A stretch of 64,000 bases of DNA from SAR202 cluster bacterium. Lineage in GTDB: Bacteria; Chloroflexota; Dehalococcoidia; Lucifugimonadales; GCA-2719675. The position numbers and the translations under genes were made by a program. Where the stretch lies: positions 62,001-126,000 of the forward strand of contig VFGW01000008.1 in NCBI GenBank assembly GCA_009392295.1, given 5' to 3'. The notes below the pieces were generated by a model that saw only the letters and a program-made list of their open reading frames with translations, was not told where the DNA came from and made no database searches. Shown in pieces: positions 1 to 64,000 of the stretch. Position 1 is the first letter of the stretch, and each line of letters begins with the position of its first letter.

Positions 1-408
1 ATCGCTGACTCATCGATACCTTTTGTTGGAATTATTGAGCATACTAATTTAGTATCTTCTAGTTTATATGGCGGTAAGCACATATTGTATATTACAAATT
101 ATTTAACTAAAGAAAATAGATTGTATAAGTTAGAACATAAAGATTTACTTTCAGAGTATATTCCACACTTATTGAAAATTAACCCTGAATTTGATGGATC
201 TTTTATAGAAGATAGTTACATACATAAAGTTGATTATGCACAACCTATAGTTGGTTCGAATTATTCAAAAATAATTTTAGAACATAATACCCCAATTAAA
301 GGATTGTATTTATGTAATACAACACAAGTTTATCCAGAAGATCGTGGAACGAATTACAGTGTACAGTTAGGAAAGAAAATTGCTGCAAAAGTTATGGAAA
401 AGCAATAA
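1..408 (+). CDS. FAD-dependent oxidoreductase, C-terminal part (partial)
   Basis: The frame is open from the first base, so the gene begins upstream of the window; 135 residues are visible. The last 40 residues (GLYLCNTTQVYPEDRGTN followed by a Gly-Lys-Lys-Ile-Ala helix) resemble the C-terminal FAD-contacting segment of the amine oxidase/protoporphyrinogen oxidase-like family, in which a Gly-Leu-Tyr strand is followed by a Pro/Arg-Gly turn and a final helix. The Rossmann dinucleotide motif that would confirm the family lies outside the window. Substrate cannot be inferred. A gap of about 100 bases separates it from the next gene. Confidence 0.5.
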   Translation: MADSSIPFVGIIEHTNLVSSSLYGGKHILYITNYLTKENRLYKLEHKDLLSEYIPHLLKINPEFDGSFIEDSYIHKVDYAQPIVGSNYSKIILEHNTPIKGLYLCNTTQVYPEDRGTNYSVQLGKKIAAKVMEKQ

Positions 409-511
409 AAAATTGATGTTCAACAAAATTGCAGTTGTTATTATATGATGCTTAATTGTTGCTGTGCTATTATATTTTCTCATTAATATATATATCAGAG
501 GGGAACCATAA

Positions 512-979
512 TTGAGTGAACAGAAAATCAAGGATGAAATAAATAAAATTTTATCCAGCCCAACTGATGGTACTGTAACGGTTTTATCATGCTTATTATT
601 AGTTCAAGATGAAATAGGATATATACCTGATGAGGCTGTTGAAGAAATTGCATCATTTTTGAAAACTAGTATTAATGAAGTATGGGGTGTTGCAACATTT
701 TATACAAATTTTAGATTTACTCCCCCTTGCAAAAATATTTTAGAGGTTTGTTGGGGGCCTACTTGTCATTTAAAAGGTGCTCCTGATCTGATATCAGGGT
801 TTTTAGACAAATTGAATTTAGAAGAAGAAGGAGACTCTAAAGACAAAGATGTTTCTGTAAGGTATAACACCTGTTTAGGTGCTTGCCAGCAAGCCCCTGT
901 GATTAGCATTAATCATTCATTGAGAGGTAATGTAAAAGTTTCTGAAATTTCTAATATTATTGATTTTGTTGCTGATTAA
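512..979 (+). CDS. nuoE: NuoE-like NADH dehydrogenase subunit, thioredoxin-like [2Fe-2S]
   Basis: 155 residues, normal for the 24-kDa/NuoE family. An N-terminal helical part is followed by a thioredoxin-like domain with the four [2Fe-2S] ligands C80, C85, C121 and C125 (CWGPTC and CLGAC). In complex I, NAD-dependent formate dehydrogenases and multimeric hydrogenases this subunit holds cluster N1a and works with the NuoF flavoprotein. The start is TTG, chosen because AGAGGGG lies about 7 bases upstream and no ATG fits. It is followed 23 bases later by the nuoF-like gene and then by a large Fe-S/molybdopterin subunit, so the three form one soluble NADH-oxidising module. Confidence 0.85.
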   Translation: MSEQKIKDEINKILSSPTDGTVTVLSCLLLVQDEIGYIPDEAVEEIASFLKTSINEVWGVATFYTNFRFTPPCKNILEVCWGPTCHLKGAPDLISGFLDKLNLEEEGDSKDKDVSVRYNTCLGACQQAPVISINHSLRGNVKVSEISNIIDFVAD

Positions 980-1002
980 ATTTATGAAATGGGAAAAATA
1001 AA

Positions 1003-2781
1003 TTGACGGCCAATTTTTCACAATTAAAAATAGAAGCTGAGCAAGAATGGAGCCAACTTGTTAATAGCTCTAAAGCTTGGATTAGAATTGGTTCTTCTAT
1101 GTGCGGTCAAGCGGCAGGAGCTTTTGGAACTTCTGTAGCTATATCCACGCAAACTTCTTCCAGAAAATTAGATGTTAACATCGATCAGGTTGGCTGTATT
1201 GGGCTTTGTTATTTAGAACCTATAGTTGATGTTTTAAGGCCTGGATCGTCTTCTAGAGTGTTTTTTGGAAATGTTTCCTCTGAGTCAATTGATGGTATTT
1301 TGCAGTACATTGAAACTGGGAAACTTCTTAAAGATCAAGTAAATATTATTGGTTATTTAGGGGAACAAGAAATAGATGGTCTTTCAAGTTTAAGAGATTT
1401 AAGTGGATTTAATTTACAACAAAGGGTTGCTTTGAAGAATGTGGGAAATATTGCGCCAGGGAATATACAGCAATATATCGCAAATGGAGGATATCAGGCT
1501 TTAAATGACTCTTTAGAATTGGGCAAGCCTGATGAAATTGTTAAAGTAATGCAAGAATCTGGCCTCAGAGGTAGAGGTGGCGCAGGATTTCCTACGGGGT
1601 TAAAGTGGAGTTTTATGGTAAGATCCCCTGGGCCAGTAAAATATATTTTGGCTAACTGCGAAGAAGGTGATCCAGGCGCTTATAATGACAAAGGTATTTT
1701 AGAAGGCGATCCTCACATGCTTTTGGAAGGCGTTTTACTTGCAGGTTACGCAACTGGAGCATCTAATGGGGTTGTTTTTATTCGACACGGTCATGATGGA
1801 CCTATTGACAGAACCAAAGAAGCAATTAGCCAAGCTTATTCATCAGGTTTGTTAGGTAAAAATATACTTGGTTTTGATTTTAATTTTGATATTGAAATTT
1901 CTTTAACTGGGGATTCATATGTTGCAGGTGAGGAAACTGCATTGATGGAATCTATCGAAGGCAAAAGGGCTATGCCTAGATTTAAACCACCCTTTCCTGC
2001 TGTTTCAGGTCTTTGGGAAAAACCTACCACCATAAATAATGTAAAAACATTAGCTTATGCACCTGAAATAATTAAGCATGGAGAAGGCTGGTACTCTTCT
2101 ATTGGTGTAAATCGGAGTAAAGGGACTGTAATTATATGTTTAAATGGTGATATTAATAAACCAGGAATGTATGAAGTGCCATTTGGATTAACTCTTGGAG
2201 ATATAATTCATGAAATTGGGGGAGGAATTCCTAATGGAAAATCTTTAAAAATGCTACAAACAGGAGGTCCACTGGGAGGTGTTTTAGGGAAAGAATCTTT
2301 GGATATGACTTTAGATTTGGAAGAAATGTCTCAAGCGGGTGCAATTTTAGGATCTGGTGGCATTATAGTTGCTGATGAAGAAAAATGTGCTGTAGATATG
2401 ACTAGGATTTTAGTAGCTTTTTGTCAATTTGAATCTTGTGGTAAGTGCTTTCCTTGCAGATTAGGAATGGTAAATTTGTTAGAAATTGTTGAAAGAATTA
2501 CTCGTTGTGAGGCTAGAGAGGGTGATTTAGATCTGATGAAAGATGTTGGGCAAAACATGCAAATGGGTTCTTTATGCGCTCATGGTCAACTTGGGTTTAA
2601 TCCTATTCGCTCCGCAATAACTTATTTTGAACCTGATTTTATTTCTCATATTAAAGATAGTAAATGTCCGACTGGGAGCTGTGAAAAATTAGTTTATTTA
2701 CCTAAAAATACTAGAGCATTAGGTGAAATAAATAGAGAGAATCAAGATAAACAATATATACCTATAAATAATATAATTTAA
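1003..2781 (+). CDS. nuoF: NuoF-like NADH-binding flavoprotein with N-terminal thioredoxin-like domain
   Basis: 592 residues, longer than plain NuoF (about 440) because residues 1-110 form an extra thioredoxin-like ferredoxin domain as in HndC/FdsB/HoxF-type proteins; only three Cys ligands are visible there (C34, C65, C69). The FMN/NADH-binding core begins with GRGGAGFPTGLKW (near residue 190), followed by an SLBB domain and the C-terminal [4Fe-4S] site ESCGKCFPCR plus SLCAHG. It transfers electrons between NAD(H) and the FeS chain of its partners. TTG start with a weak upstream GGGAAAA. It lies between the NuoE-like and molybdopterin subunits in one operon. Confidence 0.85.
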   Translation: MTANFSQLKIEAEQEWSQLVNSSKAWIRIGSSMCGQAAGAFGTSVAISTQTSSRKLDVNIDQVGCIGLCYLEPIVDVLRPGSSSRVFFGNVSSESIDGILQYIETGKLLKDQVNIIGYLGEQEIDGLSSLRDLSGFNLQQRVALKNVGNIAPGNIQQYIANGGYQALNDSLELGKPDEIVKVMQESGLRGRGGAGFPTGLKWSFMVRSPGPVKYILANCEEGDPGAYNDKGILEGDPHMLLEGVLLAGYATGASNGVVFIRHGHDGPIDRTKEAISQAYSSGLLGKNILGFDFNFDIEISLTGDSYVAGEETALMESIEGKRAMPRFKPPFPAVSGLWEKPTTINNVKTLAYAPEIIKHGEGWYSSIGVNRSKGTVIICLNGDINKPGMYEVPFGLTLGDIIHEIGGGIPNGKSLKMLQTGGPLGGVLGKESLDMTLDLEEMSQAGAILGSGGIIVADEEKCAVDMTRILVAFCQFESCGKCFPCRLGMVNLLEIVERITRCEAREGDLDLMKDVGQNMQMGSLCAHGQLGFNPIRSAITYFEPDFISHIKDSKCPTGSCEKLVYLPKNTRALGEINRENQDKQYIPINNII

Positions 2782-2796
2782 ATTGGAATTTTTAAA

Positions 2797-5580
2797 ATGG
2801 TTGTAAGAGATACTAAAGTTAAATTGAAAATAGATGGAATAGAAGTTGAGGCTGATCCAGGTCAAAATGTTTTGCAAGCTGCACTTGATGCTGGTTTGTA
2901 TATTCCTTATTTATGCTATTATCCTGGAATGAAATCTTTTGGTGCGTGCAGAATGTGCTTGGTGAAGGTAGAGCAACCTGGCCCAGATGGAGTTATGAAA
3001 CCTTTACCTGGAGCTCCGGCTTCTTGCACAACTCCTGTGGCAGAAGGCATGGTTGTTACAACAAATCTAAAAGAAACTAAAGATTTAAGAAAAGGTATCA
3101 TGGAGCTATTGATTTCTGAACATCCTCATGGTTGTTTGACTTGCCATAGAATTGATTTGTGTGGACCGAGTGATATTTGTTTAAGACATGTCTCAGTAAA
3201 TGATAGATGTGTTACTTGCCCCAAAAATGAAAGGTGTGAGCTTAAAGATACAGTTCGATATATGGAAATGGATTTAGATACTCCATTGACATACAATAAT
3301 AGAAATCTTCCTTTGGAAGTCAAGGATCCTTTATGGGATATGGATATGAACTTATGTATTGTGTGCGGTAGATGTGTAAGGATTTGTAGTGAAATTAGAG
3401 GTGACAATGCTTTAACTTTCATTAGCCGCTCAGGGCGTAGTTTGATTGGCACATCCAATGGAGGATCTTTATTGGAATCTGGATGTGAATTTTGTGGTGC
3501 TTGTATTGATGTTTGTCCTACAGGCGCGTTGGTAGAGAAAGATTTTAAATGGGATAAACCATCAAAGATTGTTAAATCTATTTGTCCTCATTGCCCAGTT
3601 GGCTGTGAATTGAAAATGGAGATTGATAAGAAAAATAGATTGATAAGGTCTGTTGGTAATTTAGAAGGTCCGGCAAATAAAGGACAACTTTGTTTCAGGG
3701 GAAAATTTGGTTTAAATTTTGTCAATGATAATAATCGTATTACAAAGCCGTTAATAAGAGTTAATGGTGAATTGGTTGAAACCACTTTTAAAAATGCAAT
3801 AAGTGTTGTTGCTAATAATTTAAATAAATATTCTGGGAAAGAATTTGCAGCATTGATTTCTCCTACTGCAACAAATGAAGATGCTTATGTTTTGCAAAAA
3901 TTCACTCGATTGATTATGGGTTCAAATAATATTGATGTTTCTTCTAACGTTGTTCCTGAAATTACAGATGAAATTTTTAGAATGACCGGAATACCAGGTT
4001 CTAGTAGTTCAATTTGGGATTTGGAACATTCTAAAAGTATTATGATTGTATCTAGTAATCTTACAGAGAAACAGAACGTTTTAGGCGTACCAATTAAAAA
4101 AGCTATAGATAATGGAGCAAAATTAGTTGTAATTGATCAACGTGAAACAGAGTTGACCCGTTTTGCTGCGAAATGGTTAAAACCAAAATATGGTACAGAG
4201 CTTCATCTAATTGCGGGTATGATCAAAGTTATTTTGGATGAAGTTTTAGATGATCATGATTTTATTGAACAATATACTCTAGGGATTCAAGATTTAAAAA
4301 AGAGTCTTTGGAGCTTTGACATTATTAATGTTAGTAATATTTCTGGAGTTTCAGTTGAAGATATCAGGGAGGCTGCGCGTATTATAGGTAATGATTCTCC
4401 TGCTGGAATACTTTATGCTTTAGAATTATTACCTTCTCAATTGAGAGCTGAATGTACAAAAGCTTTGGTTAATTTAGCACTTGTTACCGGTAGTTTAGGA
4501 CGTGATTCAGGAGGGATTTTCCCTCTTTTTGATGGAGCCAATGAGCAGGGTATTAAAGATGTAGGATGTTCTAACACATTTTTGCCAGGGTATCGTTTAA
4601 TTTCTGACAATTCTAGTATAAATTATTTTCAAGATGTATGGGGTTCAAATTTAAATAATTCTTCAGGAATTCCTCTTGGTCAGTTTAATCGTGAGGTTTT
4701 TTCAGGTCAAATTAAGGCTTTAATGACTATAGGTGAAAATGCAACATTGATTAATGGAAATGATTCAGAATTTAAAGAATCTATTGCGAAATTAGATTTT
4801 TTCGTAACTACTGATTATTCAAATAATGAAATTACATCGTTGGCGGATGTTATTTTCCCAGCAGCTGTTTTTTCTGAAAAATCTGGAACATTTACTAATA
4901 TAGAAAAAAGGATTCAGTTTATTCGACCTGGTATGACTTCTAAAGATGAAGTTTCTGAAGATTGGTACACTTTGATTCAAATTGCAAAAGCTATGGGCTC
5001 TTCAAAGTTTGAATATAAATCTTCTGAAGAAATTTTTTCTGATATTTCCAATGAAGTTTCTATGTATTCAGATATTTCATATGATCTATTAGATAAAGAA
5101 GGAATTGTGTGGACACCAAATTCTTGGAGTGAATTATTTTCTGATAAGAAATCGGAAAATTCTACAAATAATCAAGATATTCTATTGAAATTTGATCCAA
5201 TTAATTTTACAGATGATATTGAAGTGATAACATCTAAAGAATTTCCCTATTTATTGGTTCAAGGTAGAGTTTTGTTTGATGAAGAATTATCTAATGTTAA
5301 ATTAGAAAATGGTAGATATAAATCTCAAACTAATCCTGTTTTTGATCTACATCCAGAAGATGCTTCAAAATTAGGTATTGTTGAAGGCCAAACAATCGAA
5401 GTGATTTCTCAGGAAAATAAAATTCAAGGCATTGTAGGTTTAAAGTCGACCCAACCTGGGGTTGTTTCTCATAAATCTATGTTTGGTGATTTAATTAATC
5501 AATTACAAATTTCTAAAAACTTTCAAGTTTCAAAAAATACAGATCTTAATTTGGTACCTATAAGTATAAAAAAGCTCTAG
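2797..5580 (+). CDS. NuoG / formate-dehydrogenase-alpha-like molybdopterin oxidoreductase
   Basis: 927 residues. In order: plant-type [2Fe-2S] (C40, C51, C54, C77); His-Cys [4Fe-4S] (H109, C113, C116, C122); two ferredoxin-type [4Fe-4S] sites (C187/190/193/197 and C230/233/236/240); a molybdopterin-family [4Fe-4S] site (C263, C266, C270, C299); the large MopB domain; and a C-terminal molydopterin-dinucleotide-binding barrel (residues about 820-927). This is the layout of NAD-dependent formate dehydrogenase alpha subunits. However, where those carry catalytic Cys or Sec after the Gly-Thr-Asn-Asn-Val-Asp segment, this protein reads GSNNIDVSSNVVPE, with Val386 at the expected position. It may therefore be a NuoG-like electron conduit or have another substrate. 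A moaA gene lies elsewhere in the window. Confidence 0.75.
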   Translation: MVVRDTKVKLKIDGIEVEADPGQNVLQAALDAGLYIPYLCYYPGMKSFGACRMCLVKVEQPGPDGVMKPLPGAPASCTTPVAEGMVVTTNLKETKDLRKGIMELLISEHPHGCLTCHRIDLCGPSDICLRHVSVNDRCVTCPKNERCELKDTVRYMEMDLDTPLTYNNRNLPLEVKDPLWDMDMNLCIVCGRCVRICSEIRGDNALTFISRSGRSLIGTSNGGSLLESGCEFCGACIDVCPTGALVEKDFKWDKPSKIVKSICPHCPVGCELKMEIDKKNRLIRSVGNLEGPANKGQLCFRGKFGLNFVNDNNRITKPLIRVNGELVETTFKNAISVVANNLNKYSGKEFAALISPTATNEDAYVLQKFTRLIMGSNNIDVSSNVVPEITDEIFRMTGIPGSSSSIWDLEHSKSIMIVSSNLTEKQNVLGVPIKKAIDNGAKLVVIDQRETELTRFAAKWLKPKYGTELHLIAGMIKVILDEVLDDHDFIEQYTLGIQDLKKSLWSFDIINVSNISGVSVEDIREAARIIGNDSPAGILYALELLPSQLRAECTKALVNLALVTGSLGRDSGGIFPLFDGANEQGIKDVGCSNTFLPGYRLISDNSSINYFQDVWGSNLNNSSGIPLGQFNREVFSGQIKALMTIGENATLINGNDSEFKESIAKLDFFVTTDYSNNEITSLADVIFPAAVFSEKSGTFTNIEKRIQFIRPGMTSKDEVSEDWYTLIQIAKAMGSSKFEYKSSEEIFSDISNEVSMYSDISYDLLDKEGIVWTPNSWSELFSDKKSENSTNNQDILLKFDPINFTDDIEVITSKEFPYLLVQGRVLFDEELSNVKLENGRYKSQTNPVFDLHPEDASKLGIVEGQTIEVISQENKIQGIVGLKSTQPGVVSHKSMFGDLINQLQISKNFQVSKNTDLNLVPISIKKL

Positions 5581-5607
5581 TTAGGTAATTATTTTTATAT
5601 ATAAAAA

Positions 5608-6222
5608 CTAATTTGAGTTTTGTTCTTCAGCGTTAGCTTCAGGCTGAATATTTTCTGCGTCAGTATTTGAGTTTTGTTCTTCAGCGTTAGCTTCAGGCTG
5701 AATATTTTCTGCGTCAGTATTTGAGTTTTGTTCTTCAGCGTTAGCTTCAGGCTGAGTATTTTCTGCGTCAGTATTTGAGTTTTGTTCTTCAGCGTTAGCT
5801 TCAGGCTGAGTATTTTCTGCGTCAGTATTTGAGTTTTGTTCTTCAGTGTTAGCTTCAGTAGAAGTACTTTCTTTAGATGAATTAATTTTTTTGTCATTGT
5901 TAGAAGTTTCAGAATTTTTATCATATGAATTATTTGACCTCATTGAAAGCCTAGCTGATCCATGGCTACCATCAGAAGGAAGTAGAGATAATATTCGTGC
6001 ACGTTTGATTGCTGTAGATAGTGCTCGTTGGTGTTTAGGGCAAACACCAGTTTTTCTAGAAGATTCAATTTTGTTTTGGTCAGAAATATATCTCCGAAGC
6101 GTGTTGATGTCTTTATAATCTATATAAGAAATTTTATTTAAACAAAAGTGACATACTTTTCTTTTTTGAAAGAATTTTGATTTACCTCTAAATGTTTTTT
6201 GAGTTTGGTCGAATGTTGTCAA
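5608..6222 (-). CDS. rpsR: 30S ribosomal protein bS18 with acidic repeat tail
   Basis: 204 residues against the usual 70-90. Residues 20-88 are S18: CHFC (C24, C27) and CPKH (C61, H64) form the zinc-binding variant of the family, followed by the rRNA-binding helix around KRARILSLLP. From about residue 89 the protein continues into a low-complexity tail rich in Asn, Ser, Glu and Gln, ending in nearly five copies of an 18-residue unit (EANAEEQNSNTDAENTQP). The tail lacks positive charge and is probably disordered. TTG start with AAAGGA upstream. It is the last gene of rpsF-ssb-rpsR, a conserved bacterial order. The tail is in frame with no break, so it is part of the predicted protein. Confidence 0.9.
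   Translation of the reverse strand: MTTFDQTQKTFRGKSKFFQKRKVCHFCLNKISYIDYKDINTLRRYISDQNKIESSRKTGVCPKHQRALSTAIKRARILSLLPSDGSHGSARLSMRSNNSYDKNSETSNNDKKINSSKESTSTEANTEEQNSNTDAENTQPEANAEEQNSNTDAENTQPEANAEEQNSNTDAENIQPEANAEEQNSNTDAENIQPEANAEEQNSN
5612..5866 (-). repeat. Tandem 54-bp coding repeat in rpsR
   Basis: Four almost identical 54-bp units start at 5612, 5666, 5720 and 5774; a fifth, diverged unit starts at 5828. The period equals 18 codons, so copy-number change would keep the frame. Units 1-2 and 3-4 differ from each other at one codon (Ile versus Thr). The near-identity of units suggests recent expansion by slippage or unequal recombination. Confidence 0.95.
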
Positions 6223-6253
6223 TCTTTATAATCCTTTACAATGTTTTTGAGAT

Positions 6254-6661
6254 TTACCAAGGCAGATCTTCTGGGTTATCAATGTCCTGAGAATCATTAT
6301 TATTAGACTGGAAATTATCGTTGTTATTTTGGTCAGAATTAATTCTGCTTAAAAATTCTATATTATTACAATTTATTTCTAATGACGCCCTAGATTGACC
6401 TTCTTGGTCTGTCCATGCATTGGTACTAACTCTACCTTCAACATATACTTTCATGCCCTTAACAACATATTGATTGCATGTTTCAGCAAGCTTGTTCCAT
6501 GCAGAAACTCTAAACCAGTCAGTTTCTTCTTTTTGTTCACCTGAAGAAGTAGTATAGCGCCTACTTGTTGCTACACTAAAAGATGTAACAGCTGATCCAT
6601 TTGGAGTATATCTCATTTCAGGATCACTTCCTACGTTTCCAATAATCATTGTTTTATTCAT
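6254..6661 (-). CDS. ssb: Single-stranded DNA-binding protein
   Basis: 135 residues. The N-terminal OB fold (about residues 1-105) is recognisable from the opening MNKTMIIGNVGSDPEMRYTP and the aromatic DNA-binding positions (for example DWFRVSAWNKLAE). It is followed by an Asn/Gln/Asp-rich linker and an acidic tip ending in EDLPW, the counterpart of the DDDIPF tip that recruits repair and replication proteins; Trp replaces the terminal Phe. ATG start with AGGGGAA upstream. It lies between rpsF and rpsR, the usual place for ssb in many bacteria. Confidence 0.95.
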   Translation of the reverse strand: MNKTMIIGNVGSDPEMRYTPNGSAVTSFSVATSRRYTTSSGEQKEETDWFRVSAWNKLAETCNQYVVKGMKVYVEGRVSTNAWTDQEGQSRASLEINCNNIEFLSRINSDQNNNDNFQSNNNDSQDIDNPEDLPW

Positions 6662-6697
6662 TATGATTCCCCTTTTTAATGCCTAAGATAAAATCAA

Positions 6698-7003
6698 TTA
6701 GTTTATTTTAGTAATTAAGGATCTGATAATTGTTTCGTTAGCTTCAACAGTTTTATTTAATTGGACAATGGATGAAGTTAATATATCAAATTCAATCAAG
6801 ATGTAATGGCCTTCTTTAAATTTTTGGATAGGATAGCTAAGCTTTTTTAAACCCCAAATATCTGTTTTAACAATTGTTCCATTTAAGTTTTTTATTTCTG
6901 AAGAAACTTGACCCACAAGGTCGTTAATTTCTTTTTCAGTTATTTCTGGATTTAAAATAAAAACTATTTCATATTTTCGAATTTGTGTATTTGTAGAGAC
7001 CAC
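6698..7003 (-). CDS. rpsF: 30S ribosomal protein bS6
   Basis: 101 residues, normal length. The sequence starts with the S6 strand RKYEIVFILNPEITE and contains the conserved KKLSYPIQKFKEGHYILIEFD segment, which forms the beta strand contacting S18 in the 30S platform. The start is GTG, supported by GAGGT eight bases upstream. First gene of the rpsF-ssb-rpsR operon. Its promoter lies in a 49-bp sequence that is repeated upstream of the neighbouring foreign gene. Confidence 0.95.
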   Translation of the reverse strand: MVSTNTQIRKYEIVFILNPEITEKEINDLVGQVSSEIKNLNGTIVKTDIWGLKKLSYPIQKFKEGHYILIEFDILTSSIVQLNKTVEANETIIRSLITKIN

Positions 7004-7012
7004 GTTTTACCT

Positions 7013-7061
7013 CAATTTAACTACGATACGAGAGAATAATTATACCATGTGACTAATACAT
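7013..7061. repeat. 49-bp direct repeat, rpsF-proximal copy
   Basis: A perfect 49-bp match to 7786-7834 in the same orientation, 773 bp apart. Read on the minus strand it holds an extended -10 element (TG-G-TATAAT) and the 5' leader almost down to the Shine-Dalgarno sequence of rpsF. Flanking bases on both sides diverge at once, except for a short Shine-Dalgarno-like similarity. Confidence 0.97.
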
Positions 7062-7067
7062 CTACAA
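7039..7067 (-). promoter_or_regulatory. rpsF promoter
   Basis: On the minus strand TTGTAG (7067-7062), a 17-base spacer and TATAAT (7044-7039), preceded by TG one base upstream of the -10. Transcription would start near 7031, giving a leader of about 28 bases to the rpsF GTG. The -10 and spacer are within the 49-bp repeat; the -35 is just outside it. Confidence 0.7.
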
Positions 7068-7182
7068 TGATACTTTACTATTACTCAATTGTTAAACGTT
7101 TTTATTAGTCGTGCTTCTTCTAGATTGGTCAAAAATTTACAAATATTTTTAAATTGTCGGCATAAAGAATTTAATATGGTTT

Positions 7183-7773
7183 TTATGGTGTTTTGATCTC
7201 GAAATGCCCTAGTGATAGCTTGCCGCGTGGTTCTTGTGCGAACCCTACGAAAGAAAACCCATAGCTAGTGACAACTGATAGTACATCGTTAAGTGAGGTT
7301 ACATTAGAGGGGTGATTTTCCCAACTTCGATACCAGTGTTCCTGATCGTTGTGTAGTCTGATTATGTTCGGTTCAGAGGCCCACTCACCTTCAGAGATAT
7401 TCAATGGACTGCCATTCATATGCCAACGTACGCCGCCTTTATTAACCCAGAAGTAGCATTTTGCATCATTGAGTTGTAGATTGTCTCCTCGCAAGTATAC
7501 GGATATTTCAGCATTTCGTAAGTCCAGGGAATCTTCCCCGATCCAACTTCTATTTAGAATCAATGGGAGTATTGAGACCGGATTTTCTGGCGTGTCTGCA
7601 CTCCAGCGGCTTTCGTCAGTCCAGATGTATGGTCCGTCGTCAAGACCTCCTGTTCGTTCCCATGAAGTTAGGATAAATATATCTCTTCCTTTAGCTACAA
7701 TACTCCAGTGATAATCATAGCTACACCAACTTTCAGGCCCCTTCTCAAAATTATTTTTTAGTGACTCTTTCAA
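7183..7773 (-). CDS. Uncharacterised beta-rich protein, compositionally foreign
   Basis: 196 residues, family not recognised. It is rich in Trp, Ser, Asn and acidic residues with alternating hydrophobic strands, no signal peptide and no membrane segment; the central part (LDLRNAEISVYLRGDNLQLN through CYFWVN) suggests a beta-sandwich, perhaps carbohydrate-binding-like, but that is only an impression. GC is about 46% in lines I counted, against about 30% in carB next door, and codon use is different. TTG start with GGAGT nine bases upstream. The gene sits between carB and rpsF, and each side has one copy of a perfect 49-bp repeat containing the rpsF promoter, which implies insertion. No transposase or integrase is nearby. 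Confidence 0.75.
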   Translation of the reverse strand: MKESLKNNFEKGPESWCSYDYHWSIVAKGRDIFILTSWERTGGLDDGPYIWTDESRWSADTPENPVSILPLILNRSWIGEDSLDLRNAEISVYLRGDNLQLNDAKCYFWVNKGGVRWHMNGSPLNISEGEWASEPNIIRLHNDQEHWYRSWENHPSNVTSLNDVLSVVTSYGFSFVGFAQEPRGKLSLGHFEIKTP

Positions 7774-7785
7774 ATATAGTTACTC

Positions 7786-7834
7786 CAATTTAACTACGAT
7801 ACGAGAGAATAATTATACCATGTGACTAATACAT
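7786..7834. repeat. 49-bp direct repeat, carB-proximal copy
   Basis: Identical to 7013-7061. On the minus strand it supplies an extended -10 (TATAAT at 7817-7812) for the foreign gene starting at 7773. The -35 position just outside this copy is TAATAA (7840-7835), a poor match, whereas the rpsF copy has TTGTAG; so the two copies differ exactly from the -35 outward. Confidence 0.97.
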
Positions 7835-7870
7835 TTATTATGGATATTTTGTTGAATTATGGTTTGCATA

Positions 7871-10800
7871 CTAAATGGGTGCCTCAAAATACTTATGCAA
7901 AGGTAATACTTTGTATGGATTTTTTTGGAAAGTAATGTTTTTTGTAGCAATTATTGCGGTGTCTATTGAAGTAAAGCAAGGTATTCTTTTTTCAGCTGCA
8001 GCTCTACGAATTTTGAAACTATCTTCAAGTATCTTTTTTTCACCTGTGACTGTATTAATTACAGCTGTAATAGTATTGTCTAAAATTAAATCTAATATGT
8101 CGGGATATCCAGTTCCTATTCTATTTACTGTTTTGACATCAATTCCTATGTTCTTAATGAGTTTTGCCGTTCCTTTTGTGGCATAAAATGAGTATTTATG
8201 TGAATTTAATTCTTCAATCATGTCAACAATCTCATTTTTATGGTGGTCAGCTACGCTGATTAATATTTTCCCTTTTTCCGGGAGAGTCATATCTGATGAT
8301 ATTAGGGATTTAGTTATTGCATTTTCGAAGTTATAATCAATTCCCATTACTTCACCTGTTGATTTCATTTCTGGCCCAAGATGAGTTTCTACACCTATTA
8401 GCTTAGACATTGAAAATACAGGTGCTTTTACTCCTGTTAAATGCTTTATGCGATTTTTTGCTAGTCCATCTGAATATCCCTGGCTTTTCAAGGTGATTCC
8501 CAACATAGAGTCAATAGCAAGTTGAACCATTGGGATCCCTGTAACTTTTGAAATAAATGGAATAGTTCTGCTTGATCTAGGATTAACTTCAAGAACATAT
8601 ATATTTCGATTTTCTTTTGTTTTTGGGTTATTTTCGTTAATAACTACGAATTGAATGTTAATTAACCCTTTGAGGCCCAAAGATTTACCAATTATTTTTG
8701 TATATTCAATAATTGTTTCAATTTCATTTTTAGATAGAGAAATTTCAGGATATACTGCTATTGAATCACCGCTATGAACTCCAGCTCTTTCTATATGTTC
8801 CATAATCCCAGGAATCATTACTGTATCACCGTCACATACAGCATCGACTTCAATTTCGGTACCTTCGAAATATTTGTCTATTAGAACAGTATGTCCTTCA
8901 CCGGCATCTATAGCTATATCAGCAAATTTTTGTAATTCTTTTTCATTTTCAACTATTTCCATAGCTCTGCCACCTAATACATAACTTGGGCGCACTAGAA
9001 CCGGGTATCCAATTTGATTTGCAATTTCAATTGCTTTTTTTGTAGTTGTTACAGCTGCACCCGGAGGATTAGGAACATTGATTTTTTTGAGGAATTTTTC
9101 AAAAAGGTCTCGGTCGGAACAAACATTTATGATTTCTGCAGAGGTTCCAAGTATTGGTAGTTTATGCTTGTCCAATTTTTGTGAAATATTGATAGCTGTT
9201 TGTCCTCCAAATTGACATACAGTTGTAGGTAAAGTGGTGTTTTTATCAGAATTTTTGTTGAATGTTTCATTTTCAATGATGTCAAGAATGCTTTCCTCAT
9301 CTAGCGGTTCAAAATATAACCTGTCACTAGTGTCAAAATCGGTTGAAACTGTTTCTGGATTGGAATTTACAATAACGCTTTTGTAATTTGATTTTTGAAG
9401 AGCCCAAGCTGCATGTACAGAGCAATAGTCAAATTCGATTCCTTGGCCTATTCTGATAGGTCCACTGCCAATTACAATAGATTTTTTACCTTTTAAAGGA
9501 GAGGCTTCATTTTCATCTTCGAATGTACTGTAGAAGTAAGGCGTTTGAGCTTCAAATTCTGCAGCGCAAGTGTCGACCATTTTATATACTGGAATTATGC
9601 CAAATCCTTTTCGTTTTTTTCGGATTTCATCAGATGAAAAATTTGTTAATGTTGCAATAGTATTATCTGAAAACCCAAGTTTTTTAGCATCGAGTAATAT
9701 TTCTTTAGATAGATTGGTGATTTTCCAGCCTTTAAATTGCGATAGTTTTTTTTCCATTTCAACCATTTTTGAAAATGATCGAGTAAACCATGGATCAATC
9801 ATAGTTTTTTTTGCTAAATCGTTAGGTGTTATTCCTTTTCTTAATGCTGAGAAAAGGGCCCATAGTCTATCATCGTTTGGGCTTAGCTGAGTATCTAATT
9901 GTTGAGTCTTCAAGTGATCTTTTTCCCAAAGATAGGATCTTCCAGATATTTCTAATGAACGTATAGCTTTTTGAAAGGCTGATTCAAAAGATCTTCCGAT
10001 AGCCATAACTTCTCCTGTAGCTTTCATTTGAGTTCCCAGAGTTTTATCGCCCAAAGGAAATTTGTCAAATGGCCATCTAGGAATTTTCACAACACAGTAA
10101 TCGAGAGCAGGCTCAAAAGAAGCAACGGTTTTTTTTGTTATGGCATTGTAAATTTCAGGAAGTGTTTTCCCGATAGCGATTTTTGATGCAACTCTAGCAA
10201 TAGGATATCCAGTTGCCTTGCTGGCTAATGCTGAGCTTCTACTTACTCTAGGGTTAACCTCAATCACATAGTAAGGACTTGTAGATGTATTTTCTTTGGT
10301 ATATGAAATGTTGCTTGGAGTGATTGCAAATTGAATATTACAACCACCTTCTATCCCTAAAGCTCTTATAATTTTCAGACTTGCTGTTCTAAGCATTTGG
10401 TAATCTTTATCAGTCAATGTTTGACTTGGGGCCACTACAATACTATCTCCAGTATGAACACCCATTGCATCAATATTTTCCATGTTGCAAATTGTGATGC
10501 AATTATCACTAGCATCGCGCATAACTTCGTATTCAATTTCTTTCCAACCTTCTAATGATTGTTCAATTAAAACTTGATTAATAGGACTAGATGAAATTCC
10601 GCTAGAAACAATTTGTTTATATTCGTCAAAAGTATTGGCAATGCCGCCACCCGTTCCTCCTAGGGTATATGCAGGTCGGATTACTAAAGGAAGTTGCATT
10701 TTATCTAAGTGTGACATTGCTTCTTCAATTGAATTTGCAGTAAGGCTAGGTATTGTAGGTTCGTTGATACTAGATAAAAGATTATTAAATTTTTCTCTAT

Positions 10801-11176
10801 CTTCAGCAGTTTCAATTGACTCTAAAGGAGTGCCTAATAAATCAACGTTGAATTTTTCAAGTATTCCTGAGTGTGAAAGCTCTACTGCTAAATTTAATCC
10901 TGTTTGTCCACCTAAAGTTGCGAGTAGCCCCTCTGGCTTTTCTGCCTCTATAATTCTCGACAAAACATTTACAGTTAATGGTTCAATATATACGGCATCA
11001 GCAATATTTTGATCTGTCATAATTGTTGCTGGATTAGAATTAACTAGTATTGTATAGATACCTTCTTCTTTTAACGAAGCACATGCTTGAGTTCCAGCAT
11101 AATCGAACTCTGCAGCTTGGCCTATAATGATTGGACCAGAACCAATTACTAAGATTTTTGAAATATTTTTTGTCAT
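7871..11176 (-). CDS. carB: Carbamoyl-phosphate synthase large subunit
   Basis: 1101 residues, slightly longer than the E. coli enzyme (1073). Two homologous ATP-grasp halves are visible: the first opens with KILVIGSGPIIIGQAAEFDYAG and the second, after about residue 570, with KSIVIGSGPIRIGQGIEFDY; both contain the glycine-rich ATP-binding RPAYTLGGTGGG / RPSYVLGGRAM segments. The C-terminal part is the MGS-like allosteric domain. With CarA it makes carbamoyl phosphate from glutamine, bicarbonate and two ATP for pyrimidine and arginine synthesis. Last gene of the pyrR-pyrB-pyrC-carA-HAD-carB operon, 5 bases after the HAD gene. ATG start. Confidence 0.97.
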   Translation of the reverse strand: MTKNISKILVIGSGPIIIGQAAEFDYAGTQACASLKEEGIYTILVNSNPATIMTDQNIADAVYIEPLTVNVLSRIIEAEKPEGLLATLGGQTGLNLAVELSHSGILEKFNVDLLGTPLESIETAEDREKFNNLLSSINEPTIPSLTANSIEEAMSHLDKMQLPLVIRPAYTLGGTGGGIANTFDEYKQIVSSGISSSPINQVLIEQSLEGWKEIEYEVMRDASDNCITICNMENIDAMGVHTGDSIVVAPSQTLTDKDYQMLRTASLKIIRALGIEGGCNIQFAITPSNISYTKENTSTSPYYVIEVNPRVSRSSALASKATGYPIARVASKIAIGKTLPEIYNAITKKTVASFEPALDYCVVKIPRWPFDKFPLGDKTLGTQMKATGEVMAIGRSFESAFQKAIRSLEISGRSYLWEKDHLKTQQLDTQLSPNDDRLWALFSALRKGITPNDLAKKTMIDPWFTRSFSKMVEMEKKLSQFKGWKITNLSKEILLDAKKLGFSDNTIATLTNFSSDEIRKKRKGFGIIPVYKMVDTCAAEFEAQTPYFYSTFEDENEASPLKGKKSIVIGSGPIRIGQGIEFDYCSVHAAWALQKSNYKSVIVNSNPETVSTDFDTSDRLYFEPLDEESILDIIENETFNKNSDKNTTLPTTVCQFGGQTAINISQKLDKHKLPILGTSAEIINVCSDRDLFEKFLKKINVPNPPGAAVTTTKKAIEIANQIGYPVLVRPSYVLGGRAMEIVENEKELQKFADIAIDAGEGHTVLIDKYFEGTEIEVDAVCDGDTVMIPGIMEHIERAGVHSGDSIAVYPEISLSKNEIETIIEYTKIIGKSLGLKGLINIQFVVINENNPKTKENRNIYVLEVNPRSSRTIPFISKVTGIPMVQLAIDSMLGITLKSQGYSDGLAKNRIKHLTGVKAPVFSMSKLIGVETHLGPEMKSTGEVMGIDYNFENAITKSLISSDMTLPEKGKILISVADHHKNEIVDMIEELNSHKYSFYATKGTAKLIKNIGIDVKTVNRIGTGYPDILDLILDNTITAVINTVTGEKKILEDSFKIRRAAAEKRIPCFTSIDTAIIATKNITFQKNPYKVLPLHKYFEAPI

Positions 11177-11181
11177 GTTGA

Positions 11182-11913
11182 TTATAATTTTCCTTCTAAA
11201 TAATATGGAGTTTTGATAATTTCTATTAATGAGTTAATTAATTTTATATTTGGTTTTTTTGACTTTGGGAATGTGTTTTTTCTATCAATTAAGATACTTT
11301 TGAAGCCTGATTTTTTTGCTCCGATATAATCATTTTCATAAGAATCTCCTATATGTAAAATTTGTTTTGGAGAACAATTAATTTTTTTTGACGCCATTCT
11401 GAAAATTACAGGATCAGGTTTTTTAATACCAGAAAGCTGTTGGCTATATATTTTAAAATCAATTAAATTTTCAATTCCAAGATCTTTTGGATAACAATTA
11501 CCATTTGAAATAATTCCAATTTGAAAATGAGATTTTAATAATTTAATAGCAGGAATGACATCTTGATACGGTTTAGTCAGAGTTTTTTTTGCGGAAGTAT
11601 ATGTTTGATATAATTTTGATAGAAATAAACTGTTTGAAATTCCGTATTTAGACAAAATTATTCTAAAAGATTCTCTACGGATATCGTCCAGGTCATCTAC
11701 GATACCTTCAAGACGTATTTCAGTTTCATCCCTTAGTTTTTGTAATTGCTCTACACTTACTTTTATATGCTTTTTGGCATAATGCTTTTTAAAAACATGA
11801 ATGGTTTCTAATAATGCTTGATTTGATGAATCTGAAAAATTCCATAATGTGTCATCAACATCGAACGATATTGCGACTATTTTATTCGGATTAATCATTT
11901 GGCATATTCTCAA
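11182..11913 (-). CDS. HAD-family phosphatase within the pyrimidine operon
   Basis: 243 residues (238 if the ATG at 11898 is used, which I prefer because it overlaps the carA stop by eight bases). Motif I is FDVDDTLW with nucleophile and acid/base Asp; motif II is IISNGN; motif III/IV is HIGDSYENDYIGAKKSG. A helical cap lies between motifs I and II, as in subfamily I HADs such as the YjjG-type pyrimidine nucleotidases and phosphoglycolate phosphatases. Its overlap with carA and five-base gap to carB mean it is co-translated with the pyrimidine pathway; a role in nucleotide dephosphorylation or clean-up is inference from position. Confidence 0.8.
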   Translation of the reverse strand: MRICQMINPNKIVAISFDVDDTLWNFSDSSNQALLETIHVFKKHYAKKHIKVSVEQLQKLRDETEIRLEGIVDDLDDIRRESFRIILSKYGISNSLFLSKLYQTYTSAKKTLTKPYQDVIPAIKLLKSHFQIGIISNGNCYPKDLGIENLIDFKIYSQQLSGIKKPDPVIFRMASKKINCSPKQILHIGDSYENDYIGAKKSGFKSILIDRKNTFPKSKKPNIKLINSLIEIIKTPYYLEGKL

Positions 11914-13021
11914 TTAGATTTAAAAAGTTGTCAAAAATATATTCATTATCTTTTGGCCCTGGAGAAGCTTCAGAATGGAACTGTATACTCATGATTGGAA
12001 GTGTTTTATGGCGAATTCCTTCAATTGTGCCATCGTTTAGATTAATGTGTGTGATTTCCAATTCATTTGGTAGAGATTCAGGAAGTATAGAGTAGCCATG
12101 ATTTTGTGAAGTGATATTTACAGTGCCAGATTTTAAATCTTTAACTGGATGGTTAGATCCTCGATGACCAAATTTAAGTTTAAATGTTTTTGCCCCAAAA
12201 GCATGTGCTAATATTTGGTTCCCAAGGCAAATTCCAAAAATAGGGAAGATTGGAGTAAGTTGTTTTACAACACCTACGATATCATCTAGTAAAGATGGGT
12301 CGCCAGGCCCTGGAGATAACACTATGCCGTCAGGATTTATATTAAGTATTGTTTCTTTGTTTGTATTTGCTGGCAGAACAATTACTTCACATCCTTTTGA
12401 TTCTAAAATTCTCAGGATGTTATATTTTAATCCAAAATCCATTACCACTATTTTAAATTTTTGTAAATTTTGGTCGGTGATATTTGGCCAGGTATATTTT
12501 TTTTCTGTACTTGTTTTGTATACAAAATTTGTTTGGTTATAAGGAGTTGACTTTTGCAATTGTTCTAGAAAGATTTCACTTGAAGTTTCTTTTGAAATTT
12601 TCCCCGACATTACTCCGTTTTGACGTATTTTTTTTGCTAAAGCTCTCGTATCTACATCATATATACCAGGAATTGATTGGGATTTAAGGAATTCATTCAA
12701 TGTGAATTCGCTTGAATTATGACTAGGTTCTGTGCATAAATTTTTTATTACAAATCCAGCAACTTGAATTTTTTTGGACTCAAAATCAATTTTATTTATT
12801 CCGTAGTTTCCTATTAATGGATAAGTAGATATTACAATTTGTCCTGAATAGGAAGGATCAGTTAACATTTCTTGATACCCAGTCATAGAAGTGTTAAAAA
12901 CTACTTCTCCAATTGAGTCTTCTATGCTGCCAAATGCTTTGCCTTTAAAAATTGATCCATCTTCTAATATTAAATTAATATTATTTGAGGTATTGTTAGT
13001 TTTTAAATTTTTTTTACTCAA
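11891..13021 (-). CDS. carA: Carbamoyl-phosphate synthase small (glutaminase) subunit
   Basis: 376 residues, normal for the family. The N-terminal CPSase small-chain domain (LILEDGSIFKGKAFG) is followed by a class I glutamine amidotransferase with the nucleophile elbow FGICLGNQ and the His-Glu pair in FHSEASPGP. It supplies ammonia to CarB. The TTG start overlaps the pyrC stop by eight bases (TTGAGTAA), indicating translational coupling. The 3' end in turn overlaps the HAD phosphatase start. Confidence 0.96.
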   Translation of the reverse strand: MSKKNLKTNNTSNNINLILEDGSIFKGKAFGSIEDSIGEVVFNTSMTGYQEMLTDPSYSGQIVISTYPLIGNYGINKIDFESKKIQVAGFVIKNLCTEPSHNSSEFTLNEFLKSQSIPGIYDVDTRALAKKIRQNGVMSGKISKETSSEIFLEQLQKSTPYNQTNFVYKTSTEKKYTWPNITDQNLQKFKIVVMDFGLKYNILRILESKGCEVIVLPANTNKETILNINPDGIVLSPGPGDPSLLDDIVGVVKQLTPIFPIFGICLGNQILAHAFGAKTFKLKFGHRGSNHPVKDLKSGTVNITSQNHGYSILPESLPNELEITHINLNDGTIEGIRHKTLPIMSIQFHSEASPGPKDNEYIFDNFLNLIENMPND

Positions 13022-14336
13022 TTATTTTGCCTTTAAAAATTGTTTTAATAACCTTGCCCTTAACTTTTTCTCCATCTAGAGGTGTGTTTTTACCCTTGGA
13101 TGCAAATTTATTTGAATTTACAATCCATTCTAAGTTTGGGTCAAAAATTGTGATGTCAGCATTTGTATTTAATTTTAAAGATCCTAGATCAGGTCGATTA
13201 ATTAATTTTGCTGGACTAGATGTGAGTTTTTCTATAATTTTGGTTATAGGTATACTTTTTTGGTGATACAAACTTAATACTGACGATAAAGCTGTTTCCA
13301 AATTACTAATTCCATTTGCGGCTTCCTCAAATGTACAATTTTTATCAGAATTTGTATGAGGAGCGTGATCAGTAGCGATTACATCAATAGTATCATTCAA
13401 TAAACCTTGTATTAAAGAATCTACATCTTTTTGTGACCTTAATGGAGGAGCAACTTTAATATTAGTATCATAAGGGTTGCTAGACAGAATATCTGTATCT
13501 TTTGCTTTATTTGATTTGTTAAATATAAATTTGTCAGTTAATGTCAAATGATGAGGAGTCACTTCACATGTTACATTTAGCCCTTTGTCTTTTGCCAATT
13601 TAATTAATTCCATGGTTCCTGATGTGCTAGCATGTGCTATATGTAATTTTCCTCCTGTAGTTTCAGCTAGAGAAATATCTCTTGCAACCATTGAATCTTC
13701 CGAAGAATTTGGAATTCCAGTTAAACCCAGAAGCATAGATGTAAATCCTTCATTCATTACTCCATTGCTTGAAAGTTCTTTTACTTCACAGTGATTAATT
13801 ATTGGCAGGTTAGTAGACAAAGAATAGCTCAAAGCTTGTCTCATCATATTAGGGCTTTCAATAGGATCTCCGTCGTCACTAAATCCAATGACCCCTAATT
13901 TAGATAACTCATGCATGTTTGTTAATTCATTGCCTGCACGTTTTTTAGTTGCTGCAGCAATTGGTAAAACTCGAATTAAACCATTTGTTTTTGCTTTTTC
14001 TAAAACAAGTTCTATTGTGGATTTATTATCCATAGTAGGTTTAGTATTTGGCATAGCACATATTGTTGTGAAGCCACCTTTAGCAGCAGATTTAGTAGCG
14101 CTATAAATTGTTTCCTTTTTGGTATAACCAGGCTCTCTTAGATGACAATGCATATCTATGAAACCAGGGGAAACGATCATATTTTTTGCTGAGATAATTG
14201 TGGTGTTTTCAGGAAAATTTGATATTTTAGGTTCTAATTTTGTGATTTTCCCATTAGAAATAAAAATATCCATTACAGAATCCAAATTTTGAGTACAATC
14301 TATTGTTCTACCTTGGGTGATTAGTATGTTTTCCAT
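13014..14336 (-). CDS. pyrC: Dihydroorotase
   Basis: 440 residues, the length of the B. subtilis/Aquifex-type (class I) dihydroorotases. The metal-binding DMHCHLREPG (H63, H65) and the later ATDHAPH motif are intact. It cyclises carbamoyl aspartate to dihydroorotate, the third step of de novo pyrimidine synthesis. ATG start. It sits between pyrB and carA in the pyrimidine operon, which lacks pyrD, pyrE and pyrF within this window. Confidence 0.95.
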   Translation of the reverse strand: MENILITQGRTIDCTQNLDSVMDIFISNGKITKLEPKISNFPENTTIISAKNMIVSPGFIDMHCHLREPGYTKKETIYSATKSAAKGGFTTICAMPNTKPTMDNKSTIELVLEKAKTNGLIRVLPIAAATKKRAGNELTNMHELSKLGVIGFSDDGDPIESPNMMRQALSYSLSTNLPIINHCEVKELSSNGVMNEGFTSMLLGLTGIPNSSEDSMVARDISLAETTGGKLHIAHASTSGTMELIKLAKDKGLNVTCEVTPHHLTLTDKFIFNKSNKAKDTDILSSNPYDTNIKVAPPLRSQKDVDSLIQGLLNDTIDVIATDHAPHTNSDKNCTFEEAANGISNLETALSSVLSLYHQKSIPITKIIEKLTSSPAKLINRPDLGSLKLNTNADITIFDPNLEWIVNSNKFASKGKNTPLDGEKVKGKVIKTIFKGKIIE

Positions 14337-14379
14337 TTATTTTTCCTGTATTCATTCTGTTTCTTAGAAAATTTCATTT

Positions 14380-15315
14380 TCAAGTTAATATTTTGTGAAG
14401 AATTGCCATTTTGACTGAGATGCCATTTTCTACTTGCTTTTCAATCAATGATTTTTCCCCATGAGCTACAACAGGATCAATTTCAACTCCTTCGTTCATA
14501 GGTCCTGGGTGCATTACCATTACATTACTATTAGCTAATTCGAGTATTTTATTGTTTATTCCGTATATTGAATTATATTCTGAGAAAGAAGGTAGGTGGC
14601 CTTTAATTTGTCTTTCTTTTTGAATTCTCAGGGGCATAACTATATTTGAATTAACCATTGCTTCTTGTAAGTCTGTAAAAACTGAGATTTTTGAATGAAT
14701 GCCATTGGTATTAGAAGTTAACAGAGATTGTGGTAATAAAGTTGCCGGAGCGCAAATTTTCACTTTTGCACCTAATTTTGAAAAGCCTAATATATTTGAT
14801 CTTGCAACTCTACTATAAAGAATATCTCCAACTATAAGTATTGATAGTCCCTGAATTTTGCCGAAATGTTTTTTAGCAGTATATAGATCAGTTAAAGCTT
14901 GACATGGGTGAGCATGAGTACCATCACCTGCGTTAATTATGGGTGTGTTAATTTTACCAAGAAGCGAATATGGGGCTCCAGAATGTGGATGTCTAAGTAC
15001 TAGGCCATCAACTTTCATAGCTTGTAATGTTAATGCGGTGTTGAGCAACGATTCACCTTTTTTAATACTACTATCATTAAGAGAGAGATCAATATATTTA
15101 ATCCCAAGTAAATTGCTTGCGTGCTCAAAAGAAATTCTAGTCCTAGTACTAGGTTCAAAGAATAGACCAGCAATTGTTTTGTTAGGAATTGATAGTGTGT
15201 TTTTGGACTTATTATAAAAAATATCTTCCATATTTTTTGCAGAACTTAAAATATTTTCAATTTGTTTTTTTGAAAGTGAATCTAAATCTAATAAATTGTT
15301 ATTAATATTTTTCAA
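14380..15315 (-). CDS. pyrB: Aspartate carbamoyltransferase catalytic subunit
   Basis: About 311 residues from the TTG at 15315, chosen because AGGAA lies seven bases upstream; an in-frame GTG at 15342 would add nine residues and overlap pyrR further. The carbamoyl-phosphate-binding FEPSTRTR motif, HPCQALTD and HPGPMNEGVE are present. It condenses carbamoyl phosphate and aspartate. No regulatory pyrI subunit is next to it; pyrC follows, which recalls the PyrB-PyrC associations seen in several bacteria. The start overlaps the pyrR 3' end by 14 bases. Confidence 0.95.
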   Translation of the reverse strand: MKNINNNLLDLDSLSKKQIENILSSAKNMEDIFYNKSKNTLSIPNKTIAGLFFEPSTRTRISFEHASNLLGIKYIDLSLNDSSIKKGESLLNTALTLQAMKVDGLVLRHPHSGAPYSLLGKINTPIINAGDGTHAHPCQALTDLYTAKKHFGKIQGLSILIVGDILYSRVARSNILGFSKLGAKVKICAPATLLPQSLLTSNTNGIHSKISVFTDLQEAMVNSNIVMPLRIQKERQIKGHLPSFSEYNSIYGINNKILELANSNVMVMHPGPMNEGVEIDPVVAHGEKSLIEKQVENGISVKMAILHKILT

Positions 15316-15892
15316 TTGAATTTTCCTGATCTTCCTGATCACTAATTAAAATTTCGTCTATACCATCGGTTTCTTTTAATAAAACTTGGACTTTTTCATT
15401 ATGACTTGTGGGTAGATTTTTCCCTACATAATCAGGTCTAATTGGATATTCTCGATGTCCTCTATCTACAAGAACTGCAAGTTGAATTTTTCTAGGTCTT
15501 CCAGAATCAGTAATTGCGTCCATTGCAGCTCGTATACTTCTTCCCGTATATAAAACATCATCTACTAAAATGACGACTTTATTTTCAATTTTGAGTTCTG
15601 CAATATTATTGAAAGGTGCTTTATTACGAGGTTTAGGTTGAGTAAGGTCATCTCTATATTGATTAATGCCTAAAGAAATACAGGGAACTTTAATATTTTC
15701 AGTTTCAGAAATTAATTTAGAAATTCTGTTTGCTAAAGGAAATCCTCTAGTATGAATTCCTAGAAGTAATATTTCATTATTAGTACCGCCATGGTTTTTT
15801 TCTAGAATTTCATATGAAATTCTTTTAATGCATCTATATATTTGTTTAGAATCAAATATTTTTTTTGGTTTGGTACTATTTTTGTTTTGCAA
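15302..15892 (-). CDS. pyrR: PyrR pyrimidine operon attenuation regulator / uracil phosphoribosyltransferase
   Basis: 196 residues, slightly longer than the usual 180. The PRPP-binding motif VILVDDVLYTGRSIRAAMDA is intact, and the fold is that of the type I phosphoribosyltransferases. PyrR binds a conserved RNA hairpin in UMP-rich cells and promotes transcription termination; many homologues also convert uracil to UMP. The TTG start lies in the U-tract of a terminator hairpin, with the Shine-Dalgarno GGGGG inside the 3' arm of that hairpin. First gene of the pyrimidine operon, and the leader upstream holds a matching PyrR-binding loop. Confidence 0.95.
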   Translation of the reverse strand: MQNKNSTKPKKIFDSKQIYRCIKRISYEILEKNHGGTNNEILLLGIHTRGFPLANRISKLISETENIKVPCISLGINQYRDDLTQPKPRNKAPFNNIAELKIENKVVILVDDVLYTGRSIRAAMDAITDSGRPRKIQLAVLVDRGHREYPIRPDYVGKNLPTSHNEKVQVLLKETDGIDEILISDQEDQENSIEKY

Positions 15893-15915
15893 AAAAAAAC
15901 CCCCTACAAGGGGGT
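15891..15915 (-). terminator. Intrinsic terminator (attenuator) of the pyr operon
   Basis: On the minus strand ACCCCC (15915-15910), loop TTGTA, GGGGGT (15904-15899), continuing into nine T (15899-15891). The pyrR start codon uses the last two T. The 5' arm CCCCTTG can instead pair with CAAGGGG at 15953-15947, which makes this a conditional terminator. Confidence 0.88.
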
Positions 15916-15946
15916 GATCAACAAAAAACTGAATGTTTAATCGATG

Positions 15947-15979
15947 CCCCTTGCCTGTTTCTCAGAACTGACTTAAAGG
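15947..15979 (-). promoter_or_regulatory. PyrR-binding anti-antiterminator hairpin
   Basis: On the minus strand the RNA folds as CCUU, bulge UAA, GUC, A, GUU, loop CUGAGA, AAC, A, GGC, AAGG. The hexaloop fits the known PyrR loop consensus CNGNGA, and the flanking stem keeps pairing while differing in sequence from the Bacillus consensus. Its 3' side overlaps CAAGGGG (15953-15947), the antiterminator arm. PyrR binding would therefore release the terminator 5' arm and stop transcription. Confidence 0.85.
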
Positions 15980-16009
15980 AAAACCTAATAATCCAATATA
16001 ATAATGTAG

Positions 16010-16038
16010 ATTGTATAGAAACACTCTTAACAATTCAA
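16010..16038 (-). promoter_or_regulatory. pyr operon promoter
   Basis: TTGAAT (16038-16033), 17-base spacer, TACAAT (16015-16010) on the minus strand. A start near 16003 gives a leader of about 110 bases, enough for the PyrR switch downstream. Confidence 0.7.
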
Positions 16039-16076
16039 CTATTTTAAAATCAGATCATATGTGATCCTGGAATACA

Positions 16077-16106
16077 TTGACGTAGATTTTGTTAAGTAAT
16101 TACAAT
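16077..16106 (+). promoter_or_regulatory. Promoter for the Nudix gene
   Basis: TTGACG (16077-16082), 18-base spacer, TACAAT (16101-16106), divergent from the pyr promoter. The leader to the ATG at 16131 would be about 18 bases. Confidence 0.6.
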
Positions 16107-16130
16107 TCTTATATTCATAGGATTTAATGA

Positions 16131-16586
16131 ATGAGTAAATTTGAGAGAATCAATCATTGTGTATCAGCTGGCGGAGTTGTATATAGATTTGATTCTAAAA
16201 ATTTAGAAGTATTAATTTGCGGTAGAGACAGTTCTGATTTGTGGGCTCTTCCTAAAGGGACACCTGAAGCAGGAGAGGACATTATTGATACTGCCTTAAG
16301 AGAAGTAACTGAAGAGACTGGAATTCATGTAATTAATCAAGAGTTTATTGGTTCAATTGGTTATAATTTTTCAGTTTTCAATACAAATTTAATTAATCAA
16401 AAAATAGTGTTTTATTATCTCATGCTGCCTATAGGAGGGGATATTTTAAATCATGACGATGAATTTGATCAGGTTGTTTGGGTTAATTATCGAGAAGCAG
16501 AAAAAATTTTAACATATAAAGAGGAGGCGTTAATTCTTGCAAAAGGGATTTCCATGGTTAAAGAAGGAAGAACAACTTCCTACTAA
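16131..16586 (+). CDS. Nudix hydrolase
   Basis: 151 residues. The Nudix box is complete: GTPEAGEDIIDTALREVTEE followed by TGI, matching G-x5-E-x7-R-E-U-x-E-E-x-G-U with metal-binding glutamates. These enzymes hydrolyse nucleoside diphosphates linked to another moiety; the short form with an N-terminal VSAGGVVYR strand resembles the diadenosine polyphosphate or nucleotide clean-up group, but substrate cannot be told. ATG start downstream of AGGA. Its 3' end overlaps the following acetyltransferase by 50 bases. Confidence 0.9.
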   Translation: MSKFERINHCVSAGGVVYRFDSKNLEVLICGRDSSDLWALPKGTPEAGEDIIDTALREVTEETGIHVINQEFIGSIGYNFSVFNTNLINQKIVFYYLMLPIGGDILNHDDEFDQVVWVNYREAEKILTYKEEALILAKGISMVKEGRTTSY

Positions 16587-17109
16587 ACATAAAAAGATAT
16601 TTCTTAGGGGAGATTTAGTTGTTCTAAGAGATAAAACTTTGGAGGATATTTCTAATGATTATCGTTGGAGATCTGATAGAGATTTGGCTAGTTTGGACGC
16701 AACACATCCGTTGAGGATGTCTTATGAGGAATTTTATTCTTATGAACGTGATGAATTAATATATGAGAATCCAACATCGAAGAGATTTTCTATTGATACG
16801 CTTAATGGTGTTCATATAGGTAATTGTATGTATTATGGATTAGATTGGAAAAAACAGGAAGTGGAAGTTGGGATATTAATCGGTGATGAAAAATATTTAA
16901 GTAAAGGTTATGGCACAGATGCTATGAATATTCTTATCAAACACGTTTTTGATACAAAAGAATTAAATCGCATTTATTTGCATACTTTAGATTGGAATAC
17001 TCGTGCTAGAAAAGCATTTTCTAAATCGGGGTTACAAGAAATTGATACGATTAGTAGAAATGGTATGAAATTTATTTTAATGGAAGTTTTTCGTGAACAG
17101 ATAATTTAA
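16537..17109 (+). CDS. GNAT-family N-acetyltransferase
   Basis: 190 residues. The pattern is that of RimJ/SpeG-like GNAT proteins: FLRGDLVVLRDKTLED opening, a strand VEVGILIGDEKY, the acetyl-CoA loop around YLSKGYGTDAMNIL (Q/R-x-x-G-x-G/A variant), and the helix NTRARKAFSKSGLQE. The TTG start overlaps the Nudix gene but is supported by GAGGAGG ten bases upstream; there is no better start. Substrate (protein N-terminus, polyamine or small amine) is not predictable. Confidence 0.85.
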   Translation: MQKGFPWLKKEEQLPTKHKKIFLRGDLVVLRDKTLEDISNDYRWRSDRDLASLDATHPLRMSYEEFYSYERDELIYENPTSKRFSIDTLNGVHIGNCMYYGLDWKKQEVEVGILIGDEKYLSKGYGTDAMNILIKHVFDTKELNRIYLHTLDWNTRARKAFSKSGLQEIDTISRNGMKFILMEVFREQII

Positions 17110-17144
17110 TTAATCTGTTTTATTATGTTTTATTTAGGATTTTA

Positions 17145-18497
17145 ATGGTTTTGAGATATAAAGATGCTATAAAGTCTCTTTCGAGTTTGATTAATTTTGA
17201 ACGTTCCCTAACTGCTCCAAATCATTCCCAATTTCATATTGAAAGAATGACTTTATTAATGGATTTAGTTGGTAAAGAGTGTTTGGAAATTCCAACAATT
17301 CATGTAGCAGGTACCAATGGTAAAGGAAGTGTTTCTTCTATCATTGCATCAATTTTAAATCAAGAAGGCTATTTAACTGGATTATATACATCGCCTAGCT
17401 TGCATAAACCTACTGAGAGGATTAGGTTAGCTCAGAATATTATTTCTGAAGATGATTTTGCTGATATATTTTTTAATATTTTAGAATCGATTGAAAAAGT
17501 ACACGTAGATAAAAAATATGGAGAGATTTCTTACTTTGAAGCAATTACTGCTATGGCATTTTTATATTTTAAGAAAAAGAATGTTGATATTCAAATTATT
17601 GAAGTTGGACTTGGAGGTAGATTAGATGCAACGAATGTAGTTTTCCCTTCTGTTTCTGTGATAACTCCTATAGGCTTAGATCATGTTGGAACTTTGGGAG
17701 ATACAATTCAAAAAATTGCTTTTGAAAAATCTGGAATAATTAAGAAAGAAATTCCAGTTGTTGTTGCTCCACAAAATGAAGATGCATTTGAAGTAATTGC
17801 TAATATTTCAAAATCAAAAAACTCTGAAATTATTTCAGTAGAAAAAAATTATTCTTGGCGCAGAACACATTTTGATTTTTATGGACAAAAATTCATTTTA
17901 AAAAGATGTGACAAAACATTTGATTTATTTACCAATAATTTAGCGAGTTATCAAATGGAGAATATTGCTACAGCTATATCAGTGATTGACGTTATTAAAG
18001 ATCAAGGCATGAACGTATCTGATAAAAGCATCAAAAATGGAGTAGCAAAATTTGATTGGTCTGGCAGATTAGAAGTTTTACAAAAAGACACAAATATATT
18101 AATTGCTGATGGCTCACATAATGCTCATGGTATGGAGAAAACTTTAAAATCAATTAAAAAAGATTTCGATTTTGAAGAAATGATAGTTGTTTTAGGAGTT
18201 TTGAGAGGACACAATTTGCATGGAATATCAGAGCAATTCATTGGAATAAATTCAAAGTTTGTGGCTGTAAATTCACGTGAACCCAGGGCGTTACCTTCTA
18301 GTGATGTTTTTGAAATTTTGCAATCTCAAGGATTAAATTTAATCAGTTTCGAAGCAACTGTTTTTGAAGGTATACAAACTGCAAGGATTCATTCTTCAAA
18401 AAATTCATTAATATTGGTCACAGGCTCCCTGTCAGTTGCTGCTGAAGCAATTCAACATGTTAAACAAGTTGAATTTGAAATATATCCAGATATTTAA
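17145..18497 (+). CDS. folC: Folylpolyglutamate synthase / dihydrofolate synthase
   Basis: 450 residues. The Mur-ligase-like ATP-binding loop is HVAGTNGKGSVSS; the family motif YTSPSLHKPTERIR and the downstream LDHVGTLGDT are present, followed by the C-terminal Mur-ligase domain. It adds glutamate to dihydropteroate and to reduced folates. ATG start 36 bases after the acetyltransferase. No other folate gene is adjacent. Confidence 0.95.
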   Translation: MVLRYKDAIKSLSSLINFERSLTAPNHSQFHIERMTLLMDLVGKECLEIPTIHVAGTNGKGSVSSIIASILNQEGYLTGLYTSPSLHKPTERIRLAQNIISEDDFADIFFNILESIEKVHVDKKYGEISYFEAITAMAFLYFKKKNVDIQIIEVGLGGRLDATNVVFPSVSVITPIGLDHVGTLGDTIQKIAFEKSGIIKKEIPVVVAPQNEDAFEVIANISKSKNSEIISVEKNYSWRRTHFDFYGQKFILKRCDKTFDLFTNNLASYQMENIATAISVIDVIKDQGMNVSDKSIKNGVAKFDWSGRLEVLQKDTNILIADGSHNAHGMEKTLKSIKKDFDFEEMIVVLGVLRGHNLHGISEQFIGINSKFVAVNSREPRALPSSDVFEILQSQGLNLISFEATVFEGIQTARIHSSKNSLILVTGSLSVAAEAIQHVKQVEFEIYPDI

Positions 18498-18604
18498 TTG
18501 CTGAATTTATAGATTCCATATAATTTTTTTTCAAGTATAATAATATTTCTTTATATATGAATCATTAACTTTCAGAATTTAACAGGGTAATTTTTGAGGT
18601 TTAT

Positions 18605-19852
18605 ATGGATACAAAAAATAGAGTTGTTGTAACTGGTATGGGTGTTATTAGCCCTGTTGGAAACACGATAGATCAATTTTGGAAGTCTTTAATTAACGGG
18701 ATTTCTGGAATAGGCCCAATTACTTTGTGTGATCCGGCTCCATTTCCTTGTAAAATTGCAGGCGAGGTGAAAAATTTTGATACCTCTGATTATATGGATA
18801 TTAAAGATTCAAAAAGAATGGCTAGGTTTTCACAGTTAGCTGTTGCTGCTTCTAATTTGGCTATAGCTGATTCGGGAATTGATATTTCAGATGAAAATCC
18901 AGATGAAATTGGAGTTTTTGTTGGGAATGGAAATGGTGGTTTTCCAGATATTGAAGCAAATGCAAGACTTTTAGTTGATAAAGGTGCAATGAAAGTCAGT
19001 CCATTTTTTATTCCAATGATTTTGCCAAACATGGCTGCGGCAAATGTTAGTAGAATTTTTGGAATTAAAGGCTATACTTCTACTATTACTACAGCTTGTG
19101 CTGCAGGCACTCAAAGTATTGGAGAAGCTGCAGAAGTTTTAAAGAAGGGATATGCTAATGTGATTTTAGCAGGCGGATGTGAGGCTGGTATTAGCCAATT
19201 GGGATTAGGAGGATTTAGTACAATTAGAGCTTTAACTACTCAAAATGAACACCCTGAAACTGCAAGTAAACCTTTTGATGCAAATAGAGATGGATTTGTT
19301 CCTGCTGAAGGAGCTGCTATGTTAGTTTTAGAAACTGAAAAACATGCTATAGATCGAGGAGCAAAGATTTATGCTGAAATATTAGGTTATGGGGTTTCTT
19401 CAGATGCTTATCATTTAGTTCAGCCAGATAAAGATGGCGATGGAGCTTTTAGAGCAATAATGAATTCATTAAAAGACTCAAAAATAGAGAAAGGTGAAAT
19501 TGATTATATTAATGCACATGGAACCTCAACTCCAATGAATGATTTGTCTGAAACTTTAGCGATTAAAAAAACGTTTGGATCTTTGGCTTCAAAGATTCCT
19601 ATTAGTTCTACTAAGTCTATGATAGGTCACGTTTTAGGTGGTGCAGGTGCACTTGAAGCTGTTGCTTCTATTTTGAGTATAGTTAATGGTGTGATTCATC
19701 CTACAATTAATTACAAAACTCCGGATAGTCAATGTGATTTAGATTATGTTCCAAATAAATCTAGAGTAAAAAATATTCAAACGGTACTATCTAATAGTTT
19801 TGGTTTTGGTGGACAAAACGCTTGTTTGATACTTAGAAAGTTTGACAACTAA
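18605..19852 (+). CDS. fabF: 3-oxoacyl-[acyl-carrier-protein] synthase II
   Basis: 415 residues, typical KAS II. The catalytic triad is visible: Cys in TACAAGTQSIG, His in NAHGTSTPMND, and the second His in KSMIGHVLGGAGALEA. The opening RVVVTGMGVISPVG and the closing SNSFGFGGQNA are also characteristic. It elongates acyl-ACP chains with malonyl-ACP. The gene stands apart from other fab genes here and is followed 23 bases later by a lipoprotein gene with a strong AAGGAGG site. Confidence 0.95.
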   Translation: MDTKNRVVVTGMGVISPVGNTIDQFWKSLINGISGIGPITLCDPAPFPCKIAGEVKNFDTSDYMDIKDSKRMARFSQLAVAASNLAIADSGIDISDENPDEIGVFVGNGNGGFPDIEANARLLVDKGAMKVSPFFIPMILPNMAAANVSRIFGIKGYTSTITTACAAGTQSIGEAAEVLKKGYANVILAGGCEAGISQLGLGGFSTIRALTTQNEHPETASKPFDANRDGFVPAEGAAMLVLETEKHAIDRGAKIYAEILGYGVSSDAYHLVQPDKDGDGAFRAIMNSLKDSKIEKGEIDYINAHGTSTPMNDLSETLAIKKTFGSLASKIPISSTKSMIGHVLGGAGALEAVASILSIVNGVIHPTINYKTPDSQCDLDYVPNKSRVKNIQTVLSNSFGFGGQNACLILRKFDN

Positions 19853-19875
19853 TATAATTAAATAAGGAGGTTAAT

Positions 19876-20343
19876 GTGAAAAAAAATAGTTTGTTTTTAT
19901 TAATTTTTGGTTTTTCAATAATGATTTTATTATTAGCATGTTCTGCTGAATCTAAAATGCTCAAAGGTGAAATTGTGCAAGCTGTGGTTGTTAGTGCGCC
20001 TCAAGGTGCTTTTAATTCTAAGGAAAAAGAAGGACAAACCATAGAAAGAGAATTGCCTTCAGTTTTATGGGCATCTTTTCAATATGATATGTTAAACAAT
20101 AGGTATGTCGGTGGTTCTGGCGGGGCTCAGAGAGAAGAATTTTGCGTTGTTTCTGGTAATGGAAATGGACTAGATATTGGAACAGAAGTGTATATTGTTG
20201 ATGAAGCTAGATGTTTATGGGTACTTCATCAAGTTGATGATGAAAACTCTAATCGATATAACATTAGTATTACCAAAGTTAGGTCTGTAGAGACAGGTAA
20301 AGAAGGATGGACTTGGAGTAAATCGGTTAAAATAGTAGATTAG
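19876..20343 (+). CDS. Predicted lipoprotein, function unknown
   Basis: 155 residues. Two Lys after the start, a hydrophobic stretch from residue 5 to 20, and the lipobox LLAC (Cys22) show export and lipidation by signal peptidase II. The mature part is mostly beta-like, with two further Cys (in EEFCVV and EARCLW) that could form a disulfide. No family recognised. GTG start with AAGGAGG seven bases upstream. It converges with the ABC permease gene, the stop codons being five bases apart. Confidence 0.8.
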   Translation: MKKNSLFLLIFGFSIMILLLACSAESKMLKGEIVQAVVVSAPQGAFNSKEKEGQTIERELPSVLWASFQYDMLNNRYVGGSGGAQREEFCVVSGNGNGLDIGTEVYIVDEARCLWVLHQVDDENSNRYNISITKVRSVETGKEGWTWSKSVKIVD

Positions 20344-20348
20344 TTTTT

Positions 20349-21167
20349 CTATTCTTCCTTTGAAAACATCCATGTTGCCGTAATCATTAATATTATTCCT
20401 ATGGTTGCTAGTATTGCAATATTTTCCCAAATTGTGGTTATGTGTCCAAAAATTTCTATACCAATAGGTTGAACATTTTTGTCGTTAGGGTTTATGACAT
20501 TTATGTTATTGAAAAATATTTGACGAAGGGCATTTACTCCATATGTCATTGGATTGAATTTAGATAGAGTTTGTATTATTTGTGGAGTTGAATTTAAAGG
20601 AAAGAATACTCCGGACAGAAAAATAATTGGAAAGAATACAAAATTCATGACTCCTTGGAATCCTTGTTGAGATCTCATTCTTGAAGCAATAACAAATCCA
20701 ACTCCGGATAGAGTGATAGAAATCAGAAGAATCATGGGTATTAATTTAAGCACAAGAATAGGGGTGATATTTATTCCAATAAGAGGAGCAAATATCAATA
20801 ATATTAATCCTCGAATTGAAGCAGTTAAAGCTCCGCCTACTGCTTTTCCTAATATAATTCCAGTTCTACTTAATGGTGCTATTAGTAATTCTTTCAAGAA
20901 TCCAAATTCCCTGTCCCAAACTATTGATAATGCTGAAAAAAGGGATCCTAGAACTACTGTCATGGCTAAAATGCCTGGGAACATAAATTGAATAAAATCA
21001 ACTCCTGGGGAAATTTCTCCTATTAGACGATTAAACCCTGCACCAAAAACTACTAGAAACATTATTGGCATCAAGAATGCAGAAATCAGCCTTGAACGTT
21101 CTCTAATAAATCTTAATATTTCTCTGTAAGCTACAACATATATACTGCGGAAGAATTCTTTTATCAT
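20349..21167 (-). CDS. ABC-2 type transporter permease
   Basis: 272 residues with about six hydrophobic segments. The N terminus (AYREILRFIRERSRLISAFL) and the conserved C-terminal region (FNPMTYGVNALRQ) are typical of the ABC-2/DrrB drug and polysaccharide exporter permeases. It shares one base with the upstream ATPase gene, so the two form one exporter. Cargo unknown. Confidence 0.92.
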   Translation of the reverse strand: MIKEFFRSIYVVAYREILRFIRERSRLISAFLMPIMFLVVFGAGFNRLIGEISPGVDFIQFMFPGILAMTVVLGSLFSALSIVWDREFGFLKELLIAPLSRTGIILGKAVGGALTASIRGLILLIFAPLIGINITPILVLKLIPMILLISITLSGVGFVIASRMRSQQGFQGVMNFVFFPIIFLSGVFFPLNSTPQIIQTLSKFNPMTYGVNALRQIFFNNINVINPNDKNVQPIGIEIFGHITTIWENIAILATIGIILMITATWMFSKEE

Positions 21168-22147
21168 TATCTGTTTCCTCCCATTCCTCGCCTGTTTCGC
21201 CAGGATCTCATTTGCTCAGTTGAATTTTGATTTTGTTCACGGATTGCTTTACCTGTTAATGAAATAAAAACATCATCAAGGGTAGGCCTTCTAAGTTCTA
21301 CAGAATGAATTTTTTGTTTAAAATTTTGGACAAAATTTGGAAGAAATTCACCTCCATTTTGAACTTGAAATGAGATATTGTTGTCTCTGATGGTAGGGCT
21401 TAATTTTAGTGATTGAATTTCTTTTTTAGCTTCAGGAATGTTTTCAGCTGTTATTTGTATTGTATCTCCACCAAGATCAACCTTTAGGCCTTCTGGAGTA
21501 TTTAGTGCGATTATTTTCCCGTGGTCAATTATTGCAATTCTGTTGCAGTTTTCAGCTTCATCCATGTAATGAGTCGTCATGAATATTGTTATTTTATCTT
21601 TCAATCGAATTTCATTAATATGTTCCCAAATTTTTCGACGTGTTTGTGGATCTAGGCCTAATGTGGGTTCGTCTAAGAATAAAACTTTTGGTAAATGGAG
21701 TAGCCCTCTTGCTATTTCAAGTCTTCGTTTCATACCACCAGAGTAACTTCTGACATTTTCCTTGCGACGATCCCAAAGATCCATCATTTTAAGTAAATTT
21801 TCTGTGCGTTGAATTATTAGATTTTTAGGCATGTTGTATGCGTATCCATGAAATTTAATATTTTCTTCAGCTGTTAAATAGTCATCAAGCGTTGTGTCTT
21901 GAAAAACTAATCCTATTCGTTTCCTGATTTCACTTTGATTTTTCGAGATTTCAAGATTATCTAAATATGCCTCTCCTGATGATTGTTTAAGTAGGGTGCA
22001 GAGGACATTGATTGTAGTTGTTTTGCCTGCTCCATTTGGACCTAAAAATCCAAAAATCTCCCCCTTTTTTACAGAAAAAGATATGCCCTTTACTGCTTCT
22101 GTTTTTTTATAATTTTTATGTAAGTTTTTTACTCGAATTATTTCCAT
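21167..22147 (-). CDS. ABC-2 type exporter ATPase (DrrA-like)
   Basis: 326 residues. Walker A GPNGAGKTTT, Q-loop FQDTTLDD, signature YSGGMKRRLEIARGL, Walker B VLFLDEPTLGLDPQ and the switch His in TTHYMDEAE are all intact. The C-terminal 100 residues, including the LRRPTLDDVFISLTGK motif, are those of the DrrA/daunorubicin-resistance class. A short basic Gly/Arg-rich tail ends the protein. It is paired with the downstream permease. Confidence 0.94.
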   Translation of the reverse strand: MEIIRVKNLHKNYKKTEAVKGISFSVKKGEIFGFLGPNGAGKTTTINVLCTLLKQSSGEAYLDNLEISKNQSEIRKRIGLVFQDTTLDDYLTAEENIKFHGYAYNMPKNLIIQRTENLLKMMDLWDRRKENVRSYSGGMKRRLEIARGLLHLPKVLFLDEPTLGLDPQTRRKIWEHINEIRLKDKITIFMTTHYMDEAENCNRIAIIDHGKIIALNTPEGLKVDLGGDTIQITAENIPEAKKEIQSLKLSPTIRDNNISFQVQNGGEFLPNFVQNFKQKIHSVELRRPTLDDVFISLTGKAIREQNQNSTEQMRSWRNRRGMGGNR

Positions 22148-22235
22148 AATTTTAAATTTCTATTTTTAATTTTTTGATAGTAAAAATATCTAAAACTAAT
22201 TCAATTGACGGAGGAAATTTGATTAGGATAGACGT

Positions 22236-22433
22236 CTATCCGCAGTTGTTGCATCGTATATTTTTTGAAGAAAATATTTCTTCTGTATTAGCTTCTAATA
22301 TAGCATAATCTAACAATATACGAGTTGCTTTAGATATATCATTAAGTTCATATTGTTTGGTTATATCCTGTAACCAAGAGAGCTGATTACTTTCAATATT
22401 AATAGATATAGGAGTTTTATTTTTTTTTGGCAA
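22236..22433 (-). CDS. Small ribbon-helix-helix-like protein with CxxC tail
   Basis: 65 residues. Residues 8-47 look like a ribbon-helix-helix DNA-binding unit: a short strand (ISINIE), a helix (QLSWLQDITKQY) and a second helix (SKATRILLDYAI). The protein ends in CNNCG (C61, C64), a possible metal-binding or redox half-site. TTG start with AAAGGAG eight bases upstream, which supports it as a real gene. It lies 88 bases upstream of the ABC exporter and 37 bases downstream of aroG, all on the same strand; regulation of the exporter is a guess. Confidence 0.6.
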   Translation of the reverse strand: MPKKNKTPISINIESNQLSWLQDITKQYELNDISKATRILLDYAILEANTEEIFSSKNIRCNNCG

Positions 22434-22470
22434 TTTTTACTCCTTTGTAGTGTTGAATATAATCTAGAGG

Positions 22471-23514
22471 TTATATTTTTGAAAAAGCGTTTTTAAGTAA
22501 TTGTTCTGTTGAATCCCAGCCTAGGCATGAATCTGTTATTGAAACCCCATAATCTAGTTTGTGAGGATTTTCTTCATCTAGATTTTGGCTTCCAGAATTT
22601 AGATGGCCTTCAAGCATTACACCAATAATATTCGAATTTCCTTTAAGTCTTTGTTGGAAAACTGATTCAAATACTTTTGGTTCATTTCTATAGTCTTTGC
22701 CTGAGTTTGCATGAGAACAATCGATAATCAAGTTATTATTTACGTTTGCTTTTTCTAATAGTTCTATAGATTTTTTGACAGAATCGGTATCATAATTTGG
22801 TCCTGATGCTCCACCTCTTAAAACTAGATGTGAGTTTGGATTGCCCTTTGTCAGTATCATTGAGGCTTTTCCGTCAGAATCTACGCCCAAAAATCCATGT
22901 TTTGAGTTTGAGGATACAATTGCATCAACTGCAAGTTGAACACTTCCGCCAGTTCCGTTTTTAAATCCTACGGGCATGCTTAACCCACTTGCCATTTGTC
23001 GATGTGTTTGGCTTTCTGCAGTTCTAGCTCCAATTGCCGCCCATGAAATAAAGTCAGCGATATATTGGGGAGTGATAGGGTCTACAAATTCCGTAGCACA
23101 TAGAAGGCCTAAATCCGATACATCTTTAAGGAATGCTCTAGCTTTTAAGAGACCAGATTCAATGTCAAAACTTCCATTTAAATCGGGATCGTATATCATT
23201 CCTTTCCAGCCTACTGTGGTTCTAGGTTTTTCGAAATAAACTCTCATAACCACAACCATTTTTGAAGATAACTCATCAGATAATATTTTCAATTTTTTCG
23301 CATATTCCATACCAGCTTTAATATCATGTATTGAGCATGGGCCAACAATTACAAGGAAGCGATTGTCGGACCCATTCAAAATATTGTTTAACGTTTCACG
23401 TCCTTTACGAACAAGCGATATTGTTTCATCATTTATTGATACGCGTTGATTATATTCACTTGGCGAAGGTAAAGTTTGAATGTTGTTGATATTGATGTTA
23501 CTTAATTGTTCCAT
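22471..23514 (-). CDS. aroG: 3-deoxy-7-phosphoheptulonate (DAHP) synthase, class I
   Basis: 347 residues, the length of the E. coli AroF/G/H type. VGPCSIHD, RVYFEKPRTTVGWKG, and the metal- and phosphate-binding LRGGASGPNYD, DCSHANSGK and MLEGHLNSG segments are intact. It joins phosphoenolpyruvate and erythrose 4-phosphate at the entry to the shikimate pathway. Which aromatic amino acid inhibits it cannot be judged, so the symbol is approximate. Same strand as aroH and trpA upstream. Confidence 0.94.
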   Translation of the reverse strand: MEQLSNININNIQTLPSPSEYNQRVSINDETISLVRKGRETLNNILNGSDNRFLVIVGPCSIHDIKAGMEYAKKLKILSDELSSKMVVVMRVYFEKPRTTVGWKGMIYDPDLNGSFDIESGLLKARAFLKDVSDLGLLCATEFVDPITPQYIADFISWAAIGARTAESQTHRQMASGLSMPVGFKNGTGGSVQLAVDAIVSSNSKHGFLGVDSDGKASMILTKGNPNSHLVLRGGASGPNYDTDSVKKSIELLEKANVNNNLIIDCSHANSGKDYRNEPKVFESVFQQRLKGNSNIIGVMLEGHLNSGSQNLDEENPHKLDYGVSITDSCLGWDSTEQLLKNAFSKI

Positions 23515-23636
23515 ATGTAATTAACATGACTTCTTTTTTTGTTTGGTAGTTTGAATATATCAATCGCTATAAATTTAGTCAACGAATATTAGGGTCAACT
23601 GTTAGGAAGAAATTATTATAGGGAATTTAAAAATTA

Positions 23637-24002
23637 TTAATTTTCCCGTAGATGTTTTGCATCTTTAAGGTATTGAAATTTTTTTGACAATTCTTCTTGA
23701 GATTTGTCGGAGTTGATTAGTAATAAAACTCGTATGCAAAATTTTAGATCTGAAGAAATTGGTGCCTGGTAAACATCTAACAATGGAACAAAATCCCAGT
23801 TTAGTTTCTTTCTTGCTACTGTTGCTGGATTATATTCAGTAATATCCTGCGAAATAGTAAAGATTGCGGCAGCAATATCTTCTTTTTTGATATTATTTGC
23901 ATTAATACAGGATTGAAGTAGTTCCAATGTAGCTTCTTCAATTTCGGATTTGGAATTTCCGTTTGAAGTTGTAGCTCCTCGTATTCCTCTTAATTGGTTC
24001 AT
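23637..24002 (-). CDS. aroH: Chorismate mutase, AroH type, with altered active-site residues
   Basis: 121 residues, the trimeric monofunctional AroH family. RGIRGATT (the Arg7 loop) and CIRVLLLIN (the Arg90 equivalent, R91) are conserved. Compared with B. subtilis AroH, the Glu78 position is Gln79 and the Cys75 position is Asp76. Since Glu78 is a catalytic residue in that enzyme, Asp76 may supply the carboxylate instead (inference). The enzyme would turn chorismate into prephenate. It sits between aroG and trpA on the same strand, so these aromatic genes are probably coordinated. Confidence 0.88.
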   Translation of the reverse strand: MNQLRGIRGATTSNGNSKSEIEEATLELLQSCINANNIKKEDIAAAIFTISQDITEYNPATVARKKLNWDFVPLLDVYQAPISSDLKFCIRVLLLINSDKSQEELSKKFQYLKDAKHLREN

Positions 24003-24074
24003 AAACTATTCATCGGTAATTTTATTTATTTTGTTTTTTTATATAAGGGCATGTTCATTATAACAGGTTCAAAT

Positions 24075-24878
24075 TTAGATGTTTTTTGAGGGTTTTAAGG
24101 ATTTCATAAATTGTACAGCTTTTTTAACTGCTTGGTCGTTAGGACTTTCCATAATGGAATTTAATAAACTACTACCAACGATAACTCCATCAGCAAATTT
24201 ACTAATTTGTTCGACTTGTTCAGGGGTTGAAATTCCAAAACCAATCAGTATTGGCAGGTTAGTTTTTTCTCTGATTTTATTTACAAATAATTTTAAATTA
24301 TCATAATCTAATTTTTTTCTGGCACCAGTAACCCCTTTCACGCTAACGCAATAAATAAATCCATCAGCTTTTTCACAGATTCTATCAATTCTTTCAGGTG
24401 TACTAGTTGGGGCTATCAATGGAATTAAATGAATATCATATTGCTTGCAAATCATTCTTAATTCACTAGATTCTTCTATGGGTAAATCAGGTATTATAAT
24501 GCCATCGACTTTTGAACAAGCTGCTTTTTGAACAAACTTTTGAAGACCGTATTTCAAAATCGGATTGAAATATCCCATTAAAATAATTCCTGCTTGTGAA
24601 TTGGATTTTCTTACTATTGTTGCTGCTTCTAAACATGAATCAATACCGATACCTTGAGATAGTGCTATTTGACTAGTTTTTTGAATTGTTGGGCCTTCTG
24701 CAATTGGGTCACTGAAAGGCATCCCAAGCTCAATTAAGTCTACTTGATTATTAAGGAGAGTTGAAGCTATTTCTATAGATTGATTTTTGTTTGGAAACCC
24801 AACCGTTATAAAAGAAGAAATAACCATTTCAGAAGATTGTTTCGATTTTTGAATTATTTGGTCGATTCTATTTGTCAA
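24075..24878 (-). CDS. trpA: Tryptophan synthase alpha subunit
   Basis: 267 residues, normal length. The catalytic Glu is in DLIELGMPFSDPIAEG together with the Asp that contacts the indole; the phosphate-binding GFGISTPEQ and VIVGSSLL segments close the TIM barrel. It splits indole-3-glycerol phosphate and passes indole to TrpB. TrpB is not in the window. TTG start with AAGGAT upstream. Upstream is a divergent small gene, so trpA is probably first in the trpA-aroH-aroG unit. Confidence 0.94.
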   Translation of the reverse strand: MTNRIDQIIQKSKQSSEMVISSFITVGFPNKNQSIEIASTLLNNQVDLIELGMPFSDPIAEGPTIQKTSQIALSQGIGIDSCLEAATIVRKSNSQAGIILMGYFNPILKYGLQKFVQKAACSKVDGIIIPDLPIEESSELRMICKQYDIHLIPLIAPTSTPERIDRICEKADGFIYCVSVKGVTGARKKLDYDNLKLFVNKIREKTNLPILIGFGISTPEQVEQISKFADGVIVGSSLLNSIMESPNDQAVKKAVQFMKSLKPSKNI

Positions 24879-25024
24879 AATTTTAGCATCCTTAATTTAC
24901 TACTATGTTATCAAATTTACTGATTTATATGTGTATTTCAAAATTGGTTTTATTACTTTTAATGATATGTTAAATTTAGTCTACATTAAAATAATCAAAA
25001 ATCAGTTAAAAGAATGGAATAAAA

Positions 25025-25279
25025 ATGAATGAATCTTCTTTTTCAATAGAACATGGCGATCAATCTAAAAAGTTTAAATTGAAATGCGATCATCGTGGGG
25101 GAATTTTATATATTATTCCAAGTGAAGCTTCTTGGGTTTGTGATGACACGTCATTTCACGCACATGCTATTGAGGGATTTTTTAGTGATTTATTAAAAAT
25201 TTCTGACCCACAAATAGAAAATTTATTCAATAAATGGGGTCTGTTTTATAGATCTAAGAAATTTGAATCAAAAGAATAA
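25025..25279 (+). CDS. Hypothetical 84-residue protein
   Basis: No family recognised. The protein is soluble, with two Cys (in KLKCDHRGG and SWVCDD) and three His, so metal or redox binding is conceivable. The first half looks strand-rich and the second helical (ISDPQIENLFNKWGL). ATG start; the upstream GGAATAAAA is a modest ribosome site. It lies between trpA and the convergent GT2 gene, with one base before the GT2 stop. Confidence 0.6.
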   Translation: MNESSFSIEHGDQSKKFKLKCDHRGGILYIIPSEASWVCDDTSFHAHAIEGFFSDLLKISDPQIENLFNKWGLFYRSKKFESKE

Positions 25280-25280
25280 T

Positions 25281-26036
25281 TTATTTTTGGTCAGAATAGT
25301 TTTTATGTGAAATTCTAATTTTAAATACATCTATTAGCATTTTCAATGAATCTTTTATTGAACTAACTTGACTTTGTTCTTTGTGTTCCCATGTGATTGG
25401 TAATTCATTAATTTTAATACCTAATTTGTTAGCCAAGAATAATATTTCAACGTCAAAAGAAAAACCTTTCAACTGTTGCAAATGGAATAATTTTTCTGCT
25501 GCATCTTTTGTGAAGCATTTGAATCCACATTGAGTGTCTTTATAGGGTATTGGTAGTATACTTCGAACAATTATGTTGAAAACTTTTGATCTTATTTGTC
25601 TAAAAATTGATTCTCCATGTCTTTGAGAATTTTGTTGGGTTCTAGATCCTATGATGATTTCTGATTTAGAATTAAAATTATTTATAAAATTTTGTAGATT
25701 GTGAATTGGCATAGACAGATCCGCATCGCACATAAATTTCAGGAGACCTGTTGATGCCAACATGCCATTTTTTATAGCCCAACCTTTACCTTCATGAGTA
25801 AGTTCTATAATTTTAATGTTTTTATTATTTGTGGTTTTTTGATTTTTTTTTGCGATCATTAATGTCTTATCAGTACTGCCATCGTCCACTATTAGTAGTT
25901 CCCATGTGTAAGTTTGTTTGTTTAAATAAGAAACAATTTCTGACATAGTTTGGGCAACAATTTTTTCTTCATTGAAGACAGGAACGATCACCGAAATGAA
26001 AATTCCTTTATGTTTTTTAGGATACGATTGATTCAA
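25281..26036 (-). CDS. Family 2 glycosyltransferase (polyprenyl-phosphate glycosyltransferase-like)
   Basis: 251 residues. A GT-A fold is indicated by SVIVPVFNEEKIV, the DDGSTDKT nucleotide-sugar motif, and DADLSMP in the DxD position. The sequence GSRTQQNSQRHGES and CGFKCFTKDAAEKLF resemble ALG5-like dolichyl-phosphate glucosyltransferases. No C-terminal membrane helices are present. TTG start overlaps the ruvB stop by four bases (TTGA), so the two are co-translated although functionally unrelated. Confidence 0.9.
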   Translation of the reverse strand: MNQSYPKKHKGIFISVIVPVFNEEKIVAQTMSEIVSYLNKQTYTWELLIVDDGSTDKTLMIAKKNQKTTNNKNIKIIELTHEGKGWAIKNGMLASTGLLKFMCDADLSMPIHNLQNFINNFNSKSEIIIGSRTQQNSQRHGESIFRQIRSKVFNIIVRSILPIPYKDTQCGFKCFTKDAAEKLFHLQQLKGFSFDVEILFLANKLGIKINELPITWEHKEQSQVSSIKDSLKMLIDVFKIRISHKNYSDQK

Positions 26037-27061
26037 AATAGGGATACTTGATCTGATGAATTTTTTTTCGGAGATTTAATATTTAGATGTTTATATGTTT
26101 TTTCAGTTACAATTCTACCTTTTTTAGTTCTTTCTAAAAATCCTATTTGGATTAGGTATGGTTCGTAAACATCTTCTATTGTTTCTGATTCTTCACTAAT
26201 TGAAGTGGCTAAAGTATCTATTCCAACTGGGCCACCTTTGAAATTACTAATAATGGACTTCAGTAATAGACGATCATTATTATCTAGGCCTATTTCATCT
26301 ACTTCTAGCTTTGTTAATGCTTCATTTGCAACAATTCCAGTTATTTTATTGTTTGCTTTAACTTGAGCGTAATCTCTGACTCTTCGAAGTATACGATTTG
26401 CTATTCTAGGAGTGCCTCTTGATCTTTTAGCAATTTCGACAATCCCCTTTGTGTCAGCCTCGATATTTGTAATCGCAATAGATCTTTTTACAATCATTTC
26501 CATTGATTTATTGTCGTAGAAGTTTAGTCTATATACGGAGCCAAATCTGTCTCTCAAAGGCGAGCTAACCATTCCAAACCGTGTGGTAGCGCCAACAAGT
26601 GTGAATGGTTGAATTGGAAGATTCATACTTCTTGCCTTTAGGCCCTTGTCAATCATCCAAGAAACAACAAAGTCTTCCATAGCGCTATAAAGAATTTCTT
26701 CTACAGTTCTATTGAGTCTATGGATTTCGTCAATAAATAAAATTTCTCCTTTTTGCAATCTAGTTAGTATAGAAACCATATCTCCAGCTCTTTCAATAGC
26801 AGGACCAGAAGTAATTTTTATTGGAGATTCCATTTCATTTGCTAATATAGTTGATAGTGTTGTTTTGCCGAGGCCTGGGGGACCGTATAGCAAGGTATGA
26901 TCTAAAGGCTCATTACGTTGTTTAGACGCTACAATAGATATTTTTAAATTATCTACTATTTTAGTTTGTCCAATATAATCTTTTAATGATTTTGGCCTTA
27001 AAGTGTAGTCAATTTGACTATCGTTTTCTTGTTGAATTCCAGATACAACCCTCTCAGTCAA
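26033..27061 (-). CDS. ruvB: Holliday junction branch-migration ATPase RuvB
   Basis: 342 residues. Walker A GPPGLGKTTL, Walker B FIDEIHRL, sensor VGATTRFGMVSSPLRDRFG and the C-terminal winged-helix domain (EPYLIQIGFLERTKKGRI) are intact. It forms the hexameric motor of the RuvABC complex. The start is TTG; the opening DYTLRPKSLKDYIGQ matches the family. No ruvA or ruvC in this window. Confidence 0.97.
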   Translation of the reverse strand: MTERVVSGIQQENDSQIDYTLRPKSLKDYIGQTKIVDNLKISIVASKQRNEPLDHTLLYGPPGLGKTTLSTILANEMESPIKITSGPAIERAGDMVSILTRLQKGEILFIDEIHRLNRTVEEILYSAMEDFVVSWMIDKGLKARSMNLPIQPFTLVGATTRFGMVSSPLRDRFGSVYRLNFYDNKSMEMIVKRSIAITNIEADTKGIVEIAKRSRGTPRIANRILRRVRDYAQVKANNKITGIVANEALTKLEVDEIGLDNNDRLLLKSIISNFKGGPVGIDTLATSISEESETIEDVYEPYLIQIGFLERTKKGRIVTEKTYKHLNIKSPKKNSSDQVSLF

Positions 27062-27278
27062 TTTAAGTCCTTTAAAAATAATTTGAAGCTATTTACAGAG
27101 TTTACTATAAAAAATAGTATTTGTTATTTTATTTTTGAGTTTTTACTTTAAGAAGCAATATATTTTTGGTTTATTTGCAATTTGGGAACACTGAATTCAA
27201 TTTTGTAGTATTATTTATTTATATGTGTGTATCTGAATTTTATTATGATGGCTTGATAATCAATGGAGATTAATTCAA

Positions 27279-27803
27279 ATGTCACTTATTAGCTTTTTAA
27301 TTATTTTGATTCCTGTCACCGTTGTTGTATTAGTACTTTTTGTTAAATCAGCTTCGGACCAATACGAAATCTCGTCTATCGCTTATTATAATTGTGATTT
27401 AAAAAAACTTTGGACTTTAGTAACTGATTTTCCTAATCAAACTAATTGGCGAACAGGTATTATTCAAGTTGAAAAAGTTTCTGATATTTCGGGTAGAAAT
27501 ATATGGCAAGAAACTAATGCAAATGGCCAGGTTATGAAAATTGAAACACTTGAATATTCTCCTATGCGTAGATTAGTAAGAAGATTGATAAATGAAAATG
27601 AAGATGGGGAAATTATTTGGATTTATGATTTTGCAGAAGTTGGTGAAATTTCTACGCTCAAAATATCTGAACAGGGTAAATTGCTTAATCCTATATTAAA
27701 ATTAATTTCAAAAATTAATTCTTCGAAATCAAAAGTTTTAAATAGGTATTTTGAAGATGTTGCAAATGAATTGAAAGTTTCATTGAAAATTTGGAAAAGT
27801 TAA
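27279..27803 (+). CDS. SRPBCC-like protein with N-terminal membrane anchor
   Basis: 174 residues. Residues 2-24 are a hydrophobic helix (LISFLIILIPVTVVVLVLF) and the rest resembles the START/polyketide-cyclase SRPBCC fold: an opening strand ISSIAYYNCDLKKLW, the VTDFPNQTNWRTGI helix-turn, and a closing long helix. Such proteins bind hydrophobic ligands; no specific ligand can be named. ATG start. It lies 30 bases upstream of the methylmalonyl-CoA mutase gene on the same strand and could be co-transcribed. Confidence 0.7.
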   Translation: MSLISFLIILIPVTVVVLVLFVKSASDQYEISSIAYYNCDLKKLWTLVTDFPNQTNWRTGIIQVEKVSDISGRNIWQETNANGQVMKIETLEYSPMRRLVRRLINENEDGEIIWIYDFAEVGEISTLKISEQGKLLNPILKLISKINSSKSKVLNRYFEDVANELKVSLKIWKS

Positions 27804-27833
27804 TACTTAATTTTCAAAACTGGGGAAAAATTT

Positions 27834-29441
27834 ATGAAATCAAAAGAAACTGATAGAGAATATCAAAGTTTTGATAATTATCAGAGTGATGAGTCGAAAT
27901 TATCAGAAGGATTGTTGTATACGCAATCAGACATTAAGAATTTTAACCCAAAAGAAGATTTAGGTTATCCAGGTGAATATCCTTTCACTAGAGGTGTTCG
28001 TGAAAATATGTATAAAGGTCGGCTTTGGACAATGAGGCAATACTCTGGATTTGCCTCGCCTGAAAAATCAAACCAAAGATATTTACATTTACTGAAACAA
28101 GGCCAAACAGGCTTGAGTGTTGCATTTGATTTACCTACCCAGACTGGCTATGATTCTGATCACGATTTAGCATTTGGAGAAGTTGGTCGCGCAGGAGTAC
28201 CAATTAGTAGTTTGCTTGATATGGAAATATTATTAGAACAAATTCCACTGGATCAAATTAGTATTTCAATGACAATAAATTCTACTGCATGTATTTTACT
28301 TGCGATGTATATTGCTGTAGCTGATAAACAAGGGATTAAAGAAAATAATTTAAGAGGCACTTTACAGAATGATGTTTTAAAAGAATATATTTCTAGAGGT
28401 ACGTATATTTTCCCGCCAAAATCGGCAATGAAAATCACAACAGATATTTTTGAATATTGTAGTAAAAATATGCCCCTTTGGAATAGTATTAGTATAGGTG
28501 GCTATCATATGCGTGAAGCAGGAGCAACAGCTTCTCAGGAGTTAGGATTTACGTTTTCCAATGCTATTTCTTATGTTCGGGCAGCTGTTGAAGCTGGTTT
28601 AGATATTGATGATTTTGCTCCTAGACTGTCTTTTTTCTTTGCTTGTCAAAATGATTTTTTTGAAGAAATATGTAAGTTCCGAGCAGCCAGAAGAATTTGG
28701 GCTAAAATTATGAAGAATCAATTTGAAGCTAAGAGCCCAAAATCTTGGATGATGAGGTTTCATTGCCAAACAGCTGGGGTGACTTTGACTGCACAACAGC
28801 CCGATAATAATATTGTACGTACTACAATTCAGGCGTTAGCTGCTGTTTTGGGAGGAACTCAATCTTTGCATGTAAATTCAAGAGATGAAGCGTTAGCGCT
28901 ACCTACTGAACAATCTGCTGAAATTTCTTTGAGAACTCAACAAATAATTGCTCATGAATCAGGTGTCATTGATACTGTAGATCCTTTAGGGGGGTCTTAT
29001 TTTATCGAATCAAAAACCAACCAATTAGAAAAAGAAGCATTGGAATATATTGATAGGGTAGAAAATTTTGGAGGAGCTGTGAACGGAATCAGAAATAATT
29101 TTCAGTCTAAAGAAATTGAAAGTAGTGCGTATTTGCACCAATTAGATATTGAGTCAGGAAGAAAAATAATTGTAGGTGTAAATAAGTATAATTCTTTAGG
29201 CGATCAAGAAATACAAAAAGATCAAATTAACATTGAAGATAATATTAGACAAATAGATAGATTGAAAAAAATCAAATTAGATAGAGATAGTAATTTAGTT
29301 AAAAAAACTTTAGAGGATCTGAATTTTGCTGTAAAAAACAATCACAATGTTATGCCTTTTTTGATTGAATGTGTGAAAAGTTATGCTACCTTAGGTGAAA
29401 TTTCAGATATATTAAGAAATAATTTTGGAGAATATGTGTAA
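27834..29441 (+). CDS. mcmA1: Methylmalonyl-CoA mutase, catalytic subunit
   Basis: 535 residues, the stand-alone TIM-barrel subunit of a split mutase. [27 protein letters not shown] and [16 protein letters not shown] are family hallmarks. The two residues that tell methylmalonyl-CoA mutase from isobutyryl- and hydroxyisobutyryl-CoA mutases in the Propionibacterium enzyme, Tyr89 and Arg207, correspond here to Tyr70 and Arg188, supporting methylmalonyl-CoA/succinyl-CoA as substrates. The cobalamin domain is encoded separately two genes downstream. ATG start. Confidence 0.93.
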
Positions 29442-29497
29442 TTAGTGGTTATAATTTAATAAATTTTGTGCTGATAAATGCATAATTAAGAGGTAAA

Positions 29498-29956
29498 ATG
29501 TCCCAGGAAAAACATAATGTTGATCAAACTAAGGCTATATGTTTTGCAAAAAATGTAAATCATATTGCTATTACTGTAGAAGATATTAATCATACAATAA
29601 AATTTTATTCTGAAATTTTTGGTTCTGATTTAGTAGAAACTCATGTCATTGAAGATCAAGAGGTATATGCTGCCGTTATTGAAATTGGAGATTGTAAGCT
29701 TGAGTTTATTCAACCGATAGATTCAAATAGTTCAATAGCTAAATTTATAGATAAAAAAGGTTTTGGGTTACATCATTTGTGTTTGGAGGTTTCTAATTTA
29801 GGTAACGTTTTAACAAAACTTGATTTAAAAGGTATAAATTTAATCGATAAACAACCACGTGAAGGACTAGTTGGAGATATAGCTTTTATTCATCCAAAGT
29901 CTATGGGAGGAGTGCTGATGGAATTGGTAGATTCTGATAGTATCAGGAGAAATTAG
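29498..29956 (+). CDS. mce: Methylmalonyl-CoA epimerase
   Basis: 152 residues of the vicinal-oxygen-chelate fold. Two paired babbab modules are visible: VNHIAITVEDINHTIKFY with a metal-binding His, KLEFIQPI with Glu, GFGLHHLCLEVSN with the next His, and GVLMELVD with the final Glu. It interconverts the (S) and (R) forms so that the mutase can act. It is placed between the two mutase subunits; a three-base gap leads to the small subunit. Confidence 0.92.
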   Translation: MSQEKHNVDQTKAICFAKNVNHIAITVEDINHTIKFYSEIFGSDLVETHVIEDQEVYAAVIEIGDCKLEFIQPIDSNSSIAKFIDKKGFGLHHLCLEVSNLGNVLTKLDLKGINLIDKQPREGLVGDIAFIHPKSMGGVLMELVDSDSIRRN

Positions 29957-29959
29957 ATA

Positions 29960-30349
29960 TTGAAATCTCCAAAAATATTATTAAGTAAAGTTGGATTAGA
30001 TGGGCACGATAGAGGTGTAAAGGTGATATTTCGAGCTTTACAAGATGCGGGTATTGACGTTTTTTATACGGGAATACGGAATACTCCAAAATCTATAGTT
30101 GAAACTGCAATTGATAAAAAAGTTGACATTATAGGTGTTAGTATACTTTCAGGCGCGCATTTGGATTTATTTCCTAAGATTTTTCAAGAATTGTCCAAAA
30201 GGAACGCACAAAATATTGTTGTGATTGCTGGTGGAATAATTCCGGATAAAGATCGGATAATATTAGAAGACATGGGAGTTGAATTAATACTTGGTCCAGG
30301 AAGTGAGACTGATCAAATAGTTGCATTTATTAAAAATAATAGAGGGTAA
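29960..30349 (+). CDS. mcmA2: Methylmalonyl-CoA mutase, cobalamin-binding subunit
   Basis: 129 residues. The B12-binding motif DGHDRG supplies the His that replaces the lower axial base of adenosylcobalamin; the later SILSGAHLDLFP and VIAGGIIPDKD are also typical, and the fold is a flavodoxin-like Rossmann domain. It completes the mutase with the catalytic subunit. TTG start immediately after the epimerase; no strong separate ribosome site, so translation is likely coupled. Confidence 0.93.
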   Translation: MKSPKILLSKVGLDGHDRGVKVIFRALQDAGIDVFYTGIRNTPKSIVETAIDKKVDIIGVSILSGAHLDLFPKIFQELSKRNAQNIVVIAGGIIPDKDRIILEDMGVELILGPGSETDQIVAFIKNNRG

Positions 30350-30375
30350 ATATTTCATAATATTGGAAAAGTTAT

Positions 30376-30684
30376 ATGAGTGATTCGGTAATAATTAATA
30401 TTGATAATGATAAGGTGTTTGTTAACTTTGATGATGGTCATTTAGGAAAATATTTGGCAAGGTCGCTTAGATTGAATTGTGCCTGTGCTGAATGTATTGA
30501 GGAATGGACGGGGAAGCCATTGCTTAACCCTTTTACTGTGGATTCAAATATTGTTGCAGAAGATTATTTGTTAGTTGGAAAGTACGCTGTTCAGTTTCTG
30601 TGGAGTGATGGTCACTTTACAGGAATTTTCCCATTTGAAGTTTTAAGACAACTTTGTGAATGTGAAATTTGTAAACCTGAATAG
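30376..30684 (+). CDS. DUF971-family protein
   Basis: 102 residues. The family motif LRLNCACAECIEEWTG is clear (DUF971, also the N-terminal domain of gamma-butyrobetaine hydroxylase-like proteins). A second Cys cluster CECEIC lies at the C terminus, so the protein has two C-x-C-x2-C sites (C35/37/40 and C94/96/99), suggesting metal binding. Its family is often linked to iron-sulfur carrier genes; here it follows the methylmalonyl-CoA mutase cluster and converges with moaA three bases away. Confidence 0.85.
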   Translation: MSDSVIINIDNDKVFVNFDDGHLGKYLARSLRLNCACAECIEEWTGKPLLNPFTVDSNIVAEDYLLVGKYAVQFLWSDGHFTGIFPFEVLRQLCECEICKPE

Positions 30685-30687
30685 TTT

Positions 30688-31707
30688 TTACCCTCCTATA
30701 TGATACATTTCTACTTTTTTAGTTGATTTATTTATGTTACTAGATCGATCAATGGAGTATTTGTCTGTTCTTGTCTGCCAAGTTTTTTTAATTAATGATC
30801 TTAAATCTTGACCATTACTTGATCTTAATATTTTTTTCATATCAGTACCAGTATTACTAAATAAACAAGTGTAAAGACTTCCTTCAGGTGATAATCTCAG
30901 CCGTGTACAGTTACCGCAAAAGGGTTGTGTTACAGATGCTATTATTCCAATTTCTCCTGATCCATCTTTGTATTGATACCTTGATGCAACTTCTCCAAAA
31001 TATGTGGGTGCGATTGGTCGTATAGGCATTTTAGAATTGATAATTTGAACAATTTCCTTAGCTGACACAACTTTGTTTAAATTCCACTTATTTAATGTAC
31101 CCACATCCATAAATTCAATAAATCTCAAAATATGACCTTTAGCTTTAAAATATTCAGCCATATCAATAATAGAATTTTCATTGATACCTTTTTCAACTAC
31201 GCAATTGATTTTGATGGGCATAAATCCTGCTTTTTCAGCTGCTTCAATTCCTTTAAGTACCTTAGATACATCAATATTTCTCCCATTAACTTTCTTAAAA
31301 ATTTCGTTGTTTAAACTGTCTAAACTAACGGTTATGCGATCTAGACCAGAGTCTCTTAATTTTTGTGCTTTTTGAGGCAATAAATAACCATTAGTTGTGA
31401 GAGTTAATTCTTTTATTCCAGATATTTTTGATAGATCAAAAACTAAATCTTCAATTTTATCTCTTAGTAACGGTTCTCCGCCTGTTAATCGAACTTTTTG
31501 TACCCCCATCTCCACTAATATTTCAGTGATGGTTATTATTTCTTCAAAATTGAGTAAAGAAGATTTATTAATAAATTGGTATTTATGCCCATAAATTTGT
31601 TCTGGCATACAATACGTACATCGAAAATTACACCTATCTGTTACAGATATCCGTAGATCTTTGATTGGTCTAGATAACTTATCAGTAATTGTAGATTTTT
31701 TTTCCAT
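30688..31707 (-). CDS. moaA: GTP 3',8-cyclase (molybdenum cofactor biosynthesis)
   Basis: 339 residues. The radical-SAM cluster motif CNFRCTYC, the SAM-binding LTGGEPLL, and the second [4Fe-4S] site with FCGNCTRLRLSPEGSLYTC are present; the protein ends in the Gly-Gly tail required for catalysis. It starts molybdopterin synthesis from GTP. No other moa/moe gene is adjacent, but the FDH-like subunit at the start of the window belongs to a family that uses this cofactor. ATG start. Confidence 0.97.
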   Translation of the reverse strand: MEKKSTITDKLSRPIKDLRISVTDRCNFRCTYCMPEQIYGHKYQFINKSSLLNFEEIITITEILVEMGVQKVRLTGGEPLLRDKIEDLVFDLSKISGIKELTLTTNGYLLPQKAQKLRDSGLDRITVSLDSLNNEIFKKVNGRNIDVSKVLKGIEAAEKAGFMPIKINCVVEKGINENSIIDMAEYFKAKGHILRFIEFMDVGTLNKWNLNKVVSAKEIVQIINSKMPIRPIAPTYFGEVASRYQYKDGSGEIGIIASVTQPFCGNCTRLRLSPEGSLYTCLFSNTGTDMKKILRSSNGQDLRSLIKKTWQTRTDKYSIDRSSNINKSTKKVEMYHIGG

Positions 31708-31748
31708 TTTGATAGCATCTTTTCTTTGTGATATGAAATTGAATTCTA

Positions 31749-32339
31749 TCAGGTCTTAAGATGTAGCAAAATCTTTTTTGCTGCTATTGCTCGATGACTG
31801 ATATTATTTTTTTCTTTTGGATTTAATTCAGCAACAGTTTTCTTATATTTTTGCAAGTAAAATATTGGATCATACCCAAAACCATTGTAGCCTTTTTGTT
31901 TAAATTCAATCATTCCCTCTAATGTACCTTCTTCAATAAGTGTTTTCCCATTTGGCCAAGCGATTGCTATAGCGCATCTAAATCTTGCTTGTCGTTTTGT
32001 TTTTGGAATTCCAGACAACTGTTTAAGGACTAATTCCACTCTGTCGTCATCAGTAAGTTTTTTTCCTCCGTACCTGGCTGAATAAATTCCAGGACGACCT
32101 CTTAATGCATCAATTTCTAATCCTGAATCATCAGCAATTGAAATTAATTGTGAAGACTTGCAAAATTCTTTCGCTTTGATTAATGCATTTTCAGAAAATG
32201 AGAGACCATTTTCATTAACTTTCAGATTGATATTTTCATTTTTAGGATGAGTAATTAGAAAAGGCGCATCTGCAAATATAGATGAAAATTCTTTGATTTT
32301 GTGAATATTTGTTGTGCCTAATAAAAGCTTTTTTAGCAT
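31749..32339 (-). CDS. rdgB: XTP/dITP diphosphatase
   Basis: 196 residues of the Ham1/RdgB family. TTNIHKIKEF, the metal-binding ADDSGLEIDALRGRPGIYSARYGG, and GFGYDPIF with the closing SHRAIAAKK helix are conserved. It removes non-canonical purine nucleoside triphosphates. ATG start; three bases separate it from the upstream aldolase, suggesting an operon. Confidence 0.96.
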   Translation of the reverse strand: MLKKLLLGTTNIHKIKEFSSIFADAPFLITHPKNENINLKVNENGLSFSENALIKAKEFCKSSQLISIADDSGLEIDALRGRPGIYSARYGGKKLTDDDRVELVLKQLSGIPKTKRQARFRCAIAIAWPNGKTLIEEGTLEGMIEFKQKGYNGFGYDPIFYLQKYKKTVAELNPKEKNNISHRAIAAKKILLHLKT

Positions 32340-32342
32340 TTG

Positions 32343-33350
32343 TTATTTATAAGAACCGTTTCTAGCAGCACTTGTATCTTTAGCTCTTGAATGGAAAGCA
32401 TTTTGTGCAAGTGTAATGTTTTTTTCATTTCCACTCCATGCTTCTAAGGGTGCACTTTGTAAACCTCTACCATATGAAAAACTAAGTTCCCATGGTGTAT
32501 GAATTTTTTTTGCGATGACGTTTATATGGTGAAGATTGATTGTGGCATCATTATCAGTTTGGCCGCCTGACAGAAATACAATTCCAGGTACAGATGCAGG
32601 TACGCAATCCATTAGGCATTTGACAGTGTATTCAGCAACTTTTTCTGGATTATGGGGCTCATTTGAATCTTTGCCAGGAATAATCATGTTGGGCTTTAAT
32701 AATGTCCCGTTAAGATTAATTTTTTGTTTATGTAATTCATAATATACTTCATTTAATACAGTATGTGAAACTTCATAGCATTTTTCTATGGAATGAGAGC
32801 CATCCATTAATACTTCTGGTTCTACTATAGGAACTAAGTTTGCTTCTTGGCTTAAAGAAGCAAAACGTGCTAATGCATGTGCATTAGTTTTAATTGCATA
32901 ATCAGAGGGCTCTTCATTACTTATGTTTATTACGGCTCTCCATTTTGTAAATGATGCACCTAATTCATGATATTCTAGTAAACGTTCTCTTAATCCGTCC
33001 AAGCCTTCAGTTATAGTTTCATTTTTAGTGCCTGATAAAGGTTTGGCTCCAGTATCTACTTTGATTCCAGCTTGGATACCTTGGTTTTTTAAAATAGAAA
33101 CTAAAGATTCTCCAGTTTCATTTTTTTGTCTTATAGTTTCATCAAAAAGTATTACCCCGCTAATGAAATCGGATATTCCTGGAGTTTTAAACAACATTTC
33201 TCTATATGATTTGCGATTAACTTCAGTTGACTCTACATTGATTGAATCAAATCTCTTTTTTATTGTATTGGAGCTTTCGTCAGCAGCTAATATTCCTTTT
33301 TTTGGCGCTACTAATGCTGCTGCAGTTTGTGAGAGGTTTGTTAGATCCAT
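32343..33350 (-). CDS. Class I fructose-bisphosphate aldolase
   Basis: 335 residues of the eukaryote-like Schiff-base class. GILAADESS, the lysine pair of KVDTGAKPL and FTKWRAV, and the Schiff-base lysine in LNGTLLKPNMI are present, as well as LSGGQTDNDA. It splits or forms fructose 1,6-bisphosphate. It sits in a minus-strand block with fructose bisphosphatase and split transketolase, so gluconeogenic or pentose-phosphate flux is likely. ATG start. Confidence 0.95.
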   Translation of the reverse strand: MDLTNLSQTAAALVAPKKGILAADESSNTIKKRFDSINVESTEVNRKSYREMLFKTPGISDFISGVILFDETIRQKNETGESLVSILKNQGIQAGIKVDTGAKPLSGTKNETITEGLDGLRERLLEYHELGASFTKWRAVINISNEEPSDYAIKTNAHALARFASLSQEANLVPIVEPEVLMDGSHSIEKCYEVSHTVLNEVYYELHKQKINLNGTLLKPNMIIPGKDSNEPHNPEKVAEYTVKCLMDCVPASVPGIVFLSGGQTDNDATINLHHINVIAKKIHTPWELSFSYGRGLQSAPLEAWSGNEKNITLAQNAFHSRAKDTSAARNGSYK

Positions 33351-33392
33351 TCTGAGCTTTTCCTTTCTTGATATTTTGATGTTATCTTCTCA

Positions 33393-34331
33393 TTAGATTA
33401 AGATATTTTCAATCACATTTGAATTTCCTATAAACAATGGGATTCTTTCATGTAAGGTCTTTGGTTTAATATCCAATATATTGTTAGATCCATTTGTGCC
33501 TATTCCACCAGCTCTTTCAGCTATAAAAGATAAAGGATTTGCCTCGTACATTAATCTTAATTTTCCATTAGGGTTCTTGGAGTCTTTTGGATATAAAAAT
33601 ACACCACCTTCAAGTAAGTTTCTATGAAAGTCGGCAACTAATGATCCTATATATCGTAAAGAATATGTTTTTTGTAACTTGGCTATAGAATTTTGTATAT
33701 TAGTATTGAAATATTGAAAGTTTCCATAATTCACACTGTAGTATTTACATTTTCCAGGAATAGTTATATTTGATTTAGACAAAATAAAAGCATTATTTTG
33801 GGTATCTAGGATGAAGCATTGTACTCCTTTTTGTGAGGCAATTACCATTACCGTGCTAGAGCCATAAACTACATATGCAGAAGCTATTTGCTCCCTGCCT
33901 GCTTTTAACAGGGAATTTTCGGATAATTTCTCATTTTCTTTAGCATGCCAAATCCCGAAAATAGAACCTATATTTACGCCAACATCTATATTGCTAGAGC
34001 CATCTAGAGGGTCCATGTTAATTAAAAAATTAGATATCGAGTGATTAAAAGTTTCTGGATTTTCTAATTCTTCGCAACCTACCATAGCTACATTTTCTGA
34101 TTCCTTGAATTTTTCTAGAAATATATTGTTAGCTAAAATGTCTAATTTTTTAACATCTTCATTTTGAATGTTTTTTGTACCAGTTGAACCTTCAAGATTT
34201 TCTAAACTTAATCTGGAAATTTTTTTTTGAATTAAAATTGAGCCCTGAGAAATTGCAGTTAAAACCGAAGCAAGTCCTGAATCGAATTTTGAATAATCTA
34301 AAAATTTTTTTAATTCCAAATCAAAATCCAC
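33393..34331 (-). CDS. fbp: Fructose-1,6-bisphosphatase, class I
   Basis: 312 residues. The metal site MDPLDGSSNIDVGVNIGSIF, the substrate region YSVNYGNFQYF (usually Y-S-x-N), RYIGSLVADFHRNLLEGGVFLYP and LRLMYEANP identify the class I enzyme. GTG start. It removes the C1 phosphate in gluconeogenesis or carbon fixation. Slightly shorter than E. coli Fbp (332) but with all motifs. Confidence 0.95.
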   Translation of the reverse strand: MDFDLELKKFLDYSKFDSGLASVLTAISQGSILIQKKISRLSLENLEGSTGTKNIQNEDVKKLDILANNIFLEKFKESENVAMVGCEELENPETFNHSISNFLINMDPLDGSSNIDVGVNIGSIFGIWHAKENEKLSENSLLKAGREQIASAYVVYGSSTVMVIASQKGVQCFILDTQNNAFILSKSNITIPGKCKYYSVNYGNFQYFNTNIQNSIAKLQKTYSLRYIGSLVADFHRNLLEGGVFLYPKDSKNPNGKLRLMYEANPLSFIAERAGGIGTNGSNNILDIKPKTLHERIPLFIGNSNVIENILI

Positions 34332-34349
34332 CTAACCTAATTCAATATA

Positions 34350-35300
34350 TTATTTTATTTTTCTAGAAATCACTTTTTCGACTGCCTTTTCTATATCAGA
34401 ATCAGTTAAGTGATATTTTTTTAATAGTTCTTCTGCGCTTCCTGATTCAGCGTATTGATTGATAGCTACACATTCCAAGGGAGTGGGAATGTGTTGTGAA
34501 AGTGTGTGAGCAACAATAGAGGATAATCCTCCATTAATAAAATGTTCTTCAGCAGTTACAATAGCATTTGTTTCTTTTGCAGCATTTAAAATTGAATTCG
34601 TATCGATAGGTTTTATCGTGGGCATATTTAATATTCTGCAAGAGATCCCTTTTTTTTCAAGATTATTAGCTGCATGCAATGCTGCAATTACCATTATTCC
34701 ACAAGCTATAATCGTAACATCTGTACCATTTTTTATTAATTCTGATTTGCCAAATTGAAAGTTTTCATTTTTATGTATTATAGGAGTGGCAGGACGTGAT
34801 AATCGTATATAAAAAGGTCCCTTTGTATTAATAGCGTATTTAATTGCGGATTTTGTTTCAACACTATCTGTTGGGACAATAATATTGAAATTTGGGAGTG
34901 CATTCATTATTGCTATATCTTCAATACTCTGAGCTGAAACTCCATCTTGTCCAGTAATTAAACCTGCGTGAGTGACAATTATTTTTACATCTAAATTAGA
35001 TTGTGAAACACCAACTCTGATTTGATCATAAGGCCTACTAGAACCAAAAACTGCAAATGTGCTGACAATTGGTATTTTACCTGAAGATGCTAAACCTGCA
35101 GCCACACTAACCATATTTTGTTCAGCTGGTCCGAAATCAAAAAATCTATCTGGGTATGCTGCTGCAAATTTATTTGCATGAGTGGATTTACTTAAATCTC
35201 CTCCAAGCACAACAATTTTCTCATTTGTTTTTCCCAGTTCAACTAATGTTTCTCCAGCAACAACTCTGGTTTCTGACATTTCAAGGTTATTTAAATTCAT
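34350..35300 (-). CDS. Transketolase, C-terminal subunit
   Basis: 316 residues: the pyrimidine-binding and C-terminal transketolase domains encoded separately from the thiamine-diphosphate-binding half. TRVVAGETLVELGK, the catalytic Glu region FFDFGPAEQNMVSVAAGLA and THAGLITGQDGVSAQ are typical. It must combine with the N-terminal subunit encoded upstream, a known arrangement in many bacteria and archaea. ATG start 33 bases after its partner. Confidence 0.94.
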   Translation of the reverse strand: MNLNNLEMSETRVVAGETLVELGKTNEKIVVLGGDLSKSTHANKFAAAYPDRFFDFGPAEQNMVSVAAGLASSGKIPIVSTFAVFGSSRPYDQIRVGVSQSNLDVKIIVTHAGLITGQDGVSAQSIEDIAIMNALPNFNIIVPTDSVETKSAIKYAINTKGPFYIRLSRPATPIIHKNENFQFGKSELIKNGTDVTIIACGIMVIAALHAANNLEKKGISCRILNMPTIKPIDTNSILNAAKETNAIVTAEEHFINGGLSSIVAHTLSQHIPTPLECVAINQYAESGSAEELLKKYHLTDSDIEKAVEKVISRKIK

Positions 35301-35333
35301 TTATTTTCCAGTCTAATTATTATCTTCAAAACT

Positions 35334-36176
35334 TTAAGCATCATCTATTTCTTTCAATGCAAGTAATAATTCTTTATCATCAGGTGATTTGCCATGGAAA
35401 GCGGGATTATTTTCCATGAAACTTACACCCTTTCCTTTTACGGTGTCAGCAATTAATACAGTTGGGTTTTCAGATTGATTTTTTGCCAAATTGAAACTGT
35501 CAATTAGTTCAGCAAAAGAATGTCCATTGATTTTTGAAGTGTTCCATCCAAAAGATTTCCATTTATCCTCAAAGGGCTCTAATGACATGACTTCGTCAGT
35601 GAATCTATCATTTTGAATTTTATTTCTATCAACAATTGCTATTAAGTTATTCAGCTTATGATGAGAAGCAGACATTGCAGCTTCCCAAATTTGTCCTTCA
35701 TCACATTCGCCATCGCCTAAAAGGACATATGTATTAGATTTTAAGTTGTCTAATTTAGATGCAATTGCTGTTCCAACTCCAAATGATAACCCCTGACCTA
35801 AAGAGCCACCAGACATTTCTACTCCAGGAGTTTTGATATGTGAATGCCCTTGTATTCTACTGTTGATTTGTCTAAATGTTTTCAGTTCACTTTCAGGGAA
35901 ATAACCTGCCTCTGCTAGAGTTGCGTATAAAACCGGGCAAGCATGAGCTTTGCTAAGTATAAATTTATCTCTTTCTGTCCATTTTGGGTCTATTGGTTTA
36001 TGGTTCATTATTTTGAAGTAAAGTGTTGTTAAAATTTCAACTGAAGATAGGGCTCCACCAGGATGACCGCTTCCTGCGGTATGGGTCATTTTGATTATAT
36101 TTTTTCGAATCTTTTTAGAGATCTCTGTTAAATTATTGATAGTGATATTATTTTGGTTCAATTTTGTGCCAATCAT
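35334..36176 (-). CDS. Transketolase, N-terminal subunit
   Basis: 280 residues. The thiamine-diphosphate and metal motif GDGECDEGQIWEAAMSASHH with LIAIVDRNKIQND, and the opening TAGSGHPGGALSSVEILTTLYF, are clear. It forms the other half of split transketolase. The thiamine operon elsewhere in the window would supply its cofactor. ATG start; upstream is a 56-residue membrane-protein gene on the same strand. Confidence 0.95.
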   Translation of the reverse strand: MIGTKLNQNNITINNLTEISKKIRKNIIKMTHTAGSGHPGGALSSVEILTTLYFKIMNHKPIDPKWTERDKFILSKAHACPVLYATLAEAGYFPESELKTFRQINSRIQGHSHIKTPGVEMSGGSLGQGLSFGVGTAIASKLDNLKSNTYVLLGDGECDEGQIWEAAMSASHHKLNNLIAIVDRNKIQNDRFTDEVMSLEPFEDKWKSFGWNTSKINGHSFAELIDSFNLAKNQSENPTVLIADTVKGKGVSFMENNPAFHGKSPDDKELLLALKEIDDA

Positions 36177-36259
36177 AAAATATTGAGTTAGATTTAAATT
36201 TCATTATATAGATAATCAATATATTTTTCTATTTCATAATAAGATGATTTGAATAATTA

Positions 36260-36430
36260 TTATCTCCACCAAACAAATATTTTCTTAAATATAAAAAGAA
36301 AAAACCCTAAAAACATTCCTATCGCAAGAAATTGATTTTTGTCTTCCCCAAAAAGGCCCCAGAAAAATAATATTATTGAAATTACTACTAATATCACGAA
36401 TGAGTAAAATCTAATTTTTTTTGAATTCAA
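36260..36430 (-). CDS. Small two-helix membrane protein (56 residues)
   Basis: TTG start with GGAG seven bases upstream, stop TAA at 36262-36260. The translation has a basic N terminus (MNSKKIR), a first hydrophobic helix (FVILVVISIILFFWGLF), a polar turn (GEDKNQ), a second helix (FLAIGMFLGFFLFIF) and a basic, Trp-rich end (KKIFVWWR). It is 84 bases upstream of the transketolase subunit on the same strand. No family recognised; evidence is the ribosome site and the membrane-protein pattern only. Confidence 0.5.
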   Translation of the reverse strand: MNSKKIRFYSFVILVVISIILFFWGLFGEDKNQFLAIGMFLGFFLFIFKKIFVWWR

Positions 36431-36692
36431 TTTAGCTCTCCATTTTTGAGGTTTTTAAATGTTTGATCATTTTTTGATCATTTAATAAAATCACTTATAT
36501 GAAGTTTATACAATTTAAATCATTTTGGTTAGTGTACAGATAAGTAATTAAGGTTAATATTTTATTTTGTTGATTGATTATAGTTGAACAAGTATTTTAT
36601 CTTTTACTTGCTATTATATTTGCCAAAGGTTAACATTGATTGCCAGTTAAAATTATATTGATTTTTTGAAATTATAAACATATTAAGGTTGT

Positions 36693-37694
36693 TTGATGGT
36701 TACTCCTGAATTTGATATTAAAAGGTCTGTATTAGTTGGAGATACAGCTGATGTTTATTTACAGAGAACATTGACTATTCTTAGAAATGAAGGTGTAAAC
36801 CCTGTTGTTTCTATAGAATTTAATTCTCTTGATAATGGTATTTTTTGTGGCATTTCAGAAGTAAAGGACCTTCTTAATCAAGTTTTGCCAAACGTAGGTA
36901 GCGAAGTTTGGTCATTAGAAGAATCATCTATAGTTAATAAAGGAGAGGTTGCGTTAAGAGTTAAGGCTCCTTATGGGGCTATAGGAATGTATGAAACTGC
37001 TATTTGTGGGATTTTAGCATCTTCAACTGGATGGGCTACAGCTGCAAATGAATGTGTTGCAGAAGCAAAAGATATTCCTGTGATTGCTTTTGGAGCAAGA
37101 AATATACATCCTAATGTTGTGATGAATTTTGGTTACTCAGCAATTAAGGGAGGTTGTGTATCTTGTTCTACAACTGCAGGATCAAGAATTTCAGGTGTTG
37201 CTCCTTCGGGGAATATGACTCACTCGTTATCATTAATCATGTCTAGTACTTTAAAAGCAATTGAAGCATTTGATAAACATATGCCCAGAGAAGTTCCTCG
37301 TGTCGCATTGGTAGATACTTTCACAGATGAATCTGTAGAAGCGGTTTTTATTGCTACCGAAATGGGAGAAAGATTACGGGGTATTCGGGTAGATACCCCT
37401 CAAGAACGAGGTGGTGTAACAACTGATTTGGTGAAAGAAATTAGGAGTCGTTTGAATCTAGAAGGATTTAGTCATGTCGACATTATGGTTACGGGTGGTT
37501 TAAATCCTGAAAGAATAAGGGAATTTGTTGAAGCTCAGGCACCTGTTGATAGCTTTGGTGTAGGTACTTTTATAGCATCAGCTACACCCAAGCCTTTTCG
37601 TGCTGGCATTAAAGAAATTGAGGGTGTTCCAGTCGCTAAGAGGGGGCGAATTCCAGGATTGACTCCAAATACTAGGCTAACTAGGTTAATTTAA
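36693..37694 (+). CDS. Nicotinate phosphoribosyltransferase
   Basis: 333 residues (332 if the ATG at 36696 is used, which is more likely than the TTG before it). It belongs to the short quinolinate/nicotinate phosphoribosyltransferase fold: the segments GARNIHP, FGYSAIKGGCVSCSTTAG, PSGNMTHSL and the phosphate-binding VTGGLNPERIREF fit the archaeal/Chloroflexi-type NAPRTase. It would salvage nicotinate to nicotinate mononucleotide for NAD synthesis. An AAGG ribosome site lies upstream. It converges with tilS with a four-base overlap. Confidence 0.85.
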   Translation: MMVTPEFDIKRSVLVGDTADVYLQRTLTILRNEGVNPVVSIEFNSLDNGIFCGISEVKDLLNQVLPNVGSEVWSLEESSIVNKGEVALRVKAPYGAIGMYETAICGILASSTGWATAANECVAEAKDIPVIAFGARNIHPNVVMNFGYSAIKGGCVSCSTTAGSRISGVAPSGNMTHSLSLIMSSTLKAIEAFDKHMPREVPRVALVDTFTDESVEAVFIATEMGERLRGIRVDTPQERGGVTTDLVKEIRSRLNLEGFSHVDIMVTGGLNPERIREFVEAQAPVDSFGVGTFIASATPKPFRAGIKEIEGVPVAKRGRIPGLTPNTRLTRLI

Positions 37695-39148
37695 TGGGTT
37701 TTTGTAAATTTAATTTCTAATAAATTTTTTGTATTTGTTGTGATTTTAGACCAGTCGGCAATTTGATGACCAACTATCCAGAGTAATTTTTCTTCGGATA
37801 GTACAATAGGTATTAAATCTCGGGATCTTTTCGGTACACCTTTATCAACAAATATATCTTGTAGTTTTTTAGTTGATTTCATTCCCAAGGGTTGAAGCTT
37901 ATCGCCAGATAGTCTAGATCTAACATAGATTGGGAATTTTATTTTATCTAAGTCAAATGTTTCTGCAAACGTACCGTTTTTAGATTTTTCTTTTTGGTAT
38001 TTTACTAGATGATTTGTAGTCAATTTTTGTTTTGTGATTTCTATGGTCCAATCTTGAATTTTTGTGATTCCAGTTTCGGTGATTTTTTGTCCCAATAGTT
38101 GGTTTTCTTTTTTAATTCGAGATTTTTTTTTGAAGATTAATTCATTTTTGTCTATAAAAACCATAATATTTTCAGTAGGTTTAAGTTCAGTACCAGTTTT
38201 GGCGTTAATAATGTTCTCAATATTGATTTTTTGCAAATTCTTAAATTCAAATTCTAGAGTTTCAATAGTTTTTATAATGATATTTCTTTTAATGTTTAGA
38301 TCTAGTTTTTTAAAATCGTTTCTATCAATTATTATTTGATTTTTAGTGATTCTTGAAATAGACGAAAAATTTGTGTCAGTAATTTGTTTTATAAATTTGT
38401 ATTCATCACCAATGATTTTGGATAAATTTCTGATATTTTTTTTCGCTCCAGGGTTGATTTTTTCTAAAGAGGGAATTATTTCGTGCCTAATTTTATTTCT
38501 AGTAAAACGATTTGAATGATTTGTTTTGTCAATTCTTGGATTAAGACCAAGTATTTTACAATATTCATTTGTTTCTTCAGATGTTATTTCTAGCATTGGT
38601 CTTGCTAAAATAAAAGAATGATTTTCAAATTTTTTTTGTGAAATTTGTTGAATTCCTGTTAAACCATTAAGGCCAGTTCCTCTTAGTAAATTCATTAATA
38701 TTGTTTCAGTTTGATCATCAGCAGTGTGGGCTGTTACAACCATATCTGCATTGATTTGATTTGATATTTCACCGAAAAACGAATAACGGTTGTATCTCAT
38801 TACTTCTTCTAAAGATCCTTTTTTTTGATCGTAGATTTTTTTACTATCAATATTTTTAATGTAATAGGGTATTTTCAAATTTTCAAATGTAGATATGACA
38901 AATTTAGCATCTTGTTCAGACTCAAATTTTCTGAGTCCGTGATTCATGTGGGCACCATACAAAGTAAATAATTTTGGATGTAATTGAGTTATTTTGTGTA
39001 ATGAATATAGTAGAGAAAGAGAATCTGGCCCCCCTGAAATTCCTAAAATCAATTTCAAATTAATTTTGTCAAAGTGTTCGGAACACTTCTTAATGCCGGA
39101 GGCAATTTTTTTTTCGAAAGACACTATATGTTGATCTTTTTTTTTCAC
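37691..39148 (-). CDS. tilS: tRNA(Ile)-lysidine synthase
   Basis: 485 residues. The PP-loop LILGISGGPDSLSLLYSL and the downstream THTADDQTETILMNLLRGTGLNGLTGI are diagnostic; the C-terminal TilS domain includes RSRLSGDKLQPLGMKSTKKLQDIFVD. It converts the wobble cytidine of tRNA-Ile(CAU) to lysidine with ATP and lysine, an essential step. The protein is very Lys/Ile/Asn-rich, in line with the AT-rich genome. GTG start. Confidence 0.95.
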   Translation of the reverse strand: MKKKDQHIVSFEKKIASGIKKCSEHFDKINLKLILGISGGPDSLSLLYSLHKITQLHPKLFTLYGAHMNHGLRKFESEQDAKFVISTFENLKIPYYIKNIDSKKIYDQKKGSLEEVMRYNRYSFFGEISNQINADMVVTAHTADDQTETILMNLLRGTGLNGLTGIQQISQKKFENHSFILARPMLEITSEETNEYCKILGLNPRIDKTNHSNRFTRNKIRHEIIPSLEKINPGAKKNIRNLSKIIGDEYKFIKQITDTNFSSISRITKNQIIIDRNDFKKLDLNIKRNIIIKTIETLEFEFKNLQKINIENIINAKTGTELKPTENIMVFIDKNELIFKKKSRIKKENQLLGQKITETGITKIQDWTIEITKQKLTTNHLVKYQKEKSKNGTFAETFDLDKIKFPIYVRSRLSGDKLQPLGMKSTKKLQDIFVDKGVPKRSRDLIPIVLSEEKLLWIVGHQIADWSKITTNTKNLLEIKFTKTH

Positions 39149-39323
39149 AATTTTTTAAGTATCAGATTTTATCATGTTAATCAGTTTTTGAGATTGAATT
39201 TTCTAATATATAGACCCGATATTCAATTGTGGACTAGACTGAATTCATTAAGTGACGAAAATTTTTACTGTCGTAATGTTACCTTTTGAATTTACGATGC
39301 ATTTATTTGTTTTATGATTTGAA

Positions 39324-40310
39324 TTAAGACAATGATTGTAATATTTCAGATTCAATTTTTTCAGAAACTTCTTTATTTTCTTTTAGAAATTTCTTTGAAT
39401 TTTCTCTACCTTGTCCGAGTTTAATTTCATCGTAAGAATAGAATGATCCATTTTTTTTGATTATCCCTTGCTTTTCGCCTAGATCTACTATATCACTTTC
39501 TTTGCTAATTCCACTGTTGAACATGATATCAAATTCCGCTACTTTGAATGGTGGAGCAACTTTATTTTTTACTATCTTAGCTCTTACTCTAGATCCTGTA
39601 ATATCTGTTCCGACTTTTATGGATTCAATCCTTCTTAAATCTATTCTAACCGAACTGAAAAACTTTAATGCTCGTCCACCTGGGGTTACTTCAGGGCTCC
39701 CCCAAATAACTCCAACTTTTTCACGAATCTGATTGATGAAAATTATTGTTGAATTAAATTTATTTATCGCAGCGGTTAATTTTCTTAAAGCTTGTGACAT
39801 TATTCTAGCTTGCAGGCCTACATGGCTATCTCCCATATCACCTTCTAATTCAGCTTTTGGTACTAGTGCAGCCACGCTGTCAATTACGATGATATCCACA
39901 GCACCACTTCTTACTAAGTATTCTGCAATTTCAAGTGCTTGTTCAGCAGAATCTGGTTGGGAAACTAAAAGGTCATCGGTTTGAAGGCCACATTTGGCAG
40001 CATATTCTGGATCAAGGGCATGCTCTGCATCAATGTAAGCTGAAACGCCACCATTTTTTTGAGCGCTTGCCATTATGTGATATGCAAGTGTAGTTTTACC
40101 TGATGATTCAGTACCAAAAAGTTCAGTGACTCTTCCGCGTGGGATCCCCCCAATTCCTAAAGCAATATCTAAAGAGATTGATCCCGTGGCAATGGAACTA
40201 GTTTTGACGTCTTCAATTGAGTTATTTAGCGTCATTACTGTACCAGCACCAAATTCTTTTTCTATTTGAGAAATTGCCATTTGAAGTGCTTTTTCTTTTT
40301 GAGTTGACAC
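39324..40310 (-). CDS. recA: Recombinase RecA
   Basis: About 328 residues from the GTG at 40310, preferred because AAGGA lies six bases upstream; an open frame runs to 40343 but its first bases overlap the predicted -10 element. Walker A is [10 protein letters not shown] (Thr for the usual Pro at the second position), Walker [23 protein letters not shown], and the DNA-binding L2 [11 protein letters not shown]. It pairs strands in recombination and drives LexA cleavage where SOS exists. An inverted repeat in the promoter may be an SOS operator. Confidence 0.96.
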
Positions 40311-40342
40311 TATACTTCCTTTGTAATTTAAATAATTAGTCA

Positions 40343-40378
40343 ATCATAACATTCTGTTCTTTGGGTAACAATAAGAAC
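40343..40378 (-). promoter_or_regulatory. recA promoter with overlapping inverted repeat
   Basis: On the minus strand TTGTTA (40371-40366), a 17-base spacer and TATGAT (40348-40343). An inverted repeat GTTCTT (40378-40373) ... AAGAAC (40361-40356) with an 11-base spacer spans the -35, a typical position for a repressor such as LexA. It does not match the Bacillus GAAC-N4-GTTC box, so the link to LexA is inference. Confidence 0.5.
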
Positions 40379-40400
40379 TTACTGACGAAAATATTATTTT

Positions 40401-41561
40401 TTAATTAATCATTTTTGTTTGGATCATTGCAGATTTGATTTCGTTAATTACGTCAGGGTTTTTTTCATTTTTCATTGCACCCTGAAGTTTGGCAAGCGAT
40501 AAAGGCCCTCCTATTTGTCCAATTGCCCATGCTGCATGCTGTTTTACTATAGGATCAGACTCGATTAATGTTTTGGCTAGTTTTTCAATAGCTTGAGGAT
40601 TTTTAATATTTCCAAGGGCTACGCAAACATTTCTTTTTAATCCTGTTAGCTTTGTTCTTTTAATTGGATGGTCATTAAACAACTCATTAAATGATATTTC
40701 GTTTAAATCTAAAAGAGGTAATAAAGCAGGAGCTATAAAATCTTTTCTTGGTTGAAATTCAGATGTTTGGGAAGGTTGTATTTTTCTATTTACTGGACAT
40801 ACGTCTTGGCATATGTCACATCCAAAAATCCATGTTCCAATCAATGGCCTAAGTTTTATAGGTATTACTCCTTTGAGTTCAATTGTCAAAAATGAAATGC
40901 ATTTTGTGTTATCTATTACATAAGGTGCCACTATGGCATTCGTGGGGCAATCATCAATACAAATTTTGCAAGCCCCACAAGTTTTTTTGGACACAGTATC
41001 AGGGTCAAATTTTATGTTCGTGAGAATTTGAGCTAAAAAAATCCATGAACCATGAGAAGATGTAAGGATATTTGTATTTTTGCCAAACCATCCTAGGCCC
41101 GACTTTTCAGCAGCTGCACGGTCATTCATTGGGCCATCATCAACAAATATTCTTGTGGTTATTTCTTGTTCTGAATGGATTTCAGAAATAAATTTTACTA
41201 GGAGTTTAAGTTTTTTTTTGATCACTTTATGGTAATCGCTACCCAATGCATATTTACTTATTTTTCCGGTTAAAAGATTTTGGGGCTTTTGCGTAATTGG
41301 AGTGTAATAACTGATTCCTAAAGAGATGATTGACTCACAATTCTCCATTAATAATTTTGGTTTGTTAGCTTTTTTAACTCTTTCTTTGGTGTACCATGGT
41401 AGTCCATCCATGAATCCCATATCAATTCTATCGAGAGCAGCTTTTTCATCTCTTGTAAATGGTTCAGCGGTGGTGAATTTTACTAGGTCAAAGCCAATAC
41501 TCTTTGCTTTTTCAACGACTTGTTCTTTAAGTTTTGACATTTGTGTTTTTTGAGGTGACAT
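40401..41561 (-). CDS. queG: Epoxyqueuosine reductase
   Basis: 386 residues. The cobalamin-binding reductase domain contains DDGPMNDRAAAEKSGLGWFG, followed by two [4Fe-4S] motifs, CGACKICIDDCPTNAI and CDICQDVCPVNRK, and a C-terminal HEAT-repeat module (AAWAIGQIGG). It reduces epoxyqueuosine to queuosine in tRNA. Divergent from guaB3. ATG start; a second in-frame ATG seven codons later is possible. Confidence 0.95.
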   Translation of the reverse strand: MSPQKTQMSKLKEQVVEKAKSIGFDLVKFTTAEPFTRDEKAALDRIDMGFMDGLPWYTKERVKKANKPKLLMENCESIISLGISYYTPITQKPQNLLTGKISKYALGSDYHKVIKKKLKLLVKFISEIHSEQEITTRIFVDDGPMNDRAAAEKSGLGWFGKNTNILTSSHGSWIFLAQILTNIKFDPDTVSKKTCGACKICIDDCPTNAIVAPYVIDNTKCISFLTIELKGVIPIKLRPLIGTWIFGCDICQDVCPVNRKIQPSQTSEFQPRKDFIAPALLPLLDLNEISFNELFNDHPIKRTKLTGLKRNVCVALGNIKNPQAIEKLAKTLIESDPIVKQHAAWAIGQIGGPLSLAKLQGAMKNEKNPDVINEIKSAMIQTKMIN

Positions 41562-41614
41562 TTTCTTGTATTGAATTTTATAAAATTATACTTATTTGAT
41601 TGTAACAAATATTC

Positions 41615-41644
41615 TTGACTGGGTGATTCGTAGACAGGTATAAT
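41615..41644 (+). promoter_or_regulatory. Promoter for guaB3-type gene
   Basis: TTGACT (41615-41620), 18-base spacer, perfect TATAAT (41639-41644). The start codon at 41686 lies about 35 bases after the expected transcription start. Confidence 0.7.
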
Positions 41645-41685
41645 TTTCTAATTATTAAGCTATAAATTTTAGGGAATTAAGAAAA

Positions 41686-42816
41686 TTGACGTCTGAATTT
41701 AGAAATATTCGACCTGCATACGGTTTTGATGAAGTTTCAATTGTTCCTGGACAAATTACCGTAAATCCAGATCTTGTGAGTACGAATTTATCTATTGGAA
41801 ATATTAATATTTCTGTTCCAATAATTGCTTCGGCAATGGATGCAGTTAGTTCGCCAAGTTTCATGAAATGCATTGATGAATTGGGTGGATTAGCTGTTAT
41901 GAACCTTGAGGGAGTTCAGTCTAGGTATGTTGATCCTACTGATGCTTTGAATAGAATAGTTAATGCTGGCCCTGATGATTCTACTACAGTGCTACAGGAT
42001 GTTTATTCTGTTCCAATTAACGAAAATTTGCTTAGTGATAGGATACAAGAAATCAAGAAATTGGGAATTAACTGTGTGGTTTCTGTAACACCTTTGAATG
42101 CAAAAAAATTATCTCAGATAGCTGTAGAAGCTGGTGCTGATGTAATTGTTGTACAGTCTACGGTTACAACTGCAAGGCATAGTTCTAAAAGTATCACAGG
42201 GCTTGTTTTTGATGATTTGATTAAAAAATTAGCAGTTCCAGTTGTTGTAGGTAATTGTGTTACATATGACGCGGCTTTAGAATTATTGGAAACAGGTATA
42301 AGCGGATTAATAGTTGGTGTAGGCCCTGGTGCAGCTTGTACTACTCGTGAAGTAACGGGAGTTGGTGTTCCGCAAGTTACTGCTACAATTGATTGCGCTG
42401 CTGCAAGGGATAAATATTTCAAAGAATATGGTAGATATGTACCTATAATTACTGATGGTGGTATTCGAACTGGTGGTGATTTATGTAAAGCAGTTGTTAG
42501 CGGAGCAGATGCTGTAATGATTGGAACTCCTTTGGTGCAATCTCAAGAAGCACCTGGAAAAGGTTATAATTGGGGGATGGCAAGTCCTCACCCAGATTTA
42601 CCTAGAGGAGTGAGAGTAGAAGTAGGCATTACTGCACCTTTGAAGCAAATATTATTTGGACCTACTTCTATGAATAATGGGACGCAAAATTTTGTTGGAG
42701 CACTAAAGACTTGTATGGGTATGGTGGGGGCATCAAATATTAAAGAAATGCATAGCGCAGAACTTGTTTTAGCTCCATCCATCAAGACTGAAGGTAAATT
42801 TTTTCAGCTAAGATAG
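41686..42816 (+). CDS. guaB3: GuaB3-type IMP dehydrogenase-related protein
   Basis: 376 residues. The TIM barrel starts DEVSIVPGQ and contains PIIASAMDAVSSP, the catalytic loop GVGPGAACTTREVTGVG with its Cys, and ITDGGIRTGGDLCKAVVSGADAVMIGTP. The CBS domains of normal GuaB (about 490 residues) are absent, and VMNLEGVQSRYVDP is typical of the GuaB3 branch found in Actinobacteria, Cyanobacteria and Chloroflexi. It may not be the main IMP dehydrogenase; purine interconversion is the expected field. TTG start. Confidence 0.88.
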   Translation: MTSEFRNIRPAYGFDEVSIVPGQITVNPDLVSTNLSIGNINISVPIIASAMDAVSSPSFMKCIDELGGLAVMNLEGVQSRYVDPTDALNRIVNAGPDDSTTVLQDVYSVPINENLLSDRIQEIKKLGINCVVSVTPLNAKKLSQIAVEAGADVIVVQSTVTTARHSSKSITGLVFDDLIKKLAVPVVVGNCVTYDAALELLETGISGLIVGVGPGAACTTREVTGVGVPQVTATIDCAAARDKYFKEYGRYVPIITDGGIRTGGDLCKAVVSGADAVMIGTPLVQSQEAPGKGYNWGMASPHPDLPRGVRVEVGITAPLKQILFGPTSMNNGTQNFVGALKTCMGMVGASNIKEMHSAELVLAPSIKTEGKFFQLR

Positions 42817-42826
42817 ATATTTCATT

Positions 42827-43672
42827 TTAAGTTTCTAGAGATATAGCTCTTTGCATTTTAGTATAATCATCATGGATTTCCGGATAACTTTCTGGAAAAT
42901 TTTCTTTAAATATAGAAATCACATCAGTTACTTGTGTGGGAGAAATTTCCAAGATTAATTTTCCATTTTTTTTAAGATGATTGGGTGCTTGTTCAACTAA
43001 TTTTTTGATTAGACTTATTCCTTTACATTCTGCAAACAAAGCTATTTCAGGTTCATTTTGCACTTCTGGAGAAAGTTTTTCAATTTCACTTGAACACAAG
43101 TAAGGAAGGTTAGCTACTATCACGTCTACTGGGGATTTTAACTTTTCTAGCAAATTTGAATTTATAAAAGACATTTTTTGATTAACGTTAACCAGATTAG
43201 CATTTTTTTTGGCAATTTGAAGTGCTTTGTCAGAAATATCTGAAGCAATGATATTTACATTATTTAAATGTTTTGCAATAGAAATTCCTATTGCGCCAGA
43301 TCCGGTTCCTACATCAATAATATTAAATTGTCTTTTTGTGTTTTTTTTGCAAAATGAGATTACTTGCTCTACTAGCAATTCTGATTCTTGGCGTGGGATT
43401 AAAACATTTTTATTTACGAAAAAATTAATTCCGAAGAACTCCCTATTATTTGTGATATAGGATAAAGGAATCCCTGAGAGTCTGCGTTTTAAATGATTTT
43501 GAATTTGCAATTTTTGTTTTGTGGGGATATTTTTATCTAAAGTTGCAAAAAAATTATTTCTGTCTAAATTTAAAACGTTTCGAAGGATTACTTCAGATTC
43601 AATAATTGAGTCATTGATATTTGATGAGTCCAATTCTTTTTTTGTTTGAATCCATAATTTTCTTAAATTCAT
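42827..43672 (-). CDS. prmC: Release factor glutamine methyltransferase
   Basis: 281 residues. The SAM-binding IDVGTGSGAIGISIAKH and the opening helix bundle with PLSYITNNREFFG are typical of PrmC/HemK. The substrate motif, usually NPPY, reads NLPY here. It methylates the Gln of the GGQ motif of release factors. Its ATG overlaps the prfA stop (ATGA), the usual prfA-prmC coupling. Confidence 0.93.
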   Translation of the reverse strand: MNLRKLWIQTKKELDSSNINDSIIESEVILRNVLNLDRNNFFATLDKNIPTKQKLQIQNHLKRRLSGIPLSYITNNREFFGINFFVNKNVLIPRQESELLVEQVISFCKKNTKRQFNIIDVGTGSGAIGISIAKHLNNVNIIASDISDKALQIAKKNANLVNVNQKMSFINSNLLEKLKSPVDVIVANLPYLCSSEIEKLSPEVQNEPEIALFAECKGISLIKKLVEQAPNHLKKNGKLILEISPTQVTDVISIFKENFPESYPEIHDDYTKMQRAISLET

Positions 43673-44739
43673 ATTGAAGATTGTTCAAGTAGTATAGCTT
43701 GTTCATGATCAATTAATTTTTCTATGTAAATATCTAAATCGCCATTTAGTACCAATTCTAAATTATGTGTTGATAGATTAATTCTATGATCTGTAATTCT
43801 TTCTTGTGGAAAATTGTAAGTTCTGATTTTTTGAGACCTATCTCCGCTACCTATTTGAGCTTTTCTTTCGGCAGATCTTTCTTCTTCAGAATCTCGAATT
43901 CTTTGATCTAAAATTCGAGATCTTAAAACTGACATAGCTTTTTCTTTGTTTTTTAGTTGTGAACGCTCATCTTGGCAGACAGCGACTGTACCAGTTGGTA
44001 TATGTGTGATTCTTATAGCAGTAGCTACCTTATTTACACTTTGTCCGCCATGCCCACTTGCATGAAAAATATCAATATTTAAATCTTCAGGATTAATGTT
44101 GACATCTACTTCCTCTGCCTCAGGTAAGACCGCTACTGTAGCAGCAGATGTATGGATTCTTCCACTTGATTCAGTTGCTGGTACTCTTTGGACTCTGTGG
44201 CCACCGGTTTCGTGTTTAAGCTTGCTGTAAGCTCCTTTTCCAATAATTTGGAATACAATTTCTTTAATGCCGCCAATACCTGTTTCACTCATGTTGATAA
44301 TATTTATTTTCCAATTGTTTTTTTGTGAAAATCTACTATACATTCTGAATAAGTCATTTGCGAATAATCCTGCTTCATCTCCTCCTGTACCTGCTCTAAT
44401 TTCCATGATTACATTTTTTTCATTATTTGGATCGTCCGGAATCAAAGATATTCTAAGTTGAAGCTCAAGATCATCTTTTTTAAGTTTCAGATTTTCCATT
44501 TCAGATTTTGCTAAATCAGTTAATTCTTTATCATTTTCTGTACGAATAATGTCATTAGCATCTTGAATTTCACTTTCCACTTTCCCAAGTTCAGTGGACA
44601 ATGTAGCTATGGATTTTATTTTAGTTTGTTCTTTGATTAATTCTCTGACTTTAACATGGTCTTTAGATATTTCAGGATTTGTTAGAAGTTGATTGATTTC
44701 TTCAAATCTATCTTCGATTTGTTTTATTTTTTCCAACAA
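43669..44739 (-). CDS. prfA: Peptide chain release factor 1
   Basis: 356 residues. The catalytic SGHGGQSVNK loop and the RF1-type stop-codon reader PATESSGRIHTS are intact, with an N-terminal coiled-coil domain (about residues 1-110). It recognises UAA and UAG. TTG start with AAGGAG nine bases upstream. prmC follows with a four-base overlap. Confidence 0.97.
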   Translation of the reverse strand: MLEKIKQIEDRFEEINQLLTNPEISKDHVKVRELIKEQTKIKSIATLSTELGKVESEIQDANDIIRTENDKELTDLAKSEMENLKLKKDDLELQLRISLIPDDPNNEKNVIMEIRAGTGGDEAGLFANDLFRMYSRFSQKNNWKINIINMSETGIGGIKEIVFQIIGKGAYSKLKHETGGHRVQRVPATESSGRIHTSAATVAVLPEAEEVDVNINPEDLNIDIFHASGHGGQSVNKVATAIRITHIPTGTVAVCQDERSQLKNKEKAMSVLRSRILDQRIRDSEEERSAERKAQIGSGDRSQKIRTYNFPQERITDHRINLSTHNLELVLNGDLDIYIEKLIDHEQAILLEQSSI

Positions 44740-44779
44740 ATTCAGGGACTCCTTTTTTAGTGATTATTTTTTATGCATG

Positions 44780-45709
44780 TCATATATATAAATTATATAC
44801 TGCGGAACCTACAGCGAGGTCTTCAAGACCTACTCCTTGTGATTCAAAAATTGTTATTTCAGAATCATTGTTTCGTCTTTTGATTTTACCAGCAACTAAA
44901 TCTGAAAGTGAATTTATTTTCCCCCAAGAAGTTTTTCCTTGCTTTATTGAATGTATTAAATCACCACATTCAACTTTAGCTTGAGGAATATTGTCGGTGA
45001 TAATAATTGATGCTTTAGAAATTGTTTTTTCGTCTAATTCTCGTTTGGTTCCAATATTGGTTCCAGCAGCATTAATATGAGTTCCTGGTTTAATCCATTC
45101 AGATGAAAGGACAGGAGTCGCTGAATTTGTGATTGTTGTAATAATGTCTGCATCTTCCACGCATTCTTTAGATGTTTTTGAAGGTATTACATCTACGTTT
45201 TGAATATTTTTTTTGATAATTTCACAAAAATTTTTTCGGTTATTCATATTTCTACTAAAAACATTTATTTTTTGGATTTTTCGGTGTGTACATATAGCTA
45301 TAGCCTGGTGTAAGGCTTGAGAACCAGTTCCAATTAGACCTAAAACAGATGAATCGTTTTTTGAAAGATATTTTGTCGCTAATCCAGTTGCTGCGCCGGT
45401 TCTAATTCTACTCATCAAATTTGCTTCAATTGTAGATATAAGATTTCCGTCTTTTGCATTATATAATTGGACGTAAAATTTAATCGAAGTTTTTGGTTTT
45501 GGTATATAAGATTTTGTTGCAATCAAATTTAATTTTTTGGAAGAAGCAGCCATAAAATTTAAAATTCCTTCAGGGAGATTAATTCTGATTCTTGAAGAAT
45601 TTACGGCATTATTTTTGCTCTCTTGTTTGAAAATTTCTTCTAAGCTATTGATCGCTATTTCCATAGTTAGTAAATTTTTAACATCTTGTTCGGTGATTAG
45701 AATCGACAA
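44780..45709 (-). CDS. Ornithine cyclodeaminase / mu-crystallin family protein
   Basis: 309 residues. The NAD-binding LGLIGTGSQALHQ and the substrate-side SRIRTGAATGLATKYL plus TTTNSATPVLSSEWIKPGTHINAAGTN are family hallmarks. Members include ornithine cyclodeaminase, alanine dehydrogenase and imine reductases, so the substrate is uncertain. TTG start with AAGGAA seven bases upstream. It sits upstream of prfA on the same strand. Confidence 0.88.
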   Translation of the reverse strand: MSILITEQDVKNLLTMEIAINSLEEIFKQESKNNAVNSSRIRINLPEGILNFMAASSKKLNLIATKSYIPKPKTSIKFYVQLYNAKDGNLISTIEANLMSRIRTGAATGLATKYLSKNDSSVLGLIGTGSQALHQAIAICTHRKIQKINVFSRNMNNRKNFCEIIKKNIQNVDVIPSKTSKECVEDADIITTITNSATPVLSSEWIKPGTHINAAGTNIGTKRELDEKTISKASIIITDNIPQAKVECGDLIHSIKQGKTSWGKINSLSDLVAGKIKRRNNDSEITIFESQGVGLEDLAVGSAVYNLYI

Positions 45710-45764
45710 TTGGTTTCCTTATTTGATATTTAAAGAATTGTTAAAATGATAATTGTGTATTAAA

Positions 45765-46556
45765 TTAAATTTGGTTGTAAAAATGATTTAATGGGCCGTG
45801 ACCTTGTCCAATAATAAAATTTGTTTGTATTGCAGAATTAATATATTCTTTAGATTTTGATATGGCTGAGATTATATTTTCACCTTTTGCAACATATGCA
45901 GCAATTGCTGCTGAGAAAGTACAACCTGTGCCATGAGTGTTTTTTGTGTCTATTCTTTTAGATCTGAAGATCTCATATTTTTTTCCATCAAAAAAGACGT
46001 CTATTGGTGGGCCAGAAAAATGACCTCCTTTTACTATACAATTTGCAGCTCCAAGATTCACAATTTTTTTTGCTGCTATTTTAGCTGATTCTATAGAATT
46101 AATTTCGGTATTAGAAATTATTGATGCTTCTGGTATATTTGGTGTGATAATGTAAGATACGGGAATTAACATTTCTATCATTGATTTTATTGCAGATTCA
46201 GACAGTAGTTTGTGTCCACTTTTTGAAATCATTACGGGGTCTACAATAACTTTTTTTAATTTGTTTTGTGTTATGAATGACGCTACGGAATTTACAATTG
46301 ATGAATTTGAGAGCATTCCTGTTTTTATTGAATCGGTTCCAATGTCAGATATTACAGCTTCAATTTGAGATATAACTGATTTAGTAGGTATGTCTATAAT
46401 ATCTGTTACACCTAGAGTGTTTTGAGAAGTGACTGCAGTAATTGCACTAGTACCATAAACACCTAAGGAAGCGAAAGTTTTCAAATCTGCTTGGATTCCT
46501 GCGCCTCCTCCTGAGTCAGATCCAGCTATTGTTAAAGATTTTGCCAAATTGGTCAT
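45765..46556 (-). CDS. thiD: Hydroxymethylpyrimidine/phosphomethylpyrimidine kinase
   Basis: 263 residues of the ribokinase fold. GSDSGGGAGIQADLKTFAS, ITAVTSQNTLGV and the anion-hole KNTHGTGCTFSAAIAAY identify ThiD. It phosphorylates HMP to HMP-PP for thiamine synthesis. It is 43 bases downstream of a sodium:solute symporter that carries a TPP riboswitch, so both genes are probably controlled by thiamine pyrophosphate. ATG start. Confidence 0.95.
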   Translation of the reverse strand: MTNLAKSLTIAGSDSGGGAGIQADLKTFASLGVYGTSAITAVTSQNTLGVTDIIDIPTKSVISQIEAVISDIGTDSIKTGMLSNSSIVNSVASFITQNKLKKVIVDPVMISKSGHKLLSESAIKSMIEMLIPVSYIITPNIPEASIISNTEINSIESAKIAAKKIVNLGAANCIVKGGHFSGPPIDVFFDGKKYEIFRSKRIDTKNTHGTGCTFSAAIAAYVAKGENIISAISKSKEYINSAIQTNFIIGQGHGPLNHFYNQI

Positions 46557-46599
46557 TTTGCATCCTGAGATTTAAAATAAATATTTTAATTTGATGTTT

Positions 46600-48069
46600 T
46601 TATGGACTAATATTTTTATTTAGATCGGAAAAATTATATTGGTTTTTCTTGTTTTGAGCAGATAAAATCAAGCATGAAATTCCAGATATTACTAATGCGA
46701 CGCTAAAGCTAACTAACATTTTACCTGATAATGGAATTTGAATTGAATCGGGTAGCCAAGTAGTACTGTAGCCTGGCGAAGCAGTTGGGAAAAAAATTGT
46801 ACCTATTAATAATCCTGTTATGAAGCTAATTGTTGCATGTTTATCAGTAATTTTTTTGGAATACAACCCGAAAAACACTGGTATTACAGCTGAACAGCAA
46901 ATTAAATCTGCAATTAGAAACAGATATAGTACGCTGTATCCTTTAGAAGAAATTCCAATTGCAGGAAGCATTAAAACAATTGAAAAAATACGTGCGTATT
47001 TTAATAAATTATTTGGTTTTAGATTTGGTTTAATTCTTGAAAGGTCTGTAGTTATTACGCTAGTGATTCCATTTAATAATGTATCAAGGCTACTCATAAC
47101 TAAAGCTGTAGATAGTATCAGTAATCCTATTAATAATGTTTCAGGTAAGAGTTCTTTGCTAATATTGAAGAAAGCTACAGAGGGATTACCTTCAATGTTT
47201 TGTCCTGATGATATTATACCCACTAGTCCAGTAATCAATATTATTGGTATTACAATTATTGCACTTAATGTGAATCCAAATTTTATAGCTCTGTCATTTT
47301 TGGCTGCATATATTCTTTGCCAAAATCCTTGATGAAACATATTTGCTCCAAAAACAGCTAGAATTAATGTGATTCCAAATTCTATGCCCGGTTTATAAGA
47401 GAAAGATATTAATTCAGGACGATTATCTATTACTATGTTTATTGAATTTACGATTCCTCCAGCATTGGATAAAATCGCAATAAAAATCACTAAGACTAGA
47501 GGGATTATTAATGAAAATTGAATTGAGTCTGTTGCGATAGATGCCCTAAGTCCACCATAAGCAGTGTATATAGCTGTAAAACCACCAACGACTATTGCTG
47601 TGTAAATTAATGGGACATTTGAAATTTCTTTCAACACGGATGAAATTGCAGTTAATTCAGCTGTAAGAAATACGAATAAATAGGATATGGTAACTATTAT
47701 GCATATTAGATGGGTTAATCGACCATATCTATACCAAGTATATTCTGTAATCGAATGTCCGTTAGGCATTAGTGATTTTAGTTTTGGCCCCAATATAGCA
47801 AAGCAAATTAATGGAGCTGCTTGACCTATTCCGTAGCCAATTAAGCTTGTTATGCCAGCCCATGTCCCTGCTTCTGCTGGGCTAAATAGAACCCATGCTC
47901 CTATTACTGAAGCAGAAATAGTTGTGGTTGAGGTGAAAGTATTTGTAGAACCTTTAGCTATCAAAAAATCTTGAATATTGAAATTTTTTGTTTTTGAATA
48001 TAGTATTCCAATACATGCAAATAAAATTGATACAAGTATGGTTATAAAAATTGCAAAATTACTAGACAT
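46600..48069 (-). CDS. Sodium:solute symporter, predicted thiamine-precursor transporter
   Basis: About 489 residues with many hydrophobic helices (about 13) and the SSS-family pattern: DFLIAKGSTNTFTSTTTISAS, GYGIGQAAPL, TAIYTAYGGLRASIATDSIQ. The ATG at 48069 is chosen since GGAAAAGGAA lies just upstream; a TTG at 48084 lacks a ribosome site. A TPP riboswitch precedes it and thiD follows. SSS-family proteins under TPP riboswitches have been proposed as HMP transporters (ThiV); that substrate is inference. Confidence 0.88.
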   Translation of the reverse strand: MSSNFAIFITILVSILFACIGILYSKTKNFNIQDFLIAKGSTNTFTSTTTISASVIGAWVLFSPAEAGTWAGITSLIGYGIGQAAPLICFAILGPKLKSLMPNGHSITEYTWYRYGRLTHLICIIVTISYLFVFLTAELTAISSVLKEISNVPLIYTAIVVGGFTAIYTAYGGLRASIATDSIQFSLIIPLVLVIFIAILSNAGGIVNSINIVIDNRPELISFSYKPGIEFGITLILAVFGANMFHQGFWQRIYAAKNDRAIKFGFTLSAIIVIPIILITGLVGIISSGQNIEGNPSVAFFNISKELLPETLLIGLLILSTALVMSSLDTLLNGITSVITTDLSRIKPNLKPNNLLKYARIFSIVLMLPAIGISSKGYSVLYLFLIADLICCSAVIPVFFGLYSKKITDKHATISFITGLLIGTIFFPTASPGYSTTWLPDSIQIPLSGKMLVSFSVALVISGISCLILSAQNKKNQYNFSDLNKNISP

Positions 48070-48105
48070 ATATTCCTTTTCCAATAAGTTTTATTTAGGA
48101 AGGAA
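48067..48105 (-). promoter_or_regulatory. Riboswitch expression platform (Shine-Dalgarno sequester)
   Basis: On the minus strand UUCCUUC (48105-48099) can pair with the Shine-Dalgarno AAGGAA (48078-48073), hiding it, or with GAAGGAA (48137-48131) in the 3' part of the TPP aptamer. The ATG is at 48069-48067. With TPP bound the aptamer segment is unavailable, so the ribosome site would be sequestered: translational control. No U-tract terminator is present. Confidence 0.7.
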
Positions 48106-48122
48106 TTTGAATATGATTAAGA

Positions 48123-48218
48123 TGAATCTTTTCCTTCGCTGGAATTACCCATATCAGGTTCAAGGGTCGTCCTTAAAGGATCCTCTCAGCTAGTAATACA
48201 AGCTCCCCCAAAACTTCA
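48123..48218 (-). ncRNA. TPP riboswitch aptamer (THI element)
   Basis: Minus-strand features in order: GGGGGAGC (48209-48202), CUGAGAGGAUCC, GACCCUUGAACCUGAU, GGGUAAUUCCAGCGAAGGAA. These are the conserved THI-box elements, including CUGAGA and ACCUGAU...UAAU.CCAGCG. A closing P1 stem is formed by UGAA...UUUU and AAAA...UUCA at the two ends. It precedes the symporter-thiD operon. Confidence 0.95.
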
Positions 48219-48230
48219 ATTAATGCAGGT

Positions 48231-48259
48231 AGTCTAAGATATTTATAAACGATTGTCAA
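48231..48259 (-). promoter_or_regulatory. Promoter of the TPP-riboswitch operon
   Basis: TTGACA (48259-48254), 17-base spacer, TAGACT (48236-48231) on the minus strand. The expected start, near 48224, is a few bases before the aptamer P1 stem. Confidence 0.65.
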
Positions 48260-48289
48260 TTGAATAGATAGTATATAGGATTTAATTCA

Positions 48290-49021
48290 ATGAATGCTAA
48301 ATTTGTAAGAATCTTAAATGAAATCCCAGGTGTTTTATTGACTAAAACACAACTTAATCAATTTGAGTATTATTATAATGAATTAAAGGTTTGGAATAAT
48401 AAAATGAATCTTACTGGTTCAACAGATCAACAAGTAATTTATTTTGATCATTTTTTGGATTCAGTATTTCCTGCTTATGCTTATGAAGGTATATTCTCTA
48501 GTGAAATCAATGTTTTAGATGTTGGAACAGGCGCAGGCTTCCCTGGCCTCCCAATTAAGATTTTATTTCCAAAAATAAGAATATGTTTATTAGATTCAAT
48601 TGGCAAAAGAACAAAATTTTTGACTCATATTATTTCTTCTCTGGGTTTGGAAAACGTAAATATTGTGAATTCTAGGGCTGAGGCGGCTGCTCACACTAAA
48701 ATTTTTCGTGAACAATTTGACATTGTACTTTCGCGAGCTGTTGCAAAACTACAAATGCTTTCTGAAATTACAATTCCTTTTGTAAAACTTGGAGGTACTT
48801 GTATATTTTTTAAGGGCAATAATCCTCAAGCGGAAATTATTGAATCTGAGGGATCAATTTCTGTTCTAGGGGGTAAAATATCTGGGATTTACCTGAAGCC
48901 AGAGGATGAAAAATTTTTGTTTAGAGGCTCTCTAATTAGAGTTACTAAGCAAATAAAAACTCCAGAATCATTTCCTCGAAAATCATGGAATTTGAAAAAT
49001 AAACCTTTGGGGTTCGAATAA
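48290..49021 (+). CDS. rsmG: 16S rRNA (guanine527-N7)-methyltransferase
   Basis: 243 residues. The SAM-binding LDVGTGAGFPGLPIKILFP, ICLLDSIGKRTKFL and DIVLSRAVAKL are diagnostic for RsmG (GidB). It methylates G527 of 16S rRNA. ATG start, divergent from the riboswitch operon; the intergenic space is small, so promoters overlap. It is followed by ffh after about 90 bases. Confidence 0.95.
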   Translation: MNAKFVRILNEIPGVLLTKTQLNQFEYYYNELKVWNNKMNLTGSTDQQVIYFDHFLDSVFPAYAYEGIFSSEINVLDVGTGAGFPGLPIKILFPKIRICLLDSIGKRTKFLTHIISSLGLENVNIVNSRAEAAAHTKIFREQFDIVLSRAVAKLQMLSEITIPFVKLGGTCIFFKGNNPQAEIIESEGSISVLGGKISGIYLKPEDEKFLFRGSLIRVTKQIKTPESFPRKSWNLKNKPLGFE

Positions 49022-49114
49022 TTTTTTTATTAATACGGTAGTAAGTTTGAATCCCAATCTAAAAATGTTTAAAATTGATAATGTTAATTAAATTGATTTG
49101 AGGTATTAAAGCAA

Positions 49115-50449
49115 TTGTTTGAAACAATTTCTGAAAAATTAAATAACGTATTATCTAAGATAGGTCAAAAAGGAAGACTTAGAGAATCTGATATTGAAAC
49201 AGCCTTAAAGGAAATTCGCATTGCTTTGTTGGAGGCGGACGTTAATTTCAGGGTTGTTAAAACTTTTATTAATAGAGTCAAAGAGCGAGCTTTAGACGCA
49301 GAAATTTTAGAAAGCTTTTCTTCAGGGCAACAAGTAGTAAAAATTACTAAAGAAGAATTGACAGAGATTTTAGGTGGAGCTGTAAGTAAAATAAAACAAA
49401 GTTCTGAGAAAACCTCAGTAATATTGATGTTAGGGTTGAATGGATCTGGCAAAACTACTACTTCAGCTAAAATAAGTAATTATTTAAAGAAATCTGGAAA
49501 AACTTCATTATTAGTTGCGTGTGATCTTAGGCGCCCAGCAGCTATAGATCAGCTAGAAACTTTAGGTAAAGATATTGGTATTGAAGTTTATAGTGATCGT
49601 GGTCAAAAAGATCCTGTTAAAATAGCTAAACTTGGCGTTAAAAAAGCTAAATCAGAGGGGTTAGATTTTGTTGTAATTGATACAGGAGGAAATGTTCAAG
49701 TTAACCAGGATTTCATGACAGAGTTAATTGAGATTAAAAATAAAATTTCTCCAGATGAAATTATTTTGGTTTTGGACTCTATGACCGGACAGGAATCTGT
49801 AAGTGTAGCGAATACATTTAATGAAAATTTAGAATTAACTGGACTAATTTTAACAAAATTGGATGGTGACGCTAGAGGTGGTGCAGCTCTGTCAATTGTT
49901 TCAGAAACTGGTTTGCCAATTAAGTTTATTGGATTAGGTGAAAAATTAGATTCTCTGGAAGAGTTTCATCCAGATAGATTAGCTTCAAGAATACTTGGAA
50001 TGGGAGATGTTCTAACTTTCATTGAAAAAACTGAGAAAATTATTGATAAACAGGAAGCATTGAATTTAACTAAAAAAATTCAGAAATCTAAATTTGACTT
50101 AGAGGATTTTAATGCTCAACTTCAACAGATTAAAAAAATGGGATCAATTTCTCAAATTATGGATATGATTCCAGGAATTTCGAATATTAAATCGAAAATA
50201 GATACAAATGATGTTGGGGACGAAAAGTTGACAAAAATTCAGTCAATAATTTTTTCAATGACTCCTGCTGAGAGACGAGATCCAAAGATTATTAATGGAA
50301 ATAGAAAACGTAGAATTGCTATTGGGAGTGGCAACTCAGTTCAAGATGTAAATATGCTTTTGAATCAATTTAATAATATGCAAAAAATGATGAAACAAAT
50401 GTCTTCAGGTAAAGGGTTAAATAACATTTCTAAGATGATGTTTAGATAA
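49115..50449 (+). CDS. ffh: Signal recognition particle protein Ffh, with variant G3 motif
   Basis: 444 residues with N, G and M domains. G1 is GLNGSGKTTT, G4 TKLDGDARGG, and the M domain has RDPKIINGNRKRRIAIGSG plus a Met-rich end (MQKMMKQM). The G3 motif, nearly always DTAGR in SRP GTPases, reads DTGGN (D189-N193), losing the Arg. The protein otherwise looks complete. It binds signal peptides of nascent chains and docks with FtsY. TTG start with GAGGT upstream. Confidence 0.95.
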   Translation: MFETISEKLNNVLSKIGQKGRLRESDIETALKEIRIALLEADVNFRVVKTFINRVKERALDAEILESFSSGQQVVKITKEELTEILGGAVSKIKQSSEKTSVILMLGLNGSGKTTTSAKISNYLKKSGKTSLLVACDLRRPAAIDQLETLGKDIGIEVYSDRGQKDPVKIAKLGVKKAKSEGLDFVVIDTGGNVQVNQDFMTELIEIKNKISPDEIILVLDSMTGQESVSVANTFNENLELTGLILTKLDGDARGGAALSIVSETGLPIKFIGLGEKLDSLEEFHPDRLASRILGMGDVLTFIEKTEKIIDKQEALNLTKKIQKSKFDLEDFNAQLQQIKKMGSISQIMDMIPGISNIKSKIDTNDVGDEKLTKIQSIIFSMTPAERRDPKIINGNRKRRIAIGSGNSVQDVNMLLNQFNNMQKMMKQMSSGKGLNNISKMMFR

Positions 50450-50573
50450 GAATAATTTGTAGATTGCAACAACATGATTGTTGTATTGTAGTATAAATAA
50501 TAAATCTTTAAATGTATTAAGGTGGTAGTAATTTTTACAGATAATTTTTAGTTTAAAATTTTAGAAAATATAT

Positions 50574-50663
50574 GGAGGGATGGCCGAGCGGTTTAAGGCG
50601 CATGTCTTGAAAACATGTATGGGAGTAATTTCATCGTGGGTTCGAATCCCACTCCCTCCGCCA
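50574..50663 (+). tRNA. tRNA-Ser(UGA)
   Basis: Acceptor stem GGAGGGA/TCCCTCC, D arm with GGCCGAGCGGTTTAAGGC, anticodon stem-loop CATGT-CTTGAAA-ACATG with anticodon TGA, a long variable arm (class II), T arm GTGGGTTCGAATCCCAC, discriminator G and encoded CCA. All are consistent with tRNA-Ser reading UCA/UCG codons. Confidence 0.97.
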
Positions 50664-50750
50664 CATTTTTAAAATGAGACTAATATATTTTTTAGACCTT
50701 CAATTTAAATAAAAAACTTTAGAATCGAAATTTGTGTCAGGAGAATAAAC

Positions 50751-51905
50751 TTGAAGATTCATGAATATCAAGCAAAAAATATTTTAAATAAACATGGAGT
50801 ACCTGTTCCTAATGGAGAAGTAGCTAATACATCTGTTGAGGCTGTTGAAATTGCTGAAAAATTAGGTGGAAAAGCTGTTGTTAAAGCACAGGTTCATGCA
50901 GGTGGGAGAGGTAAGGCTGGAGGAGTAAAATTGGTGGATTCTTCAAAGGAGGCAGGGGAAATTTCTAATTCATTACTTAATTCTAATCTTGTAACTATTC
51001 AAACAGGTACTGAGGGAGTGCCAGTTGATAAAGTTTTAATTGAGGAAATTATAGATGTTCAAAAAGAGTTGTATGTTGCATTCACTATAGATGGTGTGAA
51101 AAAAAATGTTGTTGCAATAGTAAGTGAGTTTGGAGGAATGGAGATTGAAGAGGTTGCTGAAACTAATCCGGATAAAGTTCTTACCTTGGAGATAGAAAGT
51201 AGTTTAGGAGTTTCACCATATAAAGCAAGAAAACTTGCCAGTTTTTTGAATGTTGACAAGAAACAAATTAGATCTGTAGCTAATGTTATTTCTTCTCTAT
51301 ATGATGTTTTTGTATCAAACGATTGTTCATTAGTTGAAATTAATCCTTTGGTGATTACAAGTGATGATAGAGTATTAGCAGCTGATGCAAAAATAACTAT
51401 TGATGAAGATTCTTTATTTAGGCACCCCGATCTATCTGAATTTTATGATCCTGCACAAGAAGACCCTTTTGAAAAACAAGCGGCTAAGTTTGGTATTAGT
51501 TATGTCAAACTTGATGGAGATATTGGCTGTTTGGTTAATGGCGCAGGATTAGCTATGGCAACTATGGATGTAACAAGGTTTTCTGGTGCTAGTCCAGCAA
51601 ATTTCCTTGATGTCGGAGGAGGAGCTGATGAAGCTAAAGTTTCTGAAGCTTTGAAAATAATTTTATTAGACGAAAAAGTTAAGAAGATTTTTATCAATAT
51701 TTTTGGAGGGATACTTAAATGTGATATTGTTGCTCGAGGTATATTGGATGCTAGTAAAAATGTAAATCGAGAATTTCCAGAGTTAGTTGTTAGAATGTTA
51801 GGCACAAACTTTGATGAAGGTCGTGAAATTTTATTGCAATCAGGTTTGAATATTTCTTTAGTTCACGATTTAAAAGAAGCTGCGGATTTATTGAAATCTA
51901 GTTGA
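50751..51905 (+). CDS. sucC: Succinyl-CoA ligase (ADP/GDP-forming) beta subunit
   Basis: 384 residues. The ATP-grasp N terminus (MKIHEYQAKNILNKHGVPVP; AQVHAGGRGKAGGVK) and the C-terminal ligase domain (LDVGGGADEAKV, FINIFGGILKCD) are intact. It catalyses the substrate-level phosphorylation step between succinyl-CoA and succinate. TTG start with CAGGAGAA upstream. sucD follows after 26 bases. Confidence 0.96.
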   Translation: MKIHEYQAKNILNKHGVPVPNGEVANTSVEAVEIAEKLGGKAVVKAQVHAGGRGKAGGVKLVDSSKEAGEISNSLLNSNLVTIQTGTEGVPVDKVLIEEIIDVQKELYVAFTIDGVKKNVVAIVSEFGGMEIEEVAETNPDKVLTLEIESSLGVSPYKARKLASFLNVDKKQIRSVANVISSLYDVFVSNDCSLVEINPLVITSDDRVLAADAKITIDEDSLFRHPDLSEFYDPAQEDPFEKQAAKFGISYVKLDGDIGCLVNGAGLAMATMDVTRFSGASPANFLDVGGGADEAKVSEALKIILLDEKVKKIFINIFGGILKCDIVARGILDASKNVNREFPELVVRMLGTNFDEGREILLQSGLNISLVHDLKEAADLLKSS

Positions 51906-51931
51906 AGTTTGTTTTTTTATGGAGTTTTTAA

Positions 51932-52807
51932 ATGAGTATAATTGTTGATGGTCAAACAAAATTATTAGTGCAAGGTATTACTGGTAAAGAAGGTAGTTTT
52001 CATGCAAAAAAATGTAAAGATTACGGGACTAATTTAGTTGCTGGTGCAGTTCCAGGTAGAAATGGGGAAGTATTTGATGAATCAGTCCCAATTTTTGATT
52101 CAGTTCAAGATGCTGTAGATTCTACAGATGCAAACACATCACTTATTTTTGTGCCTCCCCACTTGAGAGCTGATGATGCGATTATTGAAGCTGTAGATGC
52201 AGGTATTAAGGTTGTAATTTGTATTACAGAGGGTGTTCCAGTGATGGATATGGTAAATGTTTCAAGTTATGTAAGAGATAAAGATGTGATTTTAATTGGG
52301 CCTAATTGTCCTGGAGCTATTTCCCCGCAACCTAAAGTAAAAGTAGGTATTATGCCTGGAGATATTCATAGGCCTGGTAAAGTAGGTGTTGTATCTAGAA
52401 GTGGAACTTTAACATATGAAGCAGTTGGCCAGTTATCTCAATTGGGAATTGGACAATCAACTTGTGTTGGAATTGGAGGAGATCCTGTGACTGGTATTTC
52501 CTTTGTAGATGTTTTAGAAATGTTTAAGGATGATGATGATACAGAGGCAGTAGTTTTGATTGGAGAGATTGGTGGAAATAGGGAGCAAGAAGCAGCTGAG
52601 TATATCAAAACTAGTTTTAACAAACCTGTAGCTTCTTTAATAGTAGGCCAAACTGCTCCTAAGGGTAAAAGAATGGGACATGCTGGAGCAATTATTACGG
52701 GTAAAGATGGGTTGGCAGAAGAAAAAATTAGAGCGCTTTCTAGTGCTGGTGCCTCTATAATACCTTCACTAGCTGATATTGGAGAAGTAGTTAAAGAAGT
52801 TATTTAA
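51932..52807 (+). CDS. sucD: Succinyl-CoA ligase alpha subunit
   Basis: 291 residues. The CoA-binding [16 protein letters not shown] opening, the [10 protein letters not shown] segment and the phosphohistidine loop [10 protein letters not shown] are typical. It works with SucC. Through it, succinyl-CoA produced by the methylmalonyl-CoA mutase encoded elsewhere in the window can enter the TCA cycle. ATG start. Confidence 0.97.
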
Positions 52808-52815
52808 AAAGTTTT

Positions 52816-53724
52816 TTAAACTTCCAACACCGTATTTTCTAAAGTGCCAATTTGGTCTACAGTAATTTTAACCACGTCGTTTTGTAATAATGTAAATTCG
52901 GGTGGCGGAACAATCGCTGTTCCTGTTAGAAGAGATGTCATGTTTGGTACAGTATTATGTAATTGAAGCCAATTAGATAAATCTTCAAAACTCCTAGTCA
53001 GTAAAGAAGTTGATGTTGTTTCTTGGAATACTAAATTTCCTTTTCTTGAAATGGTGCATTCAATATTTAAATTTTCAGGGTTTGGTAATGATTCAGCAAG
53101 AACAATACAGGGACCAATAGAGCAAGATTTGTCATAAATTTTTGCTTGAGGTAAATATAGGGGATTCTCTCCTTCTATAGATCTGCTACTGACATCGTTT
53201 CCAATGGTGTATCCCAATATTTTTTTGTCATATAAAATAATTGCAAGTTCAGGTTCTGGTACATTCCATTTAGAATCATTTCGAATTCCAATATTTTCGA
53301 ATGGATTTGAGCAACGGTTAGCTGTAGATTTTAGAAAAATCTCAGGTCGTTTAGCTGTATATACTTTAGAATATACATCCGGGGTGTCACTTTCTCTGCG
53401 ACGTTCCATTGCGCTAGTTTTATAAGTTACTCCAGCAGCCCAAATTTCTGGAGATGATACTGGGGTTAACATTTTTAAGTTTGATTTTTTATCTTGGCAT
53501 AACTTCATTAAATCTAAGATGTTATATGTGTCATAAGGATTTTTGTTTAATATCTTTTCGGTTGTTTGGATTATAGATTCAGAGGTGATGTTTGAAGTTA
53601 ATATTAGCTGGCTAATGTCCGTTAGATTCGGGAGTGATGAAGTTAAGTCAGCGATGGTGTCTTCAGAAATTTGAACTGCAAGTCTGATTTTTTTGTTATC
53701 TTCTAGTAATCTGAAATATTTCAT
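52816..53724 (-). CDS. Fumarylacetoacetate hydrolase-family enzyme
   Basis: 302 residues. The C-terminal FAH fold contains the metal-binding VPEPELA, GYTIGNDVSSRSIEGENPL and the upstream AAGVTYKTSAMERRRES. The MERRRES and SSRSIEGENPLYLPQAK segments resemble 2-keto-3-deoxy-D-arabinonate dehydratase-like members, but the substrate is not certain. Convergent with sucD (eight bases between stops). ATG start. Confidence 0.85.
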   Translation of the reverse strand: MKYFRLLEDNKKIRLAVQISEDTIADLTSSLPNLTDISQLILTSNITSESIIQTTEKILNKNPYDTYNILDLMKLCQDKKSNLKMLTPVSSPEIWAAGVTYKTSAMERRRESDTPDVYSKVYTAKRPEIFLKSTANRCSNPFENIGIRNDSKWNVPEPELAIILYDKKILGYTIGNDVSSRSIEGENPLYLPQAKIYDKSCSIGPCIVLAESLPNPENLNIECTISRKGNLVFQETTSTSLLTRSFEDLSNWLQLHNTVPNMTSLLTGTAIVPPPEFTLLQNDVVKITVDQIGTLENTVLEV

Positions 53725-53784
53725 AATGCCTCCTAAATAAAAGTATTTTCTTTTTAGTTGTAATTGATTGTGTTGATAATTTTG

Positions 53785-53814
53785 TTGACATTTTTTTGTA
53801 AATACTACTATACT
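53785..53814 (+). promoter_or_regulatory. pyrG promoter
   Basis: Perfect TTGACA (53785-53790), 18-base spacer, TATACT (53809-53814). The leader to the ATG at 53952 would be about 130 bases; I see no terminator hairpin in it. Confidence 0.65.
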
Positions 53815-53951
53815 TTTGCGATACGTTTCATTTGGTCTAAATTAAACTTTCTTTTTGATTATATTGTTTATTTTGGTTTTTCTTTTGTAAAGCGTTTTGA
53901 TTGTTTTTATTCAAAATTATTGATGTATGTTGTTCTATTTTGGAGAGGTGA

Positions 53952-55592
53952 ATGTCGAAGTATATTTTTGTTACAGGCGGAGTAGTAAGTTCTGTAGGCA
54001 AGGGTATCGCAACAGCTTCAATTGGAAAGATATTAAAAAGCGGTGGGTTACAGGTCTCTGTAATCAAATTAGATCCCTATTTAAATGTAGATCCTGGTAC
54101 CATGTCACCTTTTCAACATGGTGAAGTATTTGTAACGGGTGATGGTAGTGAAACAGATCTTGATTTGGGACATTATGAAAGATTTATCGATATTGATTTA
54201 ACAAAATCTTCTAATGTTACTTCAGGGCAAATTTATAGCGATGTGATATCCCGAGAAAGACGAGGTGAGTTTCTTGGCGGAACTATTCAGTCAGTTCCTC
54301 ATGTCACCGACGCTATAAAAGCTAAGATGCTTAATTTAGCTGACGAAAGTAAAGCGGATGTGATAATTGTTGAGGTTGGTGGTACTGTAGGAGATATTGA
54401 AGGATTGCCTTTTCTTGAAGCTATAAGGCAAATGCGCAATGAAGTTGGTAAAGATAATGTTTTTTATATTCATTTGACATATTTGCCATATATAGCAACC
54501 ACTGGGGAATTAAAAACTAAGCCAACACAGCATAGTGTTAGGGAATTGAGAAGTATTGGAATTCAGCCTGATGCTATTATTTGTCGTAGTGAACAGGAAT
54601 TTGATGATTCAATTAAGACTAAGATTGCTGTACATTGCGATGTTGCAAAGAATTCTGTTATTTCTGCACCAACTTTAGAAAGTGTATATGAAGTTCCTCT
54701 TATGCTTTATGAAGAAGGTTTGTCAGATATAATTGCTGATGCATTTTCAATTCAAGAATTTCACTGGGATATTGAATATTGGGAAAAATTTGTAAGGCTA
54801 ATCAAGGCGCCCAAAAATATTATTAAAGTGGGTATTGTTGGTAAGTATGTTGATCTGCATGATGCATATATCTCTGTAAAGGAAGCATTGTTACATGCTG
54901 GATTTTTTCATGAATACGATATTGATGTGGTATGGATTAATTCAGAGGAAATTGACTCTAATAACGTGGATTATCATTTATCCAATTTAAGTGGAATCGT
55001 TGTTCCTGGAGGCTTTGGTTATAGGGGTGTAGAGGGCATGATAGAAACTGTTAAATATGCTCGCGAGAATAATATTCCATATTTTGGATTGTGTTTAGGT
55101 ATGCAAGTAATGGTTATAGAAGCTGCTAGGAATTTATTGCGCAAACCACGTGCTAATTCAACAGAATTTGAAACTGACACTCCAGACCCAGTAATTGATT
55201 TAATGATTGAACAACGAGATATAAAAGACTTAGGTGGAACAATGAGACTAGGTATTTATGAGTGTATGCTTTTAGAAAATACCAAAGTTTCAGAGTTTTA
55301 TGGCGTGGAGTCTATATTCGAGAGACACAGGCATAGATTTGAATTTAATAATGATTATAAAGCCAGTTTAAGTGAAGTTGGATTAGTTGCTTCAGGGCAG
55401 TCGCCAGATGGGATGTTGGTTGAAGTGATGGAATTACAAGGGCACCCTTTTATGATTGGCACCCAATATCATCCAGAGTTTTTATCAAGGCCAGATAGTC
55501 CCCATCCTTTATTTAGAGAGTTTGTTGGGGCAGCAATAAAAACAATGTTACATGGTTCCCAGCATGAGATGGAGCTAGAGTCCTTAGGGTAA
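53952..55592 (+). CDS. pyrG: CTP synthase
   Basis: 546 residues. The synthase domain opens with [23 protein letters not shown] and contains the [19 protein letters not shown] loop; the glutaminase domain has the nucleophile in FGLCLGMQ and the His-Glu pair in QYHPEF. It aminates UTP to CTP, downstream of the pyr operon also present in the window. ATG start with GGAGAGG upstream; own promoter. Confidence 0.97.
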
Positions 55593-55996
55593 TTTGTCGA
55601 CTTGTTTACTTATAAGATTTTATTATGATATAATATATTAAGTGCTTTTTAAGTACGCCTATTGTTTTTAAATGGTAATTTTTCCCCCTTGCAAGCTTTT
55701 ATGTAGCTTCTGTGATTTTGGGACACCTTAATTTTTGTATTTAGGTGATTTGGATCAATAGTCTTGTAAAGTGATTTGTGAGTTCTTGTGCAGTGTTGTG
55801 GGTGATTAATAATAGTTGTTGAGAATTCATTTGCTGTCATTCCCACATAAATTTTACACATATACCAGGCATTTATTTAATGTATTTGCGTCATGGGTAC
55901 TCTTGTTATGCTGTATTTGTAATTTTTCAAGAGAATTAAAAATATTTATTTATTATAAAAATAACTTAAAGAAAAAGAGATGGTTTGGAGTAACTA
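55593..55996. other. Intergenic region between pyrG and rho
   Basis: About 400 bases. A TATAAT-like box at about 55630 faces rho. An open frame of 70 codons (55861-55649, minus) with an ATG but no visible ribosome site is His- and Lys-rich; it faintly resembles ribosomal protein bL28 in spacing (INH...TRTHK...DPNHLNTKIKV...KACKGEKL) but I cannot support it as a gene. No clear terminator follows pyrG. Confidence 0.5.
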
Positions 55997-57268
55997 ATGG
56001 ATTTCAATGAATTAAAGCAAAAGTCCGAAAAAGAATTATTAGAGCTTGCCAAAGAAATTGGTGTTTTAGATGAAAATAGTAATTCTAAACGGAGAGAATC
56101 TTTGCTGAATAGGGTTGTTAGGAAATATGCAGAAACTGAAGGCAGTATTTCTATGGGAGGGGTTCTGTATATTACTGGTGATGGATATGGTTTTATGAGA
56201 ACCATTGGTGCTTCTACCAGTTCTTCAGATGTTTATGTTTCTCAATCACAAATACGACGATTTGGATTGAGATCTGGAGATGATATTTATGGTGAAGTTC
56301 GTCCACCTAAGGATGGTGAAAGATATTTTGGGTTAGTTAAGGTGGAAAAAATTAATGGGGCTGATCCTGAATCAGTTAAAAATCGACAACATTTTGAAAA
56401 ACTTACTCCGGTTTATCCAGATGAACAGATGGTTTTAGAATCTGCCCAAAATGAGTTGTCAATTAGATTGATTGATATGTTAGCTCCTGTTGGTAAAGGA
56501 CAAAGAGGTCTTATAGTCTCCCCTCCAAAGGCAGGAAAGACTAGTTTGTTAAAGAAAATTGCTCATGGTATAAGTAAAAATTCTCCAGATGTAAAAATTA
56601 TGGTTGCTTTAATTGGTGAAAGACCTGAAGAAGTAACGGATCTTGTTAGGTCAATTAAAGGAGAAGTTTATAGTTCTACGTTTGACGAACCTGTTGAAGA
56701 TCATTGCCGGGTGGCTGAACTCGTTCTAGAAAGATCTAAAAGATTGGTGGAAGATGGACATGATGTAGTTATTTTATTAGACTCTATCACTAGAATGACG
56801 CGTGCGTATAATTTAGCTGTACCTAACAGTGGCAAAACTTTATCCGGAGGTGTTGATCCGGTTGCTTTGTATCCACCTAAAAGATTTTTTGGTGCTGCCA
56901 GGAACACTGAAGGTGGAGGTAGCTTGACTATTTTAGCTGCTTGTTTAGTAGACACAGGTAGCAGGATGGATGATGTCATATATGAAGAATTTAAAGGTAC
57001 TGGCAACATGGAAGTCCATCTGGATAGAAATTTAGCTGAACAAAGAGTGTTTCCTGCTATTGATATTCCGCGTAGTGGAACACGCAGAGAAGAACTTTTG
57101 TTAGATGACAAGACTTTAAAGCAGGTTTGGCTGCTTAGACGAATGTTTAGCATGATATCTGATGATGCTAAAAATTCTACTGAAGCTATAGAGCAAGTTT
57201 TAAAAATTCTATCCAAAACAAAAACAAATCAAGAATTTTTGACTACTTTAGGTAAAGAAACTAAATAA
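55997..57268 (+). CDS. rho: Transcription termination factor Rho
   Basis: 423 residues, normal. An N-terminal helical Rho-N domain, the cold-shock-like RNA-binding domain (GVLYITGDGYGFMRT), then the ATPase: PVGKGQRGLIVSPPKAGKTSLLKKIA (Walker A), DVVILLDSITRMTRAYN (Walker B), and the Q- and R-loops through GGVDPVALYPPKRFFGAARN. It terminates untranslated transcripts. ATG start; a long leader may hold autoregulatory sequence. Confidence 0.97.
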   Translation: MDFNELKQKSEKELLELAKEIGVLDENSNSKRRESLLNRVVRKYAETEGSISMGGVLYITGDGYGFMRTIGASTSSSDVYVSQSQIRRFGLRSGDDIYGEVRPPKDGERYFGLVKVEKINGADPESVKNRQHFEKLTPVYPDEQMVLESAQNELSIRLIDMLAPVGKGQRGLIVSPPKAGKTSLLKKIAHGISKNSPDVKIMVALIGERPEEVTDLVRSIKGEVYSSTFDEPVEDHCRVAELVLERSKRLVEDGHDVVILLDSITRMTRAYNLAVPNSGKTLSGGVDPVALYPPKRFFGAARNTEGGGSLTILAACLVDTGSRMDDVIYEEFKGTGNMEVHLDRNLAEQRVFPAIDIPRSGTRREELLLDDKTLKQVWLLRRMFSMISDDAKNSTEAIEQVLKILSKTKTNQEFLTTLGKETK

Positions 57269-57317
57269 CTTAATTTTGCATATTGAAAAATTGCTGAAAA
57301 TCAGGGTTCAGATCATA

Positions 57318-57347
57318 TTGACAAGCTATAGGCACCTACGATAATAT
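57318..57347 (+). promoter_or_regulatory. Promoter P1 upstream of the S-layer-like gene
   Basis: Perfect TTGACA (57318-57323), 18-base spacer, TAATAT (57342-57347). A transcript from here would have a leader of about 360 bases. Confidence 0.55.
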
Positions 57348-57483
57348 CATTTCAGTGTTTCGATCGATATTAGTAAATCGATTGAGATACATGGGTTAAA
57401 AATCGTGCTTTAATTTTGTGTACACCCATCTTTTGACGGGTTACTTCATTTGTTAATAGTTTACTAATTTAACTCAAATCGCC

Positions 57484-57512
57484 TTGACATTTGATGTTTC
57501 AAGTGTTAAAAA
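57484..57512 (+). promoter_or_regulatory. Promoter P2 upstream of the S-layer-like gene
   Basis: Perfect TTGACA (57484-57489), 17-base spacer, TAAAAA (57507-57512). The leader would be about 195 bases. With P1 it forms a tandem arrangement, as for strongly expressed surface proteins. Confidence 0.5.
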
Positions 57513-57712
57513 AGGACAGTAGTGAAAAGAGTAAATAGTCATAAAAACGTAAATTTTTCGACTGAACTGCCAAGTTTGGTTGAAATTTGTGCGTCACAGG
57601 GGTTTTTATTTGATCACTACTATAGTAATATTAAAAGGATTTTTAGATAAATAAACCTTGGCACTCTCGCCAAAATTACATATTAAACCCACAAACCGAG
57701 GGGGTAGGTAAA

Positions 57713-60700
57713 GTGAATAGAATATTAAAATTATCTTCCGCGCTTTTGGTTTTCACAATGTTGTTGGCATCAACTGCATTGGCGAAATCTGATTTGGCAT
57801 ATGCGGCCGTAGCTGGTACTGTTACTTTAACAGGTGGTGAAGCTGGTACGCATTATTCCGATAAGCAAGGATTCAATATCGTGACCATAGCTGTTGCTGA
57901 TACTGATGTGTCATCTGAGCGTTCTGGTGTAGCAAGATTTCTTGTTGCTAACACAGGTGCAAATAACGTTGACGGACATACTGGATTTCCGTTAAACGGT
58001 ATAACAGCACCAACCGGCTCAACAGCAAATGGTTCTACATCTGCTGTATTAGCTGGTGAGAAAGCTGCTTCAGATAGCTTCTCAGCTCCTGGTAACAGTG
58101 CTACATTTACATTGACTACATATGCTAGAGATGCAAATGATGATGGTGCTTTGACAGTAGCTGATGTTTCCGCAACTATTGATGGAGCTGCTGCTACAAT
58201 AGCTTCAGTAACAACAAAAGAACCTGACGGAACCGCTGGTGCTGTACTAATTGATACAGTTACTCTTAACGGTGGTAATCCAACCGCTGGTGCAACAGTT
58301 GTTATTTCTTATGAGACTTCAGAGTATGACCAGGTAACTCCTGCTAATACTCCTTTCTTAACTGGTATTGGAGACACTACTATTAATGTTGGCGGTACTG
58401 CCGGTAACTTAAATAATGCTGACTACAATCCAGCTGCAGCTACTCCTGTTGGTTTAATTAACCCAGCTACTGGTGTTGTTAATTCAACAGCTAAGTTAGA
58501 CTACAACGTTGTTAAGATTTCATTTAAGTATGAAGTTAAAGATACTTTGACAGATAAGGTCAAGGTAAGTACTCCTACTTCAACAGCATTGAACAAAGAT
58601 AGAACTTTGAGTGCTGAGGAAACTGGTGCTGCTACTGATACTTATTCAACAACAGTAGCTTTATTTAGCTCATCTGATTACGCTATTATCGAGAAAGAAG
58701 TTAATAGAGCTTCTTGTGATAATGGTGGTGTTGCTGCAAATACAACAACTGCAGAGTTAGATGCATGTTTGGATGCTGCAACTGGTTCTACTGCTCTTGC
58801 TACAAGAGTTGTGGCTGCTGGTACTGCATTAAGCATTGCTAATGCTGATGGTTCTGCTGCTAAAATATTAGCTAGAATCGTTCCTGTAGCTGACGGTGAA
58901 ACTCTTACTGTTGCCTATACAGATGCTGATCCTGCAGCTACTGTTAATGCTACAGCTACTTTAGATATGACTGCACCAACTATTACTTTGGTTCAGCCTA
59001 CAGCTGATTCATCTACAAATAACACTACACCAACTCTAGAAGTACAGGTTACTGATGCAGGAGCTGGTGTTACTGCCGCTAACCTTGATATTTCACTAAA
59101 CGACACAGATAAAAATGCTGTCGCTAGTCCAATAACAAATGGGTTTAGAATTACATTCGTACCTTCCGCAGAATTAGCTGAAGCTAGTTACGAATGGAAT
59201 GTAATTACTAACGGTCAGGTTGCTCAAGACATTAAAGACGACGTAGGTAACACTCCTGCAACAACTGTTGCTGGTTCAGTAACTACTCCATTCAAATTTA
59301 ATGTTGACAAGACTGCTGCTACTTTAAGTACTGCTGTTACTGGAACTGGTGAAGCTTCCAGGGACGCAGACGGAGTTGTAACAGAGGGAGCTAACTCATC
59401 TGCTGTTAAGATTACTTTTGACGATGGTGACGGTAATGCAAAAATTGATGCTGCTACTGTTTCCGTTAGTGACATAACAGTTGGAGGAGATAATCCTGCA
59501 AGTGTTACTGTTTCAAACAACATCGTTTATGCTGTAATGGCTACTGCACTTGACAGTGCTGCTACTCCTAAAGTTGAGGTTGCTGGTTCAATCAGTGATA
59601 GTGCAGGTAATGCGACTACTACTGGTTCTGTAACTGCGACTGACGGAATAGTACCTACTATAACTATTACTACTGACAAGACAGTTACTAAAGATAAAGT
59701 TACTATTACAGTTACTTCTAGCGAAAACTTATTAGTTGCTCCTGAAATTTTCGTTGCAACTATAGGTGCCGGTTCTTTAACTGCTACAGCTACTAGCTCA
59801 ACGGTTTATACCGCTGAAGCTACAACTACTACTTCTGAAGTACACACTATTTCAGTAAATGCTATTGATATAGCTAGCAACAATGTTAAAGTTCAGGTTA
59901 CTCAAGAAGATATTTCAGCTGCAGTTCGAACTGCTGCTGATGCAGAATCTGATGATGTATTAGATGCTGCTACTGCAATCACATTACCTAAGGGTAATAT
60001 CGTTGATAGCACTGGTGACGGTCAAATAACTGCTGCTGATGTTAAGACAGGTTGTGGTTCAACATTAGCAAATGCGAAAGCTGATACTCCACAAGAAGCT
60101 ACTTCTTTAGTTGCTACTACTGGTGTTATCAAGCTTCATGCTGACCAGGTGCAAGGTGGTGGAGCTTCTTGTGCTACTGCTACAGCTGCACATAGTTGGG
60201 TAGCTACTTATGCTTACACTGCTGCTACTGCTACTTTTGAAGGTGACGTTGCTTTGGCTGCTCCTACATTGAAGCCTAATGCTGATACTGATGACACAAG
60301 TCCTCACATTATCATTGACTTCTCTGCTGAGGGTACCGAGTATACTTCTGATGGTAACTCTGCTGTTACTATTTCAAAAGCTACTTTAGATGGTGTAGAT
60401 ATTAGTGGTAGTTTACAGTCTTCTGACAATGCTAAGTTTGTTTACCTTGCAAGTGGACTTGCAGTTGGTGATCACACAATCGTTGTTAACGCTGCTGACG
60501 CTGCTGGTAACGTTCTAGCTACTGATGCTAGTCAAACATTCAAGGTAGTTGCTGAAACTGAGACTTCAATAGGTTTGTCACCTGGAATGAACTTAATTTC
60601 ATTCAAGGGTGCTACTAAGTCTAGTGCTTTCTCTGATGTATTCAGTAACTCTACAATCAATAGTGTACTAACTTATGATCCTTCAGTACCAGGTAACTGG

Positions 60701-61087
60701 TTGTCTGCAACACGTAATGCTACTTCAGGTAAACTTGAAGGACCTTTGGCAGAACGTACTGTTGATGAAGATCTCGCTTACTGGGTAGACAGTTCTAGCT
60801 ATGATCCAATCAAGGTTGTTATACCTGCAATTGGATTTGGTTCACAGTCTTTGCCACCATCAATTGATGTTGTTAAAGGTTACAACTACGTAGCTATTGC
60901 TACTGTAGGTGCTGGTTCTACTGTACAGTCTGAGACTTACTTTAGTACTATTACTTGGACAAGAGGTTATGTATTCAATGCAACAACTCAAGCATATACA
61001 ACTATAACTAAAGGTTCTGACGTTGCTCTAAACGTTGGTGACGGTGTTATAATCTATGCTTCTGCTGCTGGAGTAATCGTACCTTAA
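57713..61087 (+). CDS. Large secreted S-layer-like surface protein
   Basis: 1124 residues, extremely rich in Ala, Thr, Ser, Val and Gly with few Lys/Arg. A signal peptide (MNRILKLSSALLVFTMLLAS, cleavage probably after ALA near residue 24) is clear. The body looks like repeated beta-sandwich modules of the Ig/cadherin type (for example APTITLVQPTADSSTNNTTP). Two 12-residue EF-hand-like calcium loops lie at D140-D151 (DANDDGALTVAD) and D765-D776 (DSTGDGQITAAD). Two Cys pairs could form disulfides. The last 170 residues open with GLSPGMNLISFKG, a module I associate with surface proteins. GTG start with GAGGGGG eight bases upstream; its own terminator follows. A structural cell-envelope role is inference. 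Confidence 0.8.
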   Translation: MNRILKLSSALLVFTMLLASTALAKSDLAYAAVAGTVTLTGGEAGTHYSDKQGFNIVTIAVADTDVSSERSGVARFLVANTGANNVDGHTGFPLNGITAPTGSTANGSTSAVLAGEKAASDSFSAPGNSATFTLTTYARDANDDGALTVADVSATIDGAAATIASVTTKEPDGTAGAVLIDTVTLNGGNPTAGATVVISYETSEYDQVTPANTPFLTGIGDTTINVGGTAGNLNNADYNPAAATPVGLINPATGVVNSTAKLDYNVVKISFKYEVKDTLTDKVKVSTPTSTALNKDRTLSAEETGAATDTYSTTVALFSSSDYAIIEKEVNRASCDNGGVAANTTTAELDACLDAATGSTALATRVVAAGTALSIANADGSAAKILARIVPVADGETLTVAYTDADPAATVNATATLDMTAPTITLVQPTADSSTNNTTPTLEVQVTDAGAGVTAANLDISLNDTDKNAVASPITNGFRITFVPSAELAEASYEWNVITNGQVAQDIKDDVGNTPATTVAGSVTTPFKFNVDKTAATLSTAVTGTGEASRDADGVVTEGANSSAVKITFDDGDGNAKIDAATVSVSDITVGGDNPASVTVSNNIVYAVMATALDSAATPKVEVAGSISDSAGNATTTGSVTATDGIVPTITITTDKTVTKDKVTITVTSSENLLVAPEIFVATIGAGSLTATATSSTVYTAEATTTTSEVHTISVNAIDIASNNVKVQVTQEDISAAVRTAADAESDDVLDAATAITLPKGNIVDSTGDGQITAADVKTGCGSTLANAKADTPQEATSLVATTGVIKLHADQVQGGGASCATATAAHSWVATYAYTAATATFEGDVALAAPTLKPNADTDDTSPHIIIDFSAEGTEYTSDGNSAVTISKATLDGVDISGSLQSSDNAKFVYLASGLAVGDHTIVVNAADAAGNVLATDASQTFKVVAETETSIGLSPGMNLISFKGATKSSAFSDVFSNSTINSVLTYDPSVPGNWLSATRNATSGKLEGPLAERTVDEDLAYWVDSSSYDPIKVVIPAIGFGSQSLPPSIDVVKGYNYVAIATVGAGSTVQSETYFSTITWTRGYVFNATTQAYTTITKGSDVALNVGDGVIIYASAAGVIVP

Positions 61088-61116
61088 GTTCAAAACTTAA
61101 ACTGAATTAAAATAAA

Positions 61117-61146
61117 GAACCCTCCGTTTTTCGGGGGGTTCTTTTT
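61117..61146 (+). terminator. Intrinsic terminator of the S-layer-like gene
   Basis: Stem GAACCCTCCG (61117-61126), loop of five T, CGGGGGGTTC (61132-61141), one G-T wobble, then five T. It is the strongest unconditional terminator in the window, in keeping with a monocistronic, highly expressed gene. Confidence 0.92.
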
Positions 61147-61233
61147 ATTATCATTAACAAACTATATCTAATAACTGCTTATATTATTTTTAAAACATAT
61201 ATATAATATTTTTATATATTCAGGAGGCATCTT

Positions 61234-62370
61234 ATGATATTAGGTAGATCTTTATTATTTATGCGTTATTTTATTTTTCTCATTTTTTCTTTTTTCCTTA
61301 TTTTTTCTACTAATAATGTGAGTGCAAGTACAGCTCTACCTATGCAATTTTCTGGATCTGCTTCTTTAGATGATGGTACTTCTGTTCCTGATGGATATAA
61401 AGTTGTAGCTAAAGTTCTTGATTTCCAGGTATATCCTTCTACTGTTCGTAATGGTCAATATTGGGCTTTAACTGTTGGTCCTTCTGGTGATTCTTATGTA
61501 GGTGCTACAATTAATTTCTATTTATGCTATATAGGTTCTGATTGTACTGAATCTGGAAATGTTCTTGCTAATGAATCTACTCTTTTTCTTGCATCTTCTG
61601 GATTGACAGTTAAAAATGATTTTAATTTAACTTTTCCATCTTTACCCGTTCCTCCACCTACTCCAACTCCTATAGTGACTGAGCTTAAAGCATCTACCTA
61701 TTCTGGGTTCATAATTGTTGCCGATAGTGTTTTGCCTTCTGGATCTCAGTTAATTGCTAAAATTGGTGATTATGTCTCTGAACCCGCTAAAATAGCGGCC
61801 CCTTTTTATATAGATTTGATAGTTGACCCTAAAGATCTTTCTTTTGACGGTTCTACGGTTGAATTTTATTTAAATGGTTACAAAGCTCGCACAACTACCT
61901 CTTTCGTTTCTGGACAACAAAAATCCCTTGATATAATTGTTGTAGGTTATCCTCAACCTACTCCAACACCTGTACCACCTACAGCAACACCTGTACCACC
62001 TACAGCAACACCTGTACCACCTACAGCAACACCTATACCACCTACAGCAACACCTGTACCACCTACAGCAACACCTGTGCCACCTACAGCAACACCTGTA
62101 CCACCTACAGCAACACCTGAGCCTACACCTACTCCAATACCTATTTCTAAAAAGATTTCTAATAAACTTTCTGAGATAGTTCCGACAGTAACACCTGTAC
62201 CGCCTACAGCCACACCTGTACCGCCTACACCAACTCCTACTGAATCTGATGGAGGTGGTTGTTTTGCTGCTTCTAATACATCCTTAGAGACCGGCATGGT
62301 TAATATGATGTTTATGTTATTACCAGTTGGAATTTTAGTTGGATTACGTAGAAAACATCAAAATAAATAA
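61234..62370 (+). CDS. Secreted Pro/Thr-repeat protein with cysteine-containing C-terminal sorting-like signal
   Basis: 378 residues. A long hydrophobic signal peptide (about residues 1-30, [15 protein letters not shown]) is followed by two similar beta domains (residues about 35-135 and 150-235, both with an A/S-x-Y/S-x-G motif and a strand pattern such as GATINFYL / GSTVEFYL), a Pro/Thr repeat stalk, a short Lys-rich interruption ([11 protein letters not shown]), more VPPTATP units, then GGGCFAAS (Cys343), a hydrophobic helix ([17 protein letters not shown]) and a basic RRKHQNK end. This last part has the layout of CTERM-type sorting signals with a Cys. ATG start with AGGAGG upstream. Probably a stalked cell-surface protein, next to the S-layer-like protein. 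Confidence 0.82.
61969..62115 (+). repeat. Seven tandem 21-bp units encoding VPPTATP
   Basis: Seven in-frame 21-bp copies (one Ile for Val, one synonymous change) between 61969 and 62115, with two more diverged copies near 62190-62235. Pro/Thr repeats of this kind are frequent in Chloroflexota secreted proteins and probably act as a rigid wall-spanning stalk. Confidence 0.95.
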
Positions 62371-62464
62371 TATTTTTTAAATAGGGGTTATCTTTTTGAT
62401 TTCGTTATATAATTTATATATACAGATTCTATTTGTTCTATAGATTTATATTTTAGGTTAAAGA

Positions 62465-63598
62465 ATGACAACAAAGAAAAAAGATTATTATGAGCTTCTT
62501 GGTGTATCAAGAGATTCTACTGATGAGGATATTAAGAAAGCTTTTAGAAAATTAGCCCTTAAGTATCATCCTGATCGTAACAAAGATAAAGATGCGCCTG
62601 AAAAATTTAAAGAAATCAATGAAGCTTATCAAGTATTGATCGATCCTGAAAAACGTGCTAAATATGATCGTTTTGGACATGCTGGAGTTGAAGGTGCCGG
62701 AGGGGTAGGATTTGAAGGGTTTGAAAATTTTGGTGGTTTTGGCGATATTTTTGATGCATTTTTTGGAGGCGGTAATACAAGGCAACGTAATTCTCGAACT
62801 CGTGGGGCAGATATACAAGTTCAAATATCAATTAGTTTTGAAGAAGCTGCTTTTGGTGTTAAAAAAACAATCGATCTTGATAGAACAGAGTTATGTGAAA
62901 AATGTAAAGGTACCAGAAGTGAACCAGGTAGCAAACCTATTACTTGTCTTAATTGTGCAGGTACAGGTGAAGTTAAACGATCTCAGCAGAGTATGTTTGG
63001 TCAATTTGTTCAAGTTACCACATGTGAGAGATGTCGAGGTGAAGGTACAGTTATTGTTAATGTTTGTTCTGGATGCAAAGGATCTGGGCAAGAATTAAAA
63101 TCACGTAAAATTGAAGTGTCTATTCCTGGAGGAATAGAATCAGGAATGAAAGTTAGAATTAAAAACGAAGGCGAAGCTGGGTTTAATCAAGGGCCTGCCG
63201 GGGATTTATTCGTAGTCATTAATATTCAACCGCATAAATATTTTTTTCGAGAAGGCAACGATGTTATTTATAGAAAACGTGTAAGTATTACTTCTGCAGT
63301 ATTAGGTGCTAAATTAAATGTTCCTACTTTGGATGGTGAAAATGAGATACAAATTCCCAAAGGGACTCAGACAGGGGATGTTATTAAGCTCAAAGATTTA
63401 GGTATTACTCACCTTAGAAATGATAGTCGTAGAGGTGACCAACTTGTTATCGTAATGGTTGTTACACCTGAGCAATTAACTACTGAACAAAAAAGATTAT
63501 TTGATGATCTTTCAAAAACTATACAAGAACCAAGTGATGATAGTGAGAATACATATAAATGGTTTGATAAACTTCGAAAAGTTTTTGGATATGATTAA
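62465..63598 (+). CDS. dnaJ: Chaperone DnaJ
   Basis: 377 residues. J domain with HPD in [11 protein letters not shown], Gly/Phe linker ([15 protein letters not shown]), four zinc-binding CxxCxGxG motifs ([32 protein letters not shown]; the first is slightly degenerate at its last Gly), and the C-terminal substrate-binding domains. It activates DnaK. ATG start. I saw no CIRCE operator. grpE and dnaK are not in the window. Confidence 0.97.
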
Positions 63599-63640
63599 CT
63601 CATAGTTAAATTGAAAAATTGGGAATTTGGAGGGTTTAAT

Positions 63641-64000
63641 TTGGATTGGTTAGAGGTAAGTATTGAAGTACCTTCAGAATTTGTTGAACCTTTATCTAAT
63701 ATTTTTTTCAGATATGGATTTAAAGGTGTTTCCATTGAGACTATTAATGAATCTTCAAAAAATATTTCGGAAACTTCAAATTTATTTTCCACTAAATTAA
63801 CTACATATTTATTGAAAGATCGTAGCTTAGATGAGAAATATGGTTATATTGATATTTCTGTGAAATTAATTTCCCAATTAGGAAATATAGGTGAAATTCA
63901 AACAAAAGATATTAAAAATCAAGATTGGGATGAAATTTGGAAAAAACATTTCCCGTTATTAAAAATAGGCAAAAATTCAGTGATTGTTCCAAACTGGATT
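63641..64000 (+). CDS. prmA: Ribosomal protein L11 methyltransferase (partial)
   Basis: 120 residues before the window ends. The opening DWLEVSIEVPSEFVEPLSNIFF and the later DWDEIWKKHFPLLKIG with VPNWI match the N-terminal domain and the W-x-x-x-W-K region of PrmA. TTG start with GGAGGG seven bases upstream. It follows dnaJ by 42 bases, as in several bacteria where dnaJ and prmA are adjacent. Confidence 0.85.
   Translation, partial: MDWLEVSIEVPSEFVEPLSNIFFRYGFKGVSIETINESSKNISETSNLFSTKLTTYLLKDRSLDEKYGYIDISVKLISQLGNIGEIQTKDIKNQDWDEIWKKHFPLLKIGKNSVIVPNWI

Follow-up and report, generated by a model that had tools for sequence, protein, structure and literature searches.

In a 64-kb window from a SAR202 cluster bacterium (the window being the whole stretch of DNA that we analysed), a foreign coding sequence likely entered the spacer between carB and rpsF, and a local duplication likely copied the rpsF promoter to its upstream side. 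The low-GC, 1.45-Mb genome from which the window derives belongs to the SAR202 order of Chloroflexota and agrees with the account of streamlined SAR202 in PMC11994032. Observations that bear directly on this reading are the repeated promoter, its uniqueness, the empty junction in a sister genome and the resident flank at the rpsF-proximal copy, together with the composition of the gene, the patchy distribution of its family and the occurrence of an extended -10 at rpsF throughout the order. The order of the steps, the expression of the gene and its ligand are inferences.

On the minus strand, the locus reads carB, 36 nt, the distal copy of a 49-bp promoter/leader, 12 nt that complete a Shine-Dalgarno, a gene of 196 codons, 121 nt, the proximal copy and rpsF (Table 1). 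The two copies are identical at 49 of 49 nt, and each contains an extended -10, confirming that both genes are preceded by the same promoter, as the initial annotation had reported. The chance expectation for exact 49-mers in the 64-kb window is ~2e-18. A search of the 1.45-Mb genome that allowed up to 3 mismatches found no third copy, indicating that the 49-mer is not a common repeat. The copies had also been described as diverging exactly at the -35 boundary. This is correct for perfect identity, which ends directly 3' of the -35 hexamer (proximal TTGTAG, distal TAATAA), but the edge is not perfectly sharp, with 63 nt still matching at 92% and the next 15 nt weakly similar (p ~0.007). The surrounding ORFs (carB, rpsF, ssb, rpsR and nuo-type genes) contained no visible transposase or integrase, in agreement with the claim that a transposase is absent, and no inverted arms were found at the ends of the insert. 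Elsewhere in the window, rpsR (5608-6222, minus strand) encodes an S18 whose long, acidic C-terminal tail consists of 18-aa tandem repeats (54-bp unit), and in the sister rpsR (L024 4273-4758) the tail at this position is built of other repeats; a 21-nt tandem repeat array lies at 61964-62110.

Table 1. Features of the carB-rpsF region, in coordinates of the window.
Feature	Position	Strand	Remark
rpsF (ribosomal protein S6)	6698..7003	-	
49-bp promoter/leader, proximal (resident) copy, serves rpsF	7013..7061	-	Aligns with the leader of sister genome G001, which has one copy
Elements of the proximal copy	-10 at 7039-7044; -35 TTGTAG at 7062-7067	-	
Resident carB-rpsF spacer	7062..7119	-	16 nt beside the promoter identical to G001; weak alignment beyond, as far as the carB stop
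Segment 3' of the gene stop, ~63 nt	7120..7182	-	Unmatched at G001, at G046 and at the paralogue in the same genome
Acquired gene, 196 aa, TTG start	7183..7773	-	Beta-sandwich family; CBM / laminin-IV-like predicted fold
Junction: end of the Shine-Dalgarno (GGAG) plus the spacer before the TTG start	7774..7785	-	Putative novel joint of copied leader to gene (sequence and inference)
49-bp rpsF promoter/leader, distal copy, before the acquired gene	7786..7834	-	-10 TATAAT at 7812-7817, extended TGG
36-nt segment, carB stop to distal copy	7835..7870	-	Not significantly similar to the sister spacer
carB (carbamoyl-phosphate synthase large chain)	7871..11176	-	

The polarity of the event was read from one sister genome of the same genus (G001); in none of the 28 other members of the order with an examined rpsF locus were carB and rpsF found side by side. 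In G001, carB adjoins rpsF across a 56-nt spacer that holds a single copy of the leader and no gene. The leader is strongly conserved, differing from that of the window by 1 substitution and 1 inserted base in 49. Directly upstream of it stands TAAAGTATCATTGTAG, common to G001 and the proximal copy only, and the 16 nt upstream of the proximal copy, -35 box included, are identical in G001; the distal copy lacks these. Further upstream, as far as the carB stop, the rest of the G001 spacer showed a weak alignment to what precedes the proximal copy (anchored p = 0.036), whereas the 36 nt before the distal copy gave no significant match to that spacer (p 0.42-0.47). Since the G001 flank matches the proximal side only, the resident promoter is the proximal copy, and the distal one is new. 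A weak resemblance to the resident flank does exist in the 15 nt that adjoin the distal copy upstream (p ~0.005-0.007); it would be consistent with a longer duplication that has decayed in its upstream part.

A homologue of the gene, 85% identical, is found in G001 at another locus, 12 nt after the stop codon of a Bax1-like gene. Only the coding sequences of the two align, with homology ending at their ends, and the flanks of the insert matched none of the gene flanks in G001, in G046 or at the paralogue in the same genome. A search of the window's own genome for the site equivalent to the G001 gene position did not locate it, giving no Bax1-like match and no SDR match above 42%. The G001 homologue has ATT at the position of the window's TTG start, and from the upstream stop to the family start it contains no ATG, GTG or TTG (L025 5090-5105); it would have to use ATT as a start or go untranslated. 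Identity at fourfold sites between the window and G001 was 0.70 for the gene and 0.46 for carB (p = 1.6e-4). The gene is thus more similar than core genes, indicating that its copies separated later than the genomes did; the window and G001 may have acquired it separately from a common pool, or the lineages may have exchanged it. Both genomes also carry an older, low-GC paralogue with shared neighbours (L008, L010). Fourfold-site identity of this paralogue is 92% between the two species (~50% in core genes), hinting at a recent exchange of that segment.

The initial annotation had called the gene foreign, and this view gains support from its composition, its patchy family and the empty sister junction, although its GC content is 43.3%, and not the ~46% given there, in a genome of 33% GC. 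Its GC3 of 0.39 was the highest among the 282 ORFs of a 337-kb sample of the genome (mean 0.20, sd 0.033, z = 5.9). The second-strongest outlier in this sample was an ORF of 144 aa (L118 19092-19526, minus strand; GC3 0.32, z 3.6) with zinc-finger-like cysteines. The GC3 of the gene (0.39/0.43) is intermediate between that of the host (0.20) and that of the nearest other homologue (0.75, in G046). Homologues were present in 5 of 59 genomes of the order, the window's own included, in a first search and in 5 of 250 in a wider one; the family comprises 49 loci in the genome collection, distributed patchily over several phyla. Within the tree, the window and G001 genes group together (support 100/97), and the G046 gene joins next (99/97). 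Atypical composition, patchy distribution and absence from the orthologous site all point to horizontal acquisition of the gene. Scans of viral contigs with the protein and with a 34-nt leader core gave no match, so no phage source was seen, and no genes were shared among the neighbourhoods of family members. The high-GC genome G046 carries a second member of the family (L055 1607-2182), whose GC content is 42% in a context of 57%; low-GC copies of the family may be moving into high-GC hosts as well.

An extended -10 was found upstream of 21 of the 26 readable rpsF loci of the order (TGnTATAAT in 19, TGnTATACT in 2), at a distance of 46-93 nt from the matched start, compared to 28 of 1160 random windows of the same size. 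The copied 49-bp block therefore contains a conserved promoter core, and on sequence grounds the promoter belongs to rpsF. An extended -10 and a Shine-Dalgarno are likewise present before the acquired gene, which is probably expressed from this promoter as rpsF would be. The distal copy leaves out the -35 hexamer, which the promoter probably does not need. A generic sigma-70 scan did not detect the extended -10 promoter because the scan demands a good -35, and an Rfam search of the leader returned no RNA element.

Searches of Pfam, NCBIfam, PHROGs and PDB sequence profiles assigned the 196-aa protein to no family; sybody matches in the PDB profile search were treated as chance. A structure model built from a 41-sequence alignment reached a mean pLDDT of 93, an earlier model from 8 sequences having been poor. 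Its nearest solved folds were CBM11, CBM22, CBM30, laminin IV and a CIA30-type complex I assembly factor, matched with Z ~10-12 over ~140-160 residues at 6-16% sequence identity. The profile and structure searches proposed in the initial annotation thus yielded no described family and a predicted CBM / laminin-IV-like fold. The product is predicted to be a small beta-sandwich resembling the modules of CBM11, CBM22 and CBM30 and the laminin IV / CIA30-like domains; unlike those carbohydrate-binding modules, it stands alone, with no catalytic domain and no Pfam or NCBIfam family. We found no description of the locus or of the protein family in the literature, and we regard the family as an undescribed one of beta-sandwich proteins. 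The predicted fold and conserved aromatic residues lead us to guess at a role in carbohydrate binding. By eye, the N-terminus is lipobox-like in members from Acidobacteriota, and this feature is absent from the window protein.

As to how the locus arose, an exact copy of a neighbour's promoter is joined to another gene and the donor keeps its own, the arrangement that capture by local duplication leaves behind. A foreign, nearly promoterless coding sequence with little or no flanking DNA would have entered the carB-rpsF spacer, upstream of the rpsF promoter, after the split from the sister species. A tandem duplication of the gene-spacer-promoter segment would then have fused the promoter to the gene at the Shine-Dalgarno, and the promoterless spare copy of the gene would later have been deleted. 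The new 49-bp promoter/leader copy would end inside the Shine-Dalgarno, with rpsF retaining the original promoter and its -35 box. Alternatively, a template switch during replication would give the identical product in one step; duplication followed by deletion is the simplest route, and sequence cannot separate the routes. The rearrangement is probably an ordinary natural promoter capture.

The exact direct repeats that flank the insert, together with the weak similarity that runs 15 nt past the distal copy, could also reflect insertion into the leader itself, either with a target-site duplication of 49 bp or more or by single-crossover integration of a circle bearing a similar leader. We regard this as unlikely. 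After a target-site duplication or a single crossover, the resident flank should precede the distal copy, and the reverse was found, which argues against both: the upstream sequence and -35 box lie inside the insert, beside the proximal copy, and not outside both copies as after a target-site duplication. The same evidence speaks against the initial suggestion of recombination in a shared leader. Moreover, identities fall from 49/49 to ~11/16 across the boundary (p = 5e-4), and no integrase or transposase was visible nearby. Ancestral presence of the gene with two promoters, followed by its deletion in G001, whose copy would sit elsewhere for another reason, would account for the 85% identical gene in both genomes. 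We hold this to be quite improbable, as the fourfold divergence of the gene is lower than that of core genes, the compact G001 spacer aligns with the resident flank only, and the two window promoter copies are identical to each other while both differ from G001 at 2 positions. The genome is a MAG assembled in 25 contigs, in which misassembly at a repeat is possible and repeats near k-mer length favour misjoins; nevertheless, a chimera formed through the 49-mer is very unlikely, because the 49-mer occurs at these two places only and a misjoin requires a third context, the proximal junction is validated by G001, and the site is internal to a 207-kb contig.

The initial annotation had further raised the idea that a capture mechanism uses ribosomal promoters as landing sites. 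The segment common to the two species coincides almost completely with the coding sequence, which in each is joined to a resident expression context, as a dedicated lineage system that places foreign coding sequences beside copied ribosomal promoters would produce. However, 337 kb (23%) of the genome yielded no other promoter duplication; all that the repeat survey turned up there were tandem repeats, repeats at short spacing and a single 27-nt repeat in tandem amidohydrolase paralogues. With no second case in that sample, a dedicated mechanism is unsupported; the G001 copy is not beside a ribosomal promoter and has neither a promoter copy nor a canonical start codon, and no recombinase was seen. 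Such a system is extremely improbable. A broader process in streamlined SAR202 that moves bare coding sequences between genomes, each joined to a resident expression signal (here the copied rpsF promoter), would be a long shot. Separately, an AT-rich, 51-nt exact direct repeat with copies 180 nt apart was observed between two genes (L124 4251 and 4431).

Local duplication, the reading we prefer, has a counterpart in the tandem duplication of Cit+ E. coli (Blount et al. 2012), a promoter capture by chromosomal rearrangement, as cited in PMC5526668. In that case, as proposed here, a duplication sets a copy of a neighbour's promoter before a gene that lacks a suitable one and so brings about its expression, and the promoter's own gene keeps a copy. 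Unlike Cit+, the SAR202 locus involves a foreign gene, its repeat is limited to 49 bp, the proposed spare gene copy is gone, and its history is reconstructed from one sister genome instead of observed. For the entry of the gene, a parallel is found in illegitimate recombination.

In homology-facilitated or short-patch illegitimate recombination, short foreign segments integrate with little homology and may cause small duplications. The SAR202 locus resembles such illegitimate or microhomology-mediated integration in its short foreign segment, little homology and small duplication; it differs in that no clear microhomology is provable at the joints.

Taken together, promoter capture is a known kind of mechanism, and the locus would provide a natural snapshot of an acquired gene becoming expressed in an uncultured, streamlined marine lineage, with the promoter copied while its donor gene, rpsF, stays undamaged. 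It also brings out an undescribed, patchily spread family of beta-sandwich proteins.
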